A stretch of 64,000 nucleotides of DNA from Candidatus Aegiribacteria sp. MLS_C (lineage in GTDB: Bacteria; Fermentibacterota; Fermentibacteria; Fermentibacterales; JCC-6). Shown piece by piece: positions 1 through 64,000 of the stretch. The notes under the pieces are model-generated. The model was given only the letters and a program-made list of their open reading frames with translations. It was not told the origin of the DNA and did no database searches. Each line of letters opens with the position of its first letter. Position 1 is the stretch's first letter. The stretch spans positions 134,618 through 198,617 of the forward strand of contig LQBI01000031.1 in the NCBI GenBank assembly GCA_002030045.1, written 5' to 3'. Both the position numbers and the translations under genes were made by a program.

Positions 1-1
1 C

Positions 2-388
2 ACGGCACTGGTTTCGGCCTACAGCGGCGGCGAAGGAGGCCCGGTGACCTTCTCATGGCGGATGGAGGACTCGATTATCGAATCCCTCACACCGGGAAGG
101 CCGGTGGATGCTTACGCCCCCTACGAGACCCCCAGTCTCATCTACAGTCTGGAGGCCGTTCCCGGAAGGACCTATTCGATCTCCGTCGAGAGCGTCGATC
201 TCGACCCGGTGACGACCCTTTACCTGCCCGACGGCCAGAGCATGTACGACGACGACGGAGGGGAGGGGACCAACTCCCTCCTCACGTTCACTCCCGCACC
301 CGCTCAGGCGGGTACATGCTTCCTTGTGGTGGAGAAGTACTCGGAAGGCACCGGGACCTTCAGCATACTGCTGGAGCAGCAGAGGTAG
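2..388 (+). CDS. C-terminal part of a secreted PPC-domain protein (partial)
   Basis: The reading frame is open from the first bases of the window and ends at a TAG at 386-388, so the gene starts upstream. About 128 residues are visible. The last 80 or so look like a bacterial pre-peptidase C-terminal (PPC) beta-sandwich: alternating hydrophobic strands, a YSISVES strand, an acidic YDDDGGEG turn and a closing GTCFLVVEKYSEGTGTFSI strand pair. PPC domains sit at the C-terminus of secreted proteases and other exported proteins and are often removed during maturation. The upstream catalytic part, if there is one, cannot be seen. A GTG at 44 could be mistaken for a start, but the frame continues upstream of it without a stop. 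Confidence 0.7.
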   Translation, partial: TALVSAYSGGEGGPVTFSWRMEDSIIESLTPGRPVDAYAPYETPSLIYSLEAVPGRTYSISVESVDLDPVTTLYLPDGQSMYDDDGGEGTNSLLTFTPAPAQAGTCFLVVEKYSEGTGTFSILLEQQR

Positions 389-427
389 GTCTTCCGCCCG
401 TGACCCGGCGGGGCGGCAGCCTGGCTG

Positions 428-1666
428 CTACTCCCTTTCGGGAAGAAGCGAGCGCATGTTGACCGTGGAGGGTATCACCGGGTAGTCTATCACGACCCTG
501 TAGGTCCTGAAGAGATTCGGGTCCCAGTCCAGCCTTGCGAACACATCCTCCATCATCTCGGTGTACCATGGAAGATATGGTGAGTACATGGCCCGGACGC
601 CGAATCCCAGCTTCTGTATGGATGCCTCTATCGGAAGACAGCTGTTGGGATTGCGGAATTCCGCCGCCCTGGCCCAGTCGTAGCCGGTGAACTCCCCGAA
701 GACGAACAACTCCGGATCCATGGGGCCTATCAGGTCCCTGTGGACTATCTGGTCGAAGACCAGCCGTTCCACAGGCGTCCTGGACCTGACCAGCACCTCC
801 CGGTACCTGTCCTCCCTGGTCCTGTAGCTTGAGAACACGCTCCTGGCAACCTGTGCGGTAATGCAGGTCATTGCCTCGGTATTGCCTATGGGAGCTTCCT
901 CCAGTTCGTGGACCACCCGTCCCTCGCATTTCCTGGAGCTTACCACGTTGGGCAGGGGCGCGGAGCAGAAGCTGTAGTAGAAAGGGACGCCCATGTGGTT
1001 CTCCGTACCCTCCGGGCATGCCTCCAGGGGCTGCACCTGTACGAAGCTCTTCGGGACGTTCTCGTCGTCGGTGAAGTACGCCCACTCCAGGAGCCAGGGC
1101 ACGTTGGGCCTGTTCCTGCGGAAATCGACGAACCCCCTGATACTGGCGATGTCATGGTACAGGCCGTCATCCGAAGGACAGAAGACCCATGTGCAGAGCT
1201 GGGTGGCGGCCTGTACTCCCAGCAGGTGGCTGTAGGCGGTGAAAGCGGCCTTCTGCTGGGACAGGAACGCCTTCGACCTGCCCTTGTCGGAGCAGGCCAG
1301 GAGCATAAGGTCGAACTCCTTCCTGCTGTCCGCATGCTTTTCAACCATCTCGTCGAAGGCCTGGCACGCTTCCCTTGCCCGTTTCAGGAGCTTCTTCGAA
1401 GTGCCGAGCTTCTTGCACAGCTTCATGAAGTTGCGGCAGGCGGCCTTGCCCGGCACGAACTGGGCGGCAAGGAAGGGGTCATCCTCGCAGATCACGTTGT
1501 AGATCTTCCATCCCAGCTTCTTGTCTATGTTCAGCTTCTTGTAGACGTCCCGCGGGTTGTCAACGGATATGTCGAGCCCGTGGAGTATCTCTCCGAGGAT
1601 GTTCTTCATCATGACTACCGTGGAACTGATGTCCTCACCGAAACACATGCTGTCGTAGTTCTCCAT
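428..1666 (-). CDS. Conserved-looking protein of unknown function (412 aa)
   Basis: This is a soluble protein with no signal peptide or membrane segment. I do not recognise a family. The N-terminal third is lysine- and cysteine-rich and helical, with CKKLGTSKKLLKRAREACQAF near residues 80-100. The C-terminal half has mixed strands with many aromatic residues, for example PYLPWYTEMMEDVFARLDW. The ATG at 1666 was chosen because AGGAAAGGA lies 7-15 nt upstream; the open frame continues 35 codons further upstream through a Cys4 run that looks non-coding. It is divergent from the selenoprotein gene at 1903, with about 235 bp between them that should hold both promoters. Coding status is well supported by length and ribosome site, function is not. 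Confidence 0.7.
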   Translation of the reverse strand: MENYDSMCFGEDISSTVVMMKNILGEILHGLDISVDNPRDVYKKLNIDKKLGWKIYNVICEDDPFLAAQFVPGKAACRNFMKLCKKLGTSKKLLKRAREACQAFDEMVEKHADSRKEFDLMLLACSDKGRSKAFLSQQKAAFTAYSHLLGVQAATQLCTWVFCPSDDGLYHDIASIRGFVDFRRNRPNVPWLLEWAYFTDDENVPKSFVQVQPLEACPEGTENHMGVPFYYSFCSAPLPNVVSSRKCEGRVVHELEEAPIGNTEAMTCITAQVARSVFSSYRTREDRYREVLVRSRTPVERLVFDQIVHRDLIGPMDPELFVFGEFTGYDWARAAEFRNPNSCLPIEASIQKLGFGVRAMYSPYLPWYTEMMEDVFARLDWDPNLFRTYRVVIDYPVIPSTVNMRSLLPERE

Positions 1667-1902
1667 AATCCGTTTTCCTTTCCTGAACAGGCATTTACTA
1701 TGTTCGATCCGGTCAGGCGAAACAAGACTCCGGCAGCAGCAGCAATGGGGGACAATTGCAGTTCTTGACACGTTTCTGGAAACAGTCGATATTTACCTCC
1801 GTAGCCAGGACTGACAGGGAATTGCCGGTCCGGGAACCCGAAGGCGTTGCTGCTGTTCCTTTTCATAGTCATCCTGTATGTTATTGCTCGAAAGGAGAAG
1901 AC

Positions 1903-2901
1903 ATGAGATTCACTCTTGTATTACTTTCCATTCTGGCGGCTGTGGCCCTCTCGGCCGAGAGGACCGTACTCTGGGAGTACTTCACCCAGACCGGTTGACC
2001 CACCTGCTACAGCAGCTGGTCAGCTGTTAAGAGTGCCATCAACCCCTTCCTCACCTCCGGCGATGTAGCTCCACTCTACATCTTCTACAACGGTCCCGCC
2101 GCATGTGCCTTCAACTCGACCAGGTTCAGCTTCTACGGCGTCGGGGCGACACCCACGGTCAAGATCGACGGGCTCGCGTCCGGCTATGCGCCCTCGGGAT
2201 ACGCGACAGCCATCAACAACAGGCTGGCGGTCCCCTCCTACGTGGACATCGACGTTACAATGGTGGGCGATGCCTCCGGCGGCACCGCGTACATCAGTGT
2301 CACAGCCGAGGAGGAGCCCTCCCAGACCTATCCTATCAAGGTCTGGTGCGTGATCACCGAGGACCACGACATTGCCGCCGGAACAGGCTGGGGCGGGTAC
2401 ACGAACATGGAGATGATGTGGCTTCCCCGTGCATGGCCACTGGGGACCCAGGGCCAGGCGCTGAACTTCACGGGCCCGTACCCGCAGACCCTGAGCGTGG
2501 CCGGGGACTACACCCTCGACCCCTCACAGCACCAGTTCGACAACCTGAACGTGACCACCTTCGTCCAGTACACATCCGGCACAAGGGAGTGTCTCAACGC
2601 CGACCATATGGACATGCCCGACACGGCTACCGGAGTCTACGGCGACGAGGAGGGTTACTCACCAGTCACGCTCCTCACCGCAGGGCCCAACCCTTCCAAC
2701 GGGGCCGTCACCATCAGCTGCGGGCTTCCCGCAGGAGTGGCCGGGACGGTAAGGGTATTCGATATAACCGGCAGGATCGTGAATTCCTTCCCCGCCGGGG
2801 ATGCCGTCGAAACCCAGCTGGCGGAAAGCGGCGTCTACTTCGTGCACCTGAGCACTACCGGAGGGGAATCGGTCAGGAGACAGATCACCGTAATAAGGTA
2901 G
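1903..2901 (+). CDS. Secreted thioredoxin-like selenoprotein (UxxC) with C-terminal sorting-like domain
   Basis: Read through the in-frame TGA at 1996-1998 (codon 32), this is one 332-residue protein. It has an AAAGGAG ribosome site 5 nt before the ATG and a Sec signal peptide, MRFTLVLLSILAAVALS, followed by AERTVLWEYFTQTG-U-PTC. The segment matches the start of Omp28/thioredoxin-like exported proteins (VLxEEFTGxWCxxC), where the first redox cysteine falls exactly on the TGA, giving U-P-T-C. A SECIS-like hairpin follows. The middle is a beta-rich domain. The last 75 residues (NPSNG, VRVFDITGRIV, GVYFVHLS) form the FlgD/T9SS-like domain also seen at 41.6 and 49 kb. A role as a periplasmic or surface thiol oxidoreductase is inferred. 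The alternative is a nonsense mutation or sequencing error splitting the gene, but the UxxC position and hairpin argue against that. Confidence 0.8.
1996..2028 (+). promoter_or_regulatory. UGA selenocysteine codon with bacterial SECIS-like hairpin
   Basis: The TGA is at 1996-1998. Downstream, AGCAGCT (2011-2017) pairs with AGCTGTT (2022-2028): seven base pairs including one G-U, closing a GGTC tetraloop at 2018-2021. The loop lies 20 nt after the TGA. Escherichia coli fdhF carries GGUC in its SECIS apical loop at nearly the same distance, and SelB recognises a guanine-uracil pair there. Stem, loop and spacing therefore all fit the established bacterial rule. All codons downstream stay in frame with the secreted protein. 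Confidence 0.75.
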
Positions 2902-2923
2902 CAAGGCAGTTATCACTGTGGAG

Positions 2924-2957
2924 AAGGGGCGGCCGGTCCGGACGCCCCTTCGACTTT
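2924..2957 (+). terminator. Intrinsic terminator after the selenoprotein gene
   Basis: AAGGGGCG (2924-2931) and CGCCCCTT (2943-2950) form a perfect 8-bp GC-rich stem with an 11-nt loop. It is followed within 4 nt by CTTTT. It begins 22 nt after the selenoprotein stop codon and separates that gene from the convergent gene at 2971. Confidence 0.7.
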
Positions 2958-2970
2958 TCATTCCATTCGG

Positions 2971-3393
2971 TCAGTCGTAGGTGGAGAACGCATCCCGTTC
3001 GCCGGGACTCATGCCCCAGGCGGGCATCAGGGACAGTATCTCGAGGTCGGGGTCGTCACCGAGCCTGTAGAAGGCATCGCCGTCCAGGAATATCCTCCCG
3101 TTCTTTCCACCGGTCTCCGTCAGCACCATCGAGATCTCCCGCATACCCATGTCCACGGGGCTGCCGTCCAGTCTCACGGCCTCCCGCCTGTTCAGTACCA
3201 GTTCATCGGCAGTCGAATACCATTCGCCCGTGTAGACGATACCCTCGTTGATGGACCGGAGGAAGGCGTACTCCCCCGTCTCCCAGAAGAAGTAGCAGCT
3301 GCCGTAACCGTCGGAAACGTCGGGTTCCGAGTTCCAGAACCCCTCCAGCTCCGCAGGGGTCATTGCAAGTAGCGCGGCAAGGAACAGCATCAT
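2971..3393 (-). CDS. Small exported protein of unknown function
   Basis: 140 residues beginning with a short hydrophobic leader (MMLFLAALLAMTPAELEGFW), which looks like a signal peptide. The rest is beta-rich, with a pattern (ELEGFWNSE... YFFWETGEYAFL... TGEWYST... ELVLNRRE) resembling small lipocalin-like or 'copper resistance NlpE-like' barrels that start with a GxW motif. That resemblance is weak. GGGAGG lies 5 nt upstream of the first of two adjacent ATG codons. It is convergent with the selenoprotein gene and 14 nt downstream of nifU, so it may be the last gene of the nifS-nifU transcript. Confidence 0.6.
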   Translation of the reverse strand: MMLFLAALLAMTPAELEGFWNSEPDVSDGYGSCYFFWETGEYAFLRSINEGIVYTGEWYSTADELVLNRREAVRLDGSPVDMGMREISMVLTETGGKNGRIFLDGDAFYRLGDDPDLEILSLMPAWGMSPGERDAFSTYD

Positions 3394-3407
3394 GTTACCC
3401 TCCCAGG

Positions 3408-4013
3408 TCAGGTGTTGCAGAAATGCTTATCCAGGTAGTAGGCCAGAAGCCTCCTGGCCTCCTCCTCGCACTCTCCGCAGGAGGTGCCCACCTTGGTCTT
3501 CTCCTGCAGCTGGTAGTAGTTCCTGGCTCCCTCAAGGACCGCGTGCTCTATCTCGTCCTCGGTGATGTTGAGGCACTGGCAGACCACCCGTGAGCCGGTG
3601 TCGTGGACCCTGTCCTCCATACCGATGGAGCGGTAGTAGTTGTCTATAGCCCTGCGCAGGGCCTTGTCGCCGAGGACGGAGCAGTGTACCTTGTTCTCGG
3701 GGAGCCCGCCGAGCTGCTCTATGATGTCCCTGTTGGAGATTCTGTATGCGTCCTCGAGTTTCATGCCCTTCACCATCTCGGAGAGGACGGATGTGCTGGC
3801 TATGGCGCTGGCGCACCCGAAGGTCTTCCACCGGCAGTCCGTGATGGTCATCGATTCGGGGTCTATCTTCAGGTAGAAGGTCATCTCGTCGCCGCACTTG
3901 ATGTTGCCGGTGGTTCCCTTCGCGTCGTACTCGAAGCCCTCCTCGTCGTACATGATGTTCTTCGGGTCCATGAAGTGCTCCTTGACCCGGTCCGAGTACA
4001 GCCAGTCGCTCAT
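3408..4013 (-). CDS. nifU: NifU-type Fe-S scaffold with C-terminal Bfd-like [2Fe-2S] domain
   Basis: 201 residues. Residues 1-130 are an IscU-type scaffold with the three cluster cysteines visible at Cys40 (KCGD, with Asp42), Cys67 (FGCASA) and Cys111 (VHCSVL). Residues 143-190 are a bacterioferritin-associated-ferredoxin-like domain with Cys145, Cys147, Cys179 and Cys182 (CQC...CGEC), as in the central domain of nitrogen-fixation NifU. The C-terminal Nfu domain of classical NifU is missing. The protein would assemble [2Fe-2S] or [4Fe-4S] clusters from sulfur supplied by the cysteine desulfurase encoded just upstream, whose stop codon overlaps this start by 4 nt (ATGA). No nif genes lie nearby, so housekeeping Fe-S assembly is more likely than nitrogen fixation. 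Confidence 0.92.
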   Translation of the reverse strand: MSDWLYSDRVKEHFMDPKNIMYDEEGFEYDAKGTTGNIKCGDEMTFYLKIDPESMTITDCRWKTFGCASAIASTSVLSEMVKGMKLEDAYRISNRDIIEQLGGLPENKVHCSVLGDKALRRAIDNYYRSIGMEDRVHDTGSRVVCQCLNITEDEIEHAVLEGARNYYQLQEKTKVGTSCGECEEEARRLLAYYLDKHFCNT

Positions 4014-5194
4014 CTGCAGCTCCCGCCCCAGGCAGTGGACATCTTCCTCAGTCTCCGCACCACGCCCGGAAGGACCTCGAGCACCCTCTCGACGTCGTCC
4101 TCCGTTGTGGACCTCCCCATGCTGATGCGAAGGGATCCGTGACTGTACTCAACGGGAAGACCCATCTCGAGGAGCACATGGGAAGGGTCAAGGGACCCCG
4201 ACGCGCATGCGGAACCGGTGGAGACCTCTATGCCCTCCATGTCGAGATACAGCAGCATGGCCTCCCCCTCGACGCCGGCGAAGGAGACGTTCAGCGTCGA
4301 ATGTACGCAGTGTTCCGGGAAGCTGTTGAAGTGAATGTCGTCTATCCTTTCAATTATTCCTTCCCTGAGCCTGCGGTTGAGGGCCTCAAGCTTCCTTCCC
4401 TCGGCTTCCATCTCCAGTCCCCTCATTTCCGCAGCGATTCCGAATCCCGTTATTCCCAGGGTGTTCTCGGTGCCCGCCCGTCGTCCCATTTCCTGGTGGC
4501 CGCCTCGGATCAGGGGACAGAAGGGCGTGCCCCTCCTTACATAAAGAGCGCCCACCCCCTTGGGTCCGTATATCTTGTGGGCCGAGACCGTCAGGAAGTC
4601 CACTTCCAGTTCTCTAACGTCAACCGGTATCTTGCCCACGGCCTGTACGGCATCGGTGTGGAAGAGGGCTCCCGCCCTGTGGGCGAGGTCCAACGCCGTA
4701 CGAACATCCTGTATCGCACCTGTCTCGTTGTTCACCATCATGATGGAAACCAGCGACGTATCCCTGGCGAGGGCCTCCTCGAGGTCCTCCATCCTGAGCA
4801 GGCCACGTTCATCGACGCCTATCCTGGCCACGCTTGCGCCGCGGTTCTCAAGACATTTGGAGGTCTCGAGGATACACGGGTGCTCGATGGTGGAAGTGAC
4901 CAGCTGGCTCTCGACCGAAGGATGGATGCCGCACTGCGCCCCGGTGCAGCCGAGGATTGACAGGACGGTGTTGTTGGCCTCGGAGCCGCTGCCCACGAAC
5001 ATCATATCCCCGGGTTCCGCGTTTATCAGCGCCGCCACCCTGCCCCTTGCCTCCTCAAGCAGAGCCCTGGCCTCCCTGCCGTCGGCGTGGAGGCTGGATG
5101 GATTCCCGTAGAGGTCCATGGAGTCTATGATCGACTTCCTGACCTCGGGATGCAGTGGAGTCGTCGCGTTATGGTCCAGGTAGATCCTCTTCAT
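4010..5194 (-). CDS. nifS: Cysteine desulfurase NifS/IscS
   Basis: 394 residues, a PLP-dependent class V aminotransferase-fold enzyme that takes sulfur from L-cysteine and passes it to the NifU scaffold. Visible motifs are the N-terminal YLDHNATTPLHP, HPCILE with the conserved histidine region, NNETGAIQD, the PLP lysine in SAHKIYGPKG, and the mobile-loop catalytic cysteine in STGSACASGS. The ATG at 5194 was preferred because GGAGAG lies 5 nt upstream; an ATG 9 codons further upstream has no such site. It is the first gene of a nifS-nifU pair with a 4-nt overlap. No IscR-type regulator gene is seen upstream. Confidence 0.94.
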   Translation of the reverse strand: MKRIYLDHNATTPLHPEVRKSIIDSMDLYGNPSSLHADGREARALLEEARGRVAALINAEPGDMMFVGSGSEANNTVLSILGCTGAQCGIHPSVESQLVTSTIEHPCILETSKCLENRGASVARIGVDERGLLRMEDLEEALARDTSLVSIMMVNNETGAIQDVRTALDLAHRAGALFHTDAVQAVGKIPVDVRELEVDFLTVSAHKIYGPKGVGALYVRRGTPFCPLIRGGHQEMGRRAGTENTLGITGFGIAAEMRGLEMEAEGRKLEALNRRLREGIIERIDDIHFNSFPEHCVHSTLNVSFAGVEGEAMLLYLDMEGIEVSTGSACASGSLDPSHVLLEMGLPVEYSHGSLRISMGRSTTEDDVERVLEVLPGVVRRLRKMSTAWGGSCR

Positions 5195-5363
5195 CTTCTC
5201 TCCAGGTTCATGAAACCTCATATCCGTCGACGCCCCGTGATTATGTGCCTGCCCAACGTGAAATGCAACCGCTCATAGCCGGTTCCCCTCCATTGTCCCC
5301 GGAGCGGACCTTGGACATGTTTTCCTTCTTGGCGGTAAAAAAAAGGAAGGAACGGGGTCTCCC

Positions 5364-7253
5364 ATGAACAGGAACAACAGTCTCAGGGACAGGTTGAGCT
5401 ACGCTTTCGACACCATGATGTCCCGGGGGACGTCCGGTCTGATGATCTGGCTGGGTGTCCTCTCGGTGGTGCTGATAGTCGCCTTTTCGCTTGTGGTCAT
5501 CCTGACACGGACAGCCCCCGAGGGGGAGAACTTTCTCGAGATTACCTGGATGAGCCTCATGAGGACCCTGGATCCCGGTACCATGGGTGGAGACCAGGGA
5601 ACCCCCCTCTTCCTCATGGCGATGCTGTGCGTCACGCTGGGGGGCATCTTCATAATAAGCACCCTGATAGGCATAGTGACCACCAGCCTCGAGGCGAAGC
5701 TGGAATCGCTCCGCAAGGGCAGGTCCAGGGTGATGGAGAGCGGGCATACCGTGATCCTGGGATGGTCCGAGCAGGTCTTCACCATAGTTTCGGAACTGAC
5801 CATAGCCAACGAGAACCAGAAGAACCCGTGCGTGGCGATACTGGCAGAGATGGACAAGGTGGAGATGGAGGACGAGATAAGGAGCAAGGTCCCAGACACT
5901 CGAAACACCAGGGTGGTGTGCCGGACCGGCAGTCCCATGGAACCCGCCGATCTTGCCATAATGAGCCTCGGCACCTCGAAGTCCATAATAGTGCTCTCGC
6001 CGGAGGGGGACGATCCCGACCCCGAAGTGATCAAGGTCATGCTGGCAATAGTGAACGATCCGGAACTATCCTCCGTGGACCTCAACGTCGTGTCCCTGGT
6101 GAGGGACCCGGAGAATCTCCAGGTCGCAAGGATCGTTGGAAGGGACAGGGCGGAGATCGTCCTGGCCGGCGACCTGGTTGCCAGGATGGCGGCCCAGACC
6201 TGTCTTCAGTCGGGCCTCTCCGTGGTGTACCAGGAACTCCTGGACTACGGCGGTGATGAGATCTACTTCCACATGGAACCATCACTGGCCGGAAGCAGGT
6301 TCAGGGAGGTCCTCTTCATGTACGAGAACAGCACCATAATGGGAATCAAACCCGCAGATGGTCCCCCGGTGCTGAACCCGCCCATGGACACCGTCCTCGA
6401 GGAGGGCGACAGCCTCATCGCCATTTCCGAGGACGACGACACCGTGGTGCTTTCCGGAAGGGAGACCTTCGACGTATCCGAGGGTGCTATTCGAAGCGAC
6501 AGTCCCGTTGAGAACACCCCGACCAGGATCATAATGCTCGGCTGGAACTGGAGGGCTCCCATCATAATCAGGGAGCTGGACAGCTACCTGATGCCGGGAT
6601 CCTACTTGCGCGTAGTGGCCAGGGGGGAGATGTGTGACTTCGGCGGACAGGAACCGGGACTGGAAAACCTCGAGCTGGAGTTCACGCCGGCGGACACCAC
6701 CGATCGTAAGATCCTGGAAAGTCTGGATATAGCGGGCTTCAACCACATCATCCTGCTCTGCTACACCGATCACCTGGAGGCACAGGAGGCCGACTCGGCC
6801 ACACTGATGACGCTCCTCCACATCCGGGACATAACCGGGGGCTCGAAGGCCGGGTACACGATAGTAAGCGAAATGAAGGACATTCGGAACAGGAACCTGG
6901 CCGAGGTGACCGGAGCCGATGATTACATAGTCAGCGACCAGATGCTGAGCCTGCTTCTGACGCAGATATCAGAGAACCGGTATCTAAGCGGCGTGTTCTG
7001 GGACCTCTTCGACCCGGAGGGATCGGAGATCTATCTCAAGCCGGTGAGCAGGTTCGTCAGTCCAGGCGAGCCCGTGAACTTCTATACGGTTGTGGAGAGC
7101 GCGGCCCGCAGGGGAGAGGTGGCCCTGGGGTACCGTATCGCCGCTCTCAGGGATGATGCCGAGAGTTCCTACGGAGTGGTCGTCAATCCCGACAAGGGGA
7201 AGACGGTGGTCTTCGATGACAAGGACATGGTGATAGTTCTGGCGGAGGACTGA
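5364..7253 (+). CDS. CASTOR/POLLUX-type ion channel with RCK-like domains
   Basis: 629 residues. Two membrane helices (about residues 27-48 and 80-105) flank a pore segment with ITWMSLMRTLDPGTMGGD. A long cytoplasmic region follows with two Rossmann-like RCK units. The first begins SGHTVILGWSEQVFTIVSEL, the hallmark of the CASTOR/POLLUX/DMI1 family, and the second begins RIIMLGWNWRAPIIIRELD. Family members are ligand-gated (often Ca2+-gated) cation channels; bacterial ones are poorly characterised. A purine-rich AAGGAAGGAACGGGG lies just upstream of the ATG. The gene stands alone between two minus-strand groups. The selected ion cannot be told from sequence. Confidence 0.85.
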   Translation: MNRNNSLRDRLSYAFDTMMSRGTSGLMIWLGVLSVVLIVAFSLVVILTRTAPEGENFLEITWMSLMRTLDPGTMGGDQGTPLFLMAMLCVTLGGIFIISTLIGIVTTSLEAKLESLRKGRSRVMESGHTVILGWSEQVFTIVSELTIANENQKNPCVAILAEMDKVEMEDEIRSKVPDTRNTRVVCRTGSPMEPADLAIMSLGTSKSIIVLSPEGDDPDPEVIKVMLAIVNDPELSSVDLNVVSLVRDPENLQVARIVGRDRAEIVLAGDLVARMAAQTCLQSGLSVVYQELLDYGGDEIYFHMEPSLAGSRFREVLFMYENSTIMGIKPADGPPVLNPPMDTVLEEGDSLIAISEDDDTVVLSGRETFDVSEGAIRSDSPVENTPTRIIMLGWNWRAPIIIRELDSYLMPGSYLRVVARGEMCDFGGQEPGLENLELEFTPADTTDRKILESLDIAGFNHIILLCYTDHLEAQEADSATLMTLLHIRDITGGSKAGYTIVSEMKDIRNRNLAEVTGADDYIVSDQMLSLLLTQISENRYLSGVFWDLFDPEGSEIYLKPVSRFVSPGEPVNFYTVVESAARRGEVALGYRIAALRDDAESSYGVVVNPDKGKTVVFDDKDMVIVLAED

Positions 7254-7322
7254 CACCGTCCTGCATCGGAATCCGGGGGCCTCGCGTCCCCTCGGCGACG
7301 GCCGGACGGGGGACCTTCGGCT

Positions 7323-8105
7323 TCACTCTTCCCGGGCGGCACCTTCAAGGAGTTCCCGGCACCATTCCTCTGCCTCGTCCAGCAATGCCGGCAGAGCATC
7401 AGGGCTCGAAGGGTACAGCAGCCTCTCGAGCCTGGTGTTAACTCCATCTGGATAGTCCCTGTCGGCGTACCTTATTCCGAAATCGAACCTTTCCGGCCTG
7501 TATTTCAGGTTCAGGAGCCCCGCCAGCTTTCCCGATAAGAACCTCTGGTACTGCGCGACGGCGTCGATGGCGTTGCCTCTGGCGATCTGCTTGCGTGTCT
7601 CGACCAGGGTGAGAGGCAGTGTCGCACCTAGCATACCGAGGAAACCGGAACGCCTGCGACTCAGTTCCAGGGGGTCCGATCCCTCCCCGGTGACAATTCC
7701 GTCCCGGTCAAGCCATACCAGGGCCTTCCCGTGACGGTCGGGCTCCAGGAGCCTTTCGTTCGAGGACAGCTTCTCCACCAGCAGGTCTATGTAATACAGG
7801 GGGGGGCAGTCCTCGATGAAGTAGAAACACTGCCCGTGACCGTGCCAGCAGGGTTCCGGCATTCGGAAACGGCGGGTTATTCCGTACTCCGCCTCCAGAA
7901 AGGACTCGAACAGTCTGAAAGCTTCCTCGACCCTGTCGTCCTCGACCACCATCACCAGGTCAAGGTCCGAGTAGTCATCCAGGAAGCCTGTGGCAGCGGA
8001 ACCCCCTTCCCACATAGCCCGCACCCATGCAAATGTATCGAAGACGCCCAGTATTCCCTTCCTCATCCTTTCCCGGAAGGGAGCTGTGCCTCTGCAGCCG
8101 TTCAT
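7323..8105 (-). CDS. Nucleotidyltransferase-fold protein (aminoglycoside-adenylyltransferase-like)
   Basis: 260 residues. The N-terminal region carries the polymerase-beta-type nucleotidyltransferase signature GGSAATGFLDDYSDLDLVMV (about residues 34-53), with the GS and DxD metal-binding pattern. The C-terminal half is helical (RRRSGFLGMLGATLP, EEWCRELLEG). This layout fits small-molecule nucleotidyltransferases such as the aadE or LinB-like groups, but the substrate is unknown and resistance should not be assumed. The ATG at 8105 has no clear ribosome site. It lies 21 nt after the chalcone-isomerase-like gene and is probably cotranscribed with it. Confidence 0.7.
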   Translation of the reverse strand: MNGCRGTAPFRERMRKGILGVFDTFAWVRAMWEGGSAATGFLDDYSDLDLVMVVEDDRVEEAFRLFESFLEAEYGITRRFRMPEPCWHGHGQCFYFIEDCPPLYYIDLLVEKLSSNERLLEPDRHGKALVWLDRDGIVTGEGSDPLELSRRRSGFLGMLGATLPLTLVETRKQIARGNAIDAVAQYQRFLSGKLAGLLNLKYRPERFDFGIRYADRDYPDGVNTRLERLLYPSSPDALPALLDEAEEWCRELLEGAAREE

Positions 8106-8126
8106 TTCAGGGGGATACAGTGTCCG

Positions 8127-8696
8127 TCAGTCCCGACCCAGGAGACCATCCCTGAGACCTCCGTTCGGAGGATCGTCCCCCAGCCAGATGAGGAAGAACA
8201 CCTCCTGGAAATCGCTGCCTTCTATCGTTCCCATCACGGTACCCTTCACCGATACCTCCAGTCCTGTCCCGGGACGGTAAGTGAAGGTCATTCGGTCACC
8301 TTCGCTCATCGGGCTCATCCAGGAATTCAGGGTGATCACCCTGTCCTCGTACCGGGGGAGGTCATTCCCGGCGTTCTTGATGAACCCCTCGGCCCAGGCG
8401 GAGGTGATGTCGGACTCCCCCACGTCCCTGACGAAATGGAGGACCAGTCTTTTCGTCTCCTCGGAAGCGCATATCGCGGGACCGTTGCCGCCGGGGTTCT
8501 CCAGGTACAGAGCAGCCACGTAAACGTTGACCCTGAAGAGAGTGGCTTCCCTGGTCCCCAGTCCGTTGAGGGCAAGTTCGGTGCCGTCCACGGTGATGTT
8601 GTCCGGGTAGGACACCCCGTCGCGCTCCATGGCCCCAAGGCCGGAGGCCGTAACTGCAAGGACTGCTGCAAGGAGCGTGGAAGCTGCTGGTCTCAT
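8127..8696 (-). CDS. Exported chalcone-isomerase-like protein
   Basis: 189 residues starting with a signal peptide (MRPAASTLLAAVLAVTASGLGA). The core matches the bacterial chalcone-isomerase-like family: LNGLGTREATLFRVNVYVAALYLENP, then a paired KRLVLHFVRDVGESD strand and SDFQEVFFLIWLGDDPP near the end. Bacterial members are periplasmic and their ligand or reaction is unproven; fatty-acid binding is suggested for the fold. GGGAGG lies 3-4 nt before the ATG. It follows the hybrid kinase gene at 8709 by 12 nt and precedes the nucleotidyltransferase gene, so the three may form one transcript. Confidence 0.85.
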   Translation of the reverse strand: MRPAASTLLAAVLAVTASGLGAMERDGVSYPDNITVDGTELALNGLGTREATLFRVNVYVAALYLENPGGNGPAICASEETKRLVLHFVRDVGESDITSAWAEGFIKNAGNDLPRYEDRVITLNSWMSPMSEGDRMTFTYRPGTGLEVSVKGTVMGTIEGSDFQEVFFLIWLGDDPPNGGLRDGLLGRD

Positions 8697-8708
8697 GTTC
8701 CTCCCGAT

Positions 8709-11012
8709 CTAGTGCTGTTCCGAGAACAGCTCGTTCATGGCAGTAAGCAGCTGGGCCATTGAATAGGGTTTCAGGAGGAACCTCGAGTTTTCCCTGAACC
8801 TTTCCAGTGCGTCGCTGCTCTTCTCCCTGCTGTACCCGCTGCAGAAGATGATGGGCATTTCAGGTCGGACCTCCCTTATCTTTTCGGCGGCCATGAAACC
8901 ATTCATGACGGGCATCACCGCGTCCATTATCATGAGGTCCACGCTGTCCGGAGAATCGGTGACAAGCAGGACAGCCTCCTCACCGTCCGCTGCCGTTATC
9001 ACCTCGTGGCCGGCCTCCGAGAGCACTTCGCAGGCAAGGTTCCTCACATCGTCGTCGTCCTCCGCTATGATGATGGTGAGGGATACGGCCTCCTCGACCT
9101 CGTACTCCTGAGGTATCTCCTCTATCTCTATGTTGCGGTCGGCCGCCGGCAGGTAGACCCTGAACACGGAACCCTCGCCGGGAACGCTTTCGGCCCTTAT
9201 GAGACCGTCATGCTGCGTGACGATGCCGTATACCGTGGAGAGGCCCAGACCCGTGCCGGCGGTTATACCCTTGGTACTGAAGAAGGGCTCGAAGATCCTG
9301 GAAAGGGTGTCCTCGTCCATACCATGACCGGTGTCGGCGATGGATACCATTCCGTAGTAACCCGGCCTGGCCGATGGATTGGTCTCACAGAACTCGCTGT
9401 CCAGGTAGACCCTGTCCGTCCGTACCGTTATCCTGCCGCCTTCGGGCATCGCATCCCTTGCATTGAGGCATATATTGAGCAGGACCTGTCCCGCCATGGA
9501 ATGATCGGCGTTAACGTACACGGGATCCGTACAGGTCTCGAGAATGATGCCGATATTCTCGCCTATGATCCTCTTCAGCATTTTGAGGTGTTCCGAGATC
9601 ACCTGGTTGAGATCCATTATACTTGTCACGATGACCTGGTTCCTGCTGAACAGCAGCAGCTGATGGACCAGTTCTTCGGCCCTCTCCCCGGCCTTCGATA
9701 TCTGACGGACCATCTCCCTCACCGGGTGGTCCTCCTCGAGAGCGGCATCCGCCAGTTCCGTATAGCCGTTTATGACCTGCAGGATGTTGTTGAAGTCGTG
9801 TGCCACGCCCCCCGCCAGCTGGCCCACAGCATCCATCTTCTGGGACTGCCTGAACTGGTTCTCAAGCTGAATGCGCTCGGACAGGTCCCTCACAAGGACG
9901 ATGTAGGATCTTTCGCCATCGAAGCGGATCTCAGAGACGTTCAGTTCGACCGGGATCTTCTCCCCGTCCTTGCGCAGTATCTCCACGTCGTATATCGGAG
10001 GGACTTTCTTGCCGGCTATCCTGTTGGTCATGTTCCTCAGCACCAGTGCCTCGTGATCGTGGGAAACGAAGTTCAGGACGCTGTTGCCCAGCAGTTCCCC
10101 GCGGTCGTAGCCCGTCAGGGTCGTCGCTGTGCGGTTGACGAAGACGATGATACCGTCGCGGTGGATCACGATGGCGTCGTTGCTGTTTTCCACCAGGGTA
10201 CGGTACTTCTCCTCGCTCTCTCTCAGGGACTCGATTGTCTGCACGGTGTCCGTAATGTCCGTGCATACTAGCTGCAGGACCGGATGATGGCCGTGTTCGG
10301 ACACAAGTATGCTGACCATCGCCCGGACGGTTACTCCATCGGCGTTCAGCATGCTGTACCGGGCAGTTCCGGATGGGTCGCCGGAACCATCCAGCATGCG
10401 CATTCTTCCGGTCAGGTCATTCCAGGATGGTTCAGAGAAGACCAGTCTTACTTCCGATGCCTCCATCGAGGTCAGCACGGAGGTCTCCAGGCCCAGCATC
10501 CTCCCCGCGGATTCGCTGGCGTACTCGATGACGGGAGGGTCTCCGCCGATGATCATGGTGCCGTGGTCGGAGTCCTCCATGATACGCCTGAACAGATCCG
10601 CATCCCTGACCAGGTCCTCGGGATACTCCACGGGGTTTTCCAGCAGGTGTCCCGAGACCATGACGCACATCACAATGCCGTCCTCGTCCCTGATCACCCT
10701 GTTGAGGAAGGTCGCCGGGATGCTCCCGCCGTCGGCGAGTATGGAGTACTCCTGCCGGAATGTCCCGGATCCCCTTTCGGTTAAGAGGTCGCTGAATGCC
10801 CTGGAAGCTGCGTCCCCTGATTCCGGGTCCACAAGGTCGGAGAACCAGTTCATGCCGACTATCTCCTCAGCGCTCCGGCCCAGTATGTCGCACATCTGCC
10901 GGTTGACGGTGATTATCTTGCCGCTGCGCGAGGTGAAGAGCAGAATGCTGTCGGCTTCCCTCAGTATGTCCTCCCCGGACATGTATTTCAGGACTGTACT
11001 GGAATCGCTCAT
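8709..11012 (-). CDS. PAS-domain hybrid sensor histidine kinase with receiver
   Basis: 767 residues with no membrane segment, so a cytoplasmic sensor. The domains in order are three PAS-type sensor domains (about residues 10-385; motifs ILLFTSRSGKIITVNRQMCDILG and NDAIVIHRDGIIVFVNRTATTL), a HisKA domain with the phosphoaccepting histidine in GGVAHDFNNILQ (near residue 405), a HATPase domain (NICLNARDAMPEGG, DTGHGMDEDTL, GTGLGLSTVYG), and a C-terminal receiver with the phosphoacceptor Asp in LMIMDAVMPVMNG (near 694). The ATG at 11012 follows AGGAGTGGGAA; an upstream in-frame start lacks such a site. No output regulator lies next to it. It is paralogous in architecture to the kinase at 16195. 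Confidence 0.92.
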   Translation of the reverse strand: MSDSSTVLKYMSGEDILREADSILLFTSRSGKIITVNRQMCDILGRSAEEIVGMNWFSDLVDPESGDAASRAFSDLLTERGSGTFRQEYSILADGGSIPATFLNRVIRDEDGIVMCVMVSGHLLENPVEYPEDLVRDADLFRRIMEDSDHGTMIIGGDPPVIEYASESAGRMLGLETSVLTSMEASEVRLVFSEPSWNDLTGRMRMLDGSGDPSGTARYSMLNADGVTVRAMVSILVSEHGHHPVLQLVCTDITDTVQTIESLRESEEKYRTLVENSNDAIVIHRDGIIVFVNRTATTLTGYDRGELLGNSVLNFVSHDHEALVLRNMTNRIAGKKVPPIYDVEILRKDGEKIPVELNVSEIRFDGERSYIVLVRDLSERIQLENQFRQSQKMDAVGQLAGGVAHDFNNILQVINGYTELADAALEEDHPVREMVRQISKAGERAEELVHQLLLFSRNQVIVTSIMDLNQVISEHLKMLKRIIGENIGIILETCTDPVYVNADHSMAGQVLLNICLNARDAMPEGGRITVRTDRVYLDSEFCETNPSARPGYYGMVSIADTGHGMDEDTLSRIFEPFFSTKGITAGTGLGLSTVYGIVTQHDGLIRAESVPGEGSVFRVYLPAADRNIEIEEIPQEYEVEEAVSLTIIIAEDDDDVRNLACEVLSEAGHEVITAADGEEAVLLVTDSPDSVDLMIMDAVMPVMNGFMAAEKIREVRPEMPIIFCSGYSREKSSDALERFRENSRFLLKPYSMAQLLTAMNELFSEQH

Positions 11013-11164
11013 TTCCCACTCCTGGTTTGAACGGTACCCAGGGTCTGGCCTGAGACGCTGTTCCTGTACCGATAATACTAACTCAGCTCCACCAGTCAAT
11101 TCCGAAAAGCACTTTTAATCATGGTTGGGAACTGTATGTGGCCGGCATGTACCGTCGAAGGCGA

Positions 11165-12046
11165 CTAGAGAGTGACTATAGCGACCCCGGCAACGGCCAG
11201 CAGCGCACCGGCCAGCTCCGGGATCCGGACCCTCCGTCCCATGATGAACTTCTCGGGTACCATTATGAATACAGGCACCATGGCCATTATGGTGGACGCT
11301 ATTCCAACCCGTATGAGCCTGACGGCCACCAGGGAGAGGGATACCCCCAGGAATGGACCGAAGAAGGATCCCAGTCCTACCATCCTCATGGCCGTGCCGT
11401 TCCCGGCCGCCTCCCTCAGCCTGCGGCGGAGACCTGACAGGGGGAGTGCAAGGGCGAAGACCGCCAGGGCGGCGATCAGCCTGATCTGGTTCGCCGCGAA
11501 GGGATCGTAGTCCCCCATACCGTACTTGCTCAGGACCAGGCCCGCCGCCTGGCCCACTGTCCCGCCCAGGGCCAGCAGTATGCCGCCGGCGGGGTGTGCC
11601 AGCCTTACCCTGCTGGATTCCCTCACCACTATCACCATACCTATTCCCGAGACGGTGACGAGTATGCCCAGCCAGTGTCCCGGCGACAGCGATTCGTTCA
11701 GGAAGACCCGGCCGGCAAGGGCCGTGACCGGAGGCACCAGCGCGTAGATGACCATCGATATCCGGCTGCCTATGAGCACGAAGGCCCGGAAGAGGAAAAG
11801 GTCTCCTGCCACGAAGCCTACGAGCCCGGAGAGTCCGAGCCAGAACCACCTCGAGGTTCCAGCGTCGACAGGCAGAGGGAGACCCCTGGTCAAGGTGGTG
11901 TAGATCGACAGCAGTACGAAACCCGCAGCCAGCCGCATGATGTTCACAGGGAGGGATCCCACCCTCCTGCCGGCGGCCTCGAAGGAAATCACCGTGACGG
12001 TCCAGCAGACCGCAGTGCCAAGCGCCGCCAGTTCTCCGGACCCCAT
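11165..12046 (-). CDS. EamA/DMT-family membrane transporter
   Basis: 293 residues with ten predicted hydrophobic helices in two repeated halves, as in the drug/metabolite transporter (EamA) family. The N-terminal half has LAALGTAVCWTVTVISFEAAG, the usual opening of the first EamA repeat, and the second half restarts near GGILLALGGTVGQAAGLVLSK. Substrates in this family range from amino acids to nucleotide precursors and cannot be assigned here. The ATG at 12046 was chosen because GGAGG lies 4 nt upstream; the ATG six codons earlier has no site. The gene is divergent from the cyclase-like gene at 12189. Confidence 0.85.
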   Translation of the reverse strand: MGSGELAALGTAVCWTVTVISFEAAGRRVGSLPVNIMRLAAGFVLLSIYTTLTRGLPLPVDAGTSRWFWLGLSGLVGFVAGDLFLFRAFVLIGSRISMVIYALVPPVTALAGRVFLNESLSPGHWLGILVTVSGIGMVIVVRESSRVRLAHPAGGILLALGGTVGQAAGLVLSKYGMGDYDPFAANQIRLIAALAVFALALPLSGLRRRLREAAGNGTAMRMVGLGSFFGPFLGVSLSLVAVRLIRVGIASTIMAMVPVFIMVPEKFIMGRRVRIPELAGALLAVAGVAIVTL

Positions 12047-12188
12047 CGATCCTCCGTCCAGCATGCACGTTACAGGCCGGTATTATACGATGAACCCTGC
12101 GGAAAGGGGTTTCCTGTGCTCCAGCTTCCGAGTTAAATTGCTCAGACTGTGAACGAAGAAGTCCCTCGCTCTGCAGGAGGAAGGTCCA

Positions 12189-15100
12189 ATGGAAACTTCC
12201 GGCTACGGCTCCCCAGTCTCTGAAGCGGCGGCCGCACTTGAGGAGAGCCTTTCCATGTACTCACGCGGAAGCAGGTTCCTTGCCGGAAGGACTGACCGCC
12301 TGGTGGACGGGGAGAGAAGGAAAGTCGCCGTTCTCTTCCTGGGGATCGCCCTGGAAGCAGGCTCCGGCGGAACCACCGATCACGATCTCTTCCATGGAGT
12401 CCTGGCCGGAATAATGGACTTCCTGTCTTCGGTGGTGGAATCCTTCGGAGGCTACGTGGACAAGAGCGAGGGTGCAAGGCTCATGGCCCTCTTCGGGGCC
12501 AGGTCCGCCGCCGAGAACGACAGCGCGCGAGCCGTGGGATGCGGCCTCAGGATGGTGGAGATCCTCCGGGAGGTCGGTCCCGCGCTCCCTGAAGGCAGTT
12601 CGCTCCAGGCCGGGGCCGGGATCAATTCCGGCACCGTCGTTGTCGCCCCGGACCCTGCAGGACACCTCACCGCCACCGGTTCCACAGTCAATCTGGCCTC
12701 CAGGATAGAGGAGATGGCGGAGCCGGGCACCGTATTCGTATCGAGTGGCGTACGGGAGGAATGCGGCGACCTCTTCGAATTCGATTCAAGGGGCAGCTTC
12801 GCTGTGAGGGGGACCTCGTCCACCGTATGCATCTACCAGCCTGCCGGTCCCGGGAGACTGCGGAAGGAGAGGTGGGAGAGGGCGGCACGCCTGTCCGGAA
12901 TACCCATCTTCGGCAGGGAAAGGGAACTGGAAAGACTGGAGGAGCTTGTGGGAAGGGCTTTCGGGGATACCCCCGGAACCGTCCTGGCAAGGATCAGGGG
13001 AGAGGCCGGCATAGGCAAGTCCAGGCTCCTGCACCACCTTCTGGAGAGCATCGGGGGCGTCGCCGTACTTCACGGTCACACGGAACACTTTTCCCGGACC
13101 CCCTTCTCGATCTGGCTAGATATTCTCAGGGGGTATCTCCGGACAATGGACGACTCCGAGGGGGTCATAGCCGACAAGCTTGCCATTCTGGCGGACGGAT
13201 GCCCCGACGGAAGACTGGCTGCCAAGGTGAGGGAGGAGATACCCAGGCTCACTGCATTCCTTCTGTACGGAGGACCTGATGCCGGCGGCGGCAGCCCGGA
13301 GGAGAGCCGTGCCCTGGCGGTCGCGATACGCCTTGTACTAAGCGCGCTCTCCGCTTCCGGTCCCCTGCTGCTGGCGCTGGAGGACCTTCACTGGATGGAC
13401 GAGGCCTCCGCCAGGGTGCTTCAGCTCTTCACCGGTTCAGTTGGAGACGGTGCCGGCGTTATGATAGCCGCCACCGAGAGACCCCCGGAGAGCGGACCGG
13501 CGATTGAGGAGAAGGGATGGGAGATCATGGAACTGGATCCCCTCGGGTCGAGCCCCATCGCGGCGATCTGCGACCATCTGCTTTCCGACGGGGGGGAACC
13601 CGCGGACATGGATCCCTGTCTCACGGACTTCCTGCACAACGGCGCCAGGGGCAACCCGTTCTACGCCGAGGAGCTGGTCCTGAGCCTGCACGAGATCGGC
13701 GGCATCGTCCGCGGCAGTGACGGAAGATGGAGACTCACCACCGGCGTCGCTGACATCGGCGTCCCTCCCGGCGTCGCCGCCCTGATCCAGTCGAGGGTGG
13801 ACATGCTGCCCGGGGAGGAAAGGAGGATACTCCAGATCGCGTCGGTAATAGGTACGGCGTTCAGAAAGGGTCTCCTGAAGAAGGTAACCTCCGGGCTCGG
13901 TCTTCGGGAGTATCCGGAAGTATCGGTACAGAAGCTGGTGGAAAAGGGCTTCCTGATTCCGGAGAATGGCGGGAGGCTGTCCTTCAGGCACGACCTCGTG
14001 AGGTCCTCGGTCTACGGAACTACCCTGATGCACAACAGGAGGATCGTGCACGGCATCACCGCCGAGGCCTGCGAGGAACTCTATTCTGATGAAACCGGAA
14101 TGATGGCGACCGTGGTCTTCGACCACTGGAGACTTGCCGGCAGGAGCGGGAAGATGCTGGAGTGGTCGGACAGGGCACTTGCCGGGGCAAGGGACGGGGA
14201 CCTCGTTTCCGAGATAATACGAATAGCCGGGCACGTGCTGGAGGTTACCGGCAGGGATTCGTCCGACGGCGAGTGGTCCTCGAGGATGTTCGCGATGGAA
14301 TTGATGCAGGCGGCGCTGGGCAGGTCGGGCAACCTTTCCGAAGCCCTGGATGTCACCGAGGAATTCCTCGCGGAGGCCTCGGCCGGGGGCAGACCGGACT
14401 GGGAAGCGGTGGCGCTGAGAGCCAGGGGAATCCATCTGAACGAGATGGGCAGGCACGAGGAGATCGAAGCAGTGTACGCCCGTGCTCTGGAGATGGCCCG
14501 GGTGGCCGGCGACGGAATGCTCATCGCCCGGGTCCACGGCAGCATCGCCAACTTCTACTCGGATACCGGCAGGAACGACCTGGCCCTGGAGAACTACAGG
14601 GCCGCAAGGGAGATACTTGTACGGGAGGGCAGCAGGGAACAGCTTGCATCTGCCCTCTGCAACACCGCCAACCTGATGGTCCGCCTGGGGAGGAGGGAGG
14701 AGGCCGCGAAGGAGTTCCTGGAGTCCATACGCATATGCAGGGAGAGAGGGATGAGGGCCTCGCTGGGCTATTCGCTCAACGGCTACGCCATCCTCCTGGC
14801 GATGGAGAACAGGCTGGAGGAGGCTGAGAAGGTATTCGAGGAGGCGCTTGACTGCCAGAGGGACATAGGTAACAGACCCCTGGAGTCAAGTATAACGGGC
14901 AACCTCGGTGTGCTGACCAGGATGCTCGGGGATCTCCCCCGATCCCTGGAGTACAGGGAGTCCGCCCTGCGGATGGTCCGTTCCTGCGGCAGCCGCAGGT
15001 CGCTGGCCATAGCACTGGTGAACATGGCAAGTATCCACAGGCTGATGGAGAACAAGGAAGCCGCTCTAAGCTACTGCGGCGAGGCCCGTTCGGTGGCGGA

Positions 15101-15344
15101 GAGCATCCGGGACCCTGCCAGTCTCTGTCATGCGGTGAGCATCCAGGGCATGCTGTACCTGGCCATGGGTCGAAGAAAAGACGCCATGGAAGCCTGCGAG
15201 GAGGCAATCCGCCTGGTGGAGTCCCACGGCATCTCTTCGGGCACACTTGAAGACCTGGATGATTTCCTGGGCATTATGATGGAATACGGTCTGCCGTGCA
15301 GGAGGCCGTCCAACTGGGAAGACGGAGGGACCGGAGAGCTCTAG
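12189..15344 (+). CDS. Cyclase-like/AAA-ATPase/TPR regulator with degenerate cyclase domain
   Basis: 1051 residues. Residues 35-215 resemble a class III nucleotide cyclase (GGYVDKSEGARLMALFG, INSGTVVV, TGSTVNLASRIEEMAEPG). The two metal-binding aspartates of active cyclases are missing, however: the usual VLFADL strand reads VLFLGI and the usual GDxLMA reads GARLMA. Residues 240-600 are an AAA/STAND-type ATPase with Walker A GEAGIGKSR (near 271) and Walker B LLLALEDLHWMD (near 396). Residues 680-1030 are TPR-like helical repeats. Active family members act as cAMP-producing sensors; this one is more likely a ligand-binding or protein-interaction ATPase. GCAGGAGGAAGG lies 3-5 nt before the ATG. 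Its stop overlaps the convergent gene's stop by 4 nt. Confidence 0.88.
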   Translation: METSGYGSPVSEAAAALEESLSMYSRGSRFLAGRTDRLVDGERRKVAVLFLGIALEAGSGGTTDHDLFHGVLAGIMDFLSSVVESFGGYVDKSEGARLMALFGARSAAENDSARAVGCGLRMVEILREVGPALPEGSSLQAGAGINSGTVVVAPDPAGHLTATGSTVNLASRIEEMAEPGTVFVSSGVREECGDLFEFDSRGSFAVRGTSSTVCIYQPAGPGRLRKERWERAARLSGIPIFGRERELERLEELVGRAFGDTPGTVLARIRGEAGIGKSRLLHHLLESIGGVAVLHGHTEHFSRTPFSIWLDILRGYLRTMDDSEGVIADKLAILADGCPDGRLAAKVREEIPRLTAFLLYGGPDAGGGSPEESRALAVAIRLVLSALSASGPLLLALEDLHWMDEASARVLQLFTGSVGDGAGVMIAATERPPESGPAIEEKGWEIMELDPLGSSPIAAICDHLLSDGGEPADMDPCLTDFLHNGARGNPFYAEELVLSLHEIGGIVRGSDGRWRLTTGVADIGVPPGVAALIQSRVDMLPGEERRILQIASVIGTAFRKGLLKKVTSGLGLREYPEVSVQKLVEKGFLIPENGGRLSFRHDLVRSSVYGTTLMHNRRIVHGITAEACEELYSDETGMMATVVFDHWRLAGRSGKMLEWSDRALAGARDGDLVSEIIRIAGHVLEVTGRDSSDGEWSSRMFAMELMQAALGRSGNLSEALDVTEEFLAEASAGGRPDWEAVALRARGIHLNEMGRHEEIEAVYARALEMARVAGDGMLIARVHGSIANFYSDTGRNDLALENYRAAREILVREGSREQLASALCNTANLMVRLGRREEAAKEFLESIRICRERGMRASLGYSLNGYAILLAMENRLEEAEKVFEEALDCQRDIGNRPLESSITGNLGVLTRMLGDLPRSLEYRESALRMVRSCGSRRSLAIALVNMASIHRLMENKEAALSYCGEARSVAESIRDPASLCHAVSIQGMLYLAMGRRKDAMEACEEAIRLVESHGISSGTLEDLDDFLGIMMEYGLPCRRPSNWEDGGTGEL

Positions 15345-16171
15345 TGTTCGATGAACCCGCTCCCGTCCCATGCATGGACCGTGGAGTATGTATCCGTGAG
15401 AACGTAGTCCTCCGTCCCCTCTTCCCACTGGGATACCTCTGTCAGCACCCGTACCTCTTCGGGTCTGCCGGAGCTGTCCGCGGGCAGGACGAATGACTGT
15501 ACGAACCTGTATTCGGAAGCCTCGAACTGCGAATCGGCCGACGGGCCCATTATCAGCTCATCCCCGGTCCAGCAGAGGAGAATGTCCCGGTTGAGGAAAC
15601 CGCAGGCCTCGTAGATGAAAGACAGCCTGACGATGTCCCTCAGGCCCCTCAACCCTTCGGGTACGGCAGGAGCGCTCCTGACCGAATAGCTGTAGGGGAC
15701 CTGTCCGAAACCGCCGTCGGGCGGGCTGAATACGATTTCGCTGACCATCCTTCCGGAAACCAGGACCCTGGCGGCAGAGCTGAAGGAGCAAGTCCCGGGG
15801 TCGTAACCCGTAATTCCGTACAGGAAGAGCGTATCTCCTCCCAGCGGCTGGAACGCAAGTGCCAGGGACGTGCCGGTCATCCAGCCTTCGCACACGCCCC
15901 TTTCCCGAGGAACGGACACACTGTACCAGTACGTGGCGGTGCCGTTCTCCAGGAGAATATCTCCTCCAGAACCGGTTATTTCCACCTCGGTGCCCGCCGG
16001 AAGCATGTCGACCGAAGCCGACCCTGTATCCGCATCCTCGTATACCACAGCGCCATCGGAGAGAGTCAGGGCACTCCCATCGGTGAAATCGCCGTGCCAG
16101 TAATCCGCCCTCGAGAAGCCTGTTGCCGTCGACAACACCACCAGGCACAGGACGACAGTTCTATGAATCAT
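15341..16171 (-). CDS. Exported SH3b-domain protein of unknown function
   Basis: 276 residues with a signal peptide (MIHRTVVLCLVVLSTATGFSRA). Residues 35-100 look like a bacterial SH3 domain (GAVVYEDADTGSASVDMLPAGTEVEI... YWYSVSV... GWMTGTSL), which usually binds peptidoglycan or cell-surface peptides. The remainder is beta-rich and unrecognised. The ATG at 16171 has GGAGG 3 nt upstream. Another in-frame ATG at 16198 overlaps the stop of the kinase gene (ATGA) and would give translational coupling, but its ribosome site is only 1 nt away. Either way it appears cotranscribed with the hybrid kinase and may be its periplasmic partner; that link is inferred from position only. Confidence 0.65.
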   Translation of the reverse strand: MIHRTVVLCLVVLSTATGFSRADYWHGDFTDGSALTLSDGAVVYEDADTGSASVDMLPAGTEVEITGSGGDILLENGTATYWYSVSVPRERGVCEGWMTGTSLALAFQPLGGDTLFLYGITGYDPGTCSFSSAARVLVSGRMVSEIVFSPPDGGFGQVPYSYSVRSAPAVPEGLRGLRDIVRLSFIYEACGFLNRDILLCWTGDELIMGPSADSQFEASEYRFVQSFVLPADSSGRPEEVRVLTEVSQWEEGTEDYVLTDTYSTVHAWDGSGFIEH

Positions 16172-16194
16172 GCTCCTCCGTCCGATTCCCTTGC

Positions 16195-18606
16195 TCATTC
16201 CTCCAGGATGCTGCCGAGGAGGTCTGATATCTGGTTCAGTGAATAGGGCTTGGTTATCACACCGGAGAATCCGTGGCTTGAGTAATCGCTCATAATGGAT
16301 GCATTGGAGTAACCGCTGGAGACTATGGCCCTGACACCGGGATCCATCTGCAGCAGTTCCCTGACAGTCTCTGTCCCTCCCATGCCGTCGGGCACTGTAA
16401 GGTCGAGGATGACCGCGTAGTACGGGCGGTGGTCCTCCATCGCCTTCCTGTACATGTCCAGCGTCTCAGAACCCTCCGATGCGGTATCCACCTCGTACCC
16501 GAGTTCCTTCAGAAGAGCGCCGGCGGTGTCCCTGATCATCTTCTGGTCGTCCATGATGAGGATCCTCCTGCCAACGCCCTGATTCTTTCCGCCCTGTGCC
16601 ACCGGAATGTCCTCCACGTCGTCATCAGCGGCGGGCAGATACACCGTGAACTCCGTCCCCCTTCCCAGTTCGGTGTCCACCCTTATGTGTCCCCCGTGCT
16701 TCCTGACCATCGAATAGGCGGTGGCGAGACCAAGACCGCTTCCGTTGCTCCTTGTTGTGAAGAAGGGGTCGAATATTCTGTCGAGATGATCCTGCTGTAT
16801 GCCGTAGCCGTCGTCCCTGATGAAGACCTTCACGTACTGGCCCGGAGCGACCCCGGAAGGATCTCCACTGTCCAACGTATCCGCCTCCGCGCCGATGTGG
16901 ACCCTTCCGCCCCCCGGCATCGACTGGACCGCGTTGATTATGATGTTGCTGAATACCTGCACCAGCTGGTCGCTGTCGGCGGTTACCGCAGGGAGTCCCG
17001 GCGGCACATCGAACTCCGCCGTGACGTTGGATCCGCTCAGGACGAAGGATGCCGCTTCCCTGAGCAGTCTGTCGACGGCCACCTTCTTCTTGACCGGGTT
17101 GCCTCCCCTGGAGAATGTGAGCAGCTGCCTCGTCAGGTTCGAGGCCTTGCTGGCGGCGTGCTCGGAGCCTGTGAGGATCTCGTAGAGGTCGCTCCCCGGT
17201 TCCACCATGGTCCTGGCAAGGGAGATGTTCCCGATTATGGCCGTGAGGAAGTTGTTGAAGTCGTGGGCGATCCCGCCGGCCAGGAGCCCCAGCGACTCCA
17301 GCTTCTCTATCCTCCTCTGCTCCTCCTCGAGCTTCTTGATGTCGGTTATGTCCCTGGCCACGCCGAGGACTGCTTCCTCTCCCGCGTAGGCGATGTCCCT
17401 CACGGAGAACTCCACTGACCTTATGTCGCTGTCGCTCCTGAGTACCCTGAGCTGGAACACGTTCGGGATCTCCGCGAGCCCTTCCAGCGGCTTGCCGTCA
17501 GGGCCGACACTTTCCCGGTCGTCAGGATGGAGGAGCTGCCGGAAGCTCATTCCCAGCATCTCCTCCCGCGTACGGAGAGCGATGTCGCACATCCTGTCGT
17601 TGACGAAGAGGAAGCGGTCCCCTCCGTAGATGTAGATTCCGTCATGGCTCTGCTCGACCAGGGTCCTGTACTTCCTCTCGCTTTCCTCCAGTTCAGCGGT
17701 CCTGTCCCTGACCAGCTCCTCCAGCCGGAACCGGTGGTTGGCCAGTTCCTCCTCGACCTGCTTTCGTCCGGTGATGTCCCTGACCGTCGCCTGCAGCAGC
17801 TGTCTGCCCCTGATCTGGATCCTGCTGAGGAGAACCGTTGCGGGAAAATCCTCGCCGTTGACCCTTCGGTGGGTCCACTCGAAGAAGTTCGAGCCATTCT
17901 CCATCGCCCTGTCGATCATCTCCTTCGCCTTGATGGCGGATATCTGGCCGTCAGGCTGGTATTCCGGCGAGAGTTTCCACGGCTGATGCGAGGTGAAATC
18001 CGCCTCGCTCCTGCATCCGAACATCTCTATGGTCGCGGGGTTGCCGGCGGTGAAGCTCCAGTCAGGAGGTTCGAGGGTCATTATGGCGTCTCGCGAGTTC
18101 TCGAAGAGGGAGCGGTATTTCTCCTCGTTCTCCCTCTGTATCTTCTCGGCCTTCTTCTGTTCAGTTATGTCGATGAAGCTGAGCAGCAGGAGTCTGCTGG
18201 AATCGGTTGTACTGTGAACGTCGGAGGCGTTCAGGGACATTATCCTCTCACCGATGTTCAGGAGGTTGAGGTTGGCCTCGTAACCGTCGAAATCCCTGTG
18301 TATCGAGAGTAACTCGTCAAGAAGCTCCCTGAGGCCCTCAAGGTCAAGGATGCCTCCGCCGATGGAGAAGACGGGCTCTCCCTTGACCTTCTTCGCCTCG
18401 ATACCGAACATTTCGGTGAAGCTGGTGTTGCTGAACACAACATTGAGCGACGAGTCCAGGACCAGGATGGGTTCGGTTATGGCAGAAATGATCGATGAAA
18501 GGAAATCGATGCATTCGTCGGTGCTCATGCCCTCTATGGGGCAGGAACGGCATTCATCCTCCGGTCCCTCGCCGAGTATTTCGCCAGCCTTTTCGGGATT
18601 CACCAT
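16195..18606 (-). CDS. PAS-domain hybrid sensor histidine kinase with receiver
   Basis: 803 residues, cytoplasmic. Three PAS-type domains cover about residues 30-430 (SSIISAITEPILVLDSSLN, FENSRDAIMTLEPPDWSF, LVEQSHDGIYIYGGDRFLF). They are followed by HisKA with the phospho-histidine in GGIAHDFNNFLT (near 445), a HATPase domain (NIIINAVQSMPGGG, DDGYGIQQDHL, GSGLGLATAYS), and a C-terminal receiver with Asp in VILDLTVPDGMGG (near 732). A cysteine pair in ECRSCPIEGM near residue 20 is unusual and could bind a metal or be redox-active. The start has only a weak AGGGG site; an in-frame ATG 26 codons later is an alternative. The downstream SH3b protein gene adjoins it. Confidence 0.92.
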   Translation of the reverse strand: MVNPEKAGEILGEGPEDECRSCPIEGMSTDECIDFLSSIISAITEPILVLDSSLNVVFSNTSFTEMFGIEAKKVKGEPVFSIGGGILDLEGLRELLDELLSIHRDFDGYEANLNLLNIGERIMSLNASDVHSTTDSSRLLLLSFIDITEQKKAEKIQRENEEKYRSLFENSRDAIMTLEPPDWSFTAGNPATIEMFGCRSEADFTSHQPWKLSPEYQPDGQISAIKAKEMIDRAMENGSNFFEWTHRRVNGEDFPATVLLSRIQIRGRQLLQATVRDITGRKQVEEELANHRFRLEELVRDRTAELEESERKYRTLVEQSHDGIYIYGGDRFLFVNDRMCDIALRTREEMLGMSFRQLLHPDDRESVGPDGKPLEGLAEIPNVFQLRVLRSDSDIRSVEFSVRDIAYAGEEAVLGVARDITDIKKLEEEQRRIEKLESLGLLAGGIAHDFNNFLTAIIGNISLARTMVEPGSDLYEILTGSEHAASKASNLTRQLLTFSRGGNPVKKKVAVDRLLREAASFVLSGSNVTAEFDVPPGLPAVTADSDQLVQVFSNIIINAVQSMPGGGRVHIGAEADTLDSGDPSGVAPGQYVKVFIRDDGYGIQQDHLDRIFDPFFTTRSNGSGLGLATAYSMVRKHGGHIRVDTELGRGTEFTVYLPAADDDVEDIPVAQGGKNQGVGRRILIMDDQKMIRDTAGALLKELGYEVDTASEGSETLDMYRKAMEDHRPYYAVILDLTVPDGMGGTETVRELLQMDPGVRAIVSSGYSNASIMSDYSSHGFSGVITKPYSLNQISDLLGSILEE

Positions 18607-18838
18607 GCCGAACGCCCCTGTCTGCCTTGTATCGACCGAACTCGGTCATCATATAATAGCTGCCCCTGAGGCGGAGCAAGTACTACGGATATACCCCGCG
18701 ATTCCTTGCCGCAGCCTGCCGGCGGATTATCTTCCCTTATGCCTTCATTCCTAAAGGGAGGGCTGTGGACGGGTTGCTTACGGTCTTCGGGTCAGGGAGT
18801 TCTACGGGGAGACTGTCGCCTCCGGGACCCGAGTACCC

Positions 18839-19186
18839 GTGGAGTCCCTCTCCACTTCGCTTCCCGGGGGCCCTGAGAACTGGAGGGACGCGGCTGGATC
18901 ACTCCTGGAGAGGCTGCAGGAGGACGGTGTGTACCACCCTTCGACCATGGCTTCGATATCCGTCTCTGAAGAGGCTGCCTGCGCACCGGCCGACTGCTGC
19001 GATACGGTCATCAGGGAAGTCCACGGGCCCGGAGGGGAGGGAGATCCGAACACCGCCCCGGTCCTGGACCGCTTCAGGGTTTGCAGTAGGTGCGGCGGGA
19101 TCCTGTGGTGGCATCCCCTCCGCGGTGAGTACATGCCCCATTCCAGCCTGCTCAAGCGTACGCGGCGGGGAACGGCGGCTACGTAA
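18839..19186 (+). CDS. Possible small protein with a CxxC zinc-ribbon-like motif; start unclear
   Basis: A 115-residue frame beginning at GTG 18839. Its content looks protein-like: ENWRDAAGSLLERLQEDGVY, a CC pair, then RFRVCSRCGGILWWHPLRG, which resembles one knuckle of a zinc ribbon. The frame is open upstream to 18755 with plausible residues (LRVREFYGETVASGTRV) but no ATG, GTG or TTG, whereas a good AGGGAGGGC ribosome site sits before a GTG at 18765 in another frame. A frameshift between 18770 and 18800, natural or from sequencing, would join the two. I do not recognise a family. The rest of the 18607-19282 gap between the kinase and birA shows nothing else I can support. Confidence 0.4.
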   Translation: MESLSTSLPGGPENWRDAAGSLLERLQEDGVYHPSTMASISVSEEAACAPADCCDTVIREVHGPGGEGDPNTAPVLDRFRVCSRCGGILWWHPLRGEYMPHSSLLKRTRRGTAAT

Positions 19187-19282
19187 ACTAAGCCCCGGTC
19201 AGCAGTTGACGATAAAGGGCGGTCCGGTCATACTACTTACTGCTTGTTCGAACAGCAGAACCCGTTCCGGAGCGGCGGACAT

Positions 19283-20266
19283 ATGGGCAAGAGTGCCAGC
19301 AGGATCCTGAGCATACTGCGGGAAAGCGACGGCTACGTCTCCGGTCAGGAGATATCCGACATGCTCGGTATCTCGAGGACCGCAGTATGGAAGAACATAA
19401 ACAGCCTCAGGGATTACGGTTACACGATCGACGCAGTCTCCAACAGGGGCTACCGCCTCCTTCGGGGAGTGGACATTCCCACCGCCGACGAGATAGGCCG
19501 GCAATGCGCAGCCTCGGTATTCGGAAGGGAGATCGTGTACATGGCATCGTTATCCTCCACGAACAACCTGGCCATGATGCTGGCTGCCCAGGGGGCGGAG
19601 CACGGTACTGTGGTCACTTCCGACGAGCAGACCTCCGGAAAAGGAAGGATGGGGCGCGACTGGTATTCGCCGCCCGGGACGAACCTGTACATATCGGTGG
19701 TCCTCAGACCGCCTGTTTTTCCTGCCGAGGCGTCGCAGATACCCATCCTGGCGGTCCTGGCGGAAATGCGGGCCATGCGCAGGCTCTGCCCCGGCCTGGA
19801 TCTGGCCGTCAAGTGGCCCAACGACGTGTACTGCAGTGGGAGGAAGGTCTGCGGTACTCTCTGCGAGATGAAGGCCGAGACGGACAGCGTGGAACACCTT
19901 GTGGTCGGTACGGGCATCAATGTGAACGCCAACCCTTCCGACCACGACATGCCGCTGACCGCCACATCCCTCTTCATGGAGACCGGACAGAAACAGTCAA
20001 GGGCCGAACTGGCAGCCCGGTTCCTCGAGGACTTCGAGCGTGTCTACGAGCGATGGCTTTCCGAATGCAGCCTCGAGCCCTTCATGATGGAATGGAACTC
20101 GGCGTCCCTGCTCCTGGGCCGGCGGGTGGACGTACGGACGGCCAGCAAGGTCATCACCGGAATATCGATGGGTATTGCGGAGAATGGCGCATTGAAGCTG
20201 CAGCTCAAGGATGGCACGAAGAGGCTGGTCTACGCCGGCGACGCTACCCTGCACGGAAGTTTCTGA
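19283..20266 (+). CDS. birA: Biotin-protein ligase / biotin operon repressor BirA
   Basis: 327 residues, a two-domain BirA. Residues 1-65 are a winged helix-turn-helix (RILSILRESDGYVSGQEISDMLGISRTAVWKNINSLRD). The catalytic domain carries SLSSTNNLAM, the biotinyl-AMP loop GKGRMGRDWYSPPGTNLYIS, KWPNDVYCSGRKVCGTL and the GTGINVN strand. A small SH3-like C-terminal domain (GRRVDVRTASKVITGISMGI) completes it. It activates biotin with ATP and transfers it to carboxylase carrier proteins; the DNA-binding domain implies it also represses biotin genes. The ATG at 19283 starts right at the winged-helix domain. A TTG 13 codons upstream is possible. No biotin genes are in the window. Confidence 0.93.
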   Translation: MGKSASRILSILRESDGYVSGQEISDMLGISRTAVWKNINSLRDYGYTIDAVSNRGYRLLRGVDIPTADEIGRQCAASVFGREIVYMASLSSTNNLAMMLAAQGAEHGTVVTSDEQTSGKGRMGRDWYSPPGTNLYISVVLRPPVFPAEASQIPILAVLAEMRAMRRLCPGLDLAVKWPNDVYCSGRKVCGTLCEMKAETDSVEHLVVGTGINVNANPSDHDMPLTATSLFMETGQKQSRAELAARFLEDFERVYERWLSECSLEPFMMEWNSASLLLGRRVDVRTASKVITGISMGIAENGALKLQLKDGTKRLVYAGDATLHGSF

Positions 20267-20283
20267 ACTTTCCGTTATGGTTG

Positions 20284-20299
20284 CCCCCGGGACCGGGGG
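20284..20299 (+). terminator. Short GC hairpin after birA
   Basis: CCCCCG (20284-20289) pairs with CGGGGG (20294-20299) around a GGAC tetraloop, 18 nt after the birA stop codon. It is a stable stem but no T-run follows, so it may be a weak or factor-assisted terminator. Confidence 0.35.
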
Positions 20300-20328
20300 G
20301 AACAATATTCATTCTTTGAGATATCACC

Positions 20329-20799
20329 ATGTTGGACACGATGAAACGAGAGGGGGTATTCGGCTTGAGCCTGGTAATGATAGCGGCTCTTCTGATAGGC
20401 GTAGTTGCTGATGACTTCGAACTCCCGCCGGACATAGTCTACGGCACCATGAACAGGACCGGCAGGCTGGCGGAGGTCGATGCCGGAGGACTGCAGGTAG
20501 TCCTCTCAGTCAGGGAAGGGGATCACGAGACTTTCTGGTCCTTCGATCCTCTGCTGAACAGTTTCCTGTCCCTTCACACGGATGAGCAGGCAGTCCTGGA
20601 GATCGAGGACGTCGAGACCTGGATGCCGGAGGAAGAAGCCATGGTCAGGTTGCTGCGAGTGGTGGACGCCACCATTGGAGAGATCACCTTCCGTGCATGG
20701 AGCGATTCCCTGGAAGCAGGGGGTACCCCGGGCGAAGTACTCGAGGACCCGGGAACTCCCCGGGGCGAGGATGACTGCGAGGGGGACGGAGGAAGATGA
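20329..20799 (+). CDS. Exported small protein of unknown function
   Basis: 156 residues with a hydrophobic leader (VFGLSLVMIAALLIGVVA) followed by an acidic, proline- and glutamate-rich mature part. A tail of GTPGEVLEDPGTPRGEDDCEGDGG looks disordered. The core (TGRLAEVDAGGLQVVLSVREGDHETFWSFDP... EQAVLEIEDVETWMPEEEAMVRLLRV) could be a small beta-barrel. An in-frame ATG at 20341 is an alternative start; neither has a strong ribosome site. It is convergent with the Fe-S operon, whose last stop codon lies 11 nt away. No family was recognised. Confidence 0.55.
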   Translation: MLDTMKREGVFGLSLVMIAALLIGVVADDFELPPDIVYGTMNRTGRLAEVDAGGLQVVLSVREGDHETFWSFDPLLNSFLSLHTDEQAVLEIEDVETWMPEEEAMVRLLRVVDATIGEITFRAWSDSLEAGGTPGEVLEDPGTPRGEDDCEGDGGR

Positions 20800-20810
20800 C
20801 CGGCTGACGC

Positions 20811-21917
20811 TCAGTCGGTGATCTCTTCCAGTTCATCTGCACGGTAGGTCGACAGGGGCGTCGGATCCTCCATGTTCCTGCCCGGATGGTATTCCAGTGC
20901 GGGCTGCACCAGCGATCCCGCCCTTATGAATAGATCGGCCACGGGTATTCCCACGGGACACGCATCGCTGCACTGCCCGCATCCGGTGCAGTACGGGGCT
21001 ATGTGGTTCAGCCTTCCCAGGTGGAACTGCAGTGTGCCGGGTGGCACTCTCAATGCACCCCTTCTTTCGGCCTCGTGCCCTATCAGCGAAGGTGGATAGA
21101 TTGTCCTCGCGGTCTCGTAATCGCACAGCAGGCAGGTGCACAGGGGACACGCCTGCCGGCATGCCCTGCAGCCTATGCATTTGGCGAACAGGCTTACCAG
21201 TTCCTCCAGACCGCTGCCGGCGGACGGGCCCTTCTCAATGAAGTCCTGCCGCTGAAGGGACCTGCGCCGGGCGACAGCCCTGGTGAGCTGCTCCAGGGAC
21301 GGCCCCTGGACGATCTCGAAACCGGTAAGGTCTTCGGCCATGGACGCCGCCGCCTCGGACCTCAGGAGTATTCGAGTGTCTTCCGGGCTTTCATCCGCTT
21401 CCAGAAGCAGGACCATGTCGGCAGGGTCCCCGGGGACGAAATCGGTGCAGACCGAGCATGCGGTCCTGTAACCGGATCCGCCGCCGCTCTTTCCTGAGTC
21501 ATTTCCCGAGGCCTTGCCGGAGTCTCCGACCCCGGGGCAGGTGCAGCTGATGAAGAACATGTTCTCCACGCTGCCCTGTGACTGTTTCACGTTCTCGATA
21601 AAGGCCCTCAGCTCGCAGGGTCTTATGATGACGGCGACCTTCTCCTCGAGCGGCCGCGATACCGTCAGCTGGGAGAGTGCCCTTGCGGCCTGGACCGGCA
21701 TCAGGGGATGGAACGGGACCGCTTCCTCGACAAGTCTCGGATCCGATATGAGGGAATAGCTGAAGCTCTCGTTGCCGGGGATGCTGCGAAGCGAGAAGAC
21801 GGCCTTCACGGAACCGCTGACCAGGAGCTGCCTCAGGATGCTGCGAACCCCCTCGACGTGGTCTCCGGGACACCGGATGTACCGCCCGCCCGCCGTTGCC
21901 TCAGTCCTCGAACTCAT
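20811..21917 (-). CDS. FdhB/FrhB-like iron-sulfur protein (second copy)
   Basis: 368 residues. The N-terminal 200 residues follow the pattern of the F420-hydrogenase/formate-dehydrogenase beta-subunit-like family (VIIRPCELRAFIENVKQSQG, then a cysteine-rich CTCPGVGD and TACSVCTDF). The C-terminal part has two [4Fe-4S] motifs, CIGCRACRQACP and CTGCGQCSDACP, with an extra CTCLLCDY between them. Such proteins link flavin or NAD(P)-type donors to HdrA-type partners. It is a diverged paralogue of the gene immediately upstream, with which it overlaps by 17 nt; GAGGAGGAACTGC inside that gene serves as its ribosome site. It is the last gene of the eight-gene ArsR-to-FdhB operon. A Gly/Ser-rich insert near residues 155-170 is unlike its paralogue. 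Confidence 0.8.
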   Translation of the reverse strand: MSSRTEATAGGRYIRCPGDHVEGVRSILRQLLVSGSVKAVFSLRSIPGNESFSYSLISDPRLVEEAVPFHPLMPVQAARALSQLTVSRPLEEKVAVIIRPCELRAFIENVKQSQGSVENMFFISCTCPGVGDSGKASGNDSGKSGGGSGYRTACSVCTDFVPGDPADMVLLLEADESPEDTRILLRSEAAASMAEDLTGFEIVQGPSLEQLTRAVARRRSLQRQDFIEKGPSAGSGLEELVSLFAKCIGCRACRQACPLCTCLLCDYETARTIYPPSLIGHEAERRGALRVPPGTLQFHLGRLNHIAPYCTGCGQCSDACPVGIPVADLFIRAGSLVQPALEYHPGRNMEDPTPLSTYRADELEEITD

Positions 21918-22959
21918 GCAGTTCCTCCTCGACGAAGGTGTTCAGCGGAAGAGGCTCCTCCGGGTCCTTTCCCGCCCTGTAGTCGAAGAGCGCGGAAGTG
22001 CCGGCGCCTACCATGCTGACAAGTCTTCCAACGGGGATCCCTGCGGGGCAGGCGTCCTCGCACATACCGCAGCCGACGCAGGAAATGCTCATATGGGCCA
22101 TTCGGCCGATGTGGAACAGAAGGGTATCGGAGACCAGCCTGGCCGCCCCTGACCTTCGGGACCGGTCGAGGTGCGAGGATGCCGGACTGCGTCTGTCCTT
22201 CATGTCGATGAAGCACTGCCTGCAGTAGCATATAGGACATACCGTCCTGCAGGCCCTGCATCCGATGCAGTCGGCGAAGAAGTCCGACAGCCGGCCTATG
22301 CCCGCCACCTGTTGCCTCAGTTCTGTCCTCGCCCCCTCCGCGGTACCGAGCCTGAGTGCCCTGAGTTCTTCCGTTCTTTTCGACCATTCGTCCAGGCTGC
22401 CCTGTTCCTCGAGACCCAGCGAGGACGCGAGTTCCCCGCCCTTAGCCGTCAGCGGGAGCAGGAGGTTCGAATCAGCGGACCTGACGATGCAGGCGTCGCC
22501 GCAGGCGGTGAATTCGGAGCACTGCCTGCAGGCAGGTCGCAGGTTTGCCGGATCGCATTCTTCGGGTTCCGCCGCGCCGTCGTAGAGGTCCAGCTGAATG
22601 ACACCGGGACAGTCCATGGTGACCAGCGTAAGGTTCGCGTGGTCGATCTGACGGAGTTTCATCACCTCCACCGCCGCCCTTGCCTCGCAGGGCCGCATTA
22701 TGGCCAGTATTCTGCGGGATGAGGGCTCTCCGGCCGCCGAGGACAGGGCCCTGGCCCCCTGTACGGTCATTACCGGCGGCAGGGGTTCCGCCGAGGTCAG
22801 AGCGTCAGGCGTTCCCGCCAGTATCCAGCTGTAGCTGTCCCCGGGACCCCTTGACGGAACCATCACGAAGTCGGCGTACCCCTCCCTGAGAGCGGAGTAT
22901 GCCAGCTCAAGGAGCGCTTCGCGAAGCGGCAGGCCGGGGCTGGTGACGAGGCCCCTCAT
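21901..22959 (-). CDS. FdhB/FrhB-like iron-sulfur protein (first copy)
   Basis: 352 residues with the same architecture as its downstream neighbour. The N-terminal region contains AIMRPCEARAAVEVMKLRQ, MDCPGVIQ and PACRQCSEFTACG. The C-terminal region has two [4Fe-4S] motifs, CIGCRACRTVCP and CVGCGMCEDACP, joined by a CYCRQCFID segment. The ATG at 22959 overlaps the HdrA-like stop codon (ATGA) and follows GGAGGGAGCCC, so translation is coupled. In related clusters of sulfate reducers and methanogens, FdhB-like proteins deliver or receive electrons for HdrA-MvhD units; that role is inferred here. Having two copies in tandem suggests a heterodimer or two different donors. Confidence 0.8.
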   Translation of the reverse strand: MRGLVTSPGLPLREALLELAYSALREGYADFVMVPSRGPGDSYSWILAGTPDALTSAEPLPPVMTVQGARALSSAAGEPSSRRILAIMRPCEARAAVEVMKLRQIDHANLTLVTMDCPGVIQLDLYDGAAEPEECDPANLRPACRQCSEFTACGDACIVRSADSNLLLPLTAKGGELASSLGLEEQGSLDEWSKRTEELRALRLGTAEGARTELRQQVAGIGRLSDFFADCIGCRACRTVCPICYCRQCFIDMKDRRSPASSHLDRSRRSGAARLVSDTLLFHIGRMAHMSISCVGCGMCEDACPAGIPVGRLVSMVGAGTSALFDYRAGKDPEEPLPLNTFVEEELHEFED

Positions 22960-24170
22960 CTCAGGGCTCCCTCCACCTGCGACCGGATCTGTTCGGGAGT
23001 GAAGTGCAGCGACCGTATGGCTCCGGAAGGACACGCCGCGGCGCAATTACCGCAACCCTTGCATAGAACGCCGTTGACGGTGCACACGAACCTCTCCTCA
23101 TCGAAGGAAATGGCTCCGAAACCGCAGACGTCCATGCACTGCCGGCATCCGCGGCAGAGTGTCTCGTTTATGACGGACCTCCTTGGTTCCGTCATGACCT
23201 CCCTGCCGGGGACCAGGGCTGAGAGGATGCCGCCTGCCACAGCCTCGGCGCTTCTGACCGAGTCGCCGGGACCGCAGGGGCCTCCTGCGCAGCCCGCTAT
23301 GTACACGCCGTCGATGGCGGTGGAGAACGGATCGAGGAAAGTGTGCCTTCGTGAAGGGAAACCTGACTGTCCAGCCGATAGACGCAGCATTCCAGCTATT
23401 CCAGAGAATCCTTTCGACGGCCGGTACTTCCCGTCTTCCATCTCGCAGCCGGTTGCCAGTACCAGTGCACCGACCCTGAGAGGTTCGTCGAGGCTGGTGA
23501 CGGAAACAATGAAATTCCCGAAGAAACCGACTATTTCCTGGGGCTCGCTTCCGGTCAGGACCTCGATGGAACTGGTTCGACCGACCTCCTCGGCCAGTTC
23601 CGCGGTAACGGCCAGGTCCCTGCCCTCCGGGCTGCCGCCCAGCTCCGGCTCCCTCTCCAGGAGGACTACCCTTCTGCCGGCTTCCGCGAGTATCAGGGAG
23701 GCTATCATGCCGGTGAGCCCTCCTCCTATCACGAGCACGCCGGGATCGCAGACTATGCTGCTGGTCTCCAGGGCTTCATGGCGGGCCGCCCTCTCCACGG
23801 CGGCCCTGATCATCCTGAGGGCTTTCCAGGTGGCCAGGTCGCGGTCTGATGTAACCCATGCCACATGTTCACGGATGTTTGCCATTTCCATCATGAAGGG
23901 GTTCAGACCCGCCGCAGCGCATACGGCCATGAAGGTCCTCTCGTGCTCCCTGGGAGAACAGGCGGCCACCACCAGCCTTTCGAGACGGTTCGCCCTTATC
24001 CTCTCCGCGAGGTACTCCCTTCCTTTGGGGGAGCAGAGCAGACCGTAGGTCTCCGCGACCACCACTCCCGGCATGACGGATGCCTCCTCCGCGAGCCTGC
24101 CGATATCGACCCTGTCGCTGATGTTGTTCCCGCAGCTGCATATGAAGACTCCGGTCCGAGGAAGAATCAT
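22956..24170 (-). CDS. hdrA: HdrA-like FAD/Fe-S protein (QmoB-HdrA type)
   Basis: 404 residues. It opens with the HdrA N-terminal pattern GVFICSCGNNISDRVDI, followed by ETYGLLCSPKGREYL and VVAACSPREHERTF. An FAD-binding Rossmann unit follows (VLVIGGGLTGMIASLILAEAG), then VYIAGCAGGPCGPGDSVRSAEA and two C-terminal ferredoxin motifs, CRGCRQCMDVCGFGA and CKGCGNCAAACPSGA. HdrA proteins carry the FAD used for electron bifurcation or confurcation in heterodisulfide reductase and in Qmo. The ATG at 24170 overlaps the stop of the second HdrA-like gene (ATGA) and has GGAG 7 nt upstream. With the separate MvhD gene it matches the two halves of QmoB (HdrA plus MvhD fused). Confidence 0.88.
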   Translation of the reverse strand: MILPRTGVFICSCGNNISDRVDIGRLAEEASVMPGVVVAETYGLLCSPKGREYLAERIRANRLERLVVAACSPREHERTFMAVCAAAGLNPFMMEMANIREHVAWVTSDRDLATWKALRMIRAAVERAARHEALETSSIVCDPGVLVIGGGLTGMIASLILAEAGRRVVLLEREPELGGSPEGRDLAVTAELAEEVGRTSSIEVLTGSEPQEIVGFFGNFIVSVTSLDEPLRVGALVLATGCEMEDGKYRPSKGFSGIAGMLRLSAGQSGFPSRRHTFLDPFSTAIDGVYIAGCAGGPCGPGDSVRSAEAVAGGILSALVPGREVMTEPRRSVINETLCRGCRQCMDVCGFGAISFDEERFVCTVNGVLCKGCGNCAAACPSGAIRSLHFTPEQIRSQVEGALR

Positions 24171-25438
24171 TCCGGTCTCCTGTTCGCGGATGAAAGTATC
24201 CTGCCTGCGGCCCCGGCGGCCGATTCCACCGAGGCGGCCACTCCCGCGGGACCCGATGCGCACCCTATCGAAAGGATTCCGGGCGCCGAGGTCAGTACCG
24301 ATGAACGATGGGGGCCTGGATTGTGAACATACCCCGAATCGTCCGTTGAAACGCCGGTCAGGGCGGCCATTCCGGCGGTTCCCTCCGAAGGGACCATGAC
24401 CGGACCCAGGATGACCATGTCCATCTTCCTTCTCTGTTCTTCCTCCCCGGCATTCCAGACAACTTCGGTCCCGTCCTTCGAACTCCTCAGCGAGACCGGT
24501 CCCGAATGGACCGCAAGCTCGGAGTCCACGTCTTTCCAGGACAGGTGGTGAGGGTCATCGATGGGATCGGGCGAGTAGCTTCCGTCAAGCAGAACGAGAG
24601 GTCTGATCCCCGGCAGTTTCTTCGAAATGTAGTGCAGGAACTTCAGACCGCACAGGGTGCTGATGGCCGAATGGGGGCCGATGCCTCCCGCATGGACCAC
24701 CAGGGCAACGGATCCGGGTTCCCTGCCGTCCTTCATGAGCAGTTCGCCGGAAGTGGGACCGTTGGAGGCGTACAGCCTCTCGAACTCCGATGCCGTGAAT
24801 ACTCCGGGACCCGAGGATCCGGCCTGTTCCGGGTAGCGGTCGCCGGCGGTGTCGTAACCGGTGGCTATGACAACGTCCGAAACCTCGAACCTGTGCTCGG
24901 TGTCCGCCTGCTCGTAATCGACGGCTTCGAATACGCAGGCTTCCCTGCAGAGGGAACATTCCGCCCCCTCCGTCCATCTGAGGCAAGCGTTCCTGTCGAT
25001 CCAGGGAACATTGGGCAGGGCCCCGGCGCAGGGAACGGAGATGGCACTCCGTCTAGACATGCCCTCCTCGAACCGGTTGTCGAGGCTGACAGGGCAGGCG
25101 TTCCAGCACTCCGCGCAGCCTATGCAGGCTTCGGCGTCCACGGATGAGGCCCTCTGCAGCACCACGGCGACGAAACCGCCGTCCTTCCTCTCCAGGGAGA
25201 CGACACTGCTTAGCATCAGCAGCTCTATGCCGGTGTTCCTGAGCACCTCCTGCTGCATCGGGGATACCATGCAGGTGGCGCATTCCATGGAGGGATACAC
25301 GTCCTCGCAGCGGATCAGCCTGCCTCCGATGACGGAGCTGTTCTCCACCAGGAAGACCCTCCTGTCCGCCGCGGCCAGCATGAGGGATGCCTTCATCCCG
25401 GCAACGCCGGCTCCTATTACAAGGACTCCGTCAGCCAC
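24167..25438 (-). CDS. hdrA: HdrA-like FAD protein (QmoA type)
   Basis: 423 residues. The FAD-binding N-terminus reads VLVIGAGVAGMKASLMLAAADRRVFLVE. It is followed by the HdrA cluster-binding segment PSMECATCMVSP, a ferredoxin-like motif ACIGCAECWNACP, another cysteine group CSLCREAC, and the C-terminal FAD segment GILSIGCASGPAGVAASVESA. It lacks the second C-terminal ferredoxin pair found in its neighbour and so looks like QmoA. The start is a GTG whose G is shared with the TAG stop of the MvhD gene. Two unequal HdrA-like proteins side by side is the Qmo arrangement, but no QmoC-type membrane subunit or HdrB/HdrC is present in the operon. Confidence 0.86.
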   Translation of the reverse strand: MADGVLVIGAGVAGMKASLMLAAADRRVFLVENSSVIGGRLIRCEDVYPSMECATCMVSPMQQEVLRNTGIELLMLSSVVSLERKDGGFVAVVLQRASSVDAEACIGCAECWNACPVSLDNRFEEGMSRRSAISVPCAGALPNVPWIDRNACLRWTEGAECSLCREACVFEAVDYEQADTEHRFEVSDVVIATGYDTAGDRYPEQAGSSGPGVFTASEFERLYASNGPTSGELLMKDGREPGSVALVVHAGGIGPHSAISTLCGLKFLHYISKKLPGIRPLVLLDGSYSPDPIDDPHHLSWKDVDSELAVHSGPVSLRSSKDGTEVVWNAGEEEQRRKMDMVILGPVMVPSEGTAGMAALTGVSTDDSGYVHNPGPHRSSVLTSAPGILSIGCASGPAGVAASVESAAGAAGRILSSANRRPE

Positions 25439-25860
25439 TATATCAGGGTTTCCCTGGACACCGGGTTGGGGCCGAGGGCCCTTATCTTCTCGGTGAACTC
25501 CTCGACCACCTTCCTGAACCTGACGCCCTCCGAGGCGGATATCCAGGAGAGTCGAAGCCTCTCGGACTCGAGACCCAGGCTCTCCATCACCTTCTTGAGA
25601 ACGGCGAACCTCCGCCTGGCGAAGTAGTTGCCCTTGTCGTAGTGGCAGTCCCCCGGGTGGCAGCCGGCAATGAGCACGCCGTCAGCTCCCCGGAGGAAGG
25701 CGTCGGTAACCATCTCCGGATCGACCCTGCTGCTGCACATCACCCTGATGGGAACAAGGTTGGGCGGCATCTCCAGCCTGCTTGTGCCGGCCAGGTCCGC
25801 TCCGGCGTAAGAGCACCAGTTGCACAGGAAACCGACTATTCGGGGCTCGAAATCGCTCAT
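25438..25860 (-). CDS. mvhD: MvhD/FlpD-type electron-transfer subunit
   Basis: 140 residues, the length of stand-alone MvhD. It shows the family pattern GFLCNWCSYAGADLAG, RVMCSSRVDPEMV, GADGVLIAGCHPGDCHYDKGNYFARRR and a C-terminal helix. The five conserved cysteines that hold the [2Fe-2S] cluster are in place. No selenocysteine codon is used here, unlike some methanogen versions. MvhD passes electrons between HdrA and a hydrogenase or formate dehydrogenase; here the neighbouring FdhB-like proteins are the likely partners. It sits 14 nt after tusA and touches the HdrA-like gene by 1 nt. GGCGGATC lies upstream of the ATG. Confidence 0.9.
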   Translation of the reverse strand: MSDFEPRIVGFLCNWCSYAGADLAGTSRLEMPPNLVPIRVMCSSRVDPEMVTDAFLRGADGVLIAGCHPGDCHYDKGNYFARRRFAVLKKVMESLGLESERLRLSWISASEGVRFRKVVEEFTEKIRALGPNPVSRETLI

Positions 25861-25874
25861 TTAAGATCCGCCTG

Positions 25875-26099
25875 TCAGAACTGTATCTGCGCCCTGTGCC
25901 TGCCTTCGCCCTCGTCGGCACAGAACAGGAGGGTACGGCCGGTCCTGTCGCACCAGGCCCTTATGTCATCGGGGAATGACGGGCAGTCGGCCAGGACTTC
26001 CAGCATGTCGCCCTCCTCCAGTTCCTTTGCCTTTACGGCTATCTTCAGAATGGGCTGGGGGCACTTCAGGCCCATGGCATCCAGTGTATGGTCGGCCAT
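25875..26099 (-). CDS. tusA: TusA-family sulfur carrier
   Basis: 74 residues with the TusA fold and its sulfur-carrying motif CPQP (Cys13) in LDAMGLKCPQPILKIAVKAKEL, followed by GDMLEVLADCPSFPDDIRAWC. The active cysteine carries a persulfide that is handed to or taken from DsrE-type proteins. A second cysteine (DCPSF) is common in the broader SirA/TusA family. Placement between a DsrE-family gene and the HdrA/MvhD block, all in one operon, suggests sulfane sulfur trafficking linked to those redox proteins rather than tRNA thiolation. AAAGGA lies 7 nt upstream of the ATG. Confidence 0.9.
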   Translation of the reverse strand: MADHTLDAMGLKCPQPILKIAVKAKELEEGDMLEVLADCPSFPDDIRAWCDRTGRTLLFCADEGEGRHRAQIQF

Positions 26100-26115
26100 T
26101 TCAGAATCCTTTCCG

Positions 26116-26469
26116 CTAGAATGAGAAGGTTACGCCGGCGTCCCGTATGTCGGCCATGAAACTTGTGGCGCCGCCGATCTCGATATCGTCCCTCAGGTCC
26201 CCGGGAGTGACGTCCTTGGCCTCCAGGGCCAGTTCGCACAGTATGAACCTTCCTCCAAGGGCCTTTATCCCCTCCAGGAGTTCTCTCATGGGCGGCATTC
26301 CCTTGGCCGTGATACCCTCCAGGTATCCCGGCTTCAGTGCGGGAACTGCCGTAGGACAGAAGAAGAACACGACGCTGTCGCCGGAGGCCGCCGCCGCCGA
26401 TCCCATTATGAAGCTTGGATAGAGATTCGAGTTCTCGCTCCCGTTGACCACTATCGCCACTTTGCCCAT
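26116..26469 (-). CDS. DsrE-family sulfur-transfer protein
   Basis: 117 residues with a DsrE/DsrF-like alpha/beta fold: an opening GKVAIVVNGSENSNLYPSFIMGSAAAASG, VVFFFCPTAV with a cysteine on the second strand, FILCELALEAKDV with the conserved central cysteine, and the terminal GATSFMADIRDAGVTFSF. It is closest in look to the DsrE2-like (peroxiredoxin-family) branch. Partners of TusA in this family accept or donate persulfide sulfur. GAGGAGCC precedes the ATG by about 5 nt. It is the second gene of the operon, 21 nt after arsR and 16 nt before tusA. Confidence 0.83.
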   Translation of the reverse strand: MGKVAIVVNGSENSNLYPSFIMGSAAAASGDSVVFFFCPTAVPALKPGYLEGITAKGMPPMRELLEGIKALGGRFILCELALEAKDVTPGDLRDDIEIGGATSFMADIRDAGVTFSF

Positions 26470-26490
26470 AAAAGGCTCCTCTCGCTTATT

Positions 26491-26859
26491 CTAGGACCCA
26501 ATACCGTCGAGTCTGTTCTTCAGGGCTTTGCTGAAACTGCTCCTGGCCTCTTCTATGCCGGTCTCGGGCCAGTCAGCGGAAAGGGCTTCAAGGACCGCCT
26601 TCACAAGGCCCGGCCAGCGCAGGTAGTAGCATCTGTAGGGTCCGTCACGCTCCGCAAGGATGAGACCCGAGTTCTTAAGTACGGAAAGATGCTGGGAGAT
26701 GTTCGGCTGCTTCGCGCCGAGTATCTCGTGAATAGCCGTCACGCACCTGGGGTTCCTGAGGAGTTCCTCCAGTATTCGGAGCCTGACCGGATTGGCCATG
26801 GCCTTCAGGAACTCGGCGAGCCTCTTCGTGGATATGGTTCCGTATTCGAGGTCCTTCAT
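26491..26859 (-). CDS. ArsR-family winged-helix repressor
   Basis: 122 residues with the ArsR fold: EFLKAMANPVRLRILEELLRNPRCVTAIHEILGAKQPNISQHLSVLKNSGLILAERDGPYRCYYL. Cys39 occupies the place of the first cysteine of the ArsR CVC metal motif but the second is threonine, so classical arsenite binding is unlikely. Cys39 and Cys77 could form a redox or persulfide-sensing pair as in SqrR/BigR-type members; this is an inference. It is the first gene of the sulfur-carrier/HdrA operon and an inverted repeat lies 32 nt upstream, so autoregulation of the whole operon is probable. No clear ribosome site precedes the ATG. Confidence 0.87.
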   Translation of the reverse strand: MKDLEYGTISTKRLAEFLKAMANPVRLRILEELLRNPRCVTAIHEILGAKQPNISQHLSVLKNSGLILAERDGPYRCYYLRWPGLVKAVLEALSADWPETGIEEARSSFSKALKNRLDGIGS

Positions 26860-26890
26860 CTATTCAACACCATGCATTCCGGAAGTGGAA

Positions 26891-26908
26891 TATTCGAATA
26901 ACCGAATA
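26891..26908 (-). promoter_or_regulatory. Inverted repeat, likely ArsR operator
   Basis: TATTCG (26891-26896) and CGAATA (26903-26908) are perfect inverted arms with a 6-nt spacer; inside them TATTCGAATA is itself a palindrome. ArsR-family operators are typically imperfect 12-2-12 or ATTC-rich inverted repeats near the promoter. Its place 32 nt upstream of the arsR start fits autorepression of the operon. Confidence 0.55.
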
Positions 26909-26986
26909 CGGAACGCTAGCCCGAAGCGTCGCTACTGTCAAGAACCGGGCGGGTCCGGGTCCGGTCGCGGCCGGGCCTCAGTGACT

Positions 26987-27054
26987 GCTTGGCCTCAGCG
27001 TCCGTTTGGCCTCAACGGCCGCTTGGCCTCAGCGTCCGTTTGGCCTCAACGGCC
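26987..27054. repeat. Two perfect 34-bp tandem copies built from 17-bp subunits
   Basis: The 34-bp unit at 26987-27020 is repeated exactly at 27021-27054. Each unit contains two related 17-mers, GCTTGGCCTCAGCGTCC and GTTTGGCCTCAACGGCC, so about four subunits are visible, with a further partial one (GGCCTCAGTGACT) just before. The array lies between the arsR promoter region and the end of the diguanylate cyclase gene, and it contains that gene's last codon and stop. GGCC arms within each subunit could form small hairpins. There is no spacer variation, so it is not a CRISPR. Confidence 0.85.
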
Positions 27055-28353
27055 GCTGCGAAGCAGGATGTCGTCCTCCGAGATCCGGCTCCTCCGCTGC
27101 TGCTTGTCCTCGTACATCAGCGAGTCGGCGCAGCTGAGCAGGCGGCCTATCTGGGTCTGGTAGTGCAGTACCGTCGAATGGTAGCCTATGCTGAGGGACA
27201 GCATGAAAGGCAGCGGCTTGGATGCAACTATCTCGTCGATCCTGGAGTCTATCCGCTGTCTTATGGACTCAACGGCGAAACCTTCGGTGTCCATGAAGAG
27301 GACCACGAACTCGTCCCCTCCAAGCCTGGCGATGATGTCGGATTCACGGAAGCAGCTCCTGAGCACCCTGGCGGTGGTCTCGATGGCACTGTCCCCCGCT
27401 GCGTGCCCCAGCTCGTCGTTGATGAGCTTGAGATAGTCAAGGTCCACGTACAATAGCCCTATCTCGGGCTGTTTCCTCCTGCTGGAGTCAAGCAGCTGCC
27501 GTCCCAGGGTCATGAAACCCCTTCGGTTGTACAGACCGGTGAGACTGTCGTGCAGGGAGAGTTCGGTCAGTCTCTTCTCGAGCCTGACCCTGTTGGTGAT
27601 GTCGAGGAAGGACAGTACATGGCAGGCCTCGTCCTCCTCCGTAGCTTCCACGGTTATGGCGCTGGCGGAGGCGGTGAAGGTGGTGCTGTCCCTGCGCTGG
27701 CACTCTATCTCCCCCTCCCATTTTCCCTTGGAGGCCATTATTTCCTCCATGTCGTCGAAGTCGCCTATGAGGGAGAACAGGTCGGCCACTTCCATCCTCA
27801 GTATCTCCGCCCTTCCGTACCGCCAGTAGTTCAGGGATTCCGCATTGGCGTAGCATATCCTCCAGGAGGGATCGGCTATCAGCATGGCGCTCAGGGCGCT
27901 GTCCAGGGCCCTGTTCTTCTTCATCATCTCCCTCTGGAACCTGCGTCTCTCCGATGTCTCGCGCAGCGTCATCAGTATGGAACTGAAGCCATTGCTCTCT
28001 ACCAGACTGGTGGTCATGTCCATCGATTTGAGGCTTCCGTCGGCGCACCTCACCTTCCTGTCCAGGAAGACCCCGTCCAGTATGGAGGGCACACCTCCGT
28101 CCATGCCGGAGCGACGGTCTTCGCCGGTGTCGGGGAGCAGCAGACCCACTTCCGTTCCCAACAGGTCCTTGCGCGGGTAGCCCAGGATGTTTTCGGCAGC
28201 GTCGCTGACCCTCTTGATGATCCCGTTCTGGGCGTCCACGACTACCAGTACGTCGATGGAATTGCGGAAGACCAGCTCCAGGCTCTGCAGCCTGCGCTTC
28301 AGTACCGCGATCTCTCTCCCGAGTGTGCCCGCGTCCTTCTCTTCACTGTCCAT
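27046..28353 (-). CDS. PAS-GGDEF diguanylate cyclase
   Basis: 435 residues, cytoplasmic. A short N-terminal coiled segment leads into two PAS domains (FRNSIDVLVVVDAQNGIIKRVSDAA and LDSALSAMLIADPSWRICYANAE). The GGDEF domain begins near residue 270 (LSLHDSLTGLYNRRGF) and has an intact active site, RLGGDEFVVLF, near residue 345. An RESD motif five residues before GGDEF matches the RxxD product-inhibition site. It should therefore make cyclic di-GMP from two GTP under feedback control. No EAL domain is present. Its 3' end runs into the 34-bp tandem repeat, which encodes its last residue and stop. Only a weak GGGAAG precedes the ATG. Confidence 0.92.
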   Translation of the reverse strand: MDSEEKDAGTLGREIAVLKRRLQSLELVFRNSIDVLVVVDAQNGIIKRVSDAAENILGYPRKDLLGTEVGLLLPDTGEDRRSGMDGGVPSILDGVFLDRKVRCADGSLKSMDMTTSLVESNGFSSILMTLRETSERRRFQREMMKKNRALDSALSAMLIADPSWRICYANAESLNYWRYGRAEILRMEVADLFSLIGDFDDMEEIMASKGKWEGEIECQRRDSTTFTASASAITVEATEEDEACHVLSFLDITNRVRLEKRLTELSLHDSLTGLYNRRGFMTLGRQLLDSSRRKQPEIGLLYVDLDYLKLINDELGHAAGDSAIETTARVLRSCFRESDIIARLGGDEFVVLFMDTEGFAVESIRQRIDSRIDEIVASKPLPFMLSLSIGYHSTVLHYQTQIGRLLSCADSLMYEDKQQRRSRISEDDILLRSGR

Positions 28354-28592
28354 GTTCCCGCTTCCCGCATAGTTACGGCTGCAACCGAGGAATGAACCGG
28401 CCGGGTCCGGCAGGTCCTAAGATAGCCGGCGGCAGGTCCCGCCGGGAGTCCGAACGAATCTGCATTCCTGCACCGGACCGGCTGAGAGCCATTTGACCGG
28501 ATGCCGGCGGTTGACGGCCCTGTCCGGACCCTGCATTCTCGCACCTGCGTGAATCATGGCTAATATAAAAAGCACCGGCGGGAGGTTGGTGA

Positions 28593-29003
28593 ATGGGCGC
28601 GAGATTTGAACTTGAACCCGGAGAGAACGTCCTGGCGGATACCAGGAGGCACGGTCTCCAGGGGAAGAGGATCAAGTTCCCCGTCATCACGAGATGTGTG
28701 CTGACGGACCGGCGGTTCGTATTCTTCGATCTCGGAAGGATGGCACCGTTCTACATGCAGCTCGGTTTCCTGCTCAGACCACTGGTGAAGGGTGCTCCGG
28801 TAAGCCTTCCACTGGATGGGATGAGGGTATCCAGGGGTGTGTACTTCAGGAACAGGAACCTGCTGGAACTCGAATCGCAGAATGGAAGTTCAGTACTGCT
28901 GGACAGGTTCGAGAAATCCCTGGAATGGCTGCGTGAAATCCTTCATAACAGTGGATATGGACTGACGCCGACAGGGGGGGAGGAATGGATGGTCGCTCTG
29001 TGA
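28593..29003 (+). CDS. Small PH/GRAM-like domain protein
   Basis: 136 residues with a strand-rich pattern typical of bacterial PH or GRAM-like domains: LEPGENVLADTRRHGLQG, then ITRCVLTDRRFVFFDLG, then SLPLDGMRVSRGVYFRNRNLLELES, and a C-terminal helix FEKSLEWLREILHNSG. The phrase VLTDRRFVFF is the usual core of membrane-associated GRAM-like proteins. There is no signal peptide, so it is probably cytoplasmic and may bind the membrane surface or another protein. GGGAGG lies 7 nt upstream of the ATG and a TAATAT box about 28 nt upstream. It is convergent with the MazG-like gene. Confidence 0.65.
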   Translation: MGARFELEPGENVLADTRRHGLQGKRIKFPVITRCVLTDRRFVFFDLGRMAPFYMQLGFLLRPLVKGAPVSLPLDGMRVSRGVYFRNRNLLELESQNGSSVLLDRFEKSLEWLREILHNSGYGLTPTGGEEWMVAL

Positions 29004-29009
29004 GGACTC

Positions 29010-29345
29010 TCAGGGCCGCTTCATCGCCCTTCCCCTGACGGCTTCCACCGGGTACCTCTCCTCGTTGAGTTCCAGTTTCCTGTTGACCGTTTCCTCTATG
29101 TTGAGACCCAGTTCGCTGGCAAGGATGGTGAGGAATATGGCTATGTCGGCCATCTCCTCTCCAATGGCCCTTATGGCATCCTCCGGCATTCTCCTCGACT
29201 CCTCGGAGGTCCTCCACAGGAAATTCTCGAGAAGCTCTCCGGATTCTATCGCTATCGCCTCGGCCAGATTCTTCGGATCGTGGAACTGTTTCCAGTCCCT
29301 CAGATCGCGGAACTCCAGTATCCTGTCCCTGAGTCTGTCCAGCAT
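29010..29345 (-). CDS. MazG-like nucleotide pyrophosphohydrolase
   Basis: 111 residues, an all-alpha NTP-PPase of the MazG/dCTPase (RS21-C6) group. Visible are RDWKQFHDPKNLAEAIAIESGELLENFLW, holding the ExxE metal-binding helix, and EEMADIAIFLTILASELGLN, holding the second ExxD helix, followed by KLELNEERYPVE. The RDWxQFHxPKNLAxAIxIE wording is typical of the dCTP-pyrophosphatase subgroup that hydrolyses (modified) dCTP to dCMP. GGAGGTAACAG lies just upstream of the ATG. House-cleaning of nucleotide pools is the usual role. Confidence 0.9.
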   Translation of the reverse strand: MLDRLRDRILEFRDLRDWKQFHDPKNLAEAIAIESGELLENFLWRTSEESRRMPEDAIRAIGEEMADIAIFLTILASELGLNIEETVNRKLELNEERYPVEAVRGRAMKRP

Positions 29346-29400
29346 CCTGTTACCTCCGTAGCAGGTTGAATGCCGTGCCGGTAAGGCCGGCCGGCGGACC

Positions 29401-30084
29401 TCATTCCACAGGCTCGACGATGACTTCGGTCACCTGCAAGCGGCCGTCCACAAGTTCCATTACCGTGGTCACCATGGAGTCGGCACCGTCGTACTCGGTT
29501 GTCACGGACCTGGTTCTGACGGGAACGCCGTCTTCCACGGTGTATTCATCGGTGCCGTACATGCCCATTCCGCCCCTGTGAAAACATGTTATCATCCCTT
29601 CGACGGGATCGAAGGAAGGGGAGACGAGACCCGCATCCTCCCACTCCAGGGACCTCTGGAAGGTTCCCTCCCCGGGCCGGAAGAGGAAGAAGTACCAGTA
29701 GGTATTGGGCCCGGCTGTGGGTGACATCATCAACCTGAGGTCACTGTATCCGTCGAAATCCATGTCTTCCGATACCAGGTAGCCCTCCGTCCCCAGGCCG
29801 CTGCCGTAGTAGGCTTCGATACCCTCGAAGAAGGAACGGCATCCCGATTCCAGCCCGGTGAACGAGATGGTATGGCCCATACGGAAACCCTGCGGGACCT
29901 CGGGGGGGCCGGTCCAGTAGAGGTCCGCCCGGAAATCCTCCACGCCGTCCCTCACTGAAAGGGTGCAGCTTGTAACGCCGGTCGCGTCCGAAGGGGGCTG
30001 GATCCCTCCTGCCAGAACGTGGTGCATGAACGGTGAACCGGTCGGCAACCATGCGGCCAGGACGCAGAGCTGAATGAAGCGCAT
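29401..30084 (-). CDS. Exported XAC2610-like protein of unknown function
   Basis: 227 residues with a signal peptide (MRFIQLCVLAAWLPTGS). The central segment DMDFDGYSDLRLMMSPTAGPNTYWYFFLFRPGEGTF with a following PSFDPVEGMITCFHRGG matches the exported DxDxDGYxDL family typified by XAC2610, found in many Gram-negatives, where an FG-GAP-like Ca2+ loop is followed by a YWYF strand. The function of that family is not established. GGAGGAATCC precedes the ATG at 30084. An upstream in-frame ATG at 30162 lacks a site. Confidence 0.7.
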   Translation of the reverse strand: MRFIQLCVLAAWLPTGSPFMHHVLAGGIQPPSDATGVTSCTLSVRDGVEDFRADLYWTGPPEVPQGFRMGHTISFTGLESGCRSFFEGIEAYYGSGLGTEGYLVSEDMDFDGYSDLRLMMSPTAGPNTYWYFFLFRPGEGTFQRSLEWEDAGLVSPSFDPVEGMITCFHRGGMGMYGTDEYTVEDGVPVRTRSVTTEYDGADSMVTTVMELVDGRLQVTEVIVEPVE

Positions 30085-30275
30085 TCGGATTCCTCCATGT
30101 CGATGCTGCCGGAACCTACCAGCGGCAGTCGTCAATGTAAGCCTCCCTCCGCCGGCGGGCAAGTCCCCGGCACGGTGACGGAGGAGGAGGCGGTGACGGA
30201 GGTAGGCTCGGGAGTTAGTTTTCCTCTGCGCGGACGATGTATCCCCGGGAGATCTTGCGGAACGGGAGGAAGAGC

Positions 30276-31103
30276 ATGCTCGGCAATCCGGTACTGGACT
30301 GCATCATGGGGAGGAGATCCATAAGGAAATACAGGGAGGAGCAGCCTGAGGACGAGGTACTGGAGGCGGTGGTGAGAGCCGGCCAGCAGGCTCCCTTCGC
30401 CATGCAGATGGGAAGCCTCCTGCTTTCCAGGGACATTGACGCCAACGTATTCAGGGCTCCTCTGATGTTCACGGTATGCGCCGACGTACACCGGATGGAG
30501 AAGGTGATGGAGGCCAGGGGCTGGAAGAGGACGGCGTCGGATGCCTACACGCTGCTCTTCGCCGTCCAGGATGCATCCTACATGGCACAGAACATGGTCA
30601 TAGCCGGCGAGAGCCTGGGGCTCGGGAGCTGCTACATCGGGGCGGCACCGTTCATGGTGTCCAGGATAAGGGAACGGTACGGGCTTCCCGACAGGGTATT
30701 CCCGCTGGTCCTCCTTACGATGGGGTATCCCGCGGAGGACCCGCCGGTCAGACCCCGCTACCCCCTCGAGTTCCATCTCTTCGAGGATTCCTACCCGGAG
30801 ATGGACCGTGAAACGGTTCGGCGTGCGATGGAAATCATGGACTCCGGGTATCTGGAACAGGACTACTACAGGAAGGCCAACTACATGATCGCTCTCCCGG
30901 AGGGAATGGAGGAGACCTTCGACTTCGACAGCTACTCCTGGACCGAGCACATTTCACGAAAACTGGGTCTCTGGGGAGGCGATCACGAAGAAGTGCTCAG
31001 GAACGTGCGGCGTTGCGGTTTCAGGGTATGCGGCGAGGTTGAGGATAGCACCGACCCTCAGGCGGAGGGAGATCGGAAGACGGGACGCGGGAGAACTGAC
31101 TGA
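30276..31103 (+). CDS. Nitroreductase-family flavoprotein
   Basis: 275 residues. The N-terminus shows the nitroreductase FMN signature CIMGRRSIRKYREEQPEDEVLEAVVRAGQQAPFAMQMG, and the centre AVQDASYMAQNMVIAGESLGLGSCYIGAAP carries the conserved helix and the glycine-rich turn. The enzyme would use FMN and NAD(P)H to reduce nitro compounds or quinones, or serve in flavin-dependent redox steps. About 60 extra C-terminal residues (WTEHISRKLGLWGG and an Arg/Asp-rich tail) exceed the usual 200-220. GGGAGGAAGAGC precedes the ATG at 30276. Confidence 0.88.
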   Translation: MLGNPVLDCIMGRRSIRKYREEQPEDEVLEAVVRAGQQAPFAMQMGSLLLSRDIDANVFRAPLMFTVCADVHRMEKVMEARGWKRTASDAYTLLFAVQDASYMAQNMVIAGESLGLGSCYIGAAPFMVSRIRERYGLPDRVFPLVLLTMGYPAEDPPVRPRYPLEFHLFEDSYPEMDRETVRRAMEIMDSGYLEQDYYRKANYMIALPEGMEETFDFDSYSWTEHISRKLGLWGGDHEEVLRNVRRCGFRVCGEVEDSTDPQAEGDRKTGRGRTD

Positions 31104-31119
31104 TTAACGGGAGACATTC

Positions 31120-32145
31120 ATGATGCGCAGGAGCGCGATGAACACGGTTATGGTCCTTTCCATTTCGGCTGTGACGGCGGCGGCGGTCCTGCTATCATTT
31201 CTTCCGGCCTGCGGCGGGGCAGCAGGTCCGGAGGAGGAGGGGATCGACCGTCGGCAGGAGATGAGACAGCTGGTGACGGACATTGCGGAATACTCCAGGG
31301 GTCTCTCCCCGGGTTTCATCATCGTGCTCCAGAACGGCCAGGAGCTTCTCACTGAGGACGGCGAGCCCGAAGGTCCCCTATGCCAGCCCTACGCCTCGTC
31401 AATAGACGGACAGGGAAGGGAGGACCTCTACTTCGGGTACGACGAGGACGATGTGCCCACTCCTCCGGATGAGACCGACTGGATGGTGTCCTTCCTGGAC
31501 CTGGCCGAGCAGAACGGGGTGGAGGTACTGGTGACGGACTACTGCTGGACGACTCAGCATGTGGACAGTTCCTACGCGTGGAACCAGTCCCGCGGATACA
31601 CTTCCTTCGCCGCGGACAGCCGCGACCTGGATCGTATTCCCGCCTATCCTCCGCAGCCCTGGAACCACGACGGCGATCCGGTTACCGCCCTTTCCGAGGC
31701 GGGGAACTTCCTGTACCTGATCGACGACGGTCAGTACTCATCGGTTTCGGAGTTCGTCGGCCAGCTCTCGGCAACCGATTACGACCTGTTCATACTCGAC
31801 CTGTTCTGCTGCGGCGAAAGCCTGGACCGGGACGACCTGGCCCTCCTGGGCGTGAAACCGAACGGACAGCCGAGGCTGGTGCTCTGCTACGTCAGCATAG
31901 GCGAGGCCGAGGATTACCGCTGGTACTGGGACCCGGAATGGGAGACCGACCCGCCTTCATGGCTCGGGCCCGAGAATCCCCAGTGGCCCGGCAACTACCT
32001 GGTGGAGTACTGGGATCCCGAATGGGCGGCCATTCTCTACGGCAGTGACAGTTCATACGTGGACATGGTGGTCACTGCAGGTTTCGACGGCGTCTACCTG
32101 GACAAGATAGATTCCTTCGAGGATTACGAGCAGGCGACTTTCTGA
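31120..32145 (+). CDS. Lipoprotein of the GH114 / TM1410 family
   Basis: 341 residues. A lipobox LPAC near residue 30 (AAVLLSFLPACGG) predicts a lipoprotein. The body matches the TM1410/GH114 endo-alpha-1,4-polygalactosaminidase-like family: WMVSFLDLAEQNGVEVLVTDYCW, FILDLFCCGESLDRDDL, LVLCYVSIGEAEDYRWYWDPEW and the terminal GFDGVYLDKIDSFEDYE, with acidic residues at the ends of predicted TIM-barrel strands. A surface glycosidase acting on galactosamine-containing polymers is the family-based guess. The strand motifs look intact. GGGAG lies 6 nt upstream of the first of two ATG codons. Confidence 0.87.
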   Translation: MMRRSAMNTVMVLSISAVTAAAVLLSFLPACGGAAGPEEEGIDRRQEMRQLVTDIAEYSRGLSPGFIIVLQNGQELLTEDGEPEGPLCQPYASSIDGQGREDLYFGYDEDDVPTPPDETDWMVSFLDLAEQNGVEVLVTDYCWTTQHVDSSYAWNQSRGYTSFAADSRDLDRIPAYPPQPWNHDGDPVTALSEAGNFLYLIDDGQYSSVSEFVGQLSATDYDLFILDLFCCGESLDRDDLALLGVKPNGQPRLVLCYVSIGEAEDYRWYWDPEWETDPPSWLGPENPQWPGNYLVEYWDPEWAAILYGSDSSYVDMVVTAGFDGVYLDKIDSFEDYEQATF

Positions 32146-32189
32146 AGGAGAGGGTTCAATAAAGCAAGGTCATTCATGATGATGGCCTA

Positions 32190-32597
32190 ATGGCGTTTTC
32201 TCCCTGTGCCGGGGGACTCCCGTACGGTGGGGAAGGCGCTGTGCTGGTCACCGACTTCGCTGCCGGGACCTCACTGGTGATGGACTCCTGGATAGGCCTG
32301 CATCTCAGGTTCGATTCCAGGAAGTCATTCCCGGATGATACCGACACGGTGCTGAGGATATGCCTCGGACTCGGCGGGGAGCCCGGGCTCTACTCGACTG
32401 GAGCCGCCGCGGCGGCCGGTGCCGTTGCCTGGCAGCTGTCCAGGATGGACTGACCGCTTCAAAACTGGGACGGCACGGGAGAGGGAGGCTCCAGACTGCC
32501 CGTAGGAAGGTACATCATCTACCTGTCATCGAGAGCTGAAGACACCGGAGAATACCGCGAGGACTTCGGAGTGGTGGTCCTGGCCAGGCATCTGTGA
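32190..32597 (+). pseudogene. Decayed C-terminal remnant of a secreted sorting-domain protein
   Basis: The frame from 32190 contains a TGA at 32451-32453 and resumes in the same frame as QNWDGTGEGGSRLPVGRYIIYLSS and FGVVVLARHL to a TGA at 32595. The latter part is the end of a FlgD/T9SS-like sorting domain (WDGxxxxGxxLPxGxYIxxL). The stretch before the stop drifts out of frame: another frame at about 32390-32430 gives LDWSRRGGRCRCLA, resembling the expected YDxxGRxVRxLA. A leading repeat-rich N-terminal region cannot be found. The first TGA is not followed by a SECIS-like hairpin and has no redox motif. The remnant suggests deletion of a once larger exported protein next to the toxin-antitoxin island. 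Confidence 0.6.
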
Positions 32598-32699
32598 GGC
32601 CTGGTCCAGCAACCCCTGAGCGACCCGTCGAAACTCTCACGAGCATTGAACAGATATAGATGAACGATAACCCGAATGCCTGGTTAGCTTGCTGCAGCA

Positions 32700-32722
32700 T
32701 AACACCGTGGATTCCGGTGTTA
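32700..32722. repeat. Inverted repeat upstream of the BrnTA island
   Basis: TAACACCG (32700-32707) and CGGTGTTA (32715-32722) form a perfect 8-bp stem with a 7-nt loop. The 10-mer CGGTGTTAAC at 32715-32724 recurs directly at 32812-32821. The 32598-32842 stretch around it is visibly AT-richer than its surroundings and holds no gene I can support. It may mark the edge of transferred DNA. Confidence 0.5.
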
Positions 32723-32842
32723 ACTAGCACAAGTGTATTGCCCTTGAACGTGTTATCGATATTGACTCGCATATATCAATGCTTTTATTCTCTGTCAGCA
32801 TAACCGGGCAACGGTGTTAACCTGCTGAGAATGGTAATGGGA

Positions 32843-32872
32843 TTGACGAATGTATATGATGAAAGTATACAT
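32843..32872 (+). promoter_or_regulatory. Sigma70-type promoter with palindromic operator for brnTA
   Basis: TTGACG (32843-32848) and TATACA (32866-32871) are separated by exactly 17 nt, close to the ideal -35/-10 pair. A perfect inverted repeat, ATGTATA (32850-32856) and TATACAT (32866-32872), spans the spacer and covers the -10 box. BrnA-type CopG antitoxins autorepress such sites, so this is very likely the operator of the BrnT/BrnA operon that begins about 27 nt downstream. Confidence 0.75.
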
Positions 32873-32898
32873 GTGATATGGTAAGGCCAAGAGGCCAA

Positions 32899-33180
32899 TT
32901 GAAAGAATGCACCGGATTCCAATGGGATGAAGGGAACGCAACGAAGAATTGGGACAAGCACGATGTATCTCAATCCGAATGCGAACAGGTATTCTTCAAT
33001 CGACCGCTCATTTTGCGAAGAGATTCGAAGCATTCCGCAATGGAATCGAGATTCTATGTACTTGGCCATACTGATTTGGGCAGACTCCTCTTCATGGTTT
33101 TTACCATTCGGGGAGACAGAATCAGAATCATATCCGCAAGGGACATGACTTCAAGTGAAGAACGAAGGTATAGAGAATGA
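32899..33180 (+). CDS. brnT: BrnT-family ribonuclease toxin
   Basis: 93 residues if started at TTG 32899, which has GAGG 4 nt upstream and places the start just before the family's usual first strand. It shows the BrnT pattern GFQWDEGNATKNWDKHDVSQSECEQVFFN, then RFYVLGHTDLGRLLFMVFTIRGDRIRIISARDMTSSEERRYRE, with the conserved WD, KHxVS, ISARDM and ERRYYE-type motifs. BrnT is a RelE-fold ribonuclease that arrests growth and is neutralised by BrnA. An ATG at 32878 is in frame but would sit at the predicted transcription start. The antitoxin gene overlaps by 4 nt. Its base composition is visibly lower in GC than its neighbours, which suggests transfer. Confidence 0.85.
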   Translation: MKECTGFQWDEGNATKNWDKHDVSQSECEQVFFNRPLILRRDSKHSAMESRFYVLGHTDLGRLLFMVFTIRGDRIRIISARDMTSSEERRYRE

Positions 33181-33452
33181 AGAGAATCCCGAAATTCAGA
33201 ACAGAAGCGGAAGAGAGAGAATTCTGGAGAACACATGACTCCAATGATTACCTCTCCTGGGAAGATGCAACAGAAATCACGCTGTCAAAGCTCAAGCCAT
33301 CGACAAAAACAATATCTCTTCGCTTGCCGGAATCAATGATAGAAGAATTAAAAATCCTCGCGAACAAGCAGGACATACCATACCAATCTCTTCTCAAGGT
33401 CTTTCTTGCTGAACGCCTGGAAGCTGAGATGGAAAGTATCCGAGCAAATTAG
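33177..33452 (+). CDS. brnA: BrnA-type CopG antitoxin
   Basis: 91 residues. The N-terminal half (KFRTEAEEREFWRTHDSNDYLSWEDA) is the toxin-binding segment common to BrnA and related antitoxins. The C-terminal half (TKTISLRLPESMIEELKILANKQDIPYQSLLKVFLAERLE) is a ribbon-helix-helix DNA-binding domain. Its start overlaps the toxin stop (ATGA). It would neutralise BrnT and repress the promoter at 32843. The 33453-33639 stretch after it shows no gene. Confidence 0.88.
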   Translation: MKRIPKFRTEAEEREFWRTHDSNDYLSWEDATEITLSKLKPSTKTISLRLPESMIEELKILANKQDIPYQSLLKVFLAERLEAEMESIRAN

Positions 33453-33639
33453 TGCAGAACAACAAAATTCAGTAGAACTGCGCACTGGTGTCTGAAGATC
33501 ATGCTTTGGCAGTCTACTGATTTTGAGCGTTGGGCCAGGATGATTGGCTTAAACCTCGACCTCCCTGTTCGATTATAGTTCCGCATCCGGGTTTCACACT
33601 GAAATCGATGGTATATTCACAGATCGCAGGGAGGAAGAC

Positions 33640-34110
33640 ATGAAGACCTGGCTGGCTCTGCTCCTCTGGATAACGGTATCGCTGGTCCCCGGTTTCGCGG
33701 GCTCCCAGTTCCAGCCCGGGGAATGGTACGCCTCGCTTGAAAAACCGTCCTGGAATCCTCCGGGATGGGTTTTCGGTCCTGTCTGGACGACCCTCTACGT
33801 TCTCATGGGCATATCGGCATGGCTGGTATGGAAGCAGAGCGGTTTCAGCGGAGCGGGTCCCGCCCTCTGGATATTCCTCGGTCAGCTTGTGCTGAACGGG
33901 CTCTGGTCGTACCTTTTCTTCGGCATCAACTCTCCACTGTCGGCTTTCATCGAGATAATCGCACTGTGGCTGGCCATACTGGTCACTACCGTGCTGTTCT
34001 GGAGGGTGAGGCCGCTGGCGGGGTCCCTTCTGCTGCCCTACCTCGCCTGGGTGGGTTTCGCCTCGGTACTGAACTTCACTCTATGGAGGCTCAACCAGCC
34101 GGTTACCTGA
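33640..34110 (+). CDS. tspO: TspO/MBR-family membrane protein
   Basis: 156 residues with five membrane helices. The family motifs are present: GEWYASLEKPSWNPPGWVFGPVWTTLYVLMGISAWLVW, LGQLVLNGLWSYLFFG and the last helix PYLAWVGFASVLNFTLWRLN. The WNPP and WxxLYxxMG motifs line the porphyrin- and cholesterol-binding pocket. Bacterial TspO binds or degrades tetrapyrroles and tunes stress or photosynthetic gene expression; its role in a non-phototroph is open. GGGAGGAAGAC precedes the ATG. Confidence 0.93.
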   Translation: MKTWLALLLWITVSLVPGFAGSQFQPGEWYASLEKPSWNPPGWVFGPVWTTLYVLMGISAWLVWKQSGFSGAGPALWIFLGQLVLNGLWSYLFFGINSPLSAFIEIIALWLAILVTTVLFWRVRPLAGSLLLPYLAWVGFASVLNFTLWRLNQPVT

Positions 34111-34122
34111 GAGGGCCGGGCT

Positions 34123-35274
34123 TCATATCCGCAGACCTGAACCCCAGCCGCACTCCACCGCGAAGTCCATGCATCTGCCGAAGGACTCGCTGTCCAGCCC
34201 GGGGCATTCCACGCCGGTGCCGCGGAGGACGGACCTGGTGCGTCGGTCGTCGAACCTCCTCCTGTCGGTCATATAGGGATAGTAGAGCTTGATATAGCCG
34301 TCCAGCAGCACCTCCAGCGGCGAAGGCCCTCCGGCCCTCCTCCCGAGAACGGTCCGAAGACCGCGGATGCCGAACTTGCTTCCCGTCATTTCCACGAGTT
34401 CGTCAAGCGTGTTCTCCCTCCGGTTCACGATATGGAAGACGCCGGTCTCCCCGGATTCCATGATGCGGAGTACCGAAGCGACCAGGTAGTCGACAGGTAT
34501 CAGGTTCATCCAGCCTCCGCGATGGGGTATCGTAAGGGGAATGACCGTCTTCCCGGATTCGTCGATCCCGATGCCCAGTCTCCGCGCCCTGGACCCTCCC
34601 GAGGTCTCCAGGTCCCTTCTGAAGGTATCCCTGAGGAAGACCATTATTCGAACAGGGTAGTAAAGGGCGTTGAACCTCAGGCTCCTGCCTGTTGTGGAAT
34701 CCCCGTAGACGATTGAGGGACGGTAGATGGTGAGCTTTCGGCCGGCATCCCCGCACAGCCCGGTTATCATTCTCTCGGCAAGGTGCTTCGATCTCTCGTA
34801 CTCGTTGTGGAACCCCTCCGCATCGGCCAGCTCCTCCGTGTAGGTCCCCTCACCGCTGCCCACGGCGTATGCGGTGCTCATGTGATGGAAGTGAGAATCC
34901 CCGCCCAGGGTCCGGAAGAGGTTGAGTAGGCCGTCCACGTTGGTCCTTCTGACCTGTTCGCTCCGCCTTGCCGCGAAAGAGGTGTCAGCGGCGCAGTGCA
35001 GGATATGGTCAGCCCTGCTCCCCAGCCGCCGCGCTTCGGACCTTCCCATTCCAAGGTCCGGGTCGTCCAGGCTTGCCTCCACCACCTCGGGACCTTTCCC
35101 GGGACCGATCCCGAAGAATTCCATAAGGTTCCGGATCCTGCTCCCGGGATCCCTGCCGTTCCCCGACCTCGCAAGTGCTATCACGCTGCACCCGGCCCCG
35201 AGGAGCCCGGCGGTGAGGAATCCCCCTATGAAACCGGTTGCTCCGGTGACTATGACGACAGGTCCGGCTGTCAT
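34123..35274 (-). CDS. Extended SDR / thioester-reductase-like NAD(P)-dependent protein
   Basis: 383 residues. The N-terminus has the Rossmann motif VIVTGATGFIGGFLTAGLL. HCAADTSF, HHMSTAYAVG and the catalytic YERSKHLAE (YxxxK) follow, then YRPSIVYGDS and a substrate part with WMNLIPVDYLVASVL. This matches the extended SDR proteins related to thioester reductases and fatty-acyl-CoA reductases, which reduce or epimerise activated substrates. The insert around residues 195-240 is family-like. The ATG overlaps the stop of the FAD/Fe-S gene upstream (ATGA), so it is the last gene of the four-gene operon. Confidence 0.84.
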   Translation of the reverse strand: MTAGPVVIVTGATGFIGGFLTAGLLGAGCSVIALARSGNGRDPGSRIRNLMEFFGIGPGKGPEVVEASLDDPDLGMGRSEARRLGSRADHILHCAADTSFAARRSEQVRRTNVDGLLNLFRTLGGDSHFHHMSTAYAVGSGEGTYTEELADAEGFHNEYERSKHLAERMITGLCGDAGRKLTIYRPSIVYGDSTTGRSLRFNALYYPVRIMVFLRDTFRRDLETSGGSRARRLGIGIDESGKTVIPLTIPHRGGWMNLIPVDYLVASVLRIMESGETGVFHIVNRRENTLDELVEMTGSKFGIRGLRTVLGRRAGGPSPLEVLLDGYIKLYYPYMTDRRRFDDRRTRSVLRGTGVECPGLDSESFGRCMDFAVECGWGSGLRI

Positions 35275-37124
35275 TCCCCGATGGCCCTGCGGTAGAGGAA
35301 GGTCTCCTTCCTGCAGAAACCCTGGTTGAACAGGTACCTGATCCAGAGGAACCTGGGATCCTTCGACTGCAGCTCCTCCAGCATCCCGGCCGCCTCGGCC
35401 ATGGCTCCCTGCATGCGGCGGACCTGCTCAGGGTCGGTGTGGTCGAGGTACATGTCCCACTCCATGACTCCCCGCCTTCCGCGGTCCAGGGGGGTGATGA
35501 AGCCGAATTCCCCCCTGACGCCGGCACTGGCGGCCACGTCCGCGAAGGCGAGATCGAGGTCCCTGACGGCCTCGGCGTCGTCCATGGGTACGTAGACGAT
35601 GAAGGCCACTACGTGTCCCTCGCGGCCCATCCTGGAGCTGACGCTCCTCACGGCGTTCATCATGAAGATGTCGGTCATCGAGGGATCCCGGTAAACTTCT
35701 CGGTATAGTTCCCTCAGGTCCTCATCCACGGCGGATGCGAGTTTTTCCGGCGACGGTCCCAGGACCGCCTCCAGCACCGGGAGCATCTCCGGTCTTGCCA
35801 GGAGCGTGTATGGCGGTTCGTCACCCTCCAGACCGGCCAGGATGTCGGAGATCCCGTCGTCGGAAAGCGATGGGAGGCCAAGGATCAGGCATCGCATCAC
35901 TTCCTGCGAGAGGACCGCGTCAGCGGCCCTGGAGGCTGACTCCAGGGTCCCGCCGTCACCCAGGACCACCACGGAGTACTCGATGCCCAGCTTCCCGGGC
36001 AGTATTTTCCGAAGGGCTTCAGCCTGTGCCGCGACGGGGGCTATGAACGAGGACAGGTACTCGGTTCCCAGCATGCCTATGCCCAGTCCCGTGCCGGACG
36101 CGTTGAGTTCCCTGGCGTACTCCAGAGCGCTTTCGAAATCCCCGAAGGGCACTAAGATGCCCGATTCGTCCCCCGAAAGGGGGTGAAGGCGTACGGTTGC
36201 CTCGGTGCATATTCCGGGAGCCCCGCGTTCCTCCATTCGAAAGAACGAGAGGTCCGGCCCTCCTTCCGCGCATAACCGGAAGACCTCCCCCTCTGGAGAT
36301 ACGAACTCGGCGTCCAGGACGTTGTCCCTGCAGGTCCCCAGGGAGCTTGAGAAGAGGGAGAATATACCGGAGCAGACCATGTTGGCGCAGTAGAGGGCCG
36401 CAGGTTCGGCTGCGTTCACCAGGAAACCCCTGGCCAGGGCCGCTCTCTGCAGGTCGTGGGAACTGACACCGGCCCCCACCCTGACGCACCAGTCCTCCTC
36501 GTCGAACTCCATCCACCTCATCCTGGCGGTGTCGATGACCAGTCCGGGGGTGAGGACGAAACCCATCACCGATGAACCGTTCCCCCTGACCGCGTAATCG
36601 ATGCCTTTATTCATGCAGTGCCGCACTATCGAAGCCGTCTCGGCGGCAGTGGCAGGAAGCGCCACGTAGCGTGGCACAGTGCGCCGCGAGATTGGGCAGG
36701 GGTCGTCGGAATAGGCCTCCAGGTGCGCCGGGTCGTTGCTGGCCCATTCATCCCCCACTATTTCCCTCAGCCCGTCCAGGAAGGGGTCGGAAGGCACCTC
36801 CTCCGGTTCCCGCGTACCGGTCAGCCGCTCCACAAGTTCCCTGAGGGCGGAAGCGGCGGCCGATGGTCTCAGGCCCTGGACGAAGTGGCATTGCATATCG
36901 CATTCGCCGCAGAGCGTGCAGGACCGCGCCACCTCGGCGAGTACGGGAGTGAGCGGAAGCCGCCCGGAGGCGGCGGCGGCGTAGAGGTCCATCCTGCCCT
37001 GGGGGTAGAATGACACGTAATAGCGGCCCGCCGCTCCAGGGCAGAGGCCCCTTCCAAGGTAGTCTATCTTGCACATGGCGTAGTGCCGGCAGCTCCTGGC
37101 TGTTTCGAGGGGGCCGAGGCTCAT
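35271..37124 (-). CDS. FAD-linked oxidoreductase with N-terminal Fe-S cluster motif
   Basis: 617 residues. Near residue 70 lies the Fe-S-type motif SCTLCGECDMQC. From about residue 130 an FAD-binding PCMH domain of the GlcD/lactate-dehydrogenase type follows (YVALPATAAETASIVRHCMNKGIDYAVRGNGSSVMGF, VRVGAGVSSHDLQ, ERGAPGICTEATVRL). The C-terminal part is the usual cap. Such enzymes oxidise 2-hydroxy acids or related compounds and pass electrons to an Fe-S partner; the fused cluster lies at the opposite end from the usual C-terminal position. The ATG at 37124 overlaps the stop of the DUF523 gene (ATGA). The substrate cannot be named. Confidence 0.82.
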   Translation of the reverse strand: MSLGPLETARSCRHYAMCKIDYLGRGLCPGAAGRYYVSFYPQGRMDLYAAAASGRLPLTPVLAEVARSCTLCGECDMQCHFVQGLRPSAAASALRELVERLTGTREPEEVPSDPFLDGLREIVGDEWASNDPAHLEAYSDDPCPISRRTVPRYVALPATAAETASIVRHCMNKGIDYAVRGNGSSVMGFVLTPGLVIDTARMRWMEFDEEDWCVRVGAGVSSHDLQRAALARGFLVNAAEPAALYCANMVCSGIFSLFSSSLGTCRDNVLDAEFVSPEGEVFRLCAEGGPDLSFFRMEERGAPGICTEATVRLHPLSGDESGILVPFGDFESALEYARELNASGTGLGIGMLGTEYLSSFIAPVAAQAEALRKILPGKLGIEYSVVVLGDGGTLESASRAADAVLSQEVMRCLILGLPSLSDDGISDILAGLEGDEPPYTLLARPEMLPVLEAVLGPSPEKLASAVDEDLRELYREVYRDPSMTDIFMMNAVRSVSSRMGREGHVVAFIVYVPMDDAEAVRDLDLAFADVAASAGVRGEFGFITPLDRGRRGVMEWDMYLDHTDPEQVRRMQGAMAEAAGMLEELQSKDPRFLWIRYLFNQGFCRKETFLYRRAIGE

Positions 37125-38104
37125 CGCCAGTACTCGTCCTTCCCGAGTCCTCCGCACCTGTCGAGCAGTTCCTCCGGATAGGGATGGAAGAACGTCTGGT
37201 CCCGCAGGTAATCAACATGGAACCTCACGATCCAGCTCTCCAGGAGCTTGATGCAGGTGACCAGGGGTGTTCTGCCCTCCCTGTACATCTCCAGGTGGTC
37301 CAGGAAGAAACCCCTCTCCTCCGGCGAGATATGGTCGGACACGTAGCCGAAGGCGTGCTGCAGCACGTTGATGTTGGCCCGGTAGGAGGGGCCTCTCGAA
37401 AGGGCGGACCGAAGAACCCCGCCGTAGAGTTCCACCGTCCTCTCCAGCCCGGCGGATCTCTGAGCGGCCACTATCCTTCCCAGTTCCCTCATCCGCTCCT
37501 GGTCGTACGCCATCAGCAGCAGCTTGTTCCTGCTCTGGAAATCAACCAGTTCGGAAGCTCTGCCGATTCCGCCGATCCTCCTGAAGTCGGCCAGGGTGAA
37601 GAGTTTCCTAAGGAAATGGTCCCTTATCTCCACGTTGTGGAGCCTTCCCTCGTCTTCCACCGCCAGCCCCGGGAAGCGCCTTGCCACCTCGCCCCCGAAC
37701 AGGCCGGCGCCCCTGCCGGTGATAAGGCTCTGACCGTCCTCCCTGTACTGCTTCACATCCCTCATTCCGCAGGAGGGCGACCTTGATTTGAGAAGGAAAC
37801 CGTCCACCTCGCCAAGGTCCTCCAGGAACCTCTCGACGTACTCCAGCATGCTTCCGGTATGGTCGAGGCCGGTGGCGGGCTGGAACATCCTCTGTTCACC
37901 GTCATGGACGATTATGCGCACCGGATGTCTGGGAATGCCCAGTCCGATGTCGGCTTCCGGACAGGGGGTTACGAACTCCACGAAGAGCTCCAGGGCCTCG
38001 ACCAGCGGATCGCTCAGCTTCTGGCCGTTGTAGCGGCAGCTGTCGAAACCTAGGCACCTGCTGCACACCAGCCTGGGCCTGACCGGCCATTCGATCTTGG
38101 GCAT
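37121..38104 (-). CDS. DUF523-DUF1722 (YbgA-type) fusion protein
   Basis: 327 residues. The N-terminal DUF523 unit has CSRCLGFDSCRYNG, FVTPCPEADIGLGIPRHPVRI and KSRSPSCGM, with cysteines likely to bind metal or Fe-S. The C-terminal DUF1722 (YbgA) unit starts near residue 180 with IRDHFLRKLFTLADFR and contains LLMAYDQERMRELG and YGGVLRSALS. The pair occurs fused in many bacteria; some DUF523-type proteins are desulfidases or 2-thiouracil desulfurases, which suggests but does not prove a sulfur role. The ATG at 38104 has AGGAAAGG 5 nt upstream. A GTG at 38143 overlapping the previous stop (GTGA) is an alternative start. Confidence 0.85.
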   Translation of the reverse strand: MPKIEWPVRPRLVCSRCLGFDSCRYNGQKLSDPLVEALELFVEFVTPCPEADIGLGIPRHPVRIIVHDGEQRMFQPATGLDHTGSMLEYVERFLEDLGEVDGFLLKSRSPSCGMRDVKQYREDGQSLITGRGAGLFGGEVARRFPGLAVEDEGRLHNVEIRDHFLRKLFTLADFRRIGGIGRASELVDFQSRNKLLLMAYDQERMRELGRIVAAQRSAGLERTVELYGGVLRSALSRGPSYRANINVLQHAFGYVSDHISPEERGFFLDHLEMYREGRTPLVTCIKLLESWIVRFHVDYLRDQTFFHPYPEELLDRCGGLGKDEYWR

Positions 38105-38139
38105 ACCGGCCTTTCCTTTCAGGGTCTGGATGGACGACT

Positions 38140-38988
38140 TCACGTGCTCCCCGGGGAGCCGCTGTCCCGGGACCTGTCACGACCGGGCATGCAGGGTCCG
38201 AGATGTGTCGACAGGAAGTCGGAGACCTCGCGGAAGGCCTTCAACGCCTCCGGCGAGAGTTCACCGTTCCTGTCCGGTCTTACGAAGGCGTGGGGCTGTC
38301 CTTCGAAGAGGCAGAGCCTGACCTCTGTTCCTTCTGCTGCAAGCGCCTCGTGAAGGATCTTCGACTGCTCCACCGGAACCATTCGGTCCGAGCAGCCATG
38401 GATTATCATGAAAGGAGGGGTGTCCTGGCTGACCAGCAGGGCGGGTGAAGCCGATTCGACTGTTGCCCGGGGAGGCCTCATCCGGCCGAACAGTATGTAC
38501 TGGCCCACTCTTCTCCTTCCCGGACCCAGGTGGGAGGGGCCGAAGAAGTCGACCACGCACCTGATGTGCTTCGCCGTTTCGGGCCGGGTGCCCAGCAGGG
38601 CGGCAAGATGGGCGCCTGCGGAGTACCCTACGGCCCCTATCCTCGAAACGTCTACGCCCAGGTCTTCACCCCCTTCCAGGACCCATTCGAGGAGTGTGCG
38701 CACGTCCTCCCAGCACGCCGGCCACCTGTTCCTCCCCCTCCTCGCCAGCCTGTAGTTGGCGGTGAAGACCACGAACCCCCTGGAGGCGAGACCTCTTGAC
38801 GCTCCGGCCAGCATGTCCTTGTCGCCCTTCCTCCAGGCTCCTCCATGCAGGTGCAGAACGGCCGGAAGCCGCTCATCCGATGAGGACCGCCCGACGGCAG
38901 GTCTGTATATGTCCACGGCCTGCTCTTCGAGGTCCCCATACCGTACATCGGAAAGGACGTCACATTCGAACCTGGCTTCGATACCCAT
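38140..38988 (-). CDS. Alpha/beta hydrolase of the BD-FAE/HSL-like group
   Basis: 282 residues. It shows VDIYRPA, the oxyanion motif LHLHGGAWRKGDKD, VVFTANYRL, the nucleophile elbow GAVGYSAGAHLAALLG (catalytic Ser), and PPFMIIHGCSDRMVPVEQS with the acid and PHAFVRP with the histidine, so the triad appears complete. Members are carboxylesterases or deacylases. No signal peptide is present. The ATG at 38988 was chosen for its GGAGAGGG site; longer starts up to GTG 39045 are possible. It is the first gene of the minus-strand operon that continues with DUF523/DUF1722. Confidence 0.86.
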   Translation of the reverse strand: MGIEARFECDVLSDVRYGDLEEQAVDIYRPAVGRSSSDERLPAVLHLHGGAWRKGDKDMLAGASRGLASRGFVVFTANYRLARRGRNRWPACWEDVRTLLEWVLEGGEDLGVDVSRIGAVGYSAGAHLAALLGTRPETAKHIRCVVDFFGPSHLGPGRRRVGQYILFGRMRPPRATVESASPALLVSQDTPPFMIIHGCSDRMVPVEQSKILHEALAAEGTEVRLCLFEGQPHAFVRPDRNGELSPEALKAFREVSDFLSTHLGPCMPGRDRSRDSGSPGST

Positions 38989-39108
38989 GTACCGGACCCT
39001 CTCCTCCATTACCGCCGGGTCTGCGCGGGTTACCGGATGCAACACCTGGATGATTGACTAAGATAGCCGGGGTTTTCAGGGGAGGTCAACTAGCTGTCAT
39101 GAAAGGAG

Positions 39109-39149
39109 GGCGGACCGGTCGCCGAGAGGGGAGGAGCGACCGGTCCGCC
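39109..39149 (-). terminator. Strong stem-loop after pstS
   Basis: GGCGGACCGGTCGC (39109-39122) and GCGACCGGTCCGCC (39136-39149) are perfect complementary arms of 14 bp with a 13-nt loop. The hairpin starts 20 nt after the pstS stop on the minus strand and is followed there by a short CTCCTTTC tract. It would end the pstS transcript before the hydrolase operon. Confidence 0.68.
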
Positions 39150-39169
39150 ATGAAACCCGTCCGGCTGGA

Positions 39170-39970
39170 TCAGCCGGCGGGGAGGTAACCCTCTTCGAGT
39201 ACGATGGCCTGACCTTCGGGTCCGAGTATGAACTCGAGCCATTCGGCCACGGCACCGGTGGGTTGACCCCTGGTGATCATGTTCAGCGGACGGACCACGG
39301 GGTATTCCCCGGAAACGGCGTTCTCAACGGTGGCGTCCACTCCGTCGACGGCAAGGGGCTCGACGGAATCGTCAATGTAGCCGAAGGATAGGAAACCGAT
39401 GGAGTAGGGGGTGGTGGACACGGTGGTCCTCACGGCGCCGTTGGAGGGCAGGAGTATGGCGCTGAGGCAGATCAGGACCTCGTCCATCACCATCTCCTCG
39501 AAGGCGGCCCTGGTGCCGGACCCCTCTTCCCTGGCGACGACGGTTATCATCTGGTCCGGGCCGCCGACCTGGCTCCAGCTGGTTATTTCGCCTGAGAAGA
39601 TTCCCCTTACCTCTTCGATGGTCAGACCGGCCACTGGTACGCCGGGGTTTACGGCTATGGCTATTCCGTCCCTGGCTATGGTGTGCACTACGATCTCGGG
39701 GTTCTCGGCGAATTCCGACTCCTTGACCTCCCTGGAGGCTGCTCCGATGTCGGCCGTGCCGTCCGCCGCGGAACGCACGCCTACGCTGCTGCCGCCTCCC
39801 TGGATGGTTATGCGCACCGAGGGGTCCACCTGCTCGTAAGCCTCGGCAAGACTCTCGGCCAGTGGCTGGACGGTGGTGGAGCCCACCACCTCTATGTCGG
39901 CAGCTGCTGCCCCCGGAACGGGAGCAACGAAGGAGAGAACCGTCAGGAGAACTATTGACAGTCTTGACAT
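39170..39970 (-). CDS. pstS: Phosphate ABC transporter substrate-binding protein PstS
   Basis: 266 residues with a signal peptide (LSIVLLTVLSFVAPVPGAAAA). The mature protein begins DIEVVGSTTVQPLAESLAEAYE and shows the phosphate-loop motifs QGGGSSVGVRSAADGTADIGAASRE, RDGIAIAVNPG, IFSGEITSW and REEGSGTRAAFEE, all classic for PstS-type proteins that bind phosphate in the periplasm. No pstC, pstA, pstB or phoU gene adjoins it; the neighbours are an unrelated operon and a divergent secreted protein. GGAAAGGTG lies 5 nt upstream of the ATG. PHO-box-like direct repeats lie about 90-130 nt upstream. Confidence 0.92.
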   Translation of the reverse strand: MSRLSIVLLTVLSFVAPVPGAAAADIEVVGSTTVQPLAESLAEAYEQVDPSVRITIQGGGSSVGVRSAADGTADIGAASREVKESEFAENPEIVVHTIARDGIAIAVNPGVPVAGLTIEEVRGIFSGEITSWSQVGGPDQMITVVAREEGSGTRAAFEEMVMDEVLICLSAILLPSNGAVRTTVSTTPYSIGFLSFGYIDDSVEPLAVDGVDATVENAVSGEYPVVRPLNMITRGQPTGAVAEWLEFILGPEGQAIVLEEGYLPAG

Positions 39971-40061
39971 GTTTCACCTTTCCTTCTGTGACGGGTTGAA
40001 GGATACCGGGCTTTGGCCACCCGGCGACCATGGATTATGGTTGGAGCGATGATGTAGCCCG

Positions 40062-40103
40062 GGTGTTAAGCGGGTATTTTGCAGGTGTTAAGAAGAAGCT
40101 AAG
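40062..40103 (-). promoter_or_regulatory. PHO-box-like direct repeats, 11-bp period
   Basis: On the minus strand, CTTAACACC occurs at 40092-40084 and again at 40070-40062, exactly 22 bp apart. Between them CAAAATACC occupies the 11-bp register, and CTTAGCTTC lies one period further upstream (40103-40095). PhoB and PhoP bind direct repeats with an 11-bp period (TTAACA-like in Bacillus PhoP), so the array fits a PHO box for pstS. Confidence 0.55.
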
Positions 40104-40127
40104 GAGTCAGCCCGGGAGGGGGCCCGA

Positions 40128-41630
40128 ATGCGTTCGACAGTTGTCCTGCTGTGTATTGCGGTATGTCCTGTGATGTCGGTCACCTACTACGTGTCCAACG
40201 GGGGCAACGATTCCTGGAGCGGCACCAGCCCGGATTCGGCCTTCGCCACCCTTCAGCATGCGGCCGACCTGGTGGCACCTGGCGACAGCGTCCTGGCACT
40301 TGACGGCTACTACGCGGGGTTCGACCTGAGGTCCGGCGGTACAGGTACTTCCCCCGTAGTGTTCGCCGCCATGGATGACGACGCCTGGATAGACCAGCGG
40401 AACCCCGTCACCGAGGACGGAATAAACCTTGAGGGAGCGGACTGGGTGGTGGTGGACGGTTTCAATCTTGCGGAGCTTCCCCGCAACGGTGTCAGAGTGG
40501 CCCTCTCGGACCATGTGACCGTCAGGGAGTGCTACTGCGAGGGATGCTTCGAGAGAGGGATCTTCACCGCTTTCGCCGAGTATTTGACCATAGAGCACAA
40601 CGAGTGCTGCGGAAGCGTGGACGAGCACGGCATCTACCATTCCAACAGCGGCGACCACCCGGTGATAAGGTACAACGTGTGCTATAACAACAACGGTTGC
40701 GGAATACACATGAACGGTGACCTGAGCTCCGGCGGGGACGGCATCATCTCCGATGCCGTGGTCCAGGGGAACGTAGTGTACGGCAACGGTCAGGGAGGCG
40801 GCTCGGGGATCAACTGCGACGGAGTGGTGGAGTCGGTCATCTTCAACAACCTGCTCTACATGAACCACTCCGGCGGATTAAGCCTCTACATGATCGACGG
40901 GGCAACCGGCTCGCATCACGTTGAGGTGTACAACAACACCATCGTGCAGCCCGACGACGGCAGGTGGGGGATCAACATCAACTCGGGCTCCACCAATGCG
41001 GCGGTTCTGAACAACATCGTGCTGACGGCGCACCCCTGGAGGGGCAGCGTATCCCTGGATGCCTCCTCCCAGGAGGGTTTTCAGAGCGGGTGGAACCTCA
41101 CGGAGGACAGGTTCAGCGTGGACGGCGGCGATACGGTGATCCCTCTCTCCGAATGGCAGTCCCTGGGCTACGGCGTCTCCACCGAGGTCTGTGCGGGCTG
41201 GAACCAGACCTTCGTAAACTGGCAGGGTGACGACTACCACAACGCTCAGGGTTCCCAGGCGTTGGATTCGGGGACCTCCCAGGTGCAGCCTCCGGTGATG
41301 GACGACCTGGAAGGCGTTCCCAGACCCCAGTGCGGTAGCTTCGACCGGGGATGCTACGAATCCTGGCCCCAGGGGACGGAGGATCCCGCCTCCGGGCAGT
41401 CACCGTCTCCCCGTTTCCTTCGCGGCCCCGGGTATGTGCTCTTCACGGGTCTTCCTGAAGGGTCCGAGGTCCTGGTGCTGGACCTGTCGGGAAGGCTCCG
41501 GGCGGAACTGTACGAGCGGGAGGGCACCGCACTTTGGGTCTGCGGTCACCTGCCCGGGGGTGTGTACCTTTTCGGAGTGCGTTCCCGGGAGGGCGGCCTG
41601 GACTCCACCGGTCGCCTGGCGCTCATATGA
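40128..41630 (+). CDS. Secreted right-handed beta-helix protein with C-terminal sorting-like domain
   Basis: 500 residues with a signal peptide (MRSTVVLLCIAVCPVMS). The mature start TYYVSNGGNDSWSGTSPDSAFATLQHAADLVAPGDSVLALDG is the usual opening of parallel beta-helix proteins (polysaccharide lyase or glycosidase relatives), followed by strand-turn repeats such as VTVRECYCEGCFERGIF, VIRYNVCYNNNGCGIHM and VEVYNNTIVQPDDG. The last 80 residues (GPGYVLFTGLPEGSEVLVLDLSGRLRAEL... GGVYLFGVRS) are a shortened sorting-like domain. A surface polysaccharide-active or binding role is inferred; no catalytic set was recognised. GGGAGGG lies 7 nt before the ATG. It is divergent from pstS. Confidence 0.85.
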   Translation: MRSTVVLLCIAVCPVMSVTYYVSNGGNDSWSGTSPDSAFATLQHAADLVAPGDSVLALDGYYAGFDLRSGGTGTSPVVFAAMDDDAWIDQRNPVTEDGINLEGADWVVVDGFNLAELPRNGVRVALSDHVTVRECYCEGCFERGIFTAFAEYLTIEHNECCGSVDEHGIYHSNSGDHPVIRYNVCYNNNGCGIHMNGDLSSGGDGIISDAVVQGNVVYGNGQGGGSGINCDGVVESVIFNNLLYMNHSGGLSLYMIDGATGSHHVEVYNNTIVQPDDGRWGININSGSTNAAVLNNIVLTAHPWRGSVSLDASSQEGFQSGWNLTEDRFSVDGGDTVIPLSEWQSLGYGVSTEVCAGWNQTFVNWQGDDYHNAQGSQALDSGTSQVQPPVMDDLEGVPRPQCGSFDRGCYESWPQGTEDPASGQSPSPRFLRGPGYVLFTGLPEGSEVLVLDLSGRLRAELYEREGTALWVCGHLPGGVYLFGVRSREGGLDSTGRLALI

Positions 41631-41712
41631 CCCGGTCCGGGGCTTGCAGCCCGCTTCCCCGGCGGGTAGTATCCCAGTTCACCATCACCATGAACCCTGA
41701 TTGGAGACGGCA

Positions 41713-42879
41713 ATGGGAGTTCTGAATCACCGGTCACTGATCCGCTCATCATCCGCGGCAGCGGCTGTGGCGGTCATTCTCCTGATGATCCTGGCAGGCT
41801 GCGGTGGAGAAGAAGTCCCGGAAACTGCCACCTCCGCCGACAGCACCGTTACAGTAGTTGACGGTCTCGGCCGCACCGTCACCGTCCCCTTCGACCCGGA
41901 ACACGTGATATGCTCGGGACCCGGCTGCCTCAGGCTGCTGGTCTACCTGCAGGCCCAGGACCGGGCTGTTGCGGTGGACGATATGGAGGGTAGACGCGCC
42001 ACCTTCGAGGCCAGGCCCTACTTCCTGGCGAACCCGCAGCTGGCGGAGCTGCCTGTCTTCGGAGAGTTCAGGGGACACGACAATCCCGAACTGATAATAG
42101 CGCTGGACCCCAGGCCCCAGGTCATATTCAAGACATTTCCTCTCATGGGGACCGATCCCCTGGAGCTGGAGGAGAAGACCGGCATACCGGTAGTGGTGCT
42201 TGAGTACGGCAGTGTATGGCCCGACCGCGAGGATTTCGGCCGGTCGCTGAGGATCATGGGGGAAGTTCTGGACCGCGGGGAGAGGGCGGAAGAGGTCATC
42301 GCCTTCATCGACTCGACAATCTCAGACCTGGCGGAGCGCACATCCGGCATACCTGATGACCTGCGGAGGAGCTGTTTCGTGGGGGGCATAGCCTATCGCG
42401 GCCCCCACGGCTTCCAGTCCACGGAACCGGGTTATCCGCCGTTCATCTTAGCCGGCGCCCGCAACGTCTCGATGCCGGAGGACCCAGGAACGCTTACAGG
42501 GGAGCACGCCGACGTGGCAAAGGAGCAGATACTGGCATGGGACCCGGAGGTGATCTTCGTGGACGGTTCCACCCTCGAAGCCGATCCCGGGGCCAGCGCC
42601 CTCCACCAGCTCCGTACCGACCCCGCCTACTCCTCTCTCTCGGCAGTGAGAACCGGTGAGGTATACTGCCTTCTGCCCTACAACTGGTACACATGGAACC
42701 TCGGCTCCATCCTGGCCGATGCCTACTTCATCGGGAAGGTCCTCTACCCGGAGAGCTTCGAAGACGTGGACCCCGCCGAAAAGGCAGACGAGATCTACCG
42801 TTTTCTGGTGGGGGCGGAGGTCTTCCTGCAGCTCAAGGGATCATTCGAGGGAATGGTCTTCGAGAGGGTGGAACTCTGA
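41713..42879 (+). CDS. Iron-complex/B12-type ABC transporter substrate-binding lipoprotein
   Basis: 388 residues. A lipobox (LLMILAGCGG, near residue 28) predicts a lipoprotein. The fold is that of class III binding proteins (BtuF/FhuD/FepB): VTVVDGLGRTVTVPFDPEHVICSGPG, NPELIIALDPRPQVIFKT, GIPVVVLEYG, AKEQILAWDPEVIFVDGS and LRTDPAYSSLSAVRTGEVYCLLPYNWY. Ligands of this class are siderophores, haem or cobalamin. The ATG at 41713 follows GGAGACGGCA. It is the first gene of a three-gene importer operon with permease and ATPase immediately downstream. No riboswitch could be recognised in the short leader. Confidence 0.9.
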   Translation: MGVLNHRSLIRSSSAAAAVAVILLMILAGCGGEEVPETATSADSTVTVVDGLGRTVTVPFDPEHVICSGPGCLRLLVYLQAQDRAVAVDDMEGRRATFEARPYFLANPQLAELPVFGEFRGHDNPELIIALDPRPQVIFKTFPLMGTDPLELEEKTGIPVVVLEYGSVWPDREDFGRSLRIMGEVLDRGERAEEVIAFIDSTISDLAERTSGIPDDLRRSCFVGGIAYRGPHGFQSTEPGYPPFILAGARNVSMPEDPGTLTGEHADVAKEQILAWDPEVIFVDGSTLEADPGASALHQLRTDPAYSSLSAVRTGEVYCLLPYNWYTWNLGSILADAYFIGKVLYPESFEDVDPAEKADEIYRFLVGAEVFLQLKGSFEGMVFERVEL

Positions 42880-42897
42880 CAGCGCAGGGAGGCCGCC

Positions 42898-43968
42898 GTG
42901 CACCTTGAGGACGGCAGGGTCCCGGAGGAGTACACGAAGTACACCGGCAGGAAGCTGCTGCTGAACCTGGCGGGGCTTCTGGTACTGTTCCTTCTCTTCA
43001 TCGTCTCCATCTCGGTGGGGGCCGTGCCCATACCGCTGGGACAGGTGCTCAGGGCCCTGTTCACCGGAGGCGCATCCCACCAGGTGAATATGATTGTGAT
43101 GAACATCAGGCTTCCGCAGGCCCTTGCCGCGGTGGCGGCGGGGGCCGGGCTGTCGGTCTCCGGGGCCGCCATGCAGTCCATTCTCCGCAATCCCCTGGGT
43201 TCACCCTTCACACTGGGCATATCCAACGCCGCAGCTTTCGGGGCCGCATTCTCTGTGATGGTCCTGGGAGGCGGGGCGATGCAGAGCACAGCAGCCGGGG
43301 CCGTTTCCATAACGAATCCCTATATGACCACGGCGGCGGCCTTCATCGCCTGCCTGACCGCGGCGGCGGTCATACTGGCGGTGGCCAGGGCGGCCAGGGT
43401 GTCCCCGGAGGTGATGGTCCTGACCGGAGTAGCGCTGGGCTCACTGTTCACCGCCGGGACCATGTTCCTGCAGTACTTCGCCGACGACGTGCAACTGGCG
43501 GCCATTGTCTTCTGGACCTTCGGGGACCTGGCCAGGGCAAGCTGGAGGGAACTCCTCATCATGTCGTCGGTCACCCTGGTCTCATCGGTGTATTTCCTTC
43601 TGAACAGCTGGAGCTACAACGCAATGGACGCCGGCGACGAGACAGCCGCCAGCCTGGGCCTTCCCGTATCGAGGAAGAGGCTGGCGGGGATGCTGGTGGC
43701 CTCCCTGGTGACCGCCACCATCATCTCATTCGTGGGAGTGATAGGTTTCGTCGGACTGGTGGGACCTCACATGGTGAGGAGGGTCCTGGGCGACGACCAC
43801 AGATACCTCGTGCCCGGGTCCATGCTTGCCGGGGCAATTCTCCTGCTTGCCGCCGATACGGTGGCGCGGACCGTAATGTCGCCCCAGGTCCTTCCGGTGG
43901 CGATACTCACCGCTTTCGTGGGCGCCCCGGTGTTCGTGTTCCTTCTCATAAGGGGATACAGGAGATGA
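42898..43968 (+). CDS. FecCD/BtuC-family ABC permease
   Basis: 356 residues with about nine or ten hydrophobic helices and the FecCD family motifs: VNMIVMNIRLPQALAAVAAGAGLSVSGAAMQSILRNPLGSPFTLGISNAAAFGA, then GVALGSLF, FWTFGDLARASW and the C-terminal GFVGLVGPHMVRRVLGDDHRYLVPGSMLAGA. It forms the membrane channel of the iron-complex/B12-type importer. The GTG start at 42898 has GGGAGG 5 nt upstream. The next gene (ATPase) overlaps its stop by 4 nt. Confidence 0.92.
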   Translation: MHLEDGRVPEEYTKYTGRKLLLNLAGLLVLFLLFIVSISVGAVPIPLGQVLRALFTGGASHQVNMIVMNIRLPQALAAVAAGAGLSVSGAAMQSILRNPLGSPFTLGISNAAAFGAAFSVMVLGGGAMQSTAAGAVSITNPYMTTAAAFIACLTAAAVILAVARAARVSPEVMVLTGVALGSLFTAGTMFLQYFADDVQLAAIVFWTFGDLARASWRELLIMSSVTLVSSVYFLLNSWSYNAMDAGDETAASLGLPVSRKRLAGMLVASLVTATIISFVGVIGFVGLVGPHMVRRVLGDDHRYLVPGSMLAGAILLLAADTVARTVMSPQVLPVAILTAFVGAPVFVFLLIRGYRR

Positions 43969-44759
43969 TACTCAGCGTTGAAGGGCTCTCGTTCAGCTAC
44001 GGTGACCTCAAGGTCCTAAGGGACGTCTCCTTCGGTGTGCGCACCCACGAGGTTGTTGCGGTGATGGGGCCGAACGGGTCCGGGAAGACGACACTGCTCA
44101 GGTGCATGAACAGGCTGCTGACACCCGACGGAGGAAGGATCAGGCTGCTGGGGCGGGACATGGAGGAGTACTCGAGGAGGGAAGTAGCCTGCAGTATGTC
44201 CTACGTAGCACAGCGGAGCGAGCCCGGAAGGGTAACCGCCTTCGATGCGGTGCTGCTGGGTCGGAAACCGCACATCGGCTGGAGGGTGAGCAGGAGGGAC
44301 CTGGAACTTACGCAGGCCGCTCTGCACCGGCTGGACCTGGAGCACCTTTCCCTCAGGTACACGGACAGCATGAGCGGGGGCGAGTACCAGAAGGTGTGCA
44401 TAGCCAGAGCGCTGGTTGGACAGCCCGGAGTGATGCTGCTGGACGAGCCTACAGCGTCCCTGGACCTCAGGAACCAGCTGTCGATCCTTCGGCTGCTCAG
44501 GACCATCGTGAGAGGACACGATATGTGCGCGGTGGTGACCATGCACGACCTGAACCTGGCTTTCCGCTATGCCGACCGGTTCCTGTTCCTGAAGGACGGC
44601 GGCATCATGGCCTCGGTGGACAGGGCCGGAATAACGGAATCGGTCATAGAGGAGGCATACGGAGTTCCCGTGAGTGTCAGTTGGCATCAGGACCATCCAT
44701 TCGTGCTCCCCCTGGACGACAACTCCGGGGACGCTCCGGAAACCGCCCATGACCATTGA
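43965..44759 (+). CDS. FepC/BtuD-type ABC transporter ATPase
   Basis: 264 residues with Walker [14 protein letters not shown]-loop SYVAQRSE, signature [16 protein letters not shown], Walker [13 protein letters not shown] and the switch histidine in [16 protein letters not shown]. The sequence is closest in type to the iron-complex (FepC) family ATPases. It powers the importer formed with the permease and the lipoprotein encoded upstream. Its start overlaps the permease stop (ATGA), and its 3' end overlaps the DUF255 gene by 11 nt. Confidence 0.94.
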
Positions 44760-46785
44760 GGATGACCGGGGACATTCCGGATTATCCCTGCTCCGGAACC
44801 GGCTCTCCGAAGAGACCAGCCCCTATCTTCTCCAGCACGCGGACAACCCGGTACACTGGCAGCCCTGGGACGACAGGGCCTTTCAGGCGGCCAGGGAGAC
44901 GGACAGGCCGATCTTCCTGTCCATAGGCTATTCGACCTGCCACTGGTGCCACGTTATGGAGAAGGAGTCCTTCGAGAACGGCGCCGTGGCCGCCCTGATG
45001 AACGATGCCTTCGTCTGCGTAAAGGTCGACCGGGAGGAACGGCCCGACATAGACGGCGTCTACATGCGCTATGCGGCAGCGATGATCGGTAGCGGTGGAT
45101 GGCCCCTGAACATGGTCATGACCCCCGACGGGAAACCCTTCTTCGCCGCCACGTACATTCCTGCCGGCTCCTCCTTCGGAAGGGTTGGAATGCTGGAACT
45201 CGTTCCTCTCATCGACAACGCCTGGAGGAACAGGCGGGAGGAGGTGGTCTCGGCGGCGGGGTCCCTTGCCGGATCGCTTTTCGGTGAGGTCCAGGTACCG
45301 CCTCGGGCGGACGCCCCCGAGGACCCCGCCGGATCGGTCTTCCGGCGGCTCAGGTCATCCTACGACAGCCGATGGGGCGGCTTCGGCGAGGCTCCCAAGT
45401 TCCCGGCTGCACACAATATGCTCTTCCTTCTCAGGTACTTCCGCTACAGAGGGGATACCGAGGCAATGGAGATGGCCTGCAGGACCCTTGCCGCGATCAG
45501 GTACGGGGGCATCTGGGACCAGCTGGGAGGGGGCCTTCACAGGTATTCCACCGACAGGGAGTGGCACGTTCCCCATTTCGAGAAGATGCTGTACGACCAG
45601 TCCGTCACCGCACTGGCGGCATTGGAGGCCTTCCAGGCAACCGGCGGCGGTCTGTACCGTGAGATGGCCGCCGGGCTGCTGGATTTCGTAATGGACAGGA
45701 TGAGATCCCCGGACGGGGGTTTCTTCTCGGCCCTGGACGCCGACAGCCCTGATGGTGAGGGAGCCTACTACGCCTGGCGGATGGATGAACTGGCGGCGCT
45801 GCTGGGTCCCGGCAGGGCCTCCGGTATAGCCGAGTTGTGGGGGATCGACAGGGAAGGGGACCTGGATGGGATCCCGGGCGGGAACATCCCCAGACTGCGG
45901 TTCCCCCCTCCCGGACAGCTTCCTCCTTCGCCCCCTCCGGCCCCCGACCCCGAGGTTAGAAGGATCCTTCTCGAGCACAGGGGCAGGAGGCCCGCACCCA
46001 TGATGGACCGCAAGGTCCAGGCCGACTGGAACGGAATGACGGCGGCGGCCCTTGCCAGGGGTTCCCGCGTGCTGTCGAGGCCGGACTTCCTGGAGGCTGC
46101 AAGGGAATGCATCGGGTTCATGACCCGCAGCATGGTGACGGACGACGGCAAACTGATGCACAGCTGGACCTCCGGGTCCCCCGGCTGCTACGGTTACCTG
46201 GACGATTACGCATACGTCATATGGGCCTGCATCGAGCTTCACAACGCGACCCTGGAGGACGGGTTCGCGAATATGGCCCTGTCCCTGCAGGCCGTGCAGG
46301 ACAGCATGTTCAGGGACCCTTCCGCCGGATGGTACAGGTTCTCCGGAGGGGAAGGCGAAGGCATCCCGATCCCGGGAACGGTGGAGACCCATGACGGTGC
46401 GGTCCCCTCGGGCAGCTCCGTGACTCTGATGAACCTCTACAGGCTCCGGGGAATGACCGGTGAGGACCTTTTCGAGGAGAGGGCAGAAGCGCTGGCTGAA
46501 TCCCTCTCCGGGGCCCTGAGGTCGGCTCCCTCCTCGCATACAATGCTGGCCGCCGCAATGCTCTCCGGGCCGGCTCACGCCGACATAACTCTCGCGGGAC
46601 GACCCGGGGACGCAGCCCTGCACTCGATGCTGGAGGCCGCATGGTCGGTGTTCCTTCCAGACATGACCGTCTCGCTGGACGGGAGCGATGGCCCGGCATC
46701 CGCCCGAGTGTGCTTCCGGGGGACCTGTCTGCCTTCCGCGGGCTCTTCGAACGAGCTGGCGAGGCTTCTCGACGGACTGCGCTGA
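44749..46785 (+). CDS. DUF255 thioredoxin-domain protein (YyaL/SPATA20 family)
   Basis: 678 residues. It begins with the family signature [23 protein letters not shown], then [27 protein letters not shown] with the redox motif CHWC and [15 protein letters not shown]. From about residue 200 an (alpha/alpha)6-type barrel follows ([65 protein letters not shown]). This matches bacterial YyaL and eukaryotic spermatogenesis-associated protein 20, whose substrate is unknown. It overlaps the ATPase gene by 11 nt, so it is likely cotranscribed with the importer, but a functional link is not implied by the family. Confidence 0.92.
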
Positions 46786-46873
46786 GTTCGGATTCGTGAT
46801 CGGGATGCCGGAGCCGGCTGCGATTGCAGGGTTCGCCCCGCGGATATAGATTCTGGACGGGAAGGAGCGGGCG

Positions 46874-47554
46874 ATGAACATCGCGGCATCCCTGCTGATG
46901 TGCCTCATCCAGGGAACGGTGCTCTTCCGGGACGACTTCGACGACGGCGACGCCGAGGGCTGGCACGAGATCAGCATGGTGAACTATGACGTTGTCGGCG
47001 GCATGTACAGGATGTACGGCGGCTACGAGGAGAACCACGGCATCTCGTTCAACGGAGACCTGGAGGGCTGCATGAGCACTCCCGACTACTCCGTCCGATG
47101 CCGCATGGTGCCGGAGACAGGGGTGTTCTTCGGAATGATGTGCAGGTTCTCCGAAGATACCGAATACAGGATCATGCTGGTCCTGAGCCACCAGCACCAG
47201 AGCCTCCGCTTCTACAGGTGGGACGCCGCGGGGATCTCTCTGCTGGACGATGCACCCTTTACAGTAGAGCTGATGCATGAATACTGGATGAGGTGCGAGG
47301 TCCGGGGGGACTCTTTCAGGGGAAGGGCCTGGACCGGCGGCGTCTCGGCAGAACCTTTCCTGTGGATGGTGGAGATGCAGGACACGCTCTCCCTTCCGGG
47401 TTCGGCGGCCCTCTTCTGCGCCGGGATCCCCTGCGACCGCGTATCGATGAGCTGCAGGTTCGATGACGTGATGGTCACCGACTGTCCCGCCGGCCTCCGC
47501 CAGGATACATGGGCCGGAATAAAGGAGACGGGTCGGCGTACCGGAAGGAGATGA
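46874..47554 (+). CDS. Exported concanavalin-like (LamG/DUF1080-type) protein
   Basis: 226 residues. The start MNIAASLLMCLIQGTVLFRDDFDDGDAEGWH combines a short leader with the classic opening FxDDFDDGDxxGW of laminin-G/concanavalin-like jellyroll domains. The rest follows that fold: DYSVRCRMVPETGVFFGMMCRFSE, YRIMLVLSHQHQSLRFYRWD, YWMRCEVRGDSFRGRAWTGG and RFDDVMVTD. Such domains bind or cleave polysaccharides. GGAAGGAGCGGGCG precedes the ATG. It lies 7 nt upstream of the FG-GAP protein gene, whose ribosome site overlaps its stop. Confidence 0.75.
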   Translation: MNIAASLLMCLIQGTVLFRDDFDDGDAEGWHEISMVNYDVVGGMYRMYGGYEENHGISFNGDLEGCMSTPDYSVRCRMVPETGVFFGMMCRFSEDTEYRIMLVLSHQHQSLRFYRWDAAGISLLDDAPFTVELMHEYWMRCEVRGDSFRGRAWTGGVSAEPFLWMVEMQDTLSLPGSAALFCAGIPCDRVSMSCRFDDVMVTDCPAGLRQDTWAGIKETGRRTGRR

Positions 47555-47561
47555 TCCAGAA

Positions 47562-49073
47562 ATGTACCTTATACTGATGATATTGACCGCGAGCGCTCCG
47601 GACACGCTCTGGTGGAACGTGACCAGCGGCGGGGTCTACTCCATTGTGGAGATCGGGGACCTTAACGGGGACGGGACCCGGGACGTTGCCTGCGGAGTTA
47701 ACTTCTGGGACGACCAGCCGACACTGTGGTGCCTGTCCGGCGCGGACGGTGCAACCATCTGGAGTTCGGACCAGTACAAGGGGATCTACCAGGACGAGGG
47801 CCTCGCCGGGGTACCTGACATGGACGGGGACGGGTACAACGACATCCTGCTGGCCACCCCCGGCGGCTACGCCCCTCCGGGAAGGTGCCTGATACTGGTA
47901 TCCGGTGTCGACGGTTCGCTGGTATGGCAGTGGAGCGCCTACGAGAACATGCCCTCGGGTGCCGGGTGGGGCTACAGCTGCTGCATAATGGAAGACCAGA
48001 CCGGCGACGGGCTGCCGGAGTGCATCGGAGGTTTCGGCTCCACGGGTTCCTCCAATACATCGGCAGCCGCCTGCCTCGACGGCGCCACCGGCGACACCCT
48101 CTGGACCAGGACCGTGGCGGACGCGGTGGAGGACGTACTTGCGGTCCCGGACGTCAACCAGGACGGAGTGCAGGAGGTGGTGCTGGGAATAGGGGGCAAC
48201 CACTACACGGACTATACCATAGAGCTCCTGGACGGGTCGGATGGTACAATGCTCTGGAGCCGCATGGGAGGCGGTGATGTGATGTGCGTCGATGCCATGG
48301 ACAGGGAGGACACGCTGCCCTGGATAGTCACCAGCTCCTTCGACGGGGAGGTCACCTGCTACGACCTGGGCGGTACCCTTATCTGGGACCGTGACATTGG
48401 AGGCATGCTCCTTGATGTGGAAGCCGGCCCCGACCTTGACGGGGACGGCATCCCCGAAGTGGCCCTCGCGGGGGACAACGCAGGAACGATGTGCCTTGAC
48501 GGCGCCACGGGCAACACCCTCTGGACCTACCCCTCCGGTTCCAATACATGGAGCGTGGCATGGGCCGATTCCGTCTACACCGGCGGGTTCTACGTGCCCT
48601 GCATCGTCGGCGGCAGCGTCAACGGGTACCGGATCACCTTGAACGATGCCCTGACCGGCGGACTGCAGTGGGAGCAGCCCTTCACCGAAAGGGTCTACAG
48701 CGTGAGTTCCTTCGTTCTTGACGGAGTATCTTCCTCGCCGGCAGTCTTCGCCGGGCTGCAGGACCAGCAGCCGCAGCCCTACCACGCCTGGGCCTTCCTC
48801 TCGTCCACCGGTACATCAGTGGGACATGGTGCGGAGGGAGCCTTCGCGGGAAGGCTCATCCTGAGGAATCCCGTGCGCGGTTCGCTGTCCCTGAGCGTAC
48901 CCTCCGGTGAATGGGTGTGTTCCGTCTACGACCTGACCGGACGGCTCCTGGCCAGGGAGACCGTGGAAGGGGATACGGAACTGGACGTCTCCGGCTGGAA
49001 CCCCGGCTGCTACCTGCTGGTCGCCTCCTGTGGAGACAGTGAGATGAGGGGCTCCTTCACGGTACTGGAGTAG
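47562..49073 (+). CDS. Secreted FG-GAP/PQQ-like beta-propeller protein with C-terminal sorting-like domain
   Basis: 503 residues. A very short hydrophobic start (MYLILMILTAS) may be the signal peptide. At least five repeats alternate between Ca2+-binding DxDGDGxxD loops (DLNGDGTRDVACG, DMDGDGYNDILLA, DVNQDGVQEVVLG, DLDGDGIPEVALA) and GATGxxLW blades (SGVDGSLVW, DGATGDTLWT, DGATGNTLWT), as in FG-GAP and PQQ-like propellers. The last 80 residues (LRNPVRGSLSLSVPSG, SVYDLTGRLL, GCYLLVASCG) form the same C-terminal sorting-like domain seen in the selenoprotein. It is probably a surface-exposed calcium-binding scaffold. AGGAG lies 12 nt before the ATG. Confidence 0.87.
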   Translation: MYLILMILTASAPDTLWWNVTSGGVYSIVEIGDLNGDGTRDVACGVNFWDDQPTLWCLSGADGATIWSSDQYKGIYQDEGLAGVPDMDGDGYNDILLATPGGYAPPGRCLILVSGVDGSLVWQWSAYENMPSGAGWGYSCCIMEDQTGDGLPECIGGFGSTGSSNTSAAACLDGATGDTLWTRTVADAVEDVLAVPDVNQDGVQEVVLGIGGNHYTDYTIELLDGSDGTMLWSRMGGGDVMCVDAMDREDTLPWIVTSSFDGEVTCYDLGGTLIWDRDIGGMLLDVEAGPDLDGDGIPEVALAGDNAGTMCLDGATGNTLWTYPSGSNTWSVAWADSVYTGGFYVPCIVGGSVNGYRITLNDALTGGLQWEQPFTERVYSVSSFVLDGVSSSPAVFAGLQDQQPQPYHAWAFLSSTGTSVGHGAEGAFAGRLILRNPVRGSLSLSVPSGEWVCSVYDLTGRLLARETVEGDTELDVSGWNPGCYLLVASCGDSEMRGSFTVLE

Positions 49074-49246
49074 CTTCAGAAAACCGGGACAGATTCCGCC
49101 AGCTGACCTGGATCAGAGAAGCAGGGATTCCTTCCGGACCCGCCTTTCCCCGTGTTTTCCGAACTCTAGTTCCATCATCAGGAATCTCCGTCCGAATCCC
49201 TTCGGCATCCCGGGCCTGAATGCGCAGCGGTCTGTCTGCCGGGGGA

Positions 49247-49277
49247 TTGACACGAGTCCCTGTATACATATGTTTAC
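49247..49277 (+). promoter_or_regulatory. Promoter-like region with palindromic motif
   Basis: TTGACA (49247-49252) is followed 16 nt later by TATGTT (49269-49274). Across the -10 region lies the near-palindrome GTATACAT/ATGTTTAC (49262-49277; 7 of 8 positions pair). The same 17-mer, TGTATACATATGTT(T/C)AC, recurs with a TTGACA in front of the RAYT gene at 63750-63766 on the minus strand. Confidence 0.5.
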
Positions 49278-49306
49278 CTACATGGAAACCCGTGGAAGGA
49301 GATGCC

Positions 49307-49804
49307 ATGTACAAGGACGGGACAGCGGAAGCAAAGCGTTCGACCAGGGGGTTCTTCATCGTTCACCATGAGATGTCGGGCGTAGATGACAGGCTTGCGG
49401 AAGTCAGGATAAGCGAGACATTCCCCTCCCCCCTGGAATGTCTGGCCGACATGAGGGGAAGGCGAATACCCGCCATTCTGCGCGAAGCATCGGGACTGGC
49501 CGGCGAGACTGATATACAGGTGCTGCTCGACGGGTGCGGCTACTCAGTCTCCTTCGTGGCGGAGGAACTCCTGGGCATGATAGACGACTGCCTGTCATCG
49601 GGAGGCTGCTCTCCGGAGGAGCTGAGGATGATGAGGGAGGTTTACAACTCACTTTCATCCTTCCACCGCGGCCGTTCGCGCAGCATCAGGTACTGGGGAC
49701 ATGTTCGAAGGATGTCGGGTATCGAGGTATCTCAACGGTCCGGACATTCAATATCGTCTCCCGCGGCCGTTGACGCTTCCTTGCAAGGCATGATGGCGGT
49801 ATGA
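49307..49804 (+). CDS. Protein of unknown function (165 aa)
   Basis: 165 residues, soluble. The N-terminal part (GFFIVHHEMSGVDDRLAEVRISETFPSPLECLADMRGRRIPAILREASG) looks like a small alpha/beta unit, while the C-terminal third is helical and basic (ELRMMREVYNSLSSFHRGRSRSIRYWGHVRRMSG), possibly a nucleic-acid-binding tail. I do not recognise a family. AAGGAG lies 5 nt upstream of the ATG at 49307, and a palindromic promoter-like region lies about 40 nt upstream. It is convergent with the TauE/SafE gene. Confidence 0.6.
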   Translation: MYKDGTAEAKRSTRGFFIVHHEMSGVDDRLAEVRISETFPSPLECLADMRGRRIPAILREASGLAGETDIQVLLDGCGYSVSFVAEELLGMIDDCLSSGGCSPEELRMMREVYNSLSSFHRGRSRSIRYWGHVRRMSGIEVSQRSGHSISSPAAVDASLQGMMAV

Positions 49805-49866
49805 CCTTCAGTACGATGAAGCTGCCGGTGAACTGACGTTTCCGCCAGTCGACCTGCGGTCCCACT

Positions 49867-50487
49867 TCAGAACAGTGCGCTGAACAGTGCCAGCCTCCCC
49901 GGGATCAGGGTCTCGCCCCCTGCCATGAAGGTGAAGCTCTCCGACAGGGAGGTGATGGCAACGGAGTTCCTGATGTCCACGCCGGACAGGACCTGGCCCC
50001 AGGTGACCAGGGGTCCGTACCCTCCGCCCGAGAGTCCCTTGTTGAAGGCGGCCAGAACCCCGAGCCCCGTTATTCTCCTCCAGCTGAACCTCCGCTCGGA
50101 CTTCCTGCCCGCAAGGATGAGGATTCCCATGGACGTGACTATCAGTCCGATGAACAGCTTCAGGAGGGACTTTGGTATGTTTACCGCAACGAGAACAGCC
50201 GCCACAGCACCGGTCAGGCTGCAGACCGCCAGGACAAAGGCGATTCTCGAGGCCTTTGACCTGGGCATGTATCCAAGCAGTATCATCTTGTTCACCAGCC
50301 GGTGCCCGGTGTCGTTGCGGAAATCGAAGACCACGTTCCCTTCCCTGTGGTGGAAGAAGGCAGCCAGCCCTCCTGTTACCAGCTCCGAGGCCGGTATGGC
50401 CGGTACGACTGACAGGGGGCCGAATCCCATCATCAGCTGGATCGGAGTAAGCGTCGTGCCGTATCCCATGCCCAGGGATGAGTCCAT
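49867..50487 (-). CDS. TauE/SafE-family permease, N-terminus apparently shortened
   Basis: 206 residues with hydrophobic helices of the TSUP (TauE/SafE) type and the recognisable DSSLGMGYGTTLTPIQLMMGFGP opening motif and FNKGLSGGGYGPLVTWGQVLSGVD second-half motif, which are pseudo-repeats. Typical members are about 250 residues and have one more membrane helix before the first motif; here the motif starts at residue 2. The frame is open 14-17 codons further upstream to a TAA near 50540 but has no normal start and no hydrophobic helix. Family members export sulfite, sulfoacetate or related anions. It lies 56 nt downstream of the AbrB-type gene. It may be truncated and non-functional. Confidence 0.7.
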   Translation of the reverse strand: MDSSLGMGYGTTLTPIQLMMGFGPLSVVPAIPASELVTGGLAAFFHHREGNVVFDFRNDTGHRLVNKMILLGYMPRSKASRIAFVLAVCSLTGAVAAVLVAVNIPKSLLKLFIGLIVTSMGILILAGRKSERRFSWRRITGLGVLAAFNKGLSGGGYGPLVTWGQVLSGVDIRNSVAITSLSESFTFMAGGETLIPGRLALFSALF

Positions 50488-50543
50488 GGACTCGCAGATG
50501 ATTGCTGTGGGAAAGGGTACCGGGATCTCCGGCAGACCTTACA

Positions 50544-50771
50544 TCAGACATCCTTTACGGCGAAAGGCTCCCCTGCCTGTTCATCATCGGCTTTCCTCAC
50601 CCTGGATATGCTCAGCCTGCCGTCGTTGAACAGCACCCAGCGGACCCTGTCGCCGTCGAGGATACCCAGTTTGTCGACTATGTCCTTGGGAATGGTCAGC
50701 CGCCGCCTGCTGTTCCTTATGGTCACAGATGTCTCTCCGACGAATGCGACTTCGTTCAGGTCGATCTGCAT
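50544..50771 (-). CDS. AbrB/MazE-type swapped-hairpin DNA-binding protein
   Basis: 75 residues. The segment SVTIRNSRRRLTIPKDIVDKLGILDGDRVRWVLFNDGRLSISRV is a SpoVT/AbrB beta-hairpin domain, as in MazE-type antitoxins and transition-state regulators. The C-terminal tail (KADDEQAGEPFAVKDV) is acidic and could be the toxin-binding part of an antitoxin, but no PIN or MazF gene is adjacent. GGGAGGTCCG lies just upstream of the ATG. It is divergent from the 999-aa protein gene, so it may control that promoter. Confidence 0.85.
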   Translation of the reverse strand: MQIDLNEVAFVGETSVTIRNSRRRLTIPKDIVDKLGILDGDRVRWVLFNDGRLSISRVRKADDEQAGEPFAVKDV

Positions 50772-50955
50772 TCGGACCTCCCGATAATGAGTTTGGAGTA
50801 ATTCCTAAATATATTGGTATGGTACTCATGCCCGAAACCACCGTCCATGTCTTCGGAACAGCCGTCCGGCATAACTCCCGCAGGGGATTGCGAATATATT
50901 CTTCCATCGATGGGATAACGATCAGCTCAGACGTTCCCGTTCCCGGGAGGCATGC

Positions 50956-53955
50956 ATGCAGGACAGGAGACTGGACGAAGTCGTGGGCCGGAGGGGCGAT
51001 GAGACGGTTCCCTTCTACTCACTCATGTCCAGGAGGATCAGGAACGTGCTCCTCGTGTCCAGCCTGTACGATTCCTACACCCTGGAGGAGGACGGAAGGT
51101 TCACAGAGGTCCTGTTCTCGGAGTACCTGAGCCTCAATCTGAGGTACGCCCCGCGCATAGTCAGGGTATCAACCGGCGAGGAGGCCCTCGAGAGACTGGG
51201 AACAGAGGACTTCGACCTGGTCATCTCAATGCTGAACATCGGTTCGATGCATTTCGACCAGCTTGGAAAGGCCATCAAGGAAAGGGTTCCGGGACTTCCC
51301 TTCGTTGTCCTTGCCTACACGGGCAGAGACCTGAGGGTATTCGAGGAGAAGGGCAGGCTGGAGAGCGTCGACCAGGTTTTCATCTGGCAGGGCGACGTGA
51401 GGCTCTTCCTTGCAATAATCAAGTCGGTGGAGGACAGGCTCAACGCTGAACACGATTCCAGCGTGGCCGGGGTCAAATGCATCATCCTGGTGGAGGATTC
51501 GATACGCTTCTGCTCGTCCTACCTGCCCATGCTCTACACCGAGCTGATGGAGCAGACGCAGATGCTGATGACAGAGGGCGTCAACCAGATGCAGAAGCTG
51601 ATGAGGATGAGGGCGCGGCCCAAGATACTGCACGCGGACGACTACGAGGGCGGTCTCCAGCTCTACAGGTCCTTCAGGGAGAACCTTCTGGGCGTCATAC
51701 TGGACGTGAGGTTCAGGAAGGACGGCGTCGAGTACCCCAGGGCGGGATTCCAGCTGGCGGAGGAGATACGCTCCGGAAGTCCGGAGTGCCCCATACTGTT
51801 CCAGTCCTCCGAGGAGATAAACAGGCAGCTGGCAGCCAGGATCGGGGCAGCATTCATAAACAAGAACTCCCCCACACTGCTGGCGGACCTCAGGAAGTTC
51901 ATGCAGGACTACCTGGGTTTCGGTGATTTCGTGTTCAGGAGTCCCGAGGGCGTCGAGGAGGCCAGGGCCGGCGACCTAAGGGAGATGAGACGGGTGCTGA
52001 GGAAGGTATCCGATGCAAGTCTCTTCTACCACGCGGAGAGGAACGATTTCTCCACGTGGCTAATGGCCAGGACGGAGTTCGACCTGGCCAACGCGCTGAG
52101 ACCCCAGAAAGTCGACGATTTCCGCTCCGCCGCGGACCTCAGGGAGTATCTCATTTCCTCGCTCACCCTCTGGATGGAACGTTCCAGGGCCGGCCAGGTG
52201 GAGGAATTCTCCAGGGATACCTTCGACTACTTCACCGAGTTCACCAAGATAGGTCCCGGATCCCTTGGCGGCAAAGGCAGAGGGCTGGCCTTCGTGAATG
52301 CGCTGCTTAACATGTACAGGATAGACCAGGGTTTCGAGGAAGTGTACATTCACGTGCCGCCGACAGCGGTGGTGGCCACCGGTGTCTTCGACAGCTTCAT
52401 GGAGAATCCGGGACTTGGCGGGCTGGTATTCGGCGGCATGGGGACTGAGGGGGGTCCCTTCGACAGGGAGTGGGACAGGAGCGTAGCGGCCGCTTTCCTG
52501 GATGCGCCGATGCCTGGCGATGCAGTGGACATGATTCGGACTTTTCTCAAGAAGGTCGACTACCCACTTGCAGTCAGGTCTTCCAGTCTCCTCGAGGACA
52601 GTCCGGCACATCCTTTCGCAGGCATATACAGAACCTACATGCTGCCCAACAACTCTCCGGACATCGAAGTCAGGCTTCTCCAGCTTCTGAACGCCATCAG
52701 GCTGGTCTACGCCTCGACCTTCTACAGAGAGTCGATAGCCTATATGGAGAGCACTCCGAACAGGCTGGAAGAAGAGAAGATGGCGGTTGTGATACAGCGG
52801 GTCGTGGCCAGGAAGCACGGCGAATCCTTCTATCCGAATCTCGCCGGTGTAGCCAAGTCGTACAACTACTACCCCCTGGACGGCATGGGGGAGGAGAGCG
52901 GTGTCGTCTCCGTGGCCCTGGGCCTGGGAAGCACCGTGGTGGACGGCGGCAGGTGCGTAAGGTTCTCGCCTGATTCACCCGGCAGGCTCTACCAGTTCTC
53001 CAGTACCGAAGAGTTCCTGAGGAACTCGCAGAGGGAGTTCCTGGCCCTGGACCTGGCGGGAGGGGCCACGGTGGACCTGGAGGACCCCGGGAGGGACGTA
53101 CACCTCGTTAAACTGGACCTGGAGAGGGCTGAGTCCGACGGGACCCTCCCGCCGGTGGGGTCGGTCTACTCGGCTGAGAACGATATGATAATGGACGGCA
53201 CTTTCCGTCCCGGTGCCAGGCTCATCACCATGGCCGGAGTGCTCAAGGGCGACTACTTCCCGCTGGCGCCTCTGCTACGGAGGCTTCTCGAAGTCGGGAA
53301 ACTGGCCTTTTCCGGGGATATTGAACTGGAGTTCGCCGTTAACCTCGGCAACGTCAGAAAGGGAGAAAAACACGAGTTCGGGTTCCTACAGATAAGACCG
53401 ATGGCACAGGCAACTGGCGCGATGCCGGAAGTTGACGACCGTGACAGGGGGGGATCCGTCTGCATCTCACACCGGGTAATGGGTTACGGGATCATCGACG
53501 GGATCCAGGACATAGTCTACGTGTCGCCCCGCACCTTCGAGCGTTCGAAGAGCGCGATCATAGCAGGTCAGATCGAGCAGGTTAACAGCAGGCTGCGCAG
53601 GCTCAGGAGGCATTCGCTCCTTATCGGTCCGGGCAGGTGGGGGAGTTCGGACAGCTGGCTGGGCATACCGGTAAAGTGGAACCAGATATCCTCGGTGAAG
53701 TGCATCGTGGAGACACCCCTGGAGGACATGGAGGTCACCCCGTCGCAGGGCACCCACTTCTTCCAGAACATTACTTCCCTGGGCATCGGGTACTTCACCA
53801 TCACCAGGGATCCCGATGATTTCATCGACTACGACTTCCTCGAGGAGCACAGCGCACTTTCCAGGACGGATTTCGTCAGCCACATACATCTATACAAGTC
53901 CCTCCAGATCCTGATCAATCCCAGGGAGAAGAAGGGCGTCATAAGACTGACCTAG
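50956..53955 (+). CDS. Receiver-like / PEP-pyruvate-binding (PPDK N-terminal) protein
   Basis: 999 residues. Residues 25-155 form a receiver-like domain whose usual phospho-Asp position reads serine (DLVISMLNIG). Residues 170-320 form a second receiver-like domain (VKCIILVEDSIRF... LLGVILDVRF). Residues 430-830 resemble the ATP-binding PEP/pyruvate-binding domain of PEP synthase and pyruvate phosphate dikinase: GPGSLGGKGRGLAFVN, the PLAVRSSSLLEDSPAHPFAGIYRTYMLPN loop and VIQRVVARKH. The phosphohistidine (swivelling) and PEP-utilising domains are absent, so it cannot carry out the full PEP synthase cycle. Homologues of this length occur in Bacteroidetes and other anaerobes with unknown function. 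GGGAGGC precedes the ATG. Confidence 0.85.
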   Translation: MQDRRLDEVVGRRGDETVPFYSLMSRRIRNVLLVSSLYDSYTLEEDGRFTEVLFSEYLSLNLRYAPRIVRVSTGEEALERLGTEDFDLVISMLNIGSMHFDQLGKAIKERVPGLPFVVLAYTGRDLRVFEEKGRLESVDQVFIWQGDVRLFLAIIKSVEDRLNAEHDSSVAGVKCIILVEDSIRFCSSYLPMLYTELMEQTQMLMTEGVNQMQKLMRMRARPKILHADDYEGGLQLYRSFRENLLGVILDVRFRKDGVEYPRAGFQLAEEIRSGSPECPILFQSSEEINRQLAARIGAAFINKNSPTLLADLRKFMQDYLGFGDFVFRSPEGVEEARAGDLREMRRVLRKVSDASLFYHAERNDFSTWLMARTEFDLANALRPQKVDDFRSAADLREYLISSLTLWMERSRAGQVEEFSRDTFDYFTEFTKIGPGSLGGKGRGLAFVNALLNMYRIDQGFEEVYIHVPPTAVVATGVFDSFMENPGLGGLVFGGMGTEGGPFDREWDRSVAAAFLDAPMPGDAVDMIRTFLKKVDYPLAVRSSSLLEDSPAHPFAGIYRTYMLPNNSPDIEVRLLQLLNAIRLVYASTFYRESIAYMESTPNRLEEEKMAVVIQRVVARKHGESFYPNLAGVAKSYNYYPLDGMGEESGVVSVALGLGSTVVDGGRCVRFSPDSPGRLYQFSSTEEFLRNSQREFLALDLAGGATVDLEDPGRDVHLVKLDLERAESDGTLPPVGSVYSAENDMIMDGTFRPGARLITMAGVLKGDYFPLAPLLRRLLEVGKLAFSGDIELEFAVNLGNVRKGEKHEFGFLQIRPMAQATGAMPEVDDRDRGGSVCISHRVMGYGIIDGIQDIVYVSPRTFERSKSAIIAGQIEQVNSRLRRLRRHSLLIGPGRWGSSDSWLGIPVKWNQISSVKCIVETPLEDMEVTPSQGTHFFQNITSLGIGYFTITRDPDDFIDYDFLEEHSALSRTDFVSHIHLYKSLQILINPREKKGVIRLT

Positions 53956-53960
53956 TATGC

Positions 53961-53994
53961 GGAAAGACCCCCGGCTGAACGCCGGGGGTCTTCC
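53961..53994. terminator. Bidirectional terminator between convergent genes
   Basis: AAGACCCCCGGC (53964-53975) and GCCGGGGGTCTT (53981-53992) form a perfect 12-bp stem with a 5-nt TGAAC loop, extended by GG/CC beyond one bulged A. It lies 9 nt after the 999-aa gene's stop and 20 nt before the convergent gdhA stop. Confidence 0.8.
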
Positions 53995-54013
53995 AGTCAA
54001 CCAAGCCGGATCG

Positions 54014-55366
54014 CTAGACCACGCCCTGGGCCATCATGGCATCGGCAACCTTGCGGAATCCGGCAGCGTTGGCGCCAAGGACGTAGTTGGTGGGATCGCC
54101 GTACCTCTCCGCCGCGGCCTTCGCCTGGGCGTGGATGTTGATCATTATGCTGTGGAGCTTCCTGTCAACTTCCTCCCGGGACCAGCTGGAGAAGATTGCG
54201 TTCTGAGCCATCTCCAGGCCTGAAGTGGCGACACCGCCGGCGTTGGCGGCCTTGCCCGGACCATAGAGGATACCGTGCTGAAGGAAAATGTCCACTCCAG
54301 CGGGCACCGTGGGCATGTTGGCACCTTCCGACACGAGGTAGACGCCGTTGTTTATCAGGTTCTGGGCATCCTTCTCGTTGATCTCGTTCTGCGTGGCGCA
54401 GGGGAAGGCGCAGTCTGCGCTGTAGTTCCAGAGCGGATTGTAGTCCAGCTCGGGGTCTGCGGGTGTGTACACTGCTCTGTTGTACTTCTCGACGTACTCC
54501 TTGATCCTGCCCCGTCTGTTGTTCTTGAGGTCCATGACGAAAGCCAGCTTCTCCGTGTTGATGCCCTCCTCGTCGTAGATGCAGCCGCTGGAGTCGGAGA
54601 GTGTGACCACCCTGGCGCCAAGCTGGTTGAGCTTCTCGGTGGCGTACTGGGCCACGTTGCCCGAGCCTGAGACCAGGCAGACCTTTCCCTCATAGTTCTC
54701 GCCCCTGGTCTTCAGCATCTCCTCGCCGAAGTAGACCGCGCCGTAGCCTGTGGCCTCGGGTCTTATGAGGCTGCCGCCGTATTCCAGTCCCTTGCCGGTC
54801 AAAACGCCGCTCCACTCGTTGCGGAGCTTCTTGTACTGGCCGAAGAGGAAGCCTATCTCGCGTCCGCCCACGCCTATGTCACCGGCGGGGACGTCGGTGC
54901 TGGGTCCGATGTGACGGAAGAGTTCGGACATGAAACTCTGGCAGAACTTCATGACCTCGATGTCGGACTTGCCCTTGGGGTCGAAGTCGGAACCGCCCTT
55001 GCCTCCGCCCATGGGAATGGTTGTGAGGGCGTTCTTGAAGACCTGCTCGAAGGCAAGGAACTTGAGGATACCGAGGTTAACCGAGGGGTGGAAGCGGAGC
55101 CCGCCCTTGTAGGGACCGATGGCGCTGTTCATCTCGATCCTGAAACCGCGGTTGACCTGCACCTCGCCGTTGTCGTCAACCCAGGGAACCCTGAACATTA
55201 TTACCCGCTCGGGCTCCACGATCCTCTCGGGGATCCTGGCCCTGCGGTACTCAGGGTGCTTCTCGAGGACTACCTCCAGGGAATCAAGGACCTCCTTGAC
55301 AGCCTGGTGGAATTCAGGCTGCGCCGGGTCCTTCTCTACGATCTTGTGATAGAGTTCTTCCAGCAT
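54014..55366 (-). CDS. gdhA: Glutamate dehydrogenase, hexameric NADP-type
   Basis: 450 residues, the length of hexameric NADP-specific enzymes. Family motifs include RVPWVDDNGEVQVNRGFRIEMNSAIGPYKGGLRFHPSVN with the conserved lysine, PMGGGKGGSDFDPKGKSDIEVM with the catalytic lysine, GPSTDVPAGDIGVGGREIGF, EATGYGAVYF and the cofactor-domain strand KVCLVSGSGNVAQYA. The cofactor call (NADP) is by overall similarity. It assimilates or releases ammonium. The ATG at 55366 has GGGAGGAGCC 6 nt upstream. The 537-bp region upstream, to the response regulator, holds the palindromic repeats. Confidence 0.95.
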   Translation of the reverse strand: MLEELYHKIVEKDPAQPEFHQAVKEVLDSLEVVLEKHPEYRRARIPERIVEPERVIMFRVPWVDDNGEVQVNRGFRIEMNSAIGPYKGGLRFHPSVNLGILKFLAFEQVFKNALTTIPMGGGKGGSDFDPKGKSDIEVMKFCQSFMSELFRHIGPSTDVPAGDIGVGGREIGFLFGQYKKLRNEWSGVLTGKGLEYGGSLIRPEATGYGAVYFGEEMLKTRGENYEGKVCLVSGSGNVAQYATEKLNQLGARVVTLSDSSGCIYDEEGINTEKLAFVMDLKNNRRGRIKEYVEKYNRAVYTPADPELDYNPLWNYSADCAFPCATQNEINEKDAQNLINNGVYLVSEGANMPTVPAGVDIFLQHGILYGPGKAANAGGVATSGLEMAQNAIFSSWSREEVDRKLHSIMINIHAQAKAAAERYGDPTNYVLGANAAGFRKVADAMMAQGVV

Positions 55367-55679
55367 CTCCGGGCTCCTCCCTTCGAGGGTACTGCATTTG
55401 AGAACAAAACACCTGAAAAGGACATATTTCCTATCCATGTACCAAGAATAAGCTACTAGCCTAGCAACTGGAACGACCCCGCGTCAAGTACCTGTCCCGC
55501 CTGCGAATGGACGGTATTCGACCCCGGGACCAGCATTCCTTCATGGTCGTTCAACACTTGAGAGCGTGTATTCCTACTTGACCGATATGTTAACTGGACC
55601 TATTGTGATACGTTGCAGGCGGTCGTACCTCTCGGCGGCTGAAATGCGCAGCATTATGCAGGTTGTTTTGAACCAGTAC

Positions 55680-55783
55680 CTGCAGTTCTGCATTCGCGTG
55701 AAATATGATGGGGCAGAACTGCCATGCTGAACTGCAGTTCTGCATTCGCGTGAAATATGATGGGGCAGAACTGCCATGCTGAA
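55680..55783. repeat. Two perfect 52-bp tandem copies with internal palindromes
   Basis: The 52-bp unit at 55680-55731 is repeated exactly at 55732-55783. Each copy contains GCAGTTCTGC and GCAGAACTGC (in the first copy 55682-55691 and 55713-55722), perfect 10-bp inverted arms. The preceding TGCAGGT/ACCTGCA pair (55657-55663, 55678-55684) adds another hairpin. The 17-mer GCTGAAATGCGCAGCAT flanks the array on both sides (55638-55654 and 55778-55794). The rest of 55367-55903, between gdhA and the response regulator, shows no gene. Confidence 0.85.
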
Positions 55784-55800
55784 ATGCGCAGCATTTCAGC
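55778..55800. repeat. Perfect 10-bp hairpin at the end of the tandem repeat
   Basis: GCTGAAATGC (55778-55787) and GCATTTCAGC (55791-55800) are perfect complementary arms with a GCA loop. The left arm and loop plus the first part of the right arm recur at 55638-55654. The form resembles REP-like palindromes. Confidence 0.8.
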
Positions 55801-55903
55801 CGTTGACTTACGCCCACCCTCATCTTAACGTTCCTCCGTTATTATGCGGATTGGGGTCGGAACAGGTTTTCTTACGGACCAGCTCAATATGAGGAGGCAT
55901 CTA

Positions 55904-56890
55904 TTGAAAGGCCGCGTACTGGTGATCGACGATGAGACCGAGATCCGCCGGACTCTCGACTACGGGCTCACCCACGAGGGTTATACGGTAGTCACCTGTT
56001 CAGACGGTATCTCCGCGATACATGCGCTCTCAGAGGCAGATGATAGTGGGGAAGGATACGACTACATAGTGACAGACGTATTCCTTCCCGATATCGACGG
56101 TCTGAAGATGCTCAAGGTGATCAGGTACATATATCCTGAAGTCCCCGTTCTTGTTGTGACGGGCTTCGGGGACGATGACCTTGAACGTTCAGTACTCTCG
56201 AAGAGCAATACGGGATACCTCGAGAAACCTATCGGTATAGCCGATCTGGTGGAGGCTCTCCAGAGGCTTTCCAGGGGGTACACCGGCTCCCCCGCTGCGG
56301 TTACGGGGCCGGAAGAGGACATTGAAGGACCGTTCAGGGCATACCTGACCGTAAGGATCACCGAACCTGACAGGAGCATGGAGATCTACGACTCTTTGCG
56401 CAGAATGGACGGGATCGTCTCGTGTGATGCGGTCAGGGGAGACTTCGACCTGGTCCTGGTGGCCCGGGCACCGTCCAGGGCGGGGATCGAGGGAATTATG
56501 GACAGTATTGGATCACTGGACGGCATAGATGTGGTTTCCGTACGCGAAGTGAAGAGGCCCCGTCTGGAAAGAGACGTCGAACGCTTCATCAATGTATACA
56601 GGCATATGGCAGGAAGTGAAACACGGACCGAAACCGATGACTGTTCCAAGAACACAGGTTACCTTATCGTGGACATCGATCCTGATTCCATCCAGAGGGT
56701 GTACACAACGGTCTTCTTCATGGACGACGTAGTCTCCTGCGACATGCTGGACGAGTGTGATGGGCTCATGGTGACCATAGCGGACCGGGGTGCCGTGGGC
56801 AGAACTCCGAAAACGGTACAGAGATTAAGGCAGATCGACGGTGTCCTCAGGGTCCGGGAGGCCAGAGCGATCAGGCTCGTGGAGGATTGA
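55904..56890 (+). CDS. Response regulator with two Lrp/AsnC-type effector domains
   Basis: 328 residues. The start is TTG at 55904, six nt after a GAGGAGG ribosome site, and places MKGRVLVIDDE at the usual beginning of a receiver domain. Residues 1-125 are the receiver, with VLVIDDE, phospho-Asp in DYIVTDVFLPDIDG, VVTG and LEKP (conserved lysine). Residues 150-220 and 245-325 each resemble a small Lrp/AsnC (RAM) ligand-binding beta-alpha-beta unit (FRAYLTVRITEPDRSMEIYDSLRRMDGIVSCDAVRGDFDLVLVA, then YLIVDIDPDSIQRVYTTVFFMDDVVSCDMLDECDGLMVTI). No DNA-binding domain is visible, so it probably acts by protein or ligand contacts. It lies just upstream of the NuoEF-type operon, separated by a hairpin. 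Confidence 0.85.
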   Translation: MKGRVLVIDDETEIRRTLDYGLTHEGYTVVTCSDGISAIHALSEADDSGEGYDYIVTDVFLPDIDGLKMLKVIRYIYPEVPVLVVTGFGDDDLERSVLSKSNTGYLEKPIGIADLVEALQRLSRGYTGSPAAVTGPEEDIEGPFRAYLTVRITEPDRSMEIYDSLRRMDGIVSCDAVRGDFDLVLVARAPSRAGIEGIMDSIGSLDGIDVVSVREVKRPRLERDVERFINVYRHMAGSETRTETDDCSKNTGYLIVDIDPDSIQRVYTTVFFMDDVVSCDMLDECDGLMVTIADRGAVGRTPKTVQRLRQIDGVLRVREARAIRLVED

Positions 56891-56903
56891 CAGGCGAAAA
56901 CCG

Positions 56904-56928
56904 CTGAAGGATGCCTTTCATCCTTCAG
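56904..56928 (+). terminator. Hairpin between the response regulator and the NuoE-like gene
   Basis: CTGAAGGATG (56904-56913) and CATCCTTCAG (56919-56928) are perfect 10-bp arms around a CCTTT loop, 14 nt after the response-regulator stop. A CCCTTTT tract follows 8 nt later. It can act as terminator or attenuator ahead of the dehydrogenase operon. Confidence 0.65.
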
Positions 56929-56977
56929 AGTATCTCCCTTTTGCCGTCTGGCGGGATGGGAGAGACTGAAGGGAGTG

Positions 56978-57457
56978 ATGGAAACGGCTGCAAGTAAAGA
57001 GAGCTTCAGCTACAGACTCTGGAGGTACGAAGGTCAGCCGGGAGAGCTGATCCCCCTCCTGCAGTCAGCCCAGGAGCATTTCGGCTACATTCCGAGAAGA
57101 GCCATCAGCTACATTGCCGGAGCTACGGGTATTCCCGAGTCAGACATATACGGTGTGATAACCTTCTACTCCCAGTTCAGGCTCCAACCCATGGGAAAAC
57201 ATGTCATCCGTGCCTGCGCCGGAACCGCATGCCACGTATCTGGTGCCAAGCTCATAAGGGAGACAATAGAGGATGAACTGGGGATCGAGGAAGGTGAAAC
57301 GACCGAGGACGGACTTTTCACCCTGAATACCGTCGCCTGTATCGGCTGCTGCTCCCTTGCACCGGTGATGATGGTTAACGATGAAACCCACGGCAGGCTC
57401 ACACCGGCTTCCGTGCGGAAGATACTACGCGGTTACAGGAAGAAAGCGGCGGATTAG
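56978..57457 (+). CDS. nuoE: NuoE/HydC-like [2Fe-2S] thioredoxin-fold subunit
   Basis: 159 residues of the 24-kDa subunit family: LIPLLQSAQEHFGYIPRRAISYIAGATGIPESDIYGVITFYSQFRLQPMGKHVIRACAGTACHVSGA and FTLNTVACIGCCSLAPVMMVNDETHGRLTP. The four cysteines (ACAGTAC near residues 80-85, CIGCC near 120-124) ligate a [2Fe-2S] cluster. It pairs with the NuoF-like protein encoded next. The ATG at 56978 has AAGGGAG 2 nt upstream; a GTG one codon earlier is also possible. It is the first gene of the three-gene operon. Confidence 0.92.
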   Translation: METAASKESFSYRLWRYEGQPGELIPLLQSAQEHFGYIPRRAISYIAGATGIPESDIYGVITFYSQFRLQPMGKHVIRACAGTACHVSGAKLIRETIEDELGIEEGETTEDGLFTLNTVACIGCCSLAPVMMVNDETHGRLTPASVRKILRGYRKKAAD

Positions 57458-57537
57458 TCGGAATGAGTGTCCGGAGAATCCTGTGAGGGAACCGCTCGCC
57501 TTTTCCTTTGAAAACAGATGAACGTCTGGAGCAATCT

Positions 57538-59319
57538 ATGAAGAAGATATTTGTTGGAATGGGGACCTGCGGACTTTCCGCCGGCGCCAGGGCGACTTAC
57601 GACAGGCTGGAGGCCCTTGCCGCCGAGCACCCCGAGGTCTGTACCCTGGCCAGGACGGGCTGTATCGGCATGTGCTACAGGGAACCTCTGGTGGAGATCA
57701 GGGAGGATGACAGGAGGATCATATACGGGGACGTTACCCCTGAATCCGCTGAGGAGATCTTCAGAAGACATGTCCTGGATGATCAGGTACTGGATGGTGA
57801 AAACCTGGTCTACTCCCGTGGACAGAATGGTGAGACAGCAGGATCCGAGTGCGATTTCCTCGACCAGCAGACCAGGATAGTCCTGCGGAACTGCGGGACG
57901 ATAGATCCCGAGTCAATAGGGGACTACGAGGAAGCCGGAGGCTACCTGGCCCTCAGGAAGGTCCTTGATTCCATGAAACCGGACGAGATCATTCAGGTGA
58001 TCAAGGACTCGGGGCTCCGTGGAAGGGGAGGAGCGGGTTTTCCTACCGGCCTGAAATGGTCCTTCGCGGCGGCCAATGAAGGGGATGTGAAATACGTTGT
58101 CTGCAACGCTGACGAAGGCGACCCCGGAGCTTTCATGGACCGTTCGGTCCTGGAGGGAGATCCGCACTCGGTTCTGGAGGGCATGATAATATGCGCCAGG
58201 GCTATCGGAGCCTCTTCCGGTTACATCTACTGCCGTGCCGAGTACCCCCTGGCAATAAAAAGGCTGGAGATCGCCATCGAGGCAGCCCGGGGCAGAGGGT
58301 ACCTGGGAACGGACATACTGGGGTCCGGATTCGATTTTGACATAAAGATAAAACAGGGTGCCGGTGCATTCGTCTGCGGAGAGGAGACCGCCCTCTTCGC
58401 TTCCATAGAGGGCGAGAGGGGTATGCCGAGGATAAGGCCCCCCTTTCCGGCCGAGAAGGGTCTCTGGAAGAAACCAACCAACAACAACAATGTCGAGACC
58501 TATGCCAACGTGCCGTGGATAATCATGAACGGTGCAGGTGCATTCACCGCCTGCGGTACGGAGAAGAGCCCGGGCACGAAGGTCTTCGCCCTGGCCGGGA
58601 AGGTTGCTCACGGTGGTCTGGCAGAGGTTCCAATGGGGACTACGATCGAAGACCTGGTCTTCAGGATAGGCGGCGGGATAAAGAAGGGCAAGAAGTTCAA
58701 GGCGGTCCAGATGGGAGGCCCGTCCGGCGGGTGCATTCCGGCATCGATGAAGGAAACTCCGGTCGATTTCGAGTCGATACCGGCTACAGGGGCGATCATG
58801 GGCTCCGGCGGAATGGTCGTCATGGACGAGGACACCTGCATGGTGGAGATCGCAAGGTTCTTCCTTGATTTCACGCAGAAGGAATCCTGCGGAAAGTGCA
58901 CCTTCTGCCGCATAGGTACACTCAGGATGCTGGAGATCCTCGAGAGGATAACCAGGGGCGAGGGTGTACCCGAGGACATAGAGAAACTCGAGAAACTCTC
59001 GGTACAGATCAAGGAGGCCAGTCTCTGCGGGCTCGGGCAGACGGCCCCCAACCCTGTCCAGACTACACTGAGGTACTATTCGGACGAATACCGGGCCCAT
59101 ATCTTCGAGAGGAAATGCCCTGCAGGAGAGTGTCAGGCCCTCGTCGAGTTCAGCATCGACCCGGAAAAGTGCGTGGGATGCACTCTCTGCGCGAAGAACT
59201 GCCCGGTGAACGCCATATCCGGCAAGGTCAGGGAAGTTCACGTCATCGACACCGAAGTTTGCGTCAAATGCGGCAAATGCGTCACTAGCTGCAACTTCGG
59301 CGCGATAGTGAAAAGGTAG
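57538..59319 (+). CDS. nuoF: NuoF/HydB-like NADH-binding flavoprotein subunit
   Basis: 593 residues, the long form found in bifurcating hydrogenases, formate dehydrogenases and Stn. Residues 1-90 are a thioredoxin-like [2Fe-2S] domain (MGTCGLSAGA, LARTGCIGMCYREPLVEI). From about 160 the FMN/NADH domain follows: RGRGGAGFPTGLKWSFA, CNADEGDPGAFMDR, GAGAFVCGEETALFASIEGERGMPR and PTNNNNVETYANVPW. ESCGKCTFCRIGT near 450 binds a [4Fe-4S] cluster, and the C-terminal 60 residues are a two-cluster ferredoxin (CVGCTLCAKNCP, CVKCGKCVTSC). The ATG at 57538 follows GGAGCAATCT; an upstream TTG is less likely. It exchanges electrons with NAD(H). Confidence 0.93.
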   Translation: MKKIFVGMGTCGLSAGARATYDRLEALAAEHPEVCTLARTGCIGMCYREPLVEIREDDRRIIYGDVTPESAEEIFRRHVLDDQVLDGENLVYSRGQNGETAGSECDFLDQQTRIVLRNCGTIDPESIGDYEEAGGYLALRKVLDSMKPDEIIQVIKDSGLRGRGGAGFPTGLKWSFAAANEGDVKYVVCNADEGDPGAFMDRSVLEGDPHSVLEGMIICARAIGASSGYIYCRAEYPLAIKRLEIAIEAARGRGYLGTDILGSGFDFDIKIKQGAGAFVCGEETALFASIEGERGMPRIRPPFPAEKGLWKKPTNNNNVETYANVPWIIMNGAGAFTACGTEKSPGTKVFALAGKVAHGGLAEVPMGTTIEDLVFRIGGGIKKGKKFKAVQMGGPSGGCIPASMKETPVDFESIPATGAIMGSGGMVVMDEDTCMVEIARFFLDFTQKESCGKCTFCRIGTLRMLEILERITRGEGVPEDIEKLEKLSVQIKEASLCGLGQTAPNPVQTTLRYYSDEYRAHIFERKCPAGECQALVEFSIDPEKCVGCTLCAKNCPVNAISGKVREVHVIDTEVCVKCGKCVTSCNFGAIVKR

Positions 59320-59328
59320 GAGCGGCCA

Positions 59329-62300
59329 ATGGAGAAGATCAGGCTCAGGATCAACGGCAGGGAGATAGAGGCCACTCCAGGGAAGACGATCCTCGAAGTG
59401 GTACAGGAGAACCAGCTGGACGATATTCCGACCCTGTGTCATTCACCGGAGCTGGAGCCCTACGGTTCCTGCTTCCTCTGCGTCGTCGAGGTCAAGGGAA
59501 GGAACAACCTCGTTCCTTCCTGCGCCACGAAGATCTCGCCCGGCATGGAGGTGGAGACCAGGAACGAAAGGATAATCGCTTCGCGCAGGACGGCACTCGA
59601 ACTGCTGACTTCCAACCATTACGCGGACTGCGTTTCCCCGTGCATGGAGGGATGTCCTGCCGGAGTCGATGTCCAGGGCTACATTGCACTGGCGGCCATG
59701 GGCCAGTACAGGAAGGCCGTGGACCTTATCCGGGAGACCAACCCGCTTCCGGCGGTCTGCGGACGAGTGTGCGTACGGAAGTGCGAGGAAGTCTGCCGAA
59801 GGAAGGACATAGACGCCTCGGTAGCCATCAACAACATCAAGAGGTTCGTATCCGATTCGCCGGAAGCTTACGCCACCGACCCTCAGGGAGACCCTGACAC
59901 GGGAAGGACCGTCGGAATAATCGGATCGGGACCGGCCGGCCTCACCGCCGCGTGGTTCCTTGCCAGGAGCGGCATAAAGCCGGTCATCTACGAGATGAAC
60001 CAGCGCACCGGAGGCATGCTCCGATACGGTATTCCCGAGTACAGGCTCCCGGACGACGTTCTCGACAGGGAAGTCGAATACATATGCAGGGCAGGGGTGG
60101 AGATAAGGTGCGGAGTAAAGGTCGGCAGGGATGTAAGCCTGGACGAGCTGAGGAAGAGGCACGATGCCGTCTTCATAGGTCCGGGTGCCTGGACCGGCAA
60201 AGCCATGAGGGTCGAGGGCGAGTACGATACCGAAGGCGTGGTCACCGGCGCCGACTTCCTGGTGGAGAAGGCCGACGATCCGGAACCAGTATCCGGCACG
60301 GTAGTCGTGGTCGGCGGCGGGAATACCGCCATGGACGCCGCCAGGACATCGTGGAGGCTTAATGCCGACAAGGTAATAATCCTGTATCGCCGCACAAGGG
60401 CGGAGATGCCGGCTGATCCCATGGAGATCGAGGACTGCCTGGACGAGGGCATCGAGATAATGGAGCTGGCTGCTCCGACCGGAATAGTCAGGAAGGACGG
60501 CAGGCTGGTCGCCCTGAAGTGCCAGAGGATGAAGCTGGGCGATCCCGATGCATCTGGACGCCGCAGGCCGATACCCATCGAGGGCGCGGAGTTCGAACTG
60601 CCCTGTGAACTCGCCATATCCGCCATCGGGCAGGACACCGTCCTGAACGGCCTGGTCGAGGCGGAAGGGGAGGAGATAGAACTCACGCGATGGAACACAT
60701 ACGTGATCGATCCCGGGACGATGATGACGAACATAGAGGGGGTTTTCGCCGGAGGTGACGCGGCCGACGATGGTCCCACAGTGGCAATTGACGCCATCCG
60801 CGACGGCCAGAAGGCCGCAGCGGCGATCCGGGCCTGGCTCCTGGGCGAGGACCCGGCGCCTGAACCCTTCGTCGTGAGGAAGGACTTCTGGGAGAAGCCC
60901 GGACATGCCGAAATGGGTGATATCAGGGAATCGCCTCGTCACGAAGTGCACATGATAGATGTGGACGAGAGACGCAGCAGCTTTGTCGAGGTATCAACCG
61001 GTTTCGAGCCTGAAGACAACGTCCACGAGTGCGGGAGGTGCCTCTCATGCGGCTGCGTCAGGTTCGAGGACTGCAAACTCAGGCTCTACGCCGAGGAGTA
61101 CGGCGTGGATATGGAGCACTTCAGGGGCCGTGTCCGGAAGCACAGGGTGGACGACCGCCATCCCTACATCGTCTACGATCCCAACAAGTGCATACTATGC
61201 GCCAGATGCATAAGGACCTGCGCTCGGATACTTCCCATACCCGCCCTGGGACTGGTTAACAGGGGCTTCAGGACCGAGATGCGTCCGGCGATGAACGATC
61301 CTCTGATAGAGACAAGCTGCGTCAGCTGCGGGAACTGTGTGGACTCATGCCCCACCGCGGCCCTGACGGTCAAGTACCCTTTCCCGGGCAGGGCCTGCCT
61401 CGAGAGCGAGGATGTGAAGTCACACTGCGGGTTCTGTTCCCTCGGCTGCGAGATAACGGTGAAGAATTTCGGGGAGGGAAGGTACTACATAACCTCCTCG
61501 GGAGTGCCCGGGGACTACCTCTGCAGGTACGGGCGCTTCGGGAATGAACTCTTCATCAGGAAGGACAGGCTCACGGGCGCGGTCTGGAAGCAGGGATCGA
61601 CCTATTCACCCGTAAGCCTGAGGACCGCCTACTCCGGAATAGTGGAAAGCCTCAGAAGGATCGCGGAGGAATACGGACCGGAGAGCGTCGGTGTTTTCGT
61701 CTCGCCGGAGCTGACCAATGAGGAACTGTACCTTTCCGGCAGGATAGCGAGGGAAGGCATCGGGACAAGCAACGTGGGGTCCCTCGCCATCATCTCGGGC
61801 GCCGGCAGGTCCGGGGTCCTGGACGGGTCCTTCGGTTTCACGGCATCGACATCTGACAGGGGATGCCTTTCGGATGCCGACCTGATAATCTGCAACAACA
61901 CATCCCTGGAGTCCGACCATCTGGTGCTGGCGGTTGACGTCATCCAGGCGGTGCGTGACGGTGCGAAGCTCGTTGTCTCGAACTCGATCCTCGACTCCAC
62001 AGACCAGCATATCGCTGCGTTGACCGTGGATCCGATCAGGGGCAGGGCCTCCTTCTTCTGGAATGCCGTCATGCAGGTCCTGATCGACGACGGGGACGTT
62101 GACCCGCAGGGACTCGAGGGAGCCGATGACTTCCTTAGGGACCGGGAGGTCACAGTGGAGTCCGCTGCCGCGAAGGCTGGAGTGGACGTAAGCGATGTGT
62201 ACGAGACCGCCGAACTGCTTCGCTACGCCGGCAAGGTCGTATTCGTGCACAGCCCCGACCGTGCGCAGGATGCGTCCCCGGACGACATGGAGATCTTCGC

Positions 62301-62994
62301 GGACCTCACGCTCCTATTGAGGGATAAGGGCAGGAGGGTGGACATACTGCTTCCCAGGCTGCTGGCCAACAGCGCGGGCCTCGAGGTTACGGGAGCGGAT
62401 CCGGCGTTCCTTCCAGGAAGGAGACCGTCAAGGGACGGTCTGCCCGGTGCGGCTTCCAGTCAGGATCTGAGGCGGATGCTCGAGGTTGGAGGGCTCAGGG
62501 CGGCACTGGTGGTCGGGGAGAACCCTCTCGAACACGACATGACGGGCTCCTGGTTCAGCAACGTGGATTTCCTGGCGGCGATGGACTGGACCGATACCGA
62601 GACCACCCGGTTCGCCGATTATACGATCCCGGGAACGACTTACCTCGAGACACCGGGAACCAGGTGCAACTTCGAGGGCAGGCTCATCGATTTTGCAGGC
62701 GCGGTAATGCCTCCCTCGGGAAGGAGCAGCATCGAGGTGCTGCAGGGTCTCGCCTCGGCCTTCGGGATCGATCCTTCGACGGAAGGACTCGATACCCTGG
62801 TCAGGGACAGCCTGGGAGAGCTGGCGAGGTTCTACTGGAACACTGGGCAGGAAAGGGAGTGGGACGGAAGAGGGAAGCTGGTCCCGGTAGCGGCCGAGGC
62901 GAAGGCGGCTCCGTTAGAGCCTCCTCTGACCCATTCCCAGGAATACAGGCAGGAGATCCGCCTGGTAGGCACCGAACGCTACCGCGTCACCTAG
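59329..62994 (+). CDS. GltD-like/NuoG-like fusion subunit, Stn-type transhydrogenase candidate
   Basis: 1221 residues. The order is: a [2Fe-2S] domain (CHSPELEPYGSCFLC, 1-75); a GltD-type Fe-S domain (DCVSPCMEGCPAGVDVQGYI, CGRVCVRKCEEVCRR, 95-185); an NADPH/FAD unit (GIIGSGPAGLTAAWFLARSG near 199, VVVGGGNTAMDAARTS near 329, GVFAGGDA); a cysteine group HECGRCLSCGC near 566; two [4Fe-4S] clusters (CILCARCIRTC, CVSCGNCVDSCP, 620-680); and a molybdopterin-oxidoreductase-like region from 700 (HCGFCSLGCEI, CRYGRFG). The catalytic Sec/Cys of formate dehydrogenases is absent (the position reads hydrophobic, near SLAIISG) and no H-cluster motif occurs. With the NuoE- and NuoF-like partners this composition fits Stn-type electron-bifurcating NADH/NADPH/ferredoxin transhydrogenases. 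GGAGCGGCC precedes the ATG. Confidence 0.85.
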   Translation: MEKIRLRINGREIEATPGKTILEVVQENQLDDIPTLCHSPELEPYGSCFLCVVEVKGRNNLVPSCATKISPGMEVETRNERIIASRRTALELLTSNHYADCVSPCMEGCPAGVDVQGYIALAAMGQYRKAVDLIRETNPLPAVCGRVCVRKCEEVCRRKDIDASVAINNIKRFVSDSPEAYATDPQGDPDTGRTVGIIGSGPAGLTAAWFLARSGIKPVIYEMNQRTGGMLRYGIPEYRLPDDVLDREVEYICRAGVEIRCGVKVGRDVSLDELRKRHDAVFIGPGAWTGKAMRVEGEYDTEGVVTGADFLVEKADDPEPVSGTVVVVGGGNTAMDAARTSWRLNADKVIILYRRTRAEMPADPMEIEDCLDEGIEIMELAAPTGIVRKDGRLVALKCQRMKLGDPDASGRRRPIPIEGAEFELPCELAISAIGQDTVLNGLVEAEGEEIELTRWNTYVIDPGTMMTNIEGVFAGGDAADDGPTVAIDAIRDGQKAAAAIRAWLLGEDPAPEPFVVRKDFWEKPGHAEMGDIRESPRHEVHMIDVDERRSSFVEVSTGFEPEDNVHECGRCLSCGCVRFEDCKLRLYAEEYGVDMEHFRGRVRKHRVDDRHPYIVYDPNKCILCARCIRTCARILPIPALGLVNRGFRTEMRPAMNDPLIETSCVSCGNCVDSCPTAALTVKYPFPGRACLESEDVKSHCGFCSLGCEITVKNFGEGRYYITSSGVPGDYLCRYGRFGNELFIRKDRLTGAVWKQGSTYSPVSLRTAYSGIVESLRRIAEEYGPESVGVFVSPELTNEELYLSGRIAREGIGTSNVGSLAIISGAGRSGVLDGSFGFTASTSDRGCLSDADLIICNNTSLESDHLVLAVDVIQAVRDGAKLVVSNSILDSTDQHIAALTVDPIRGRASFFWNAVMQVLIDDGDVDPQGLEGADDFLRDREVTVESAAAKAGVDVSDVYETAELLRYAGKVVFVHSPDRAQDASPDDMEIFADLTLLLRDKGRRVDILLPRLLANSAGLEVTGADPAFLPGRRPSRDGLPGAASSQDLRRMLEVGGLRAALVVGENPLEHDMTGSWFSNVDFLAAMDWTDTETTRFADYTIPGTTYLETPGTRCNFEGRLIDFAGAVMPPSGRSSIEVLQGLASAFGIDPSTEGLDTLVRDSLGELARFYWNTGQEREWDGRGKLVPVAAEAKAAPLEPPLTHSQEYRQEIRLVGTERYRVT

Positions 62995-63005
62995 GGGGAC
63001 GGAGG

Positions 63006-63034
63006 CATTTTATTCGCAGAGCACAAATAAAATG
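63006..63034 (+). terminator. AT-rich stem-loop after the fusion-subunit gene
   Basis: CATTTTAT (63006-63013) and ATAAAATG (63027-63034) are perfect 8-bp arms around a 13-nt loop, 11 nt after the stop codon. The stem is AT-rich and no T-run follows, so termination would be weak. It could also be a transposon-related palindrome near the RAYT gene. Confidence 0.4.
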
Positions 63035-63094
63035 TATAATATTCAGTGGGCAGTTCCATTTCCCCTGGACTATTTGTGGCATGACTGTTTCTCT

Positions 63095-63748
63095 TCAGGA
63101 ATGATGTGTTCTGGAACCTGACAGATCGGGATTCCGTGACTTCATGGCGCTGATGAACCACTGTCTTGCGGCGGGTCTGTTCCTTGCAGCTGCTTTTCTT
63201 ATTCTGAGGAGCACTTCGGCGTCCGGCTCGATCGTCAGAAAGCCCTCCCAGTCATCGATACTCAGATACTGATCGGAATCCACGGATATAAGAGGGTCGG
63301 AACGTTTCCTTCCAGTATGGTAAGCAGCACTTGACCATCTGTATTCCCAGGCTTCGCCCACGATCCCTGCCCTTACGGGATTCTGCTCCACATATCTGAC
63401 AGCATTGTGGAGGTAAGAAGGGCCGAGCGGACTTGAGCTGAACCGGTACTGCCAGAGATGACCGCTCCATTCATTCTGTCGGTTCACATTACGGGAATAC
63501 AGTGAGTGGGCTTTCCTGAAGCATCTGGCGAACGAATCCCCTTTTCCCGGAACAGCTACGAGGTGAACGTGGTTGTCCATCAGACACCATGATATGAAGA
63601 TGACATCCTCCTCCAAAGCCGATTTGCGGATGAGCGACAGGTACTCGTATCTGTCGGAGTCGGAGAAGAAGACATTCTGCTTCCTGTTGCCTCTCTGGAC
63701 TATGTGGTGAGGCAGTTGAGGTACTACTGTTCTCGCGGTTCTGGCCAT
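63095..63748 (-). CDS. REP-associated tyrosine transposase (RAYT, Y1_Tnp)
   Basis: 217 residues of the Y1 transposase family in its REP-associated (RAYT) form: MARTARTVVPQLPHHIVQRGNRKQNVFF, then YLSLIRKSALEEDVIFISWCLMDNHVHLVAVPG with the metal-binding HVH of the HUH motif, YSRNVNRQNEWSGHLWQYRF, and the HNAVRYVEQNPVRAGIV segment whose tyrosine is the likely catalytic residue. RAYTs are single-copy genes that spread REP palindromes rather than themselves. An ATG three codons upstream (63757) is possible; neither start has a clear ribosome site. The TGTATACATATGTTCAC box and TTGACA in front of it may be the promoter. Confidence 0.88.
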   Translation of the reverse strand: MARTARTVVPQLPHHIVQRGNRKQNVFFSDSDRYEYLSLIRKSALEEDVIFISWCLMDNHVHLVAVPGKGDSFARCFRKAHSLYSRNVNRQNEWSGHLWQYRFSSSPLGPSYLHNAVRYVEQNPVRAGIVGEAWEYRWSSAAYHTGRKRSDPLISVDSDQYLSIDDWEGFLTIEPDAEVLLRIRKAAARNRPAARQWFISAMKSRNPDLSGSRTHHS

Positions 63749-63749
63749 A

Positions 63750-63783
63750 GTGAACATATGTATACAGAAGCAAACGGTGTCAA
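63750..63783 (-). promoter_or_regulatory. Promoter-like region of the RAYT gene sharing a 17-bp motif
   Basis: On the minus strand TTGACA (63783-63778) is followed 11 nt later by TGTATACATATGTTCAC (63766-63750), directly at the gene start. The same 17-mer except one T/C difference lies at 49261-49277. The spacing to a -10 box is not ideal, so a shared regulatory site is as likely as a promoter element. Confidence 0.4.
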
Positions 63784-63893
63784 GTATGGTGTAATGACAC
63801 TTTATAGGTATCAGTCATGATAAAATTCCTCCGTCCCCTTTTTTGTTATGTTCAGGTATTACAAGTAACTTGAGAAGGAAGGGATGATCCGAG

Positions 63894-64000
63894 GTGTTGA
63901 GGGTCCTGGAACTGACAAAGGTGTACGAGCAGGGGAAAAGGGGAAGCGCCGTGACGGTAAGGGCTGTCGACGGTGTCTCCTTCGAATGCGGTCCAGGGGA
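63894..64000 (+). CDS. ABC transporter ATPase, LolD/MacB-like (5' end only)
   Basis: The last 107 bases encode a 35-residue start: GTG or TTG (63897), then RVLELTKVYEQGKRGSAVTVRAVDGVSFECGPG. The pattern LxLTKVYxxG...VRAVDGVSFE is the opening beta-strand region before Walker A of LolD/MacB-type ABC ATPases (lipoprotein release or macrolide-type export). The window ends before Walker A, so the family call rests on this opening only. Confidence 0.6.
   Translation, partial: MLRVLELTKVYEQGKRGSAVTVRAVDGVSFECGPG

Follow-up and report, generated by a model that had tools for sequence, protein, structure and literature searches.

A predicted selenoprotein with a thioredoxin-like UxxC site and a type IX sorting domain in Fermentibacterota

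The window analysed here, a 64,000-nucleotide stretch of contig LQBI01000031.1 from Candidatus Aegiribacteria sp. MLS_C, carries a gene whose product is, judged from its sequence and that of its homologues, almost certainly a selenoprotein, and very probably one with a thioredoxin-like redox site. Taken together with its predicted structure and its sorting domain, the protein is most likely a surface-anchored selenothioredoxin. The reading frame (1903–2901, plus strand) runs from an ATG at 1903 to a TAG at 2899–2901, with a single TGA at 1996–1998 as its sole interruption. With this TGA read as selenocysteine (Sec, U), the product is 332 residues long and contains the motif U32-P-T-C35, in agreement with the original prediction, which had placed an in-frame TGA giving U-P-T-C at this position. 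The parts of the gene are listed in Table 1. The signal peptide is probably cleaved after A18, a residue that is nearly invariant in subgroup A1 of the family, and the nearly invariant P84 occupies the place of the thioredoxin cis-proline.

Table 1 Features of the selenoprotein gene in the window (positions are those of the window).
Feature	Position	Strand	Basis
Shine-Dalgarno-like AAAGGAG, 5 nt 5' of the ATG	1891–1897	+	Sequence
Predicted selenoprotein gene, 332 codons and TAG stop, one internal TGA	1903–2901	+	Frame, homologues
Predicted signal peptide, residues 1–18 (MRFTLVLLSILAAVALSA)	1903–1956	+	Read by eye from the sequence; helix 2–15 in the model
Thioredoxin-like domain, about residues 19–108	1957–2226	+	AlphaFold pLDDT above 90; HBP35 match
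TGA, predicted Sec32, first residue of UxxC	1996–1998	+	TGA/TGC/TGT exchange among homologues
TGC, Cys35, resolving cysteine, invariant across homologues	2005–2007	+	Homologue alignment
SECIS hairpin, stem 2011–2017 / 2022–2028, loop GGTC 2018–2021	2011–2028	+	Pair conservation
Omp28/HBP35-type beta-sandwich, about residues 109–244	2227–2634	+	Model compared with 5y1a and 2r2c
T9SS type A C-terminal sorting domain, residues 257–332 (HMM match 262–328)	2671–2898	+	TIGR04183, PF18962

A search of 36 Fermentibacteraceae genomes gave matches in all 36, in some of them only to the sorting tail, and after removal of duplicates 70 distinct sequences spanned the TGA site. The codon at the site was TGA in 39 of these, all from Fermentibacterota and including the window gene, and TGC or TGT in the 31 more distant ones; no other codon occurred among the 70. 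Two of the TGA genes (L113 and L114) belong to another family in the order. Alignment at the UxxC position, the first check put forward with the original prediction, thus pairs Sec with the Cys of homologues. The nearest homologue was 76% identical across all 332 residues, spanning the TGA, with a dN/dS of 0.26 upstream of this codon and 0.12 downstream. A Cys paralogue (L084) is encoded on contig C9 of the window's own genome, so the fold can do without Sec.

Three other explanations of the TGA were weighed against selenocysteine. Under the standard code the frame ends at 1998, which would leave a pseudogene or a gene for a 31-residue peptide. We consider such a true stop highly improbable, given that the TGA is followed by an intact frame in 39 distinct genes, that the downstream dN/dS is as low as stated, that Sec and Cys exchange at the site, and that the SECIS hairpin is held beyond codon constraint (see below). 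A sequencing or assembly error, conceivable in a window taken from a draft genome, is refuted by the identical position of the TGA in some 25 separately assembled genomes, which reduces its probability to a negligible level. The same negligible level applies to an altered genetic code in which TGA is sense (tables 4 or 25): it would explain an in-frame TGA, but TGA terminates 29 of the 39 large open reading frames in the window, indicating a normal code with site-specific recoding, and the genome has the Sec machinery along with a hairpin specific to Sec. The window contains four further TGA frames with UxxC or CxxU motifs, at 10285 and 50627 on the plus strand and at 4050 and 60941 on the minus strand; all four were judged to be chance occurrences, and all but the one at 10285 overlap larger open reading frames.

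The stem of the SECIS hairpin (AGCAGCT/AGCTGTT) has seven pairs, one of them G-U. The original prediction had described a seven-pair hairpin with a GGTC loop 20 nt after the TGA; the hairpin and its loop were recovered, and the distance has to be corrected, as the stem begins 12 nt past the TGA and about 20 nt is the distance to the loop. The pairs were tested across homologues in a fixed register, with amino acids kept constant and codons redrawn according to each gene's own usage in 300 trials. In the 39 Sec genes, 250 of 273 possible pairs were observed, compared with a maximum of 164 in the 300 synonymous reshufflings. On average 6.41 of the seven pairs were kept per Sec gene, against 3.55 expected from synonymous recoding, and all seven were intact in 28 of the 39 genes. 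The Cys genes had 82 of 217 pairs, which is chance level (2.65 per gene vs 2.69 expected). Double-sided pair changes were seen among the Sec genes at pair 6 (C-G to T-A) and pair 7 (T-A to G-C).

Folding of single sequences was less favourable. The original prediction had looked to a fold of the region 3' of the TGA for confirmation; RNAfold, applied to the window sequence, did not choose the hairpin as the minimum-energy structure but a competing UGACC/GGUCA pairing, and z-scores were weak. Minimum free energy z-scores relative to synonymous recoding averaged −0.9 in the Sec genes vs +0.15 in the Cys genes, a modest difference. The hairpin is therefore deemed real on account of pair conservation far beyond chance across homologues, not of single-sequence folding. 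An Rfam search of the window gave no matches. Five distant Sec homologues (L091, L041, L093, L095 and L116) lack a seven-pair hairpin in the common register; in these, a different fold with a loop of the AGG(T/C) type, for example TCGC-AGGT-GCGG, may serve instead.

All four genes named for a genome search in the original prediction (selA, selB, selC and selD) were present in the genome. On contig C32, selB (C32:23764–25629) is adjacent to selA (C32:25662–26990), selD is located at C32:128345 and has one in-frame TGA of its own, and the tRNA-Sec, with anticodon TCA, is located at C32:210586. The window gene lies on contig C31 and is thus not a neighbour of these genes. Within the phylum, selA was present in 24 of 24 good-quality genomes. 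Two genomes carry a paralogue of the selenoprotein beside sel genes: in G025 the gene order is selenoprotein paralogue, selD, selA, selB (L125, 299–6149), and in G028 the paralogue adjoins selD and selA (L126, 2–3376), selD having been identified in both loci from sequence and position. These paralogues belong to an Omp28-type subfamily (about 42% identical) in genus g3. Their location suggests that the family is linked to selenium metabolism.

The history of the site was examined on a midpoint-rooted tree of the 63 rows with 300 residues or more. Two changes of the Sec/Cys state sufficed on this tree, compared with 21 when labels were shuffled. One TGC gene (L094, G021:C28:15056–16027) falls within the main Sec clade and has no hairpin. 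It is probably a recent Sec-to-Cys reversion, its genome still having selA. The combination named at the outset as speaking against Sec, close relatives with TGC in genomes without selAB, was thus not seen: L094, from the selA-bearing G021, is the lone Cys gene of the main Sec clade. A second, distant Sec clade (L103, L104, L113 and L114), with the motif EFFTWNGU or EEFTWDGU, comprises genes from two families of the order and clusters with Cys genes on the midpoint-rooted tree. This clade has its own well-kept hairpin (GGCAGTG-CGGT/AGGT-CACTGTC) and possibly represents a separate Sec origin.

An AlphaFold2 model computed on a 53-sequence family alignment had a mean pLDDT of 90.7. Its best structural match was HBP35 of Porphyromonas gingivalis (5y1a), with a Z-score of 23.1 and an rmsd of 2.9 over 221 residues for model residues 16–244, and the family profile places the CxxC of HBP35 opposite the UxxC. 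Further matches were obtained to the DUF1223 protein 2axo of Agrobacterium (Z 17.3 over 199 residues), to the Omp28 domain 2r2c (Z 11.9, residues 66–244), and, for residues 253–332, to C-terminal domains of the type IX secretion system (T9SS), among them the one from PorZ (5m11, Z 9.7). The C-terminal sorting-like domain of the original prediction was borne out, the window protein scoring 34.4 bits with TIGR04183 (cut-off 23) and 31.9 bits with PF18962 (cut-off 27); TIGR04183 matched all 53 aligned family members. PF11551 and NF033782, the profiles of the Omp28 outer membrane lipoprotein, were each matched by 36 of the 53 members (best value for PF11551, 9.7e-9), and PF06764 (DUF1223) was weakly matched by 13; the window protein itself gave no match to PF11551. 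The proposed likeness to Omp28 holds for family profiles and the predicted structure, and was not demonstrable for the window sequence taken singly, which reached 13.5 bits with NF045500, a model named 'Omp28-related selenoprotein' in NCBIfam.

NF045500 is the closest described selenoprotein model. Among the 119 families in an inventory of prokaryotic selenoproteins from 2026, it appears as 'hypothetical protein GOS_C', with a UxxC motif (Table 1 of PMC13188914). The first description of GOS_C came from metagenomes of the ocean, where it was presented as a thioredoxin-like protein with no assigned function (PMC2398784). The present family shares with it an Omp28-related thioredoxin-like fold, a UxxC motif with Sec first, and Cys homologues, and 33 of the 53 family members match the model at E-values up to 0.1 (best 1.3e-10). 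It differs in score: the window protein reaches 13.5 bits where the cut-off is 200, and none of the proteins in 42 Fermentibacterota genomes exceeded this value. HBP35, a 35 kDa hemin-binding protein, has the same layout of signal peptide, CxxC thioredoxin domain, Omp28-like beta-sandwich and T9SS tail; it has two Cys where the window protein has Sec and Cys, the two are 14% identical, and hemin binding is a feature of HBP35. The thioredoxin activity of HBP35 has been measured and was abolished by mutation of its two Cys (PMC2907840), and the protein is exported to the surface via the Por system and glycosylated there (PMC3120885). The Omp28 lipoprotein, linked to the family by profile and structural matches, differs from the window protein, which has a T9SS sorting domain in place of a lipoprotein anchor. 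The DUF1223 proteins share the structural match, but no Sec or sorting domain has been reported for them.

The suggestion that this layout was new to the literature therefore needs to be narrowed, GOS_C/NF045500 being a described UxxC selenoprotein and the layout being known from the Cys protein HBP35. On sequence grounds, the family is genuine and forms a new subfamily within an already known kind of selenoprotein, related to NF045500 and outside it by the curated rule, and we do not claim it as the first of its layout. In the open literature, we found no paper joining a selenoprotein with Omp28, with Fermentibacter or with Fermentibacterota, and no type IX-secreted selenoprotein; the sole co-mention of 'selenoprotein' and 'type IX secretion' was in an unrelated paper on rabbit diet. 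A plasmid collection gave no match. Because the NF045500 cut-off is not reached, the subfamily is missed by current models, and annotations of Fermentibacterota genomes probably show its genes as truncated.

The genome also encodes candidate components for export. SprA, with its neighbours, scored 403 bits against a cut-off of 200, and two long or full-length PorU-like proteins scored 416 and 397 bits against a model cut-off of 420. The genes of these two PorU-like sortases lie nearly in tandem (G000:C1:223501–231118). In the mechanism that we propose, SelB with Sec-tRNA-Sec would bind the hairpin just past the UGA, and Sec would be inserted as residue 32. The signal peptide would then direct the protein across the inner membrane, and the C-terminal sorting domain would hand it to the type IX secretion system for transport across the outer membrane; on its far side the tail would be cleaved by a PorU-like sortase and the protein anchored to the cell surface. 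In this position, like the two Cys of HBP35, Sec32 and Cys35 would act on substrates at the surface or outside the cell, reducing or exchanging their disulfides or similar bonds of oxidised sulfur or selenium. From the elements described above we infer Sec incorporation, the surface location and the thiol-redox direction.

By analogy with HBP35, a thiol-disulfide role at the surface appears fairly likely. The main competing view accepts a genuine selenoprotein and assigns it to surface handling of selenium or metals (e.g. binding of selenite, mercury or haem), not to general disulfide exchange. The paralogue subfamily that adjoins selD and selA(-selB) speaks for this view, as does the binding of hemin by HBP35 (PMC2907840). 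We nevertheless consider it unlikely, since a thioredoxin fold with a UxxC motif and, in the cis-Pro position, a nearly invariant proline fits a thiol oxidoreductase, and since the window gene (C31) lies away from the sel genes (C32). Extending the preferred thiol-disulfide reading to an entire family of T9SS-exported, surface-tethered extracellular selenothioredoxins in Fermentibacterota, with several paralogues, one of them beside selD and selA(-selB), is a step whose probability we regard as evenly balanced. If this is true, the sel-adjacent paralogue would link the family with extracellular metabolism of selenium or thiols. A thioredoxin site exposed at the surface would be an uncommon place, away from the cytoplasm, for a residue as costly as Sec. 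Two testable questions are raised, namely whether type IX systems carry selenoproteins, and which extracellular disulfide or other oxidised substrate makes Sec necessary for an anaerobic fermenter.

Two neighbouring genes were also noted. Divergent from the selenoprotein gene, a frame on the minus strand (428–1771) encodes a 447-residue protein with no Pfam match, which is kept beside the selenoprotein gene in several genomes of the genus at 57–86% identity. Cysteine desulfurases are able to supply selenium besides sulfur. The stretch just downstream of the selenoprotein gene, also on the minus strand (3408–5221), encodes a NifU-like protein carrying a BFD-like [2Fe-2S] domain and then a class-V aminotransferase of the cysteine desulfurase type, and it likewise adjoins the selenoprotein gene in several of the genomes in this genus.
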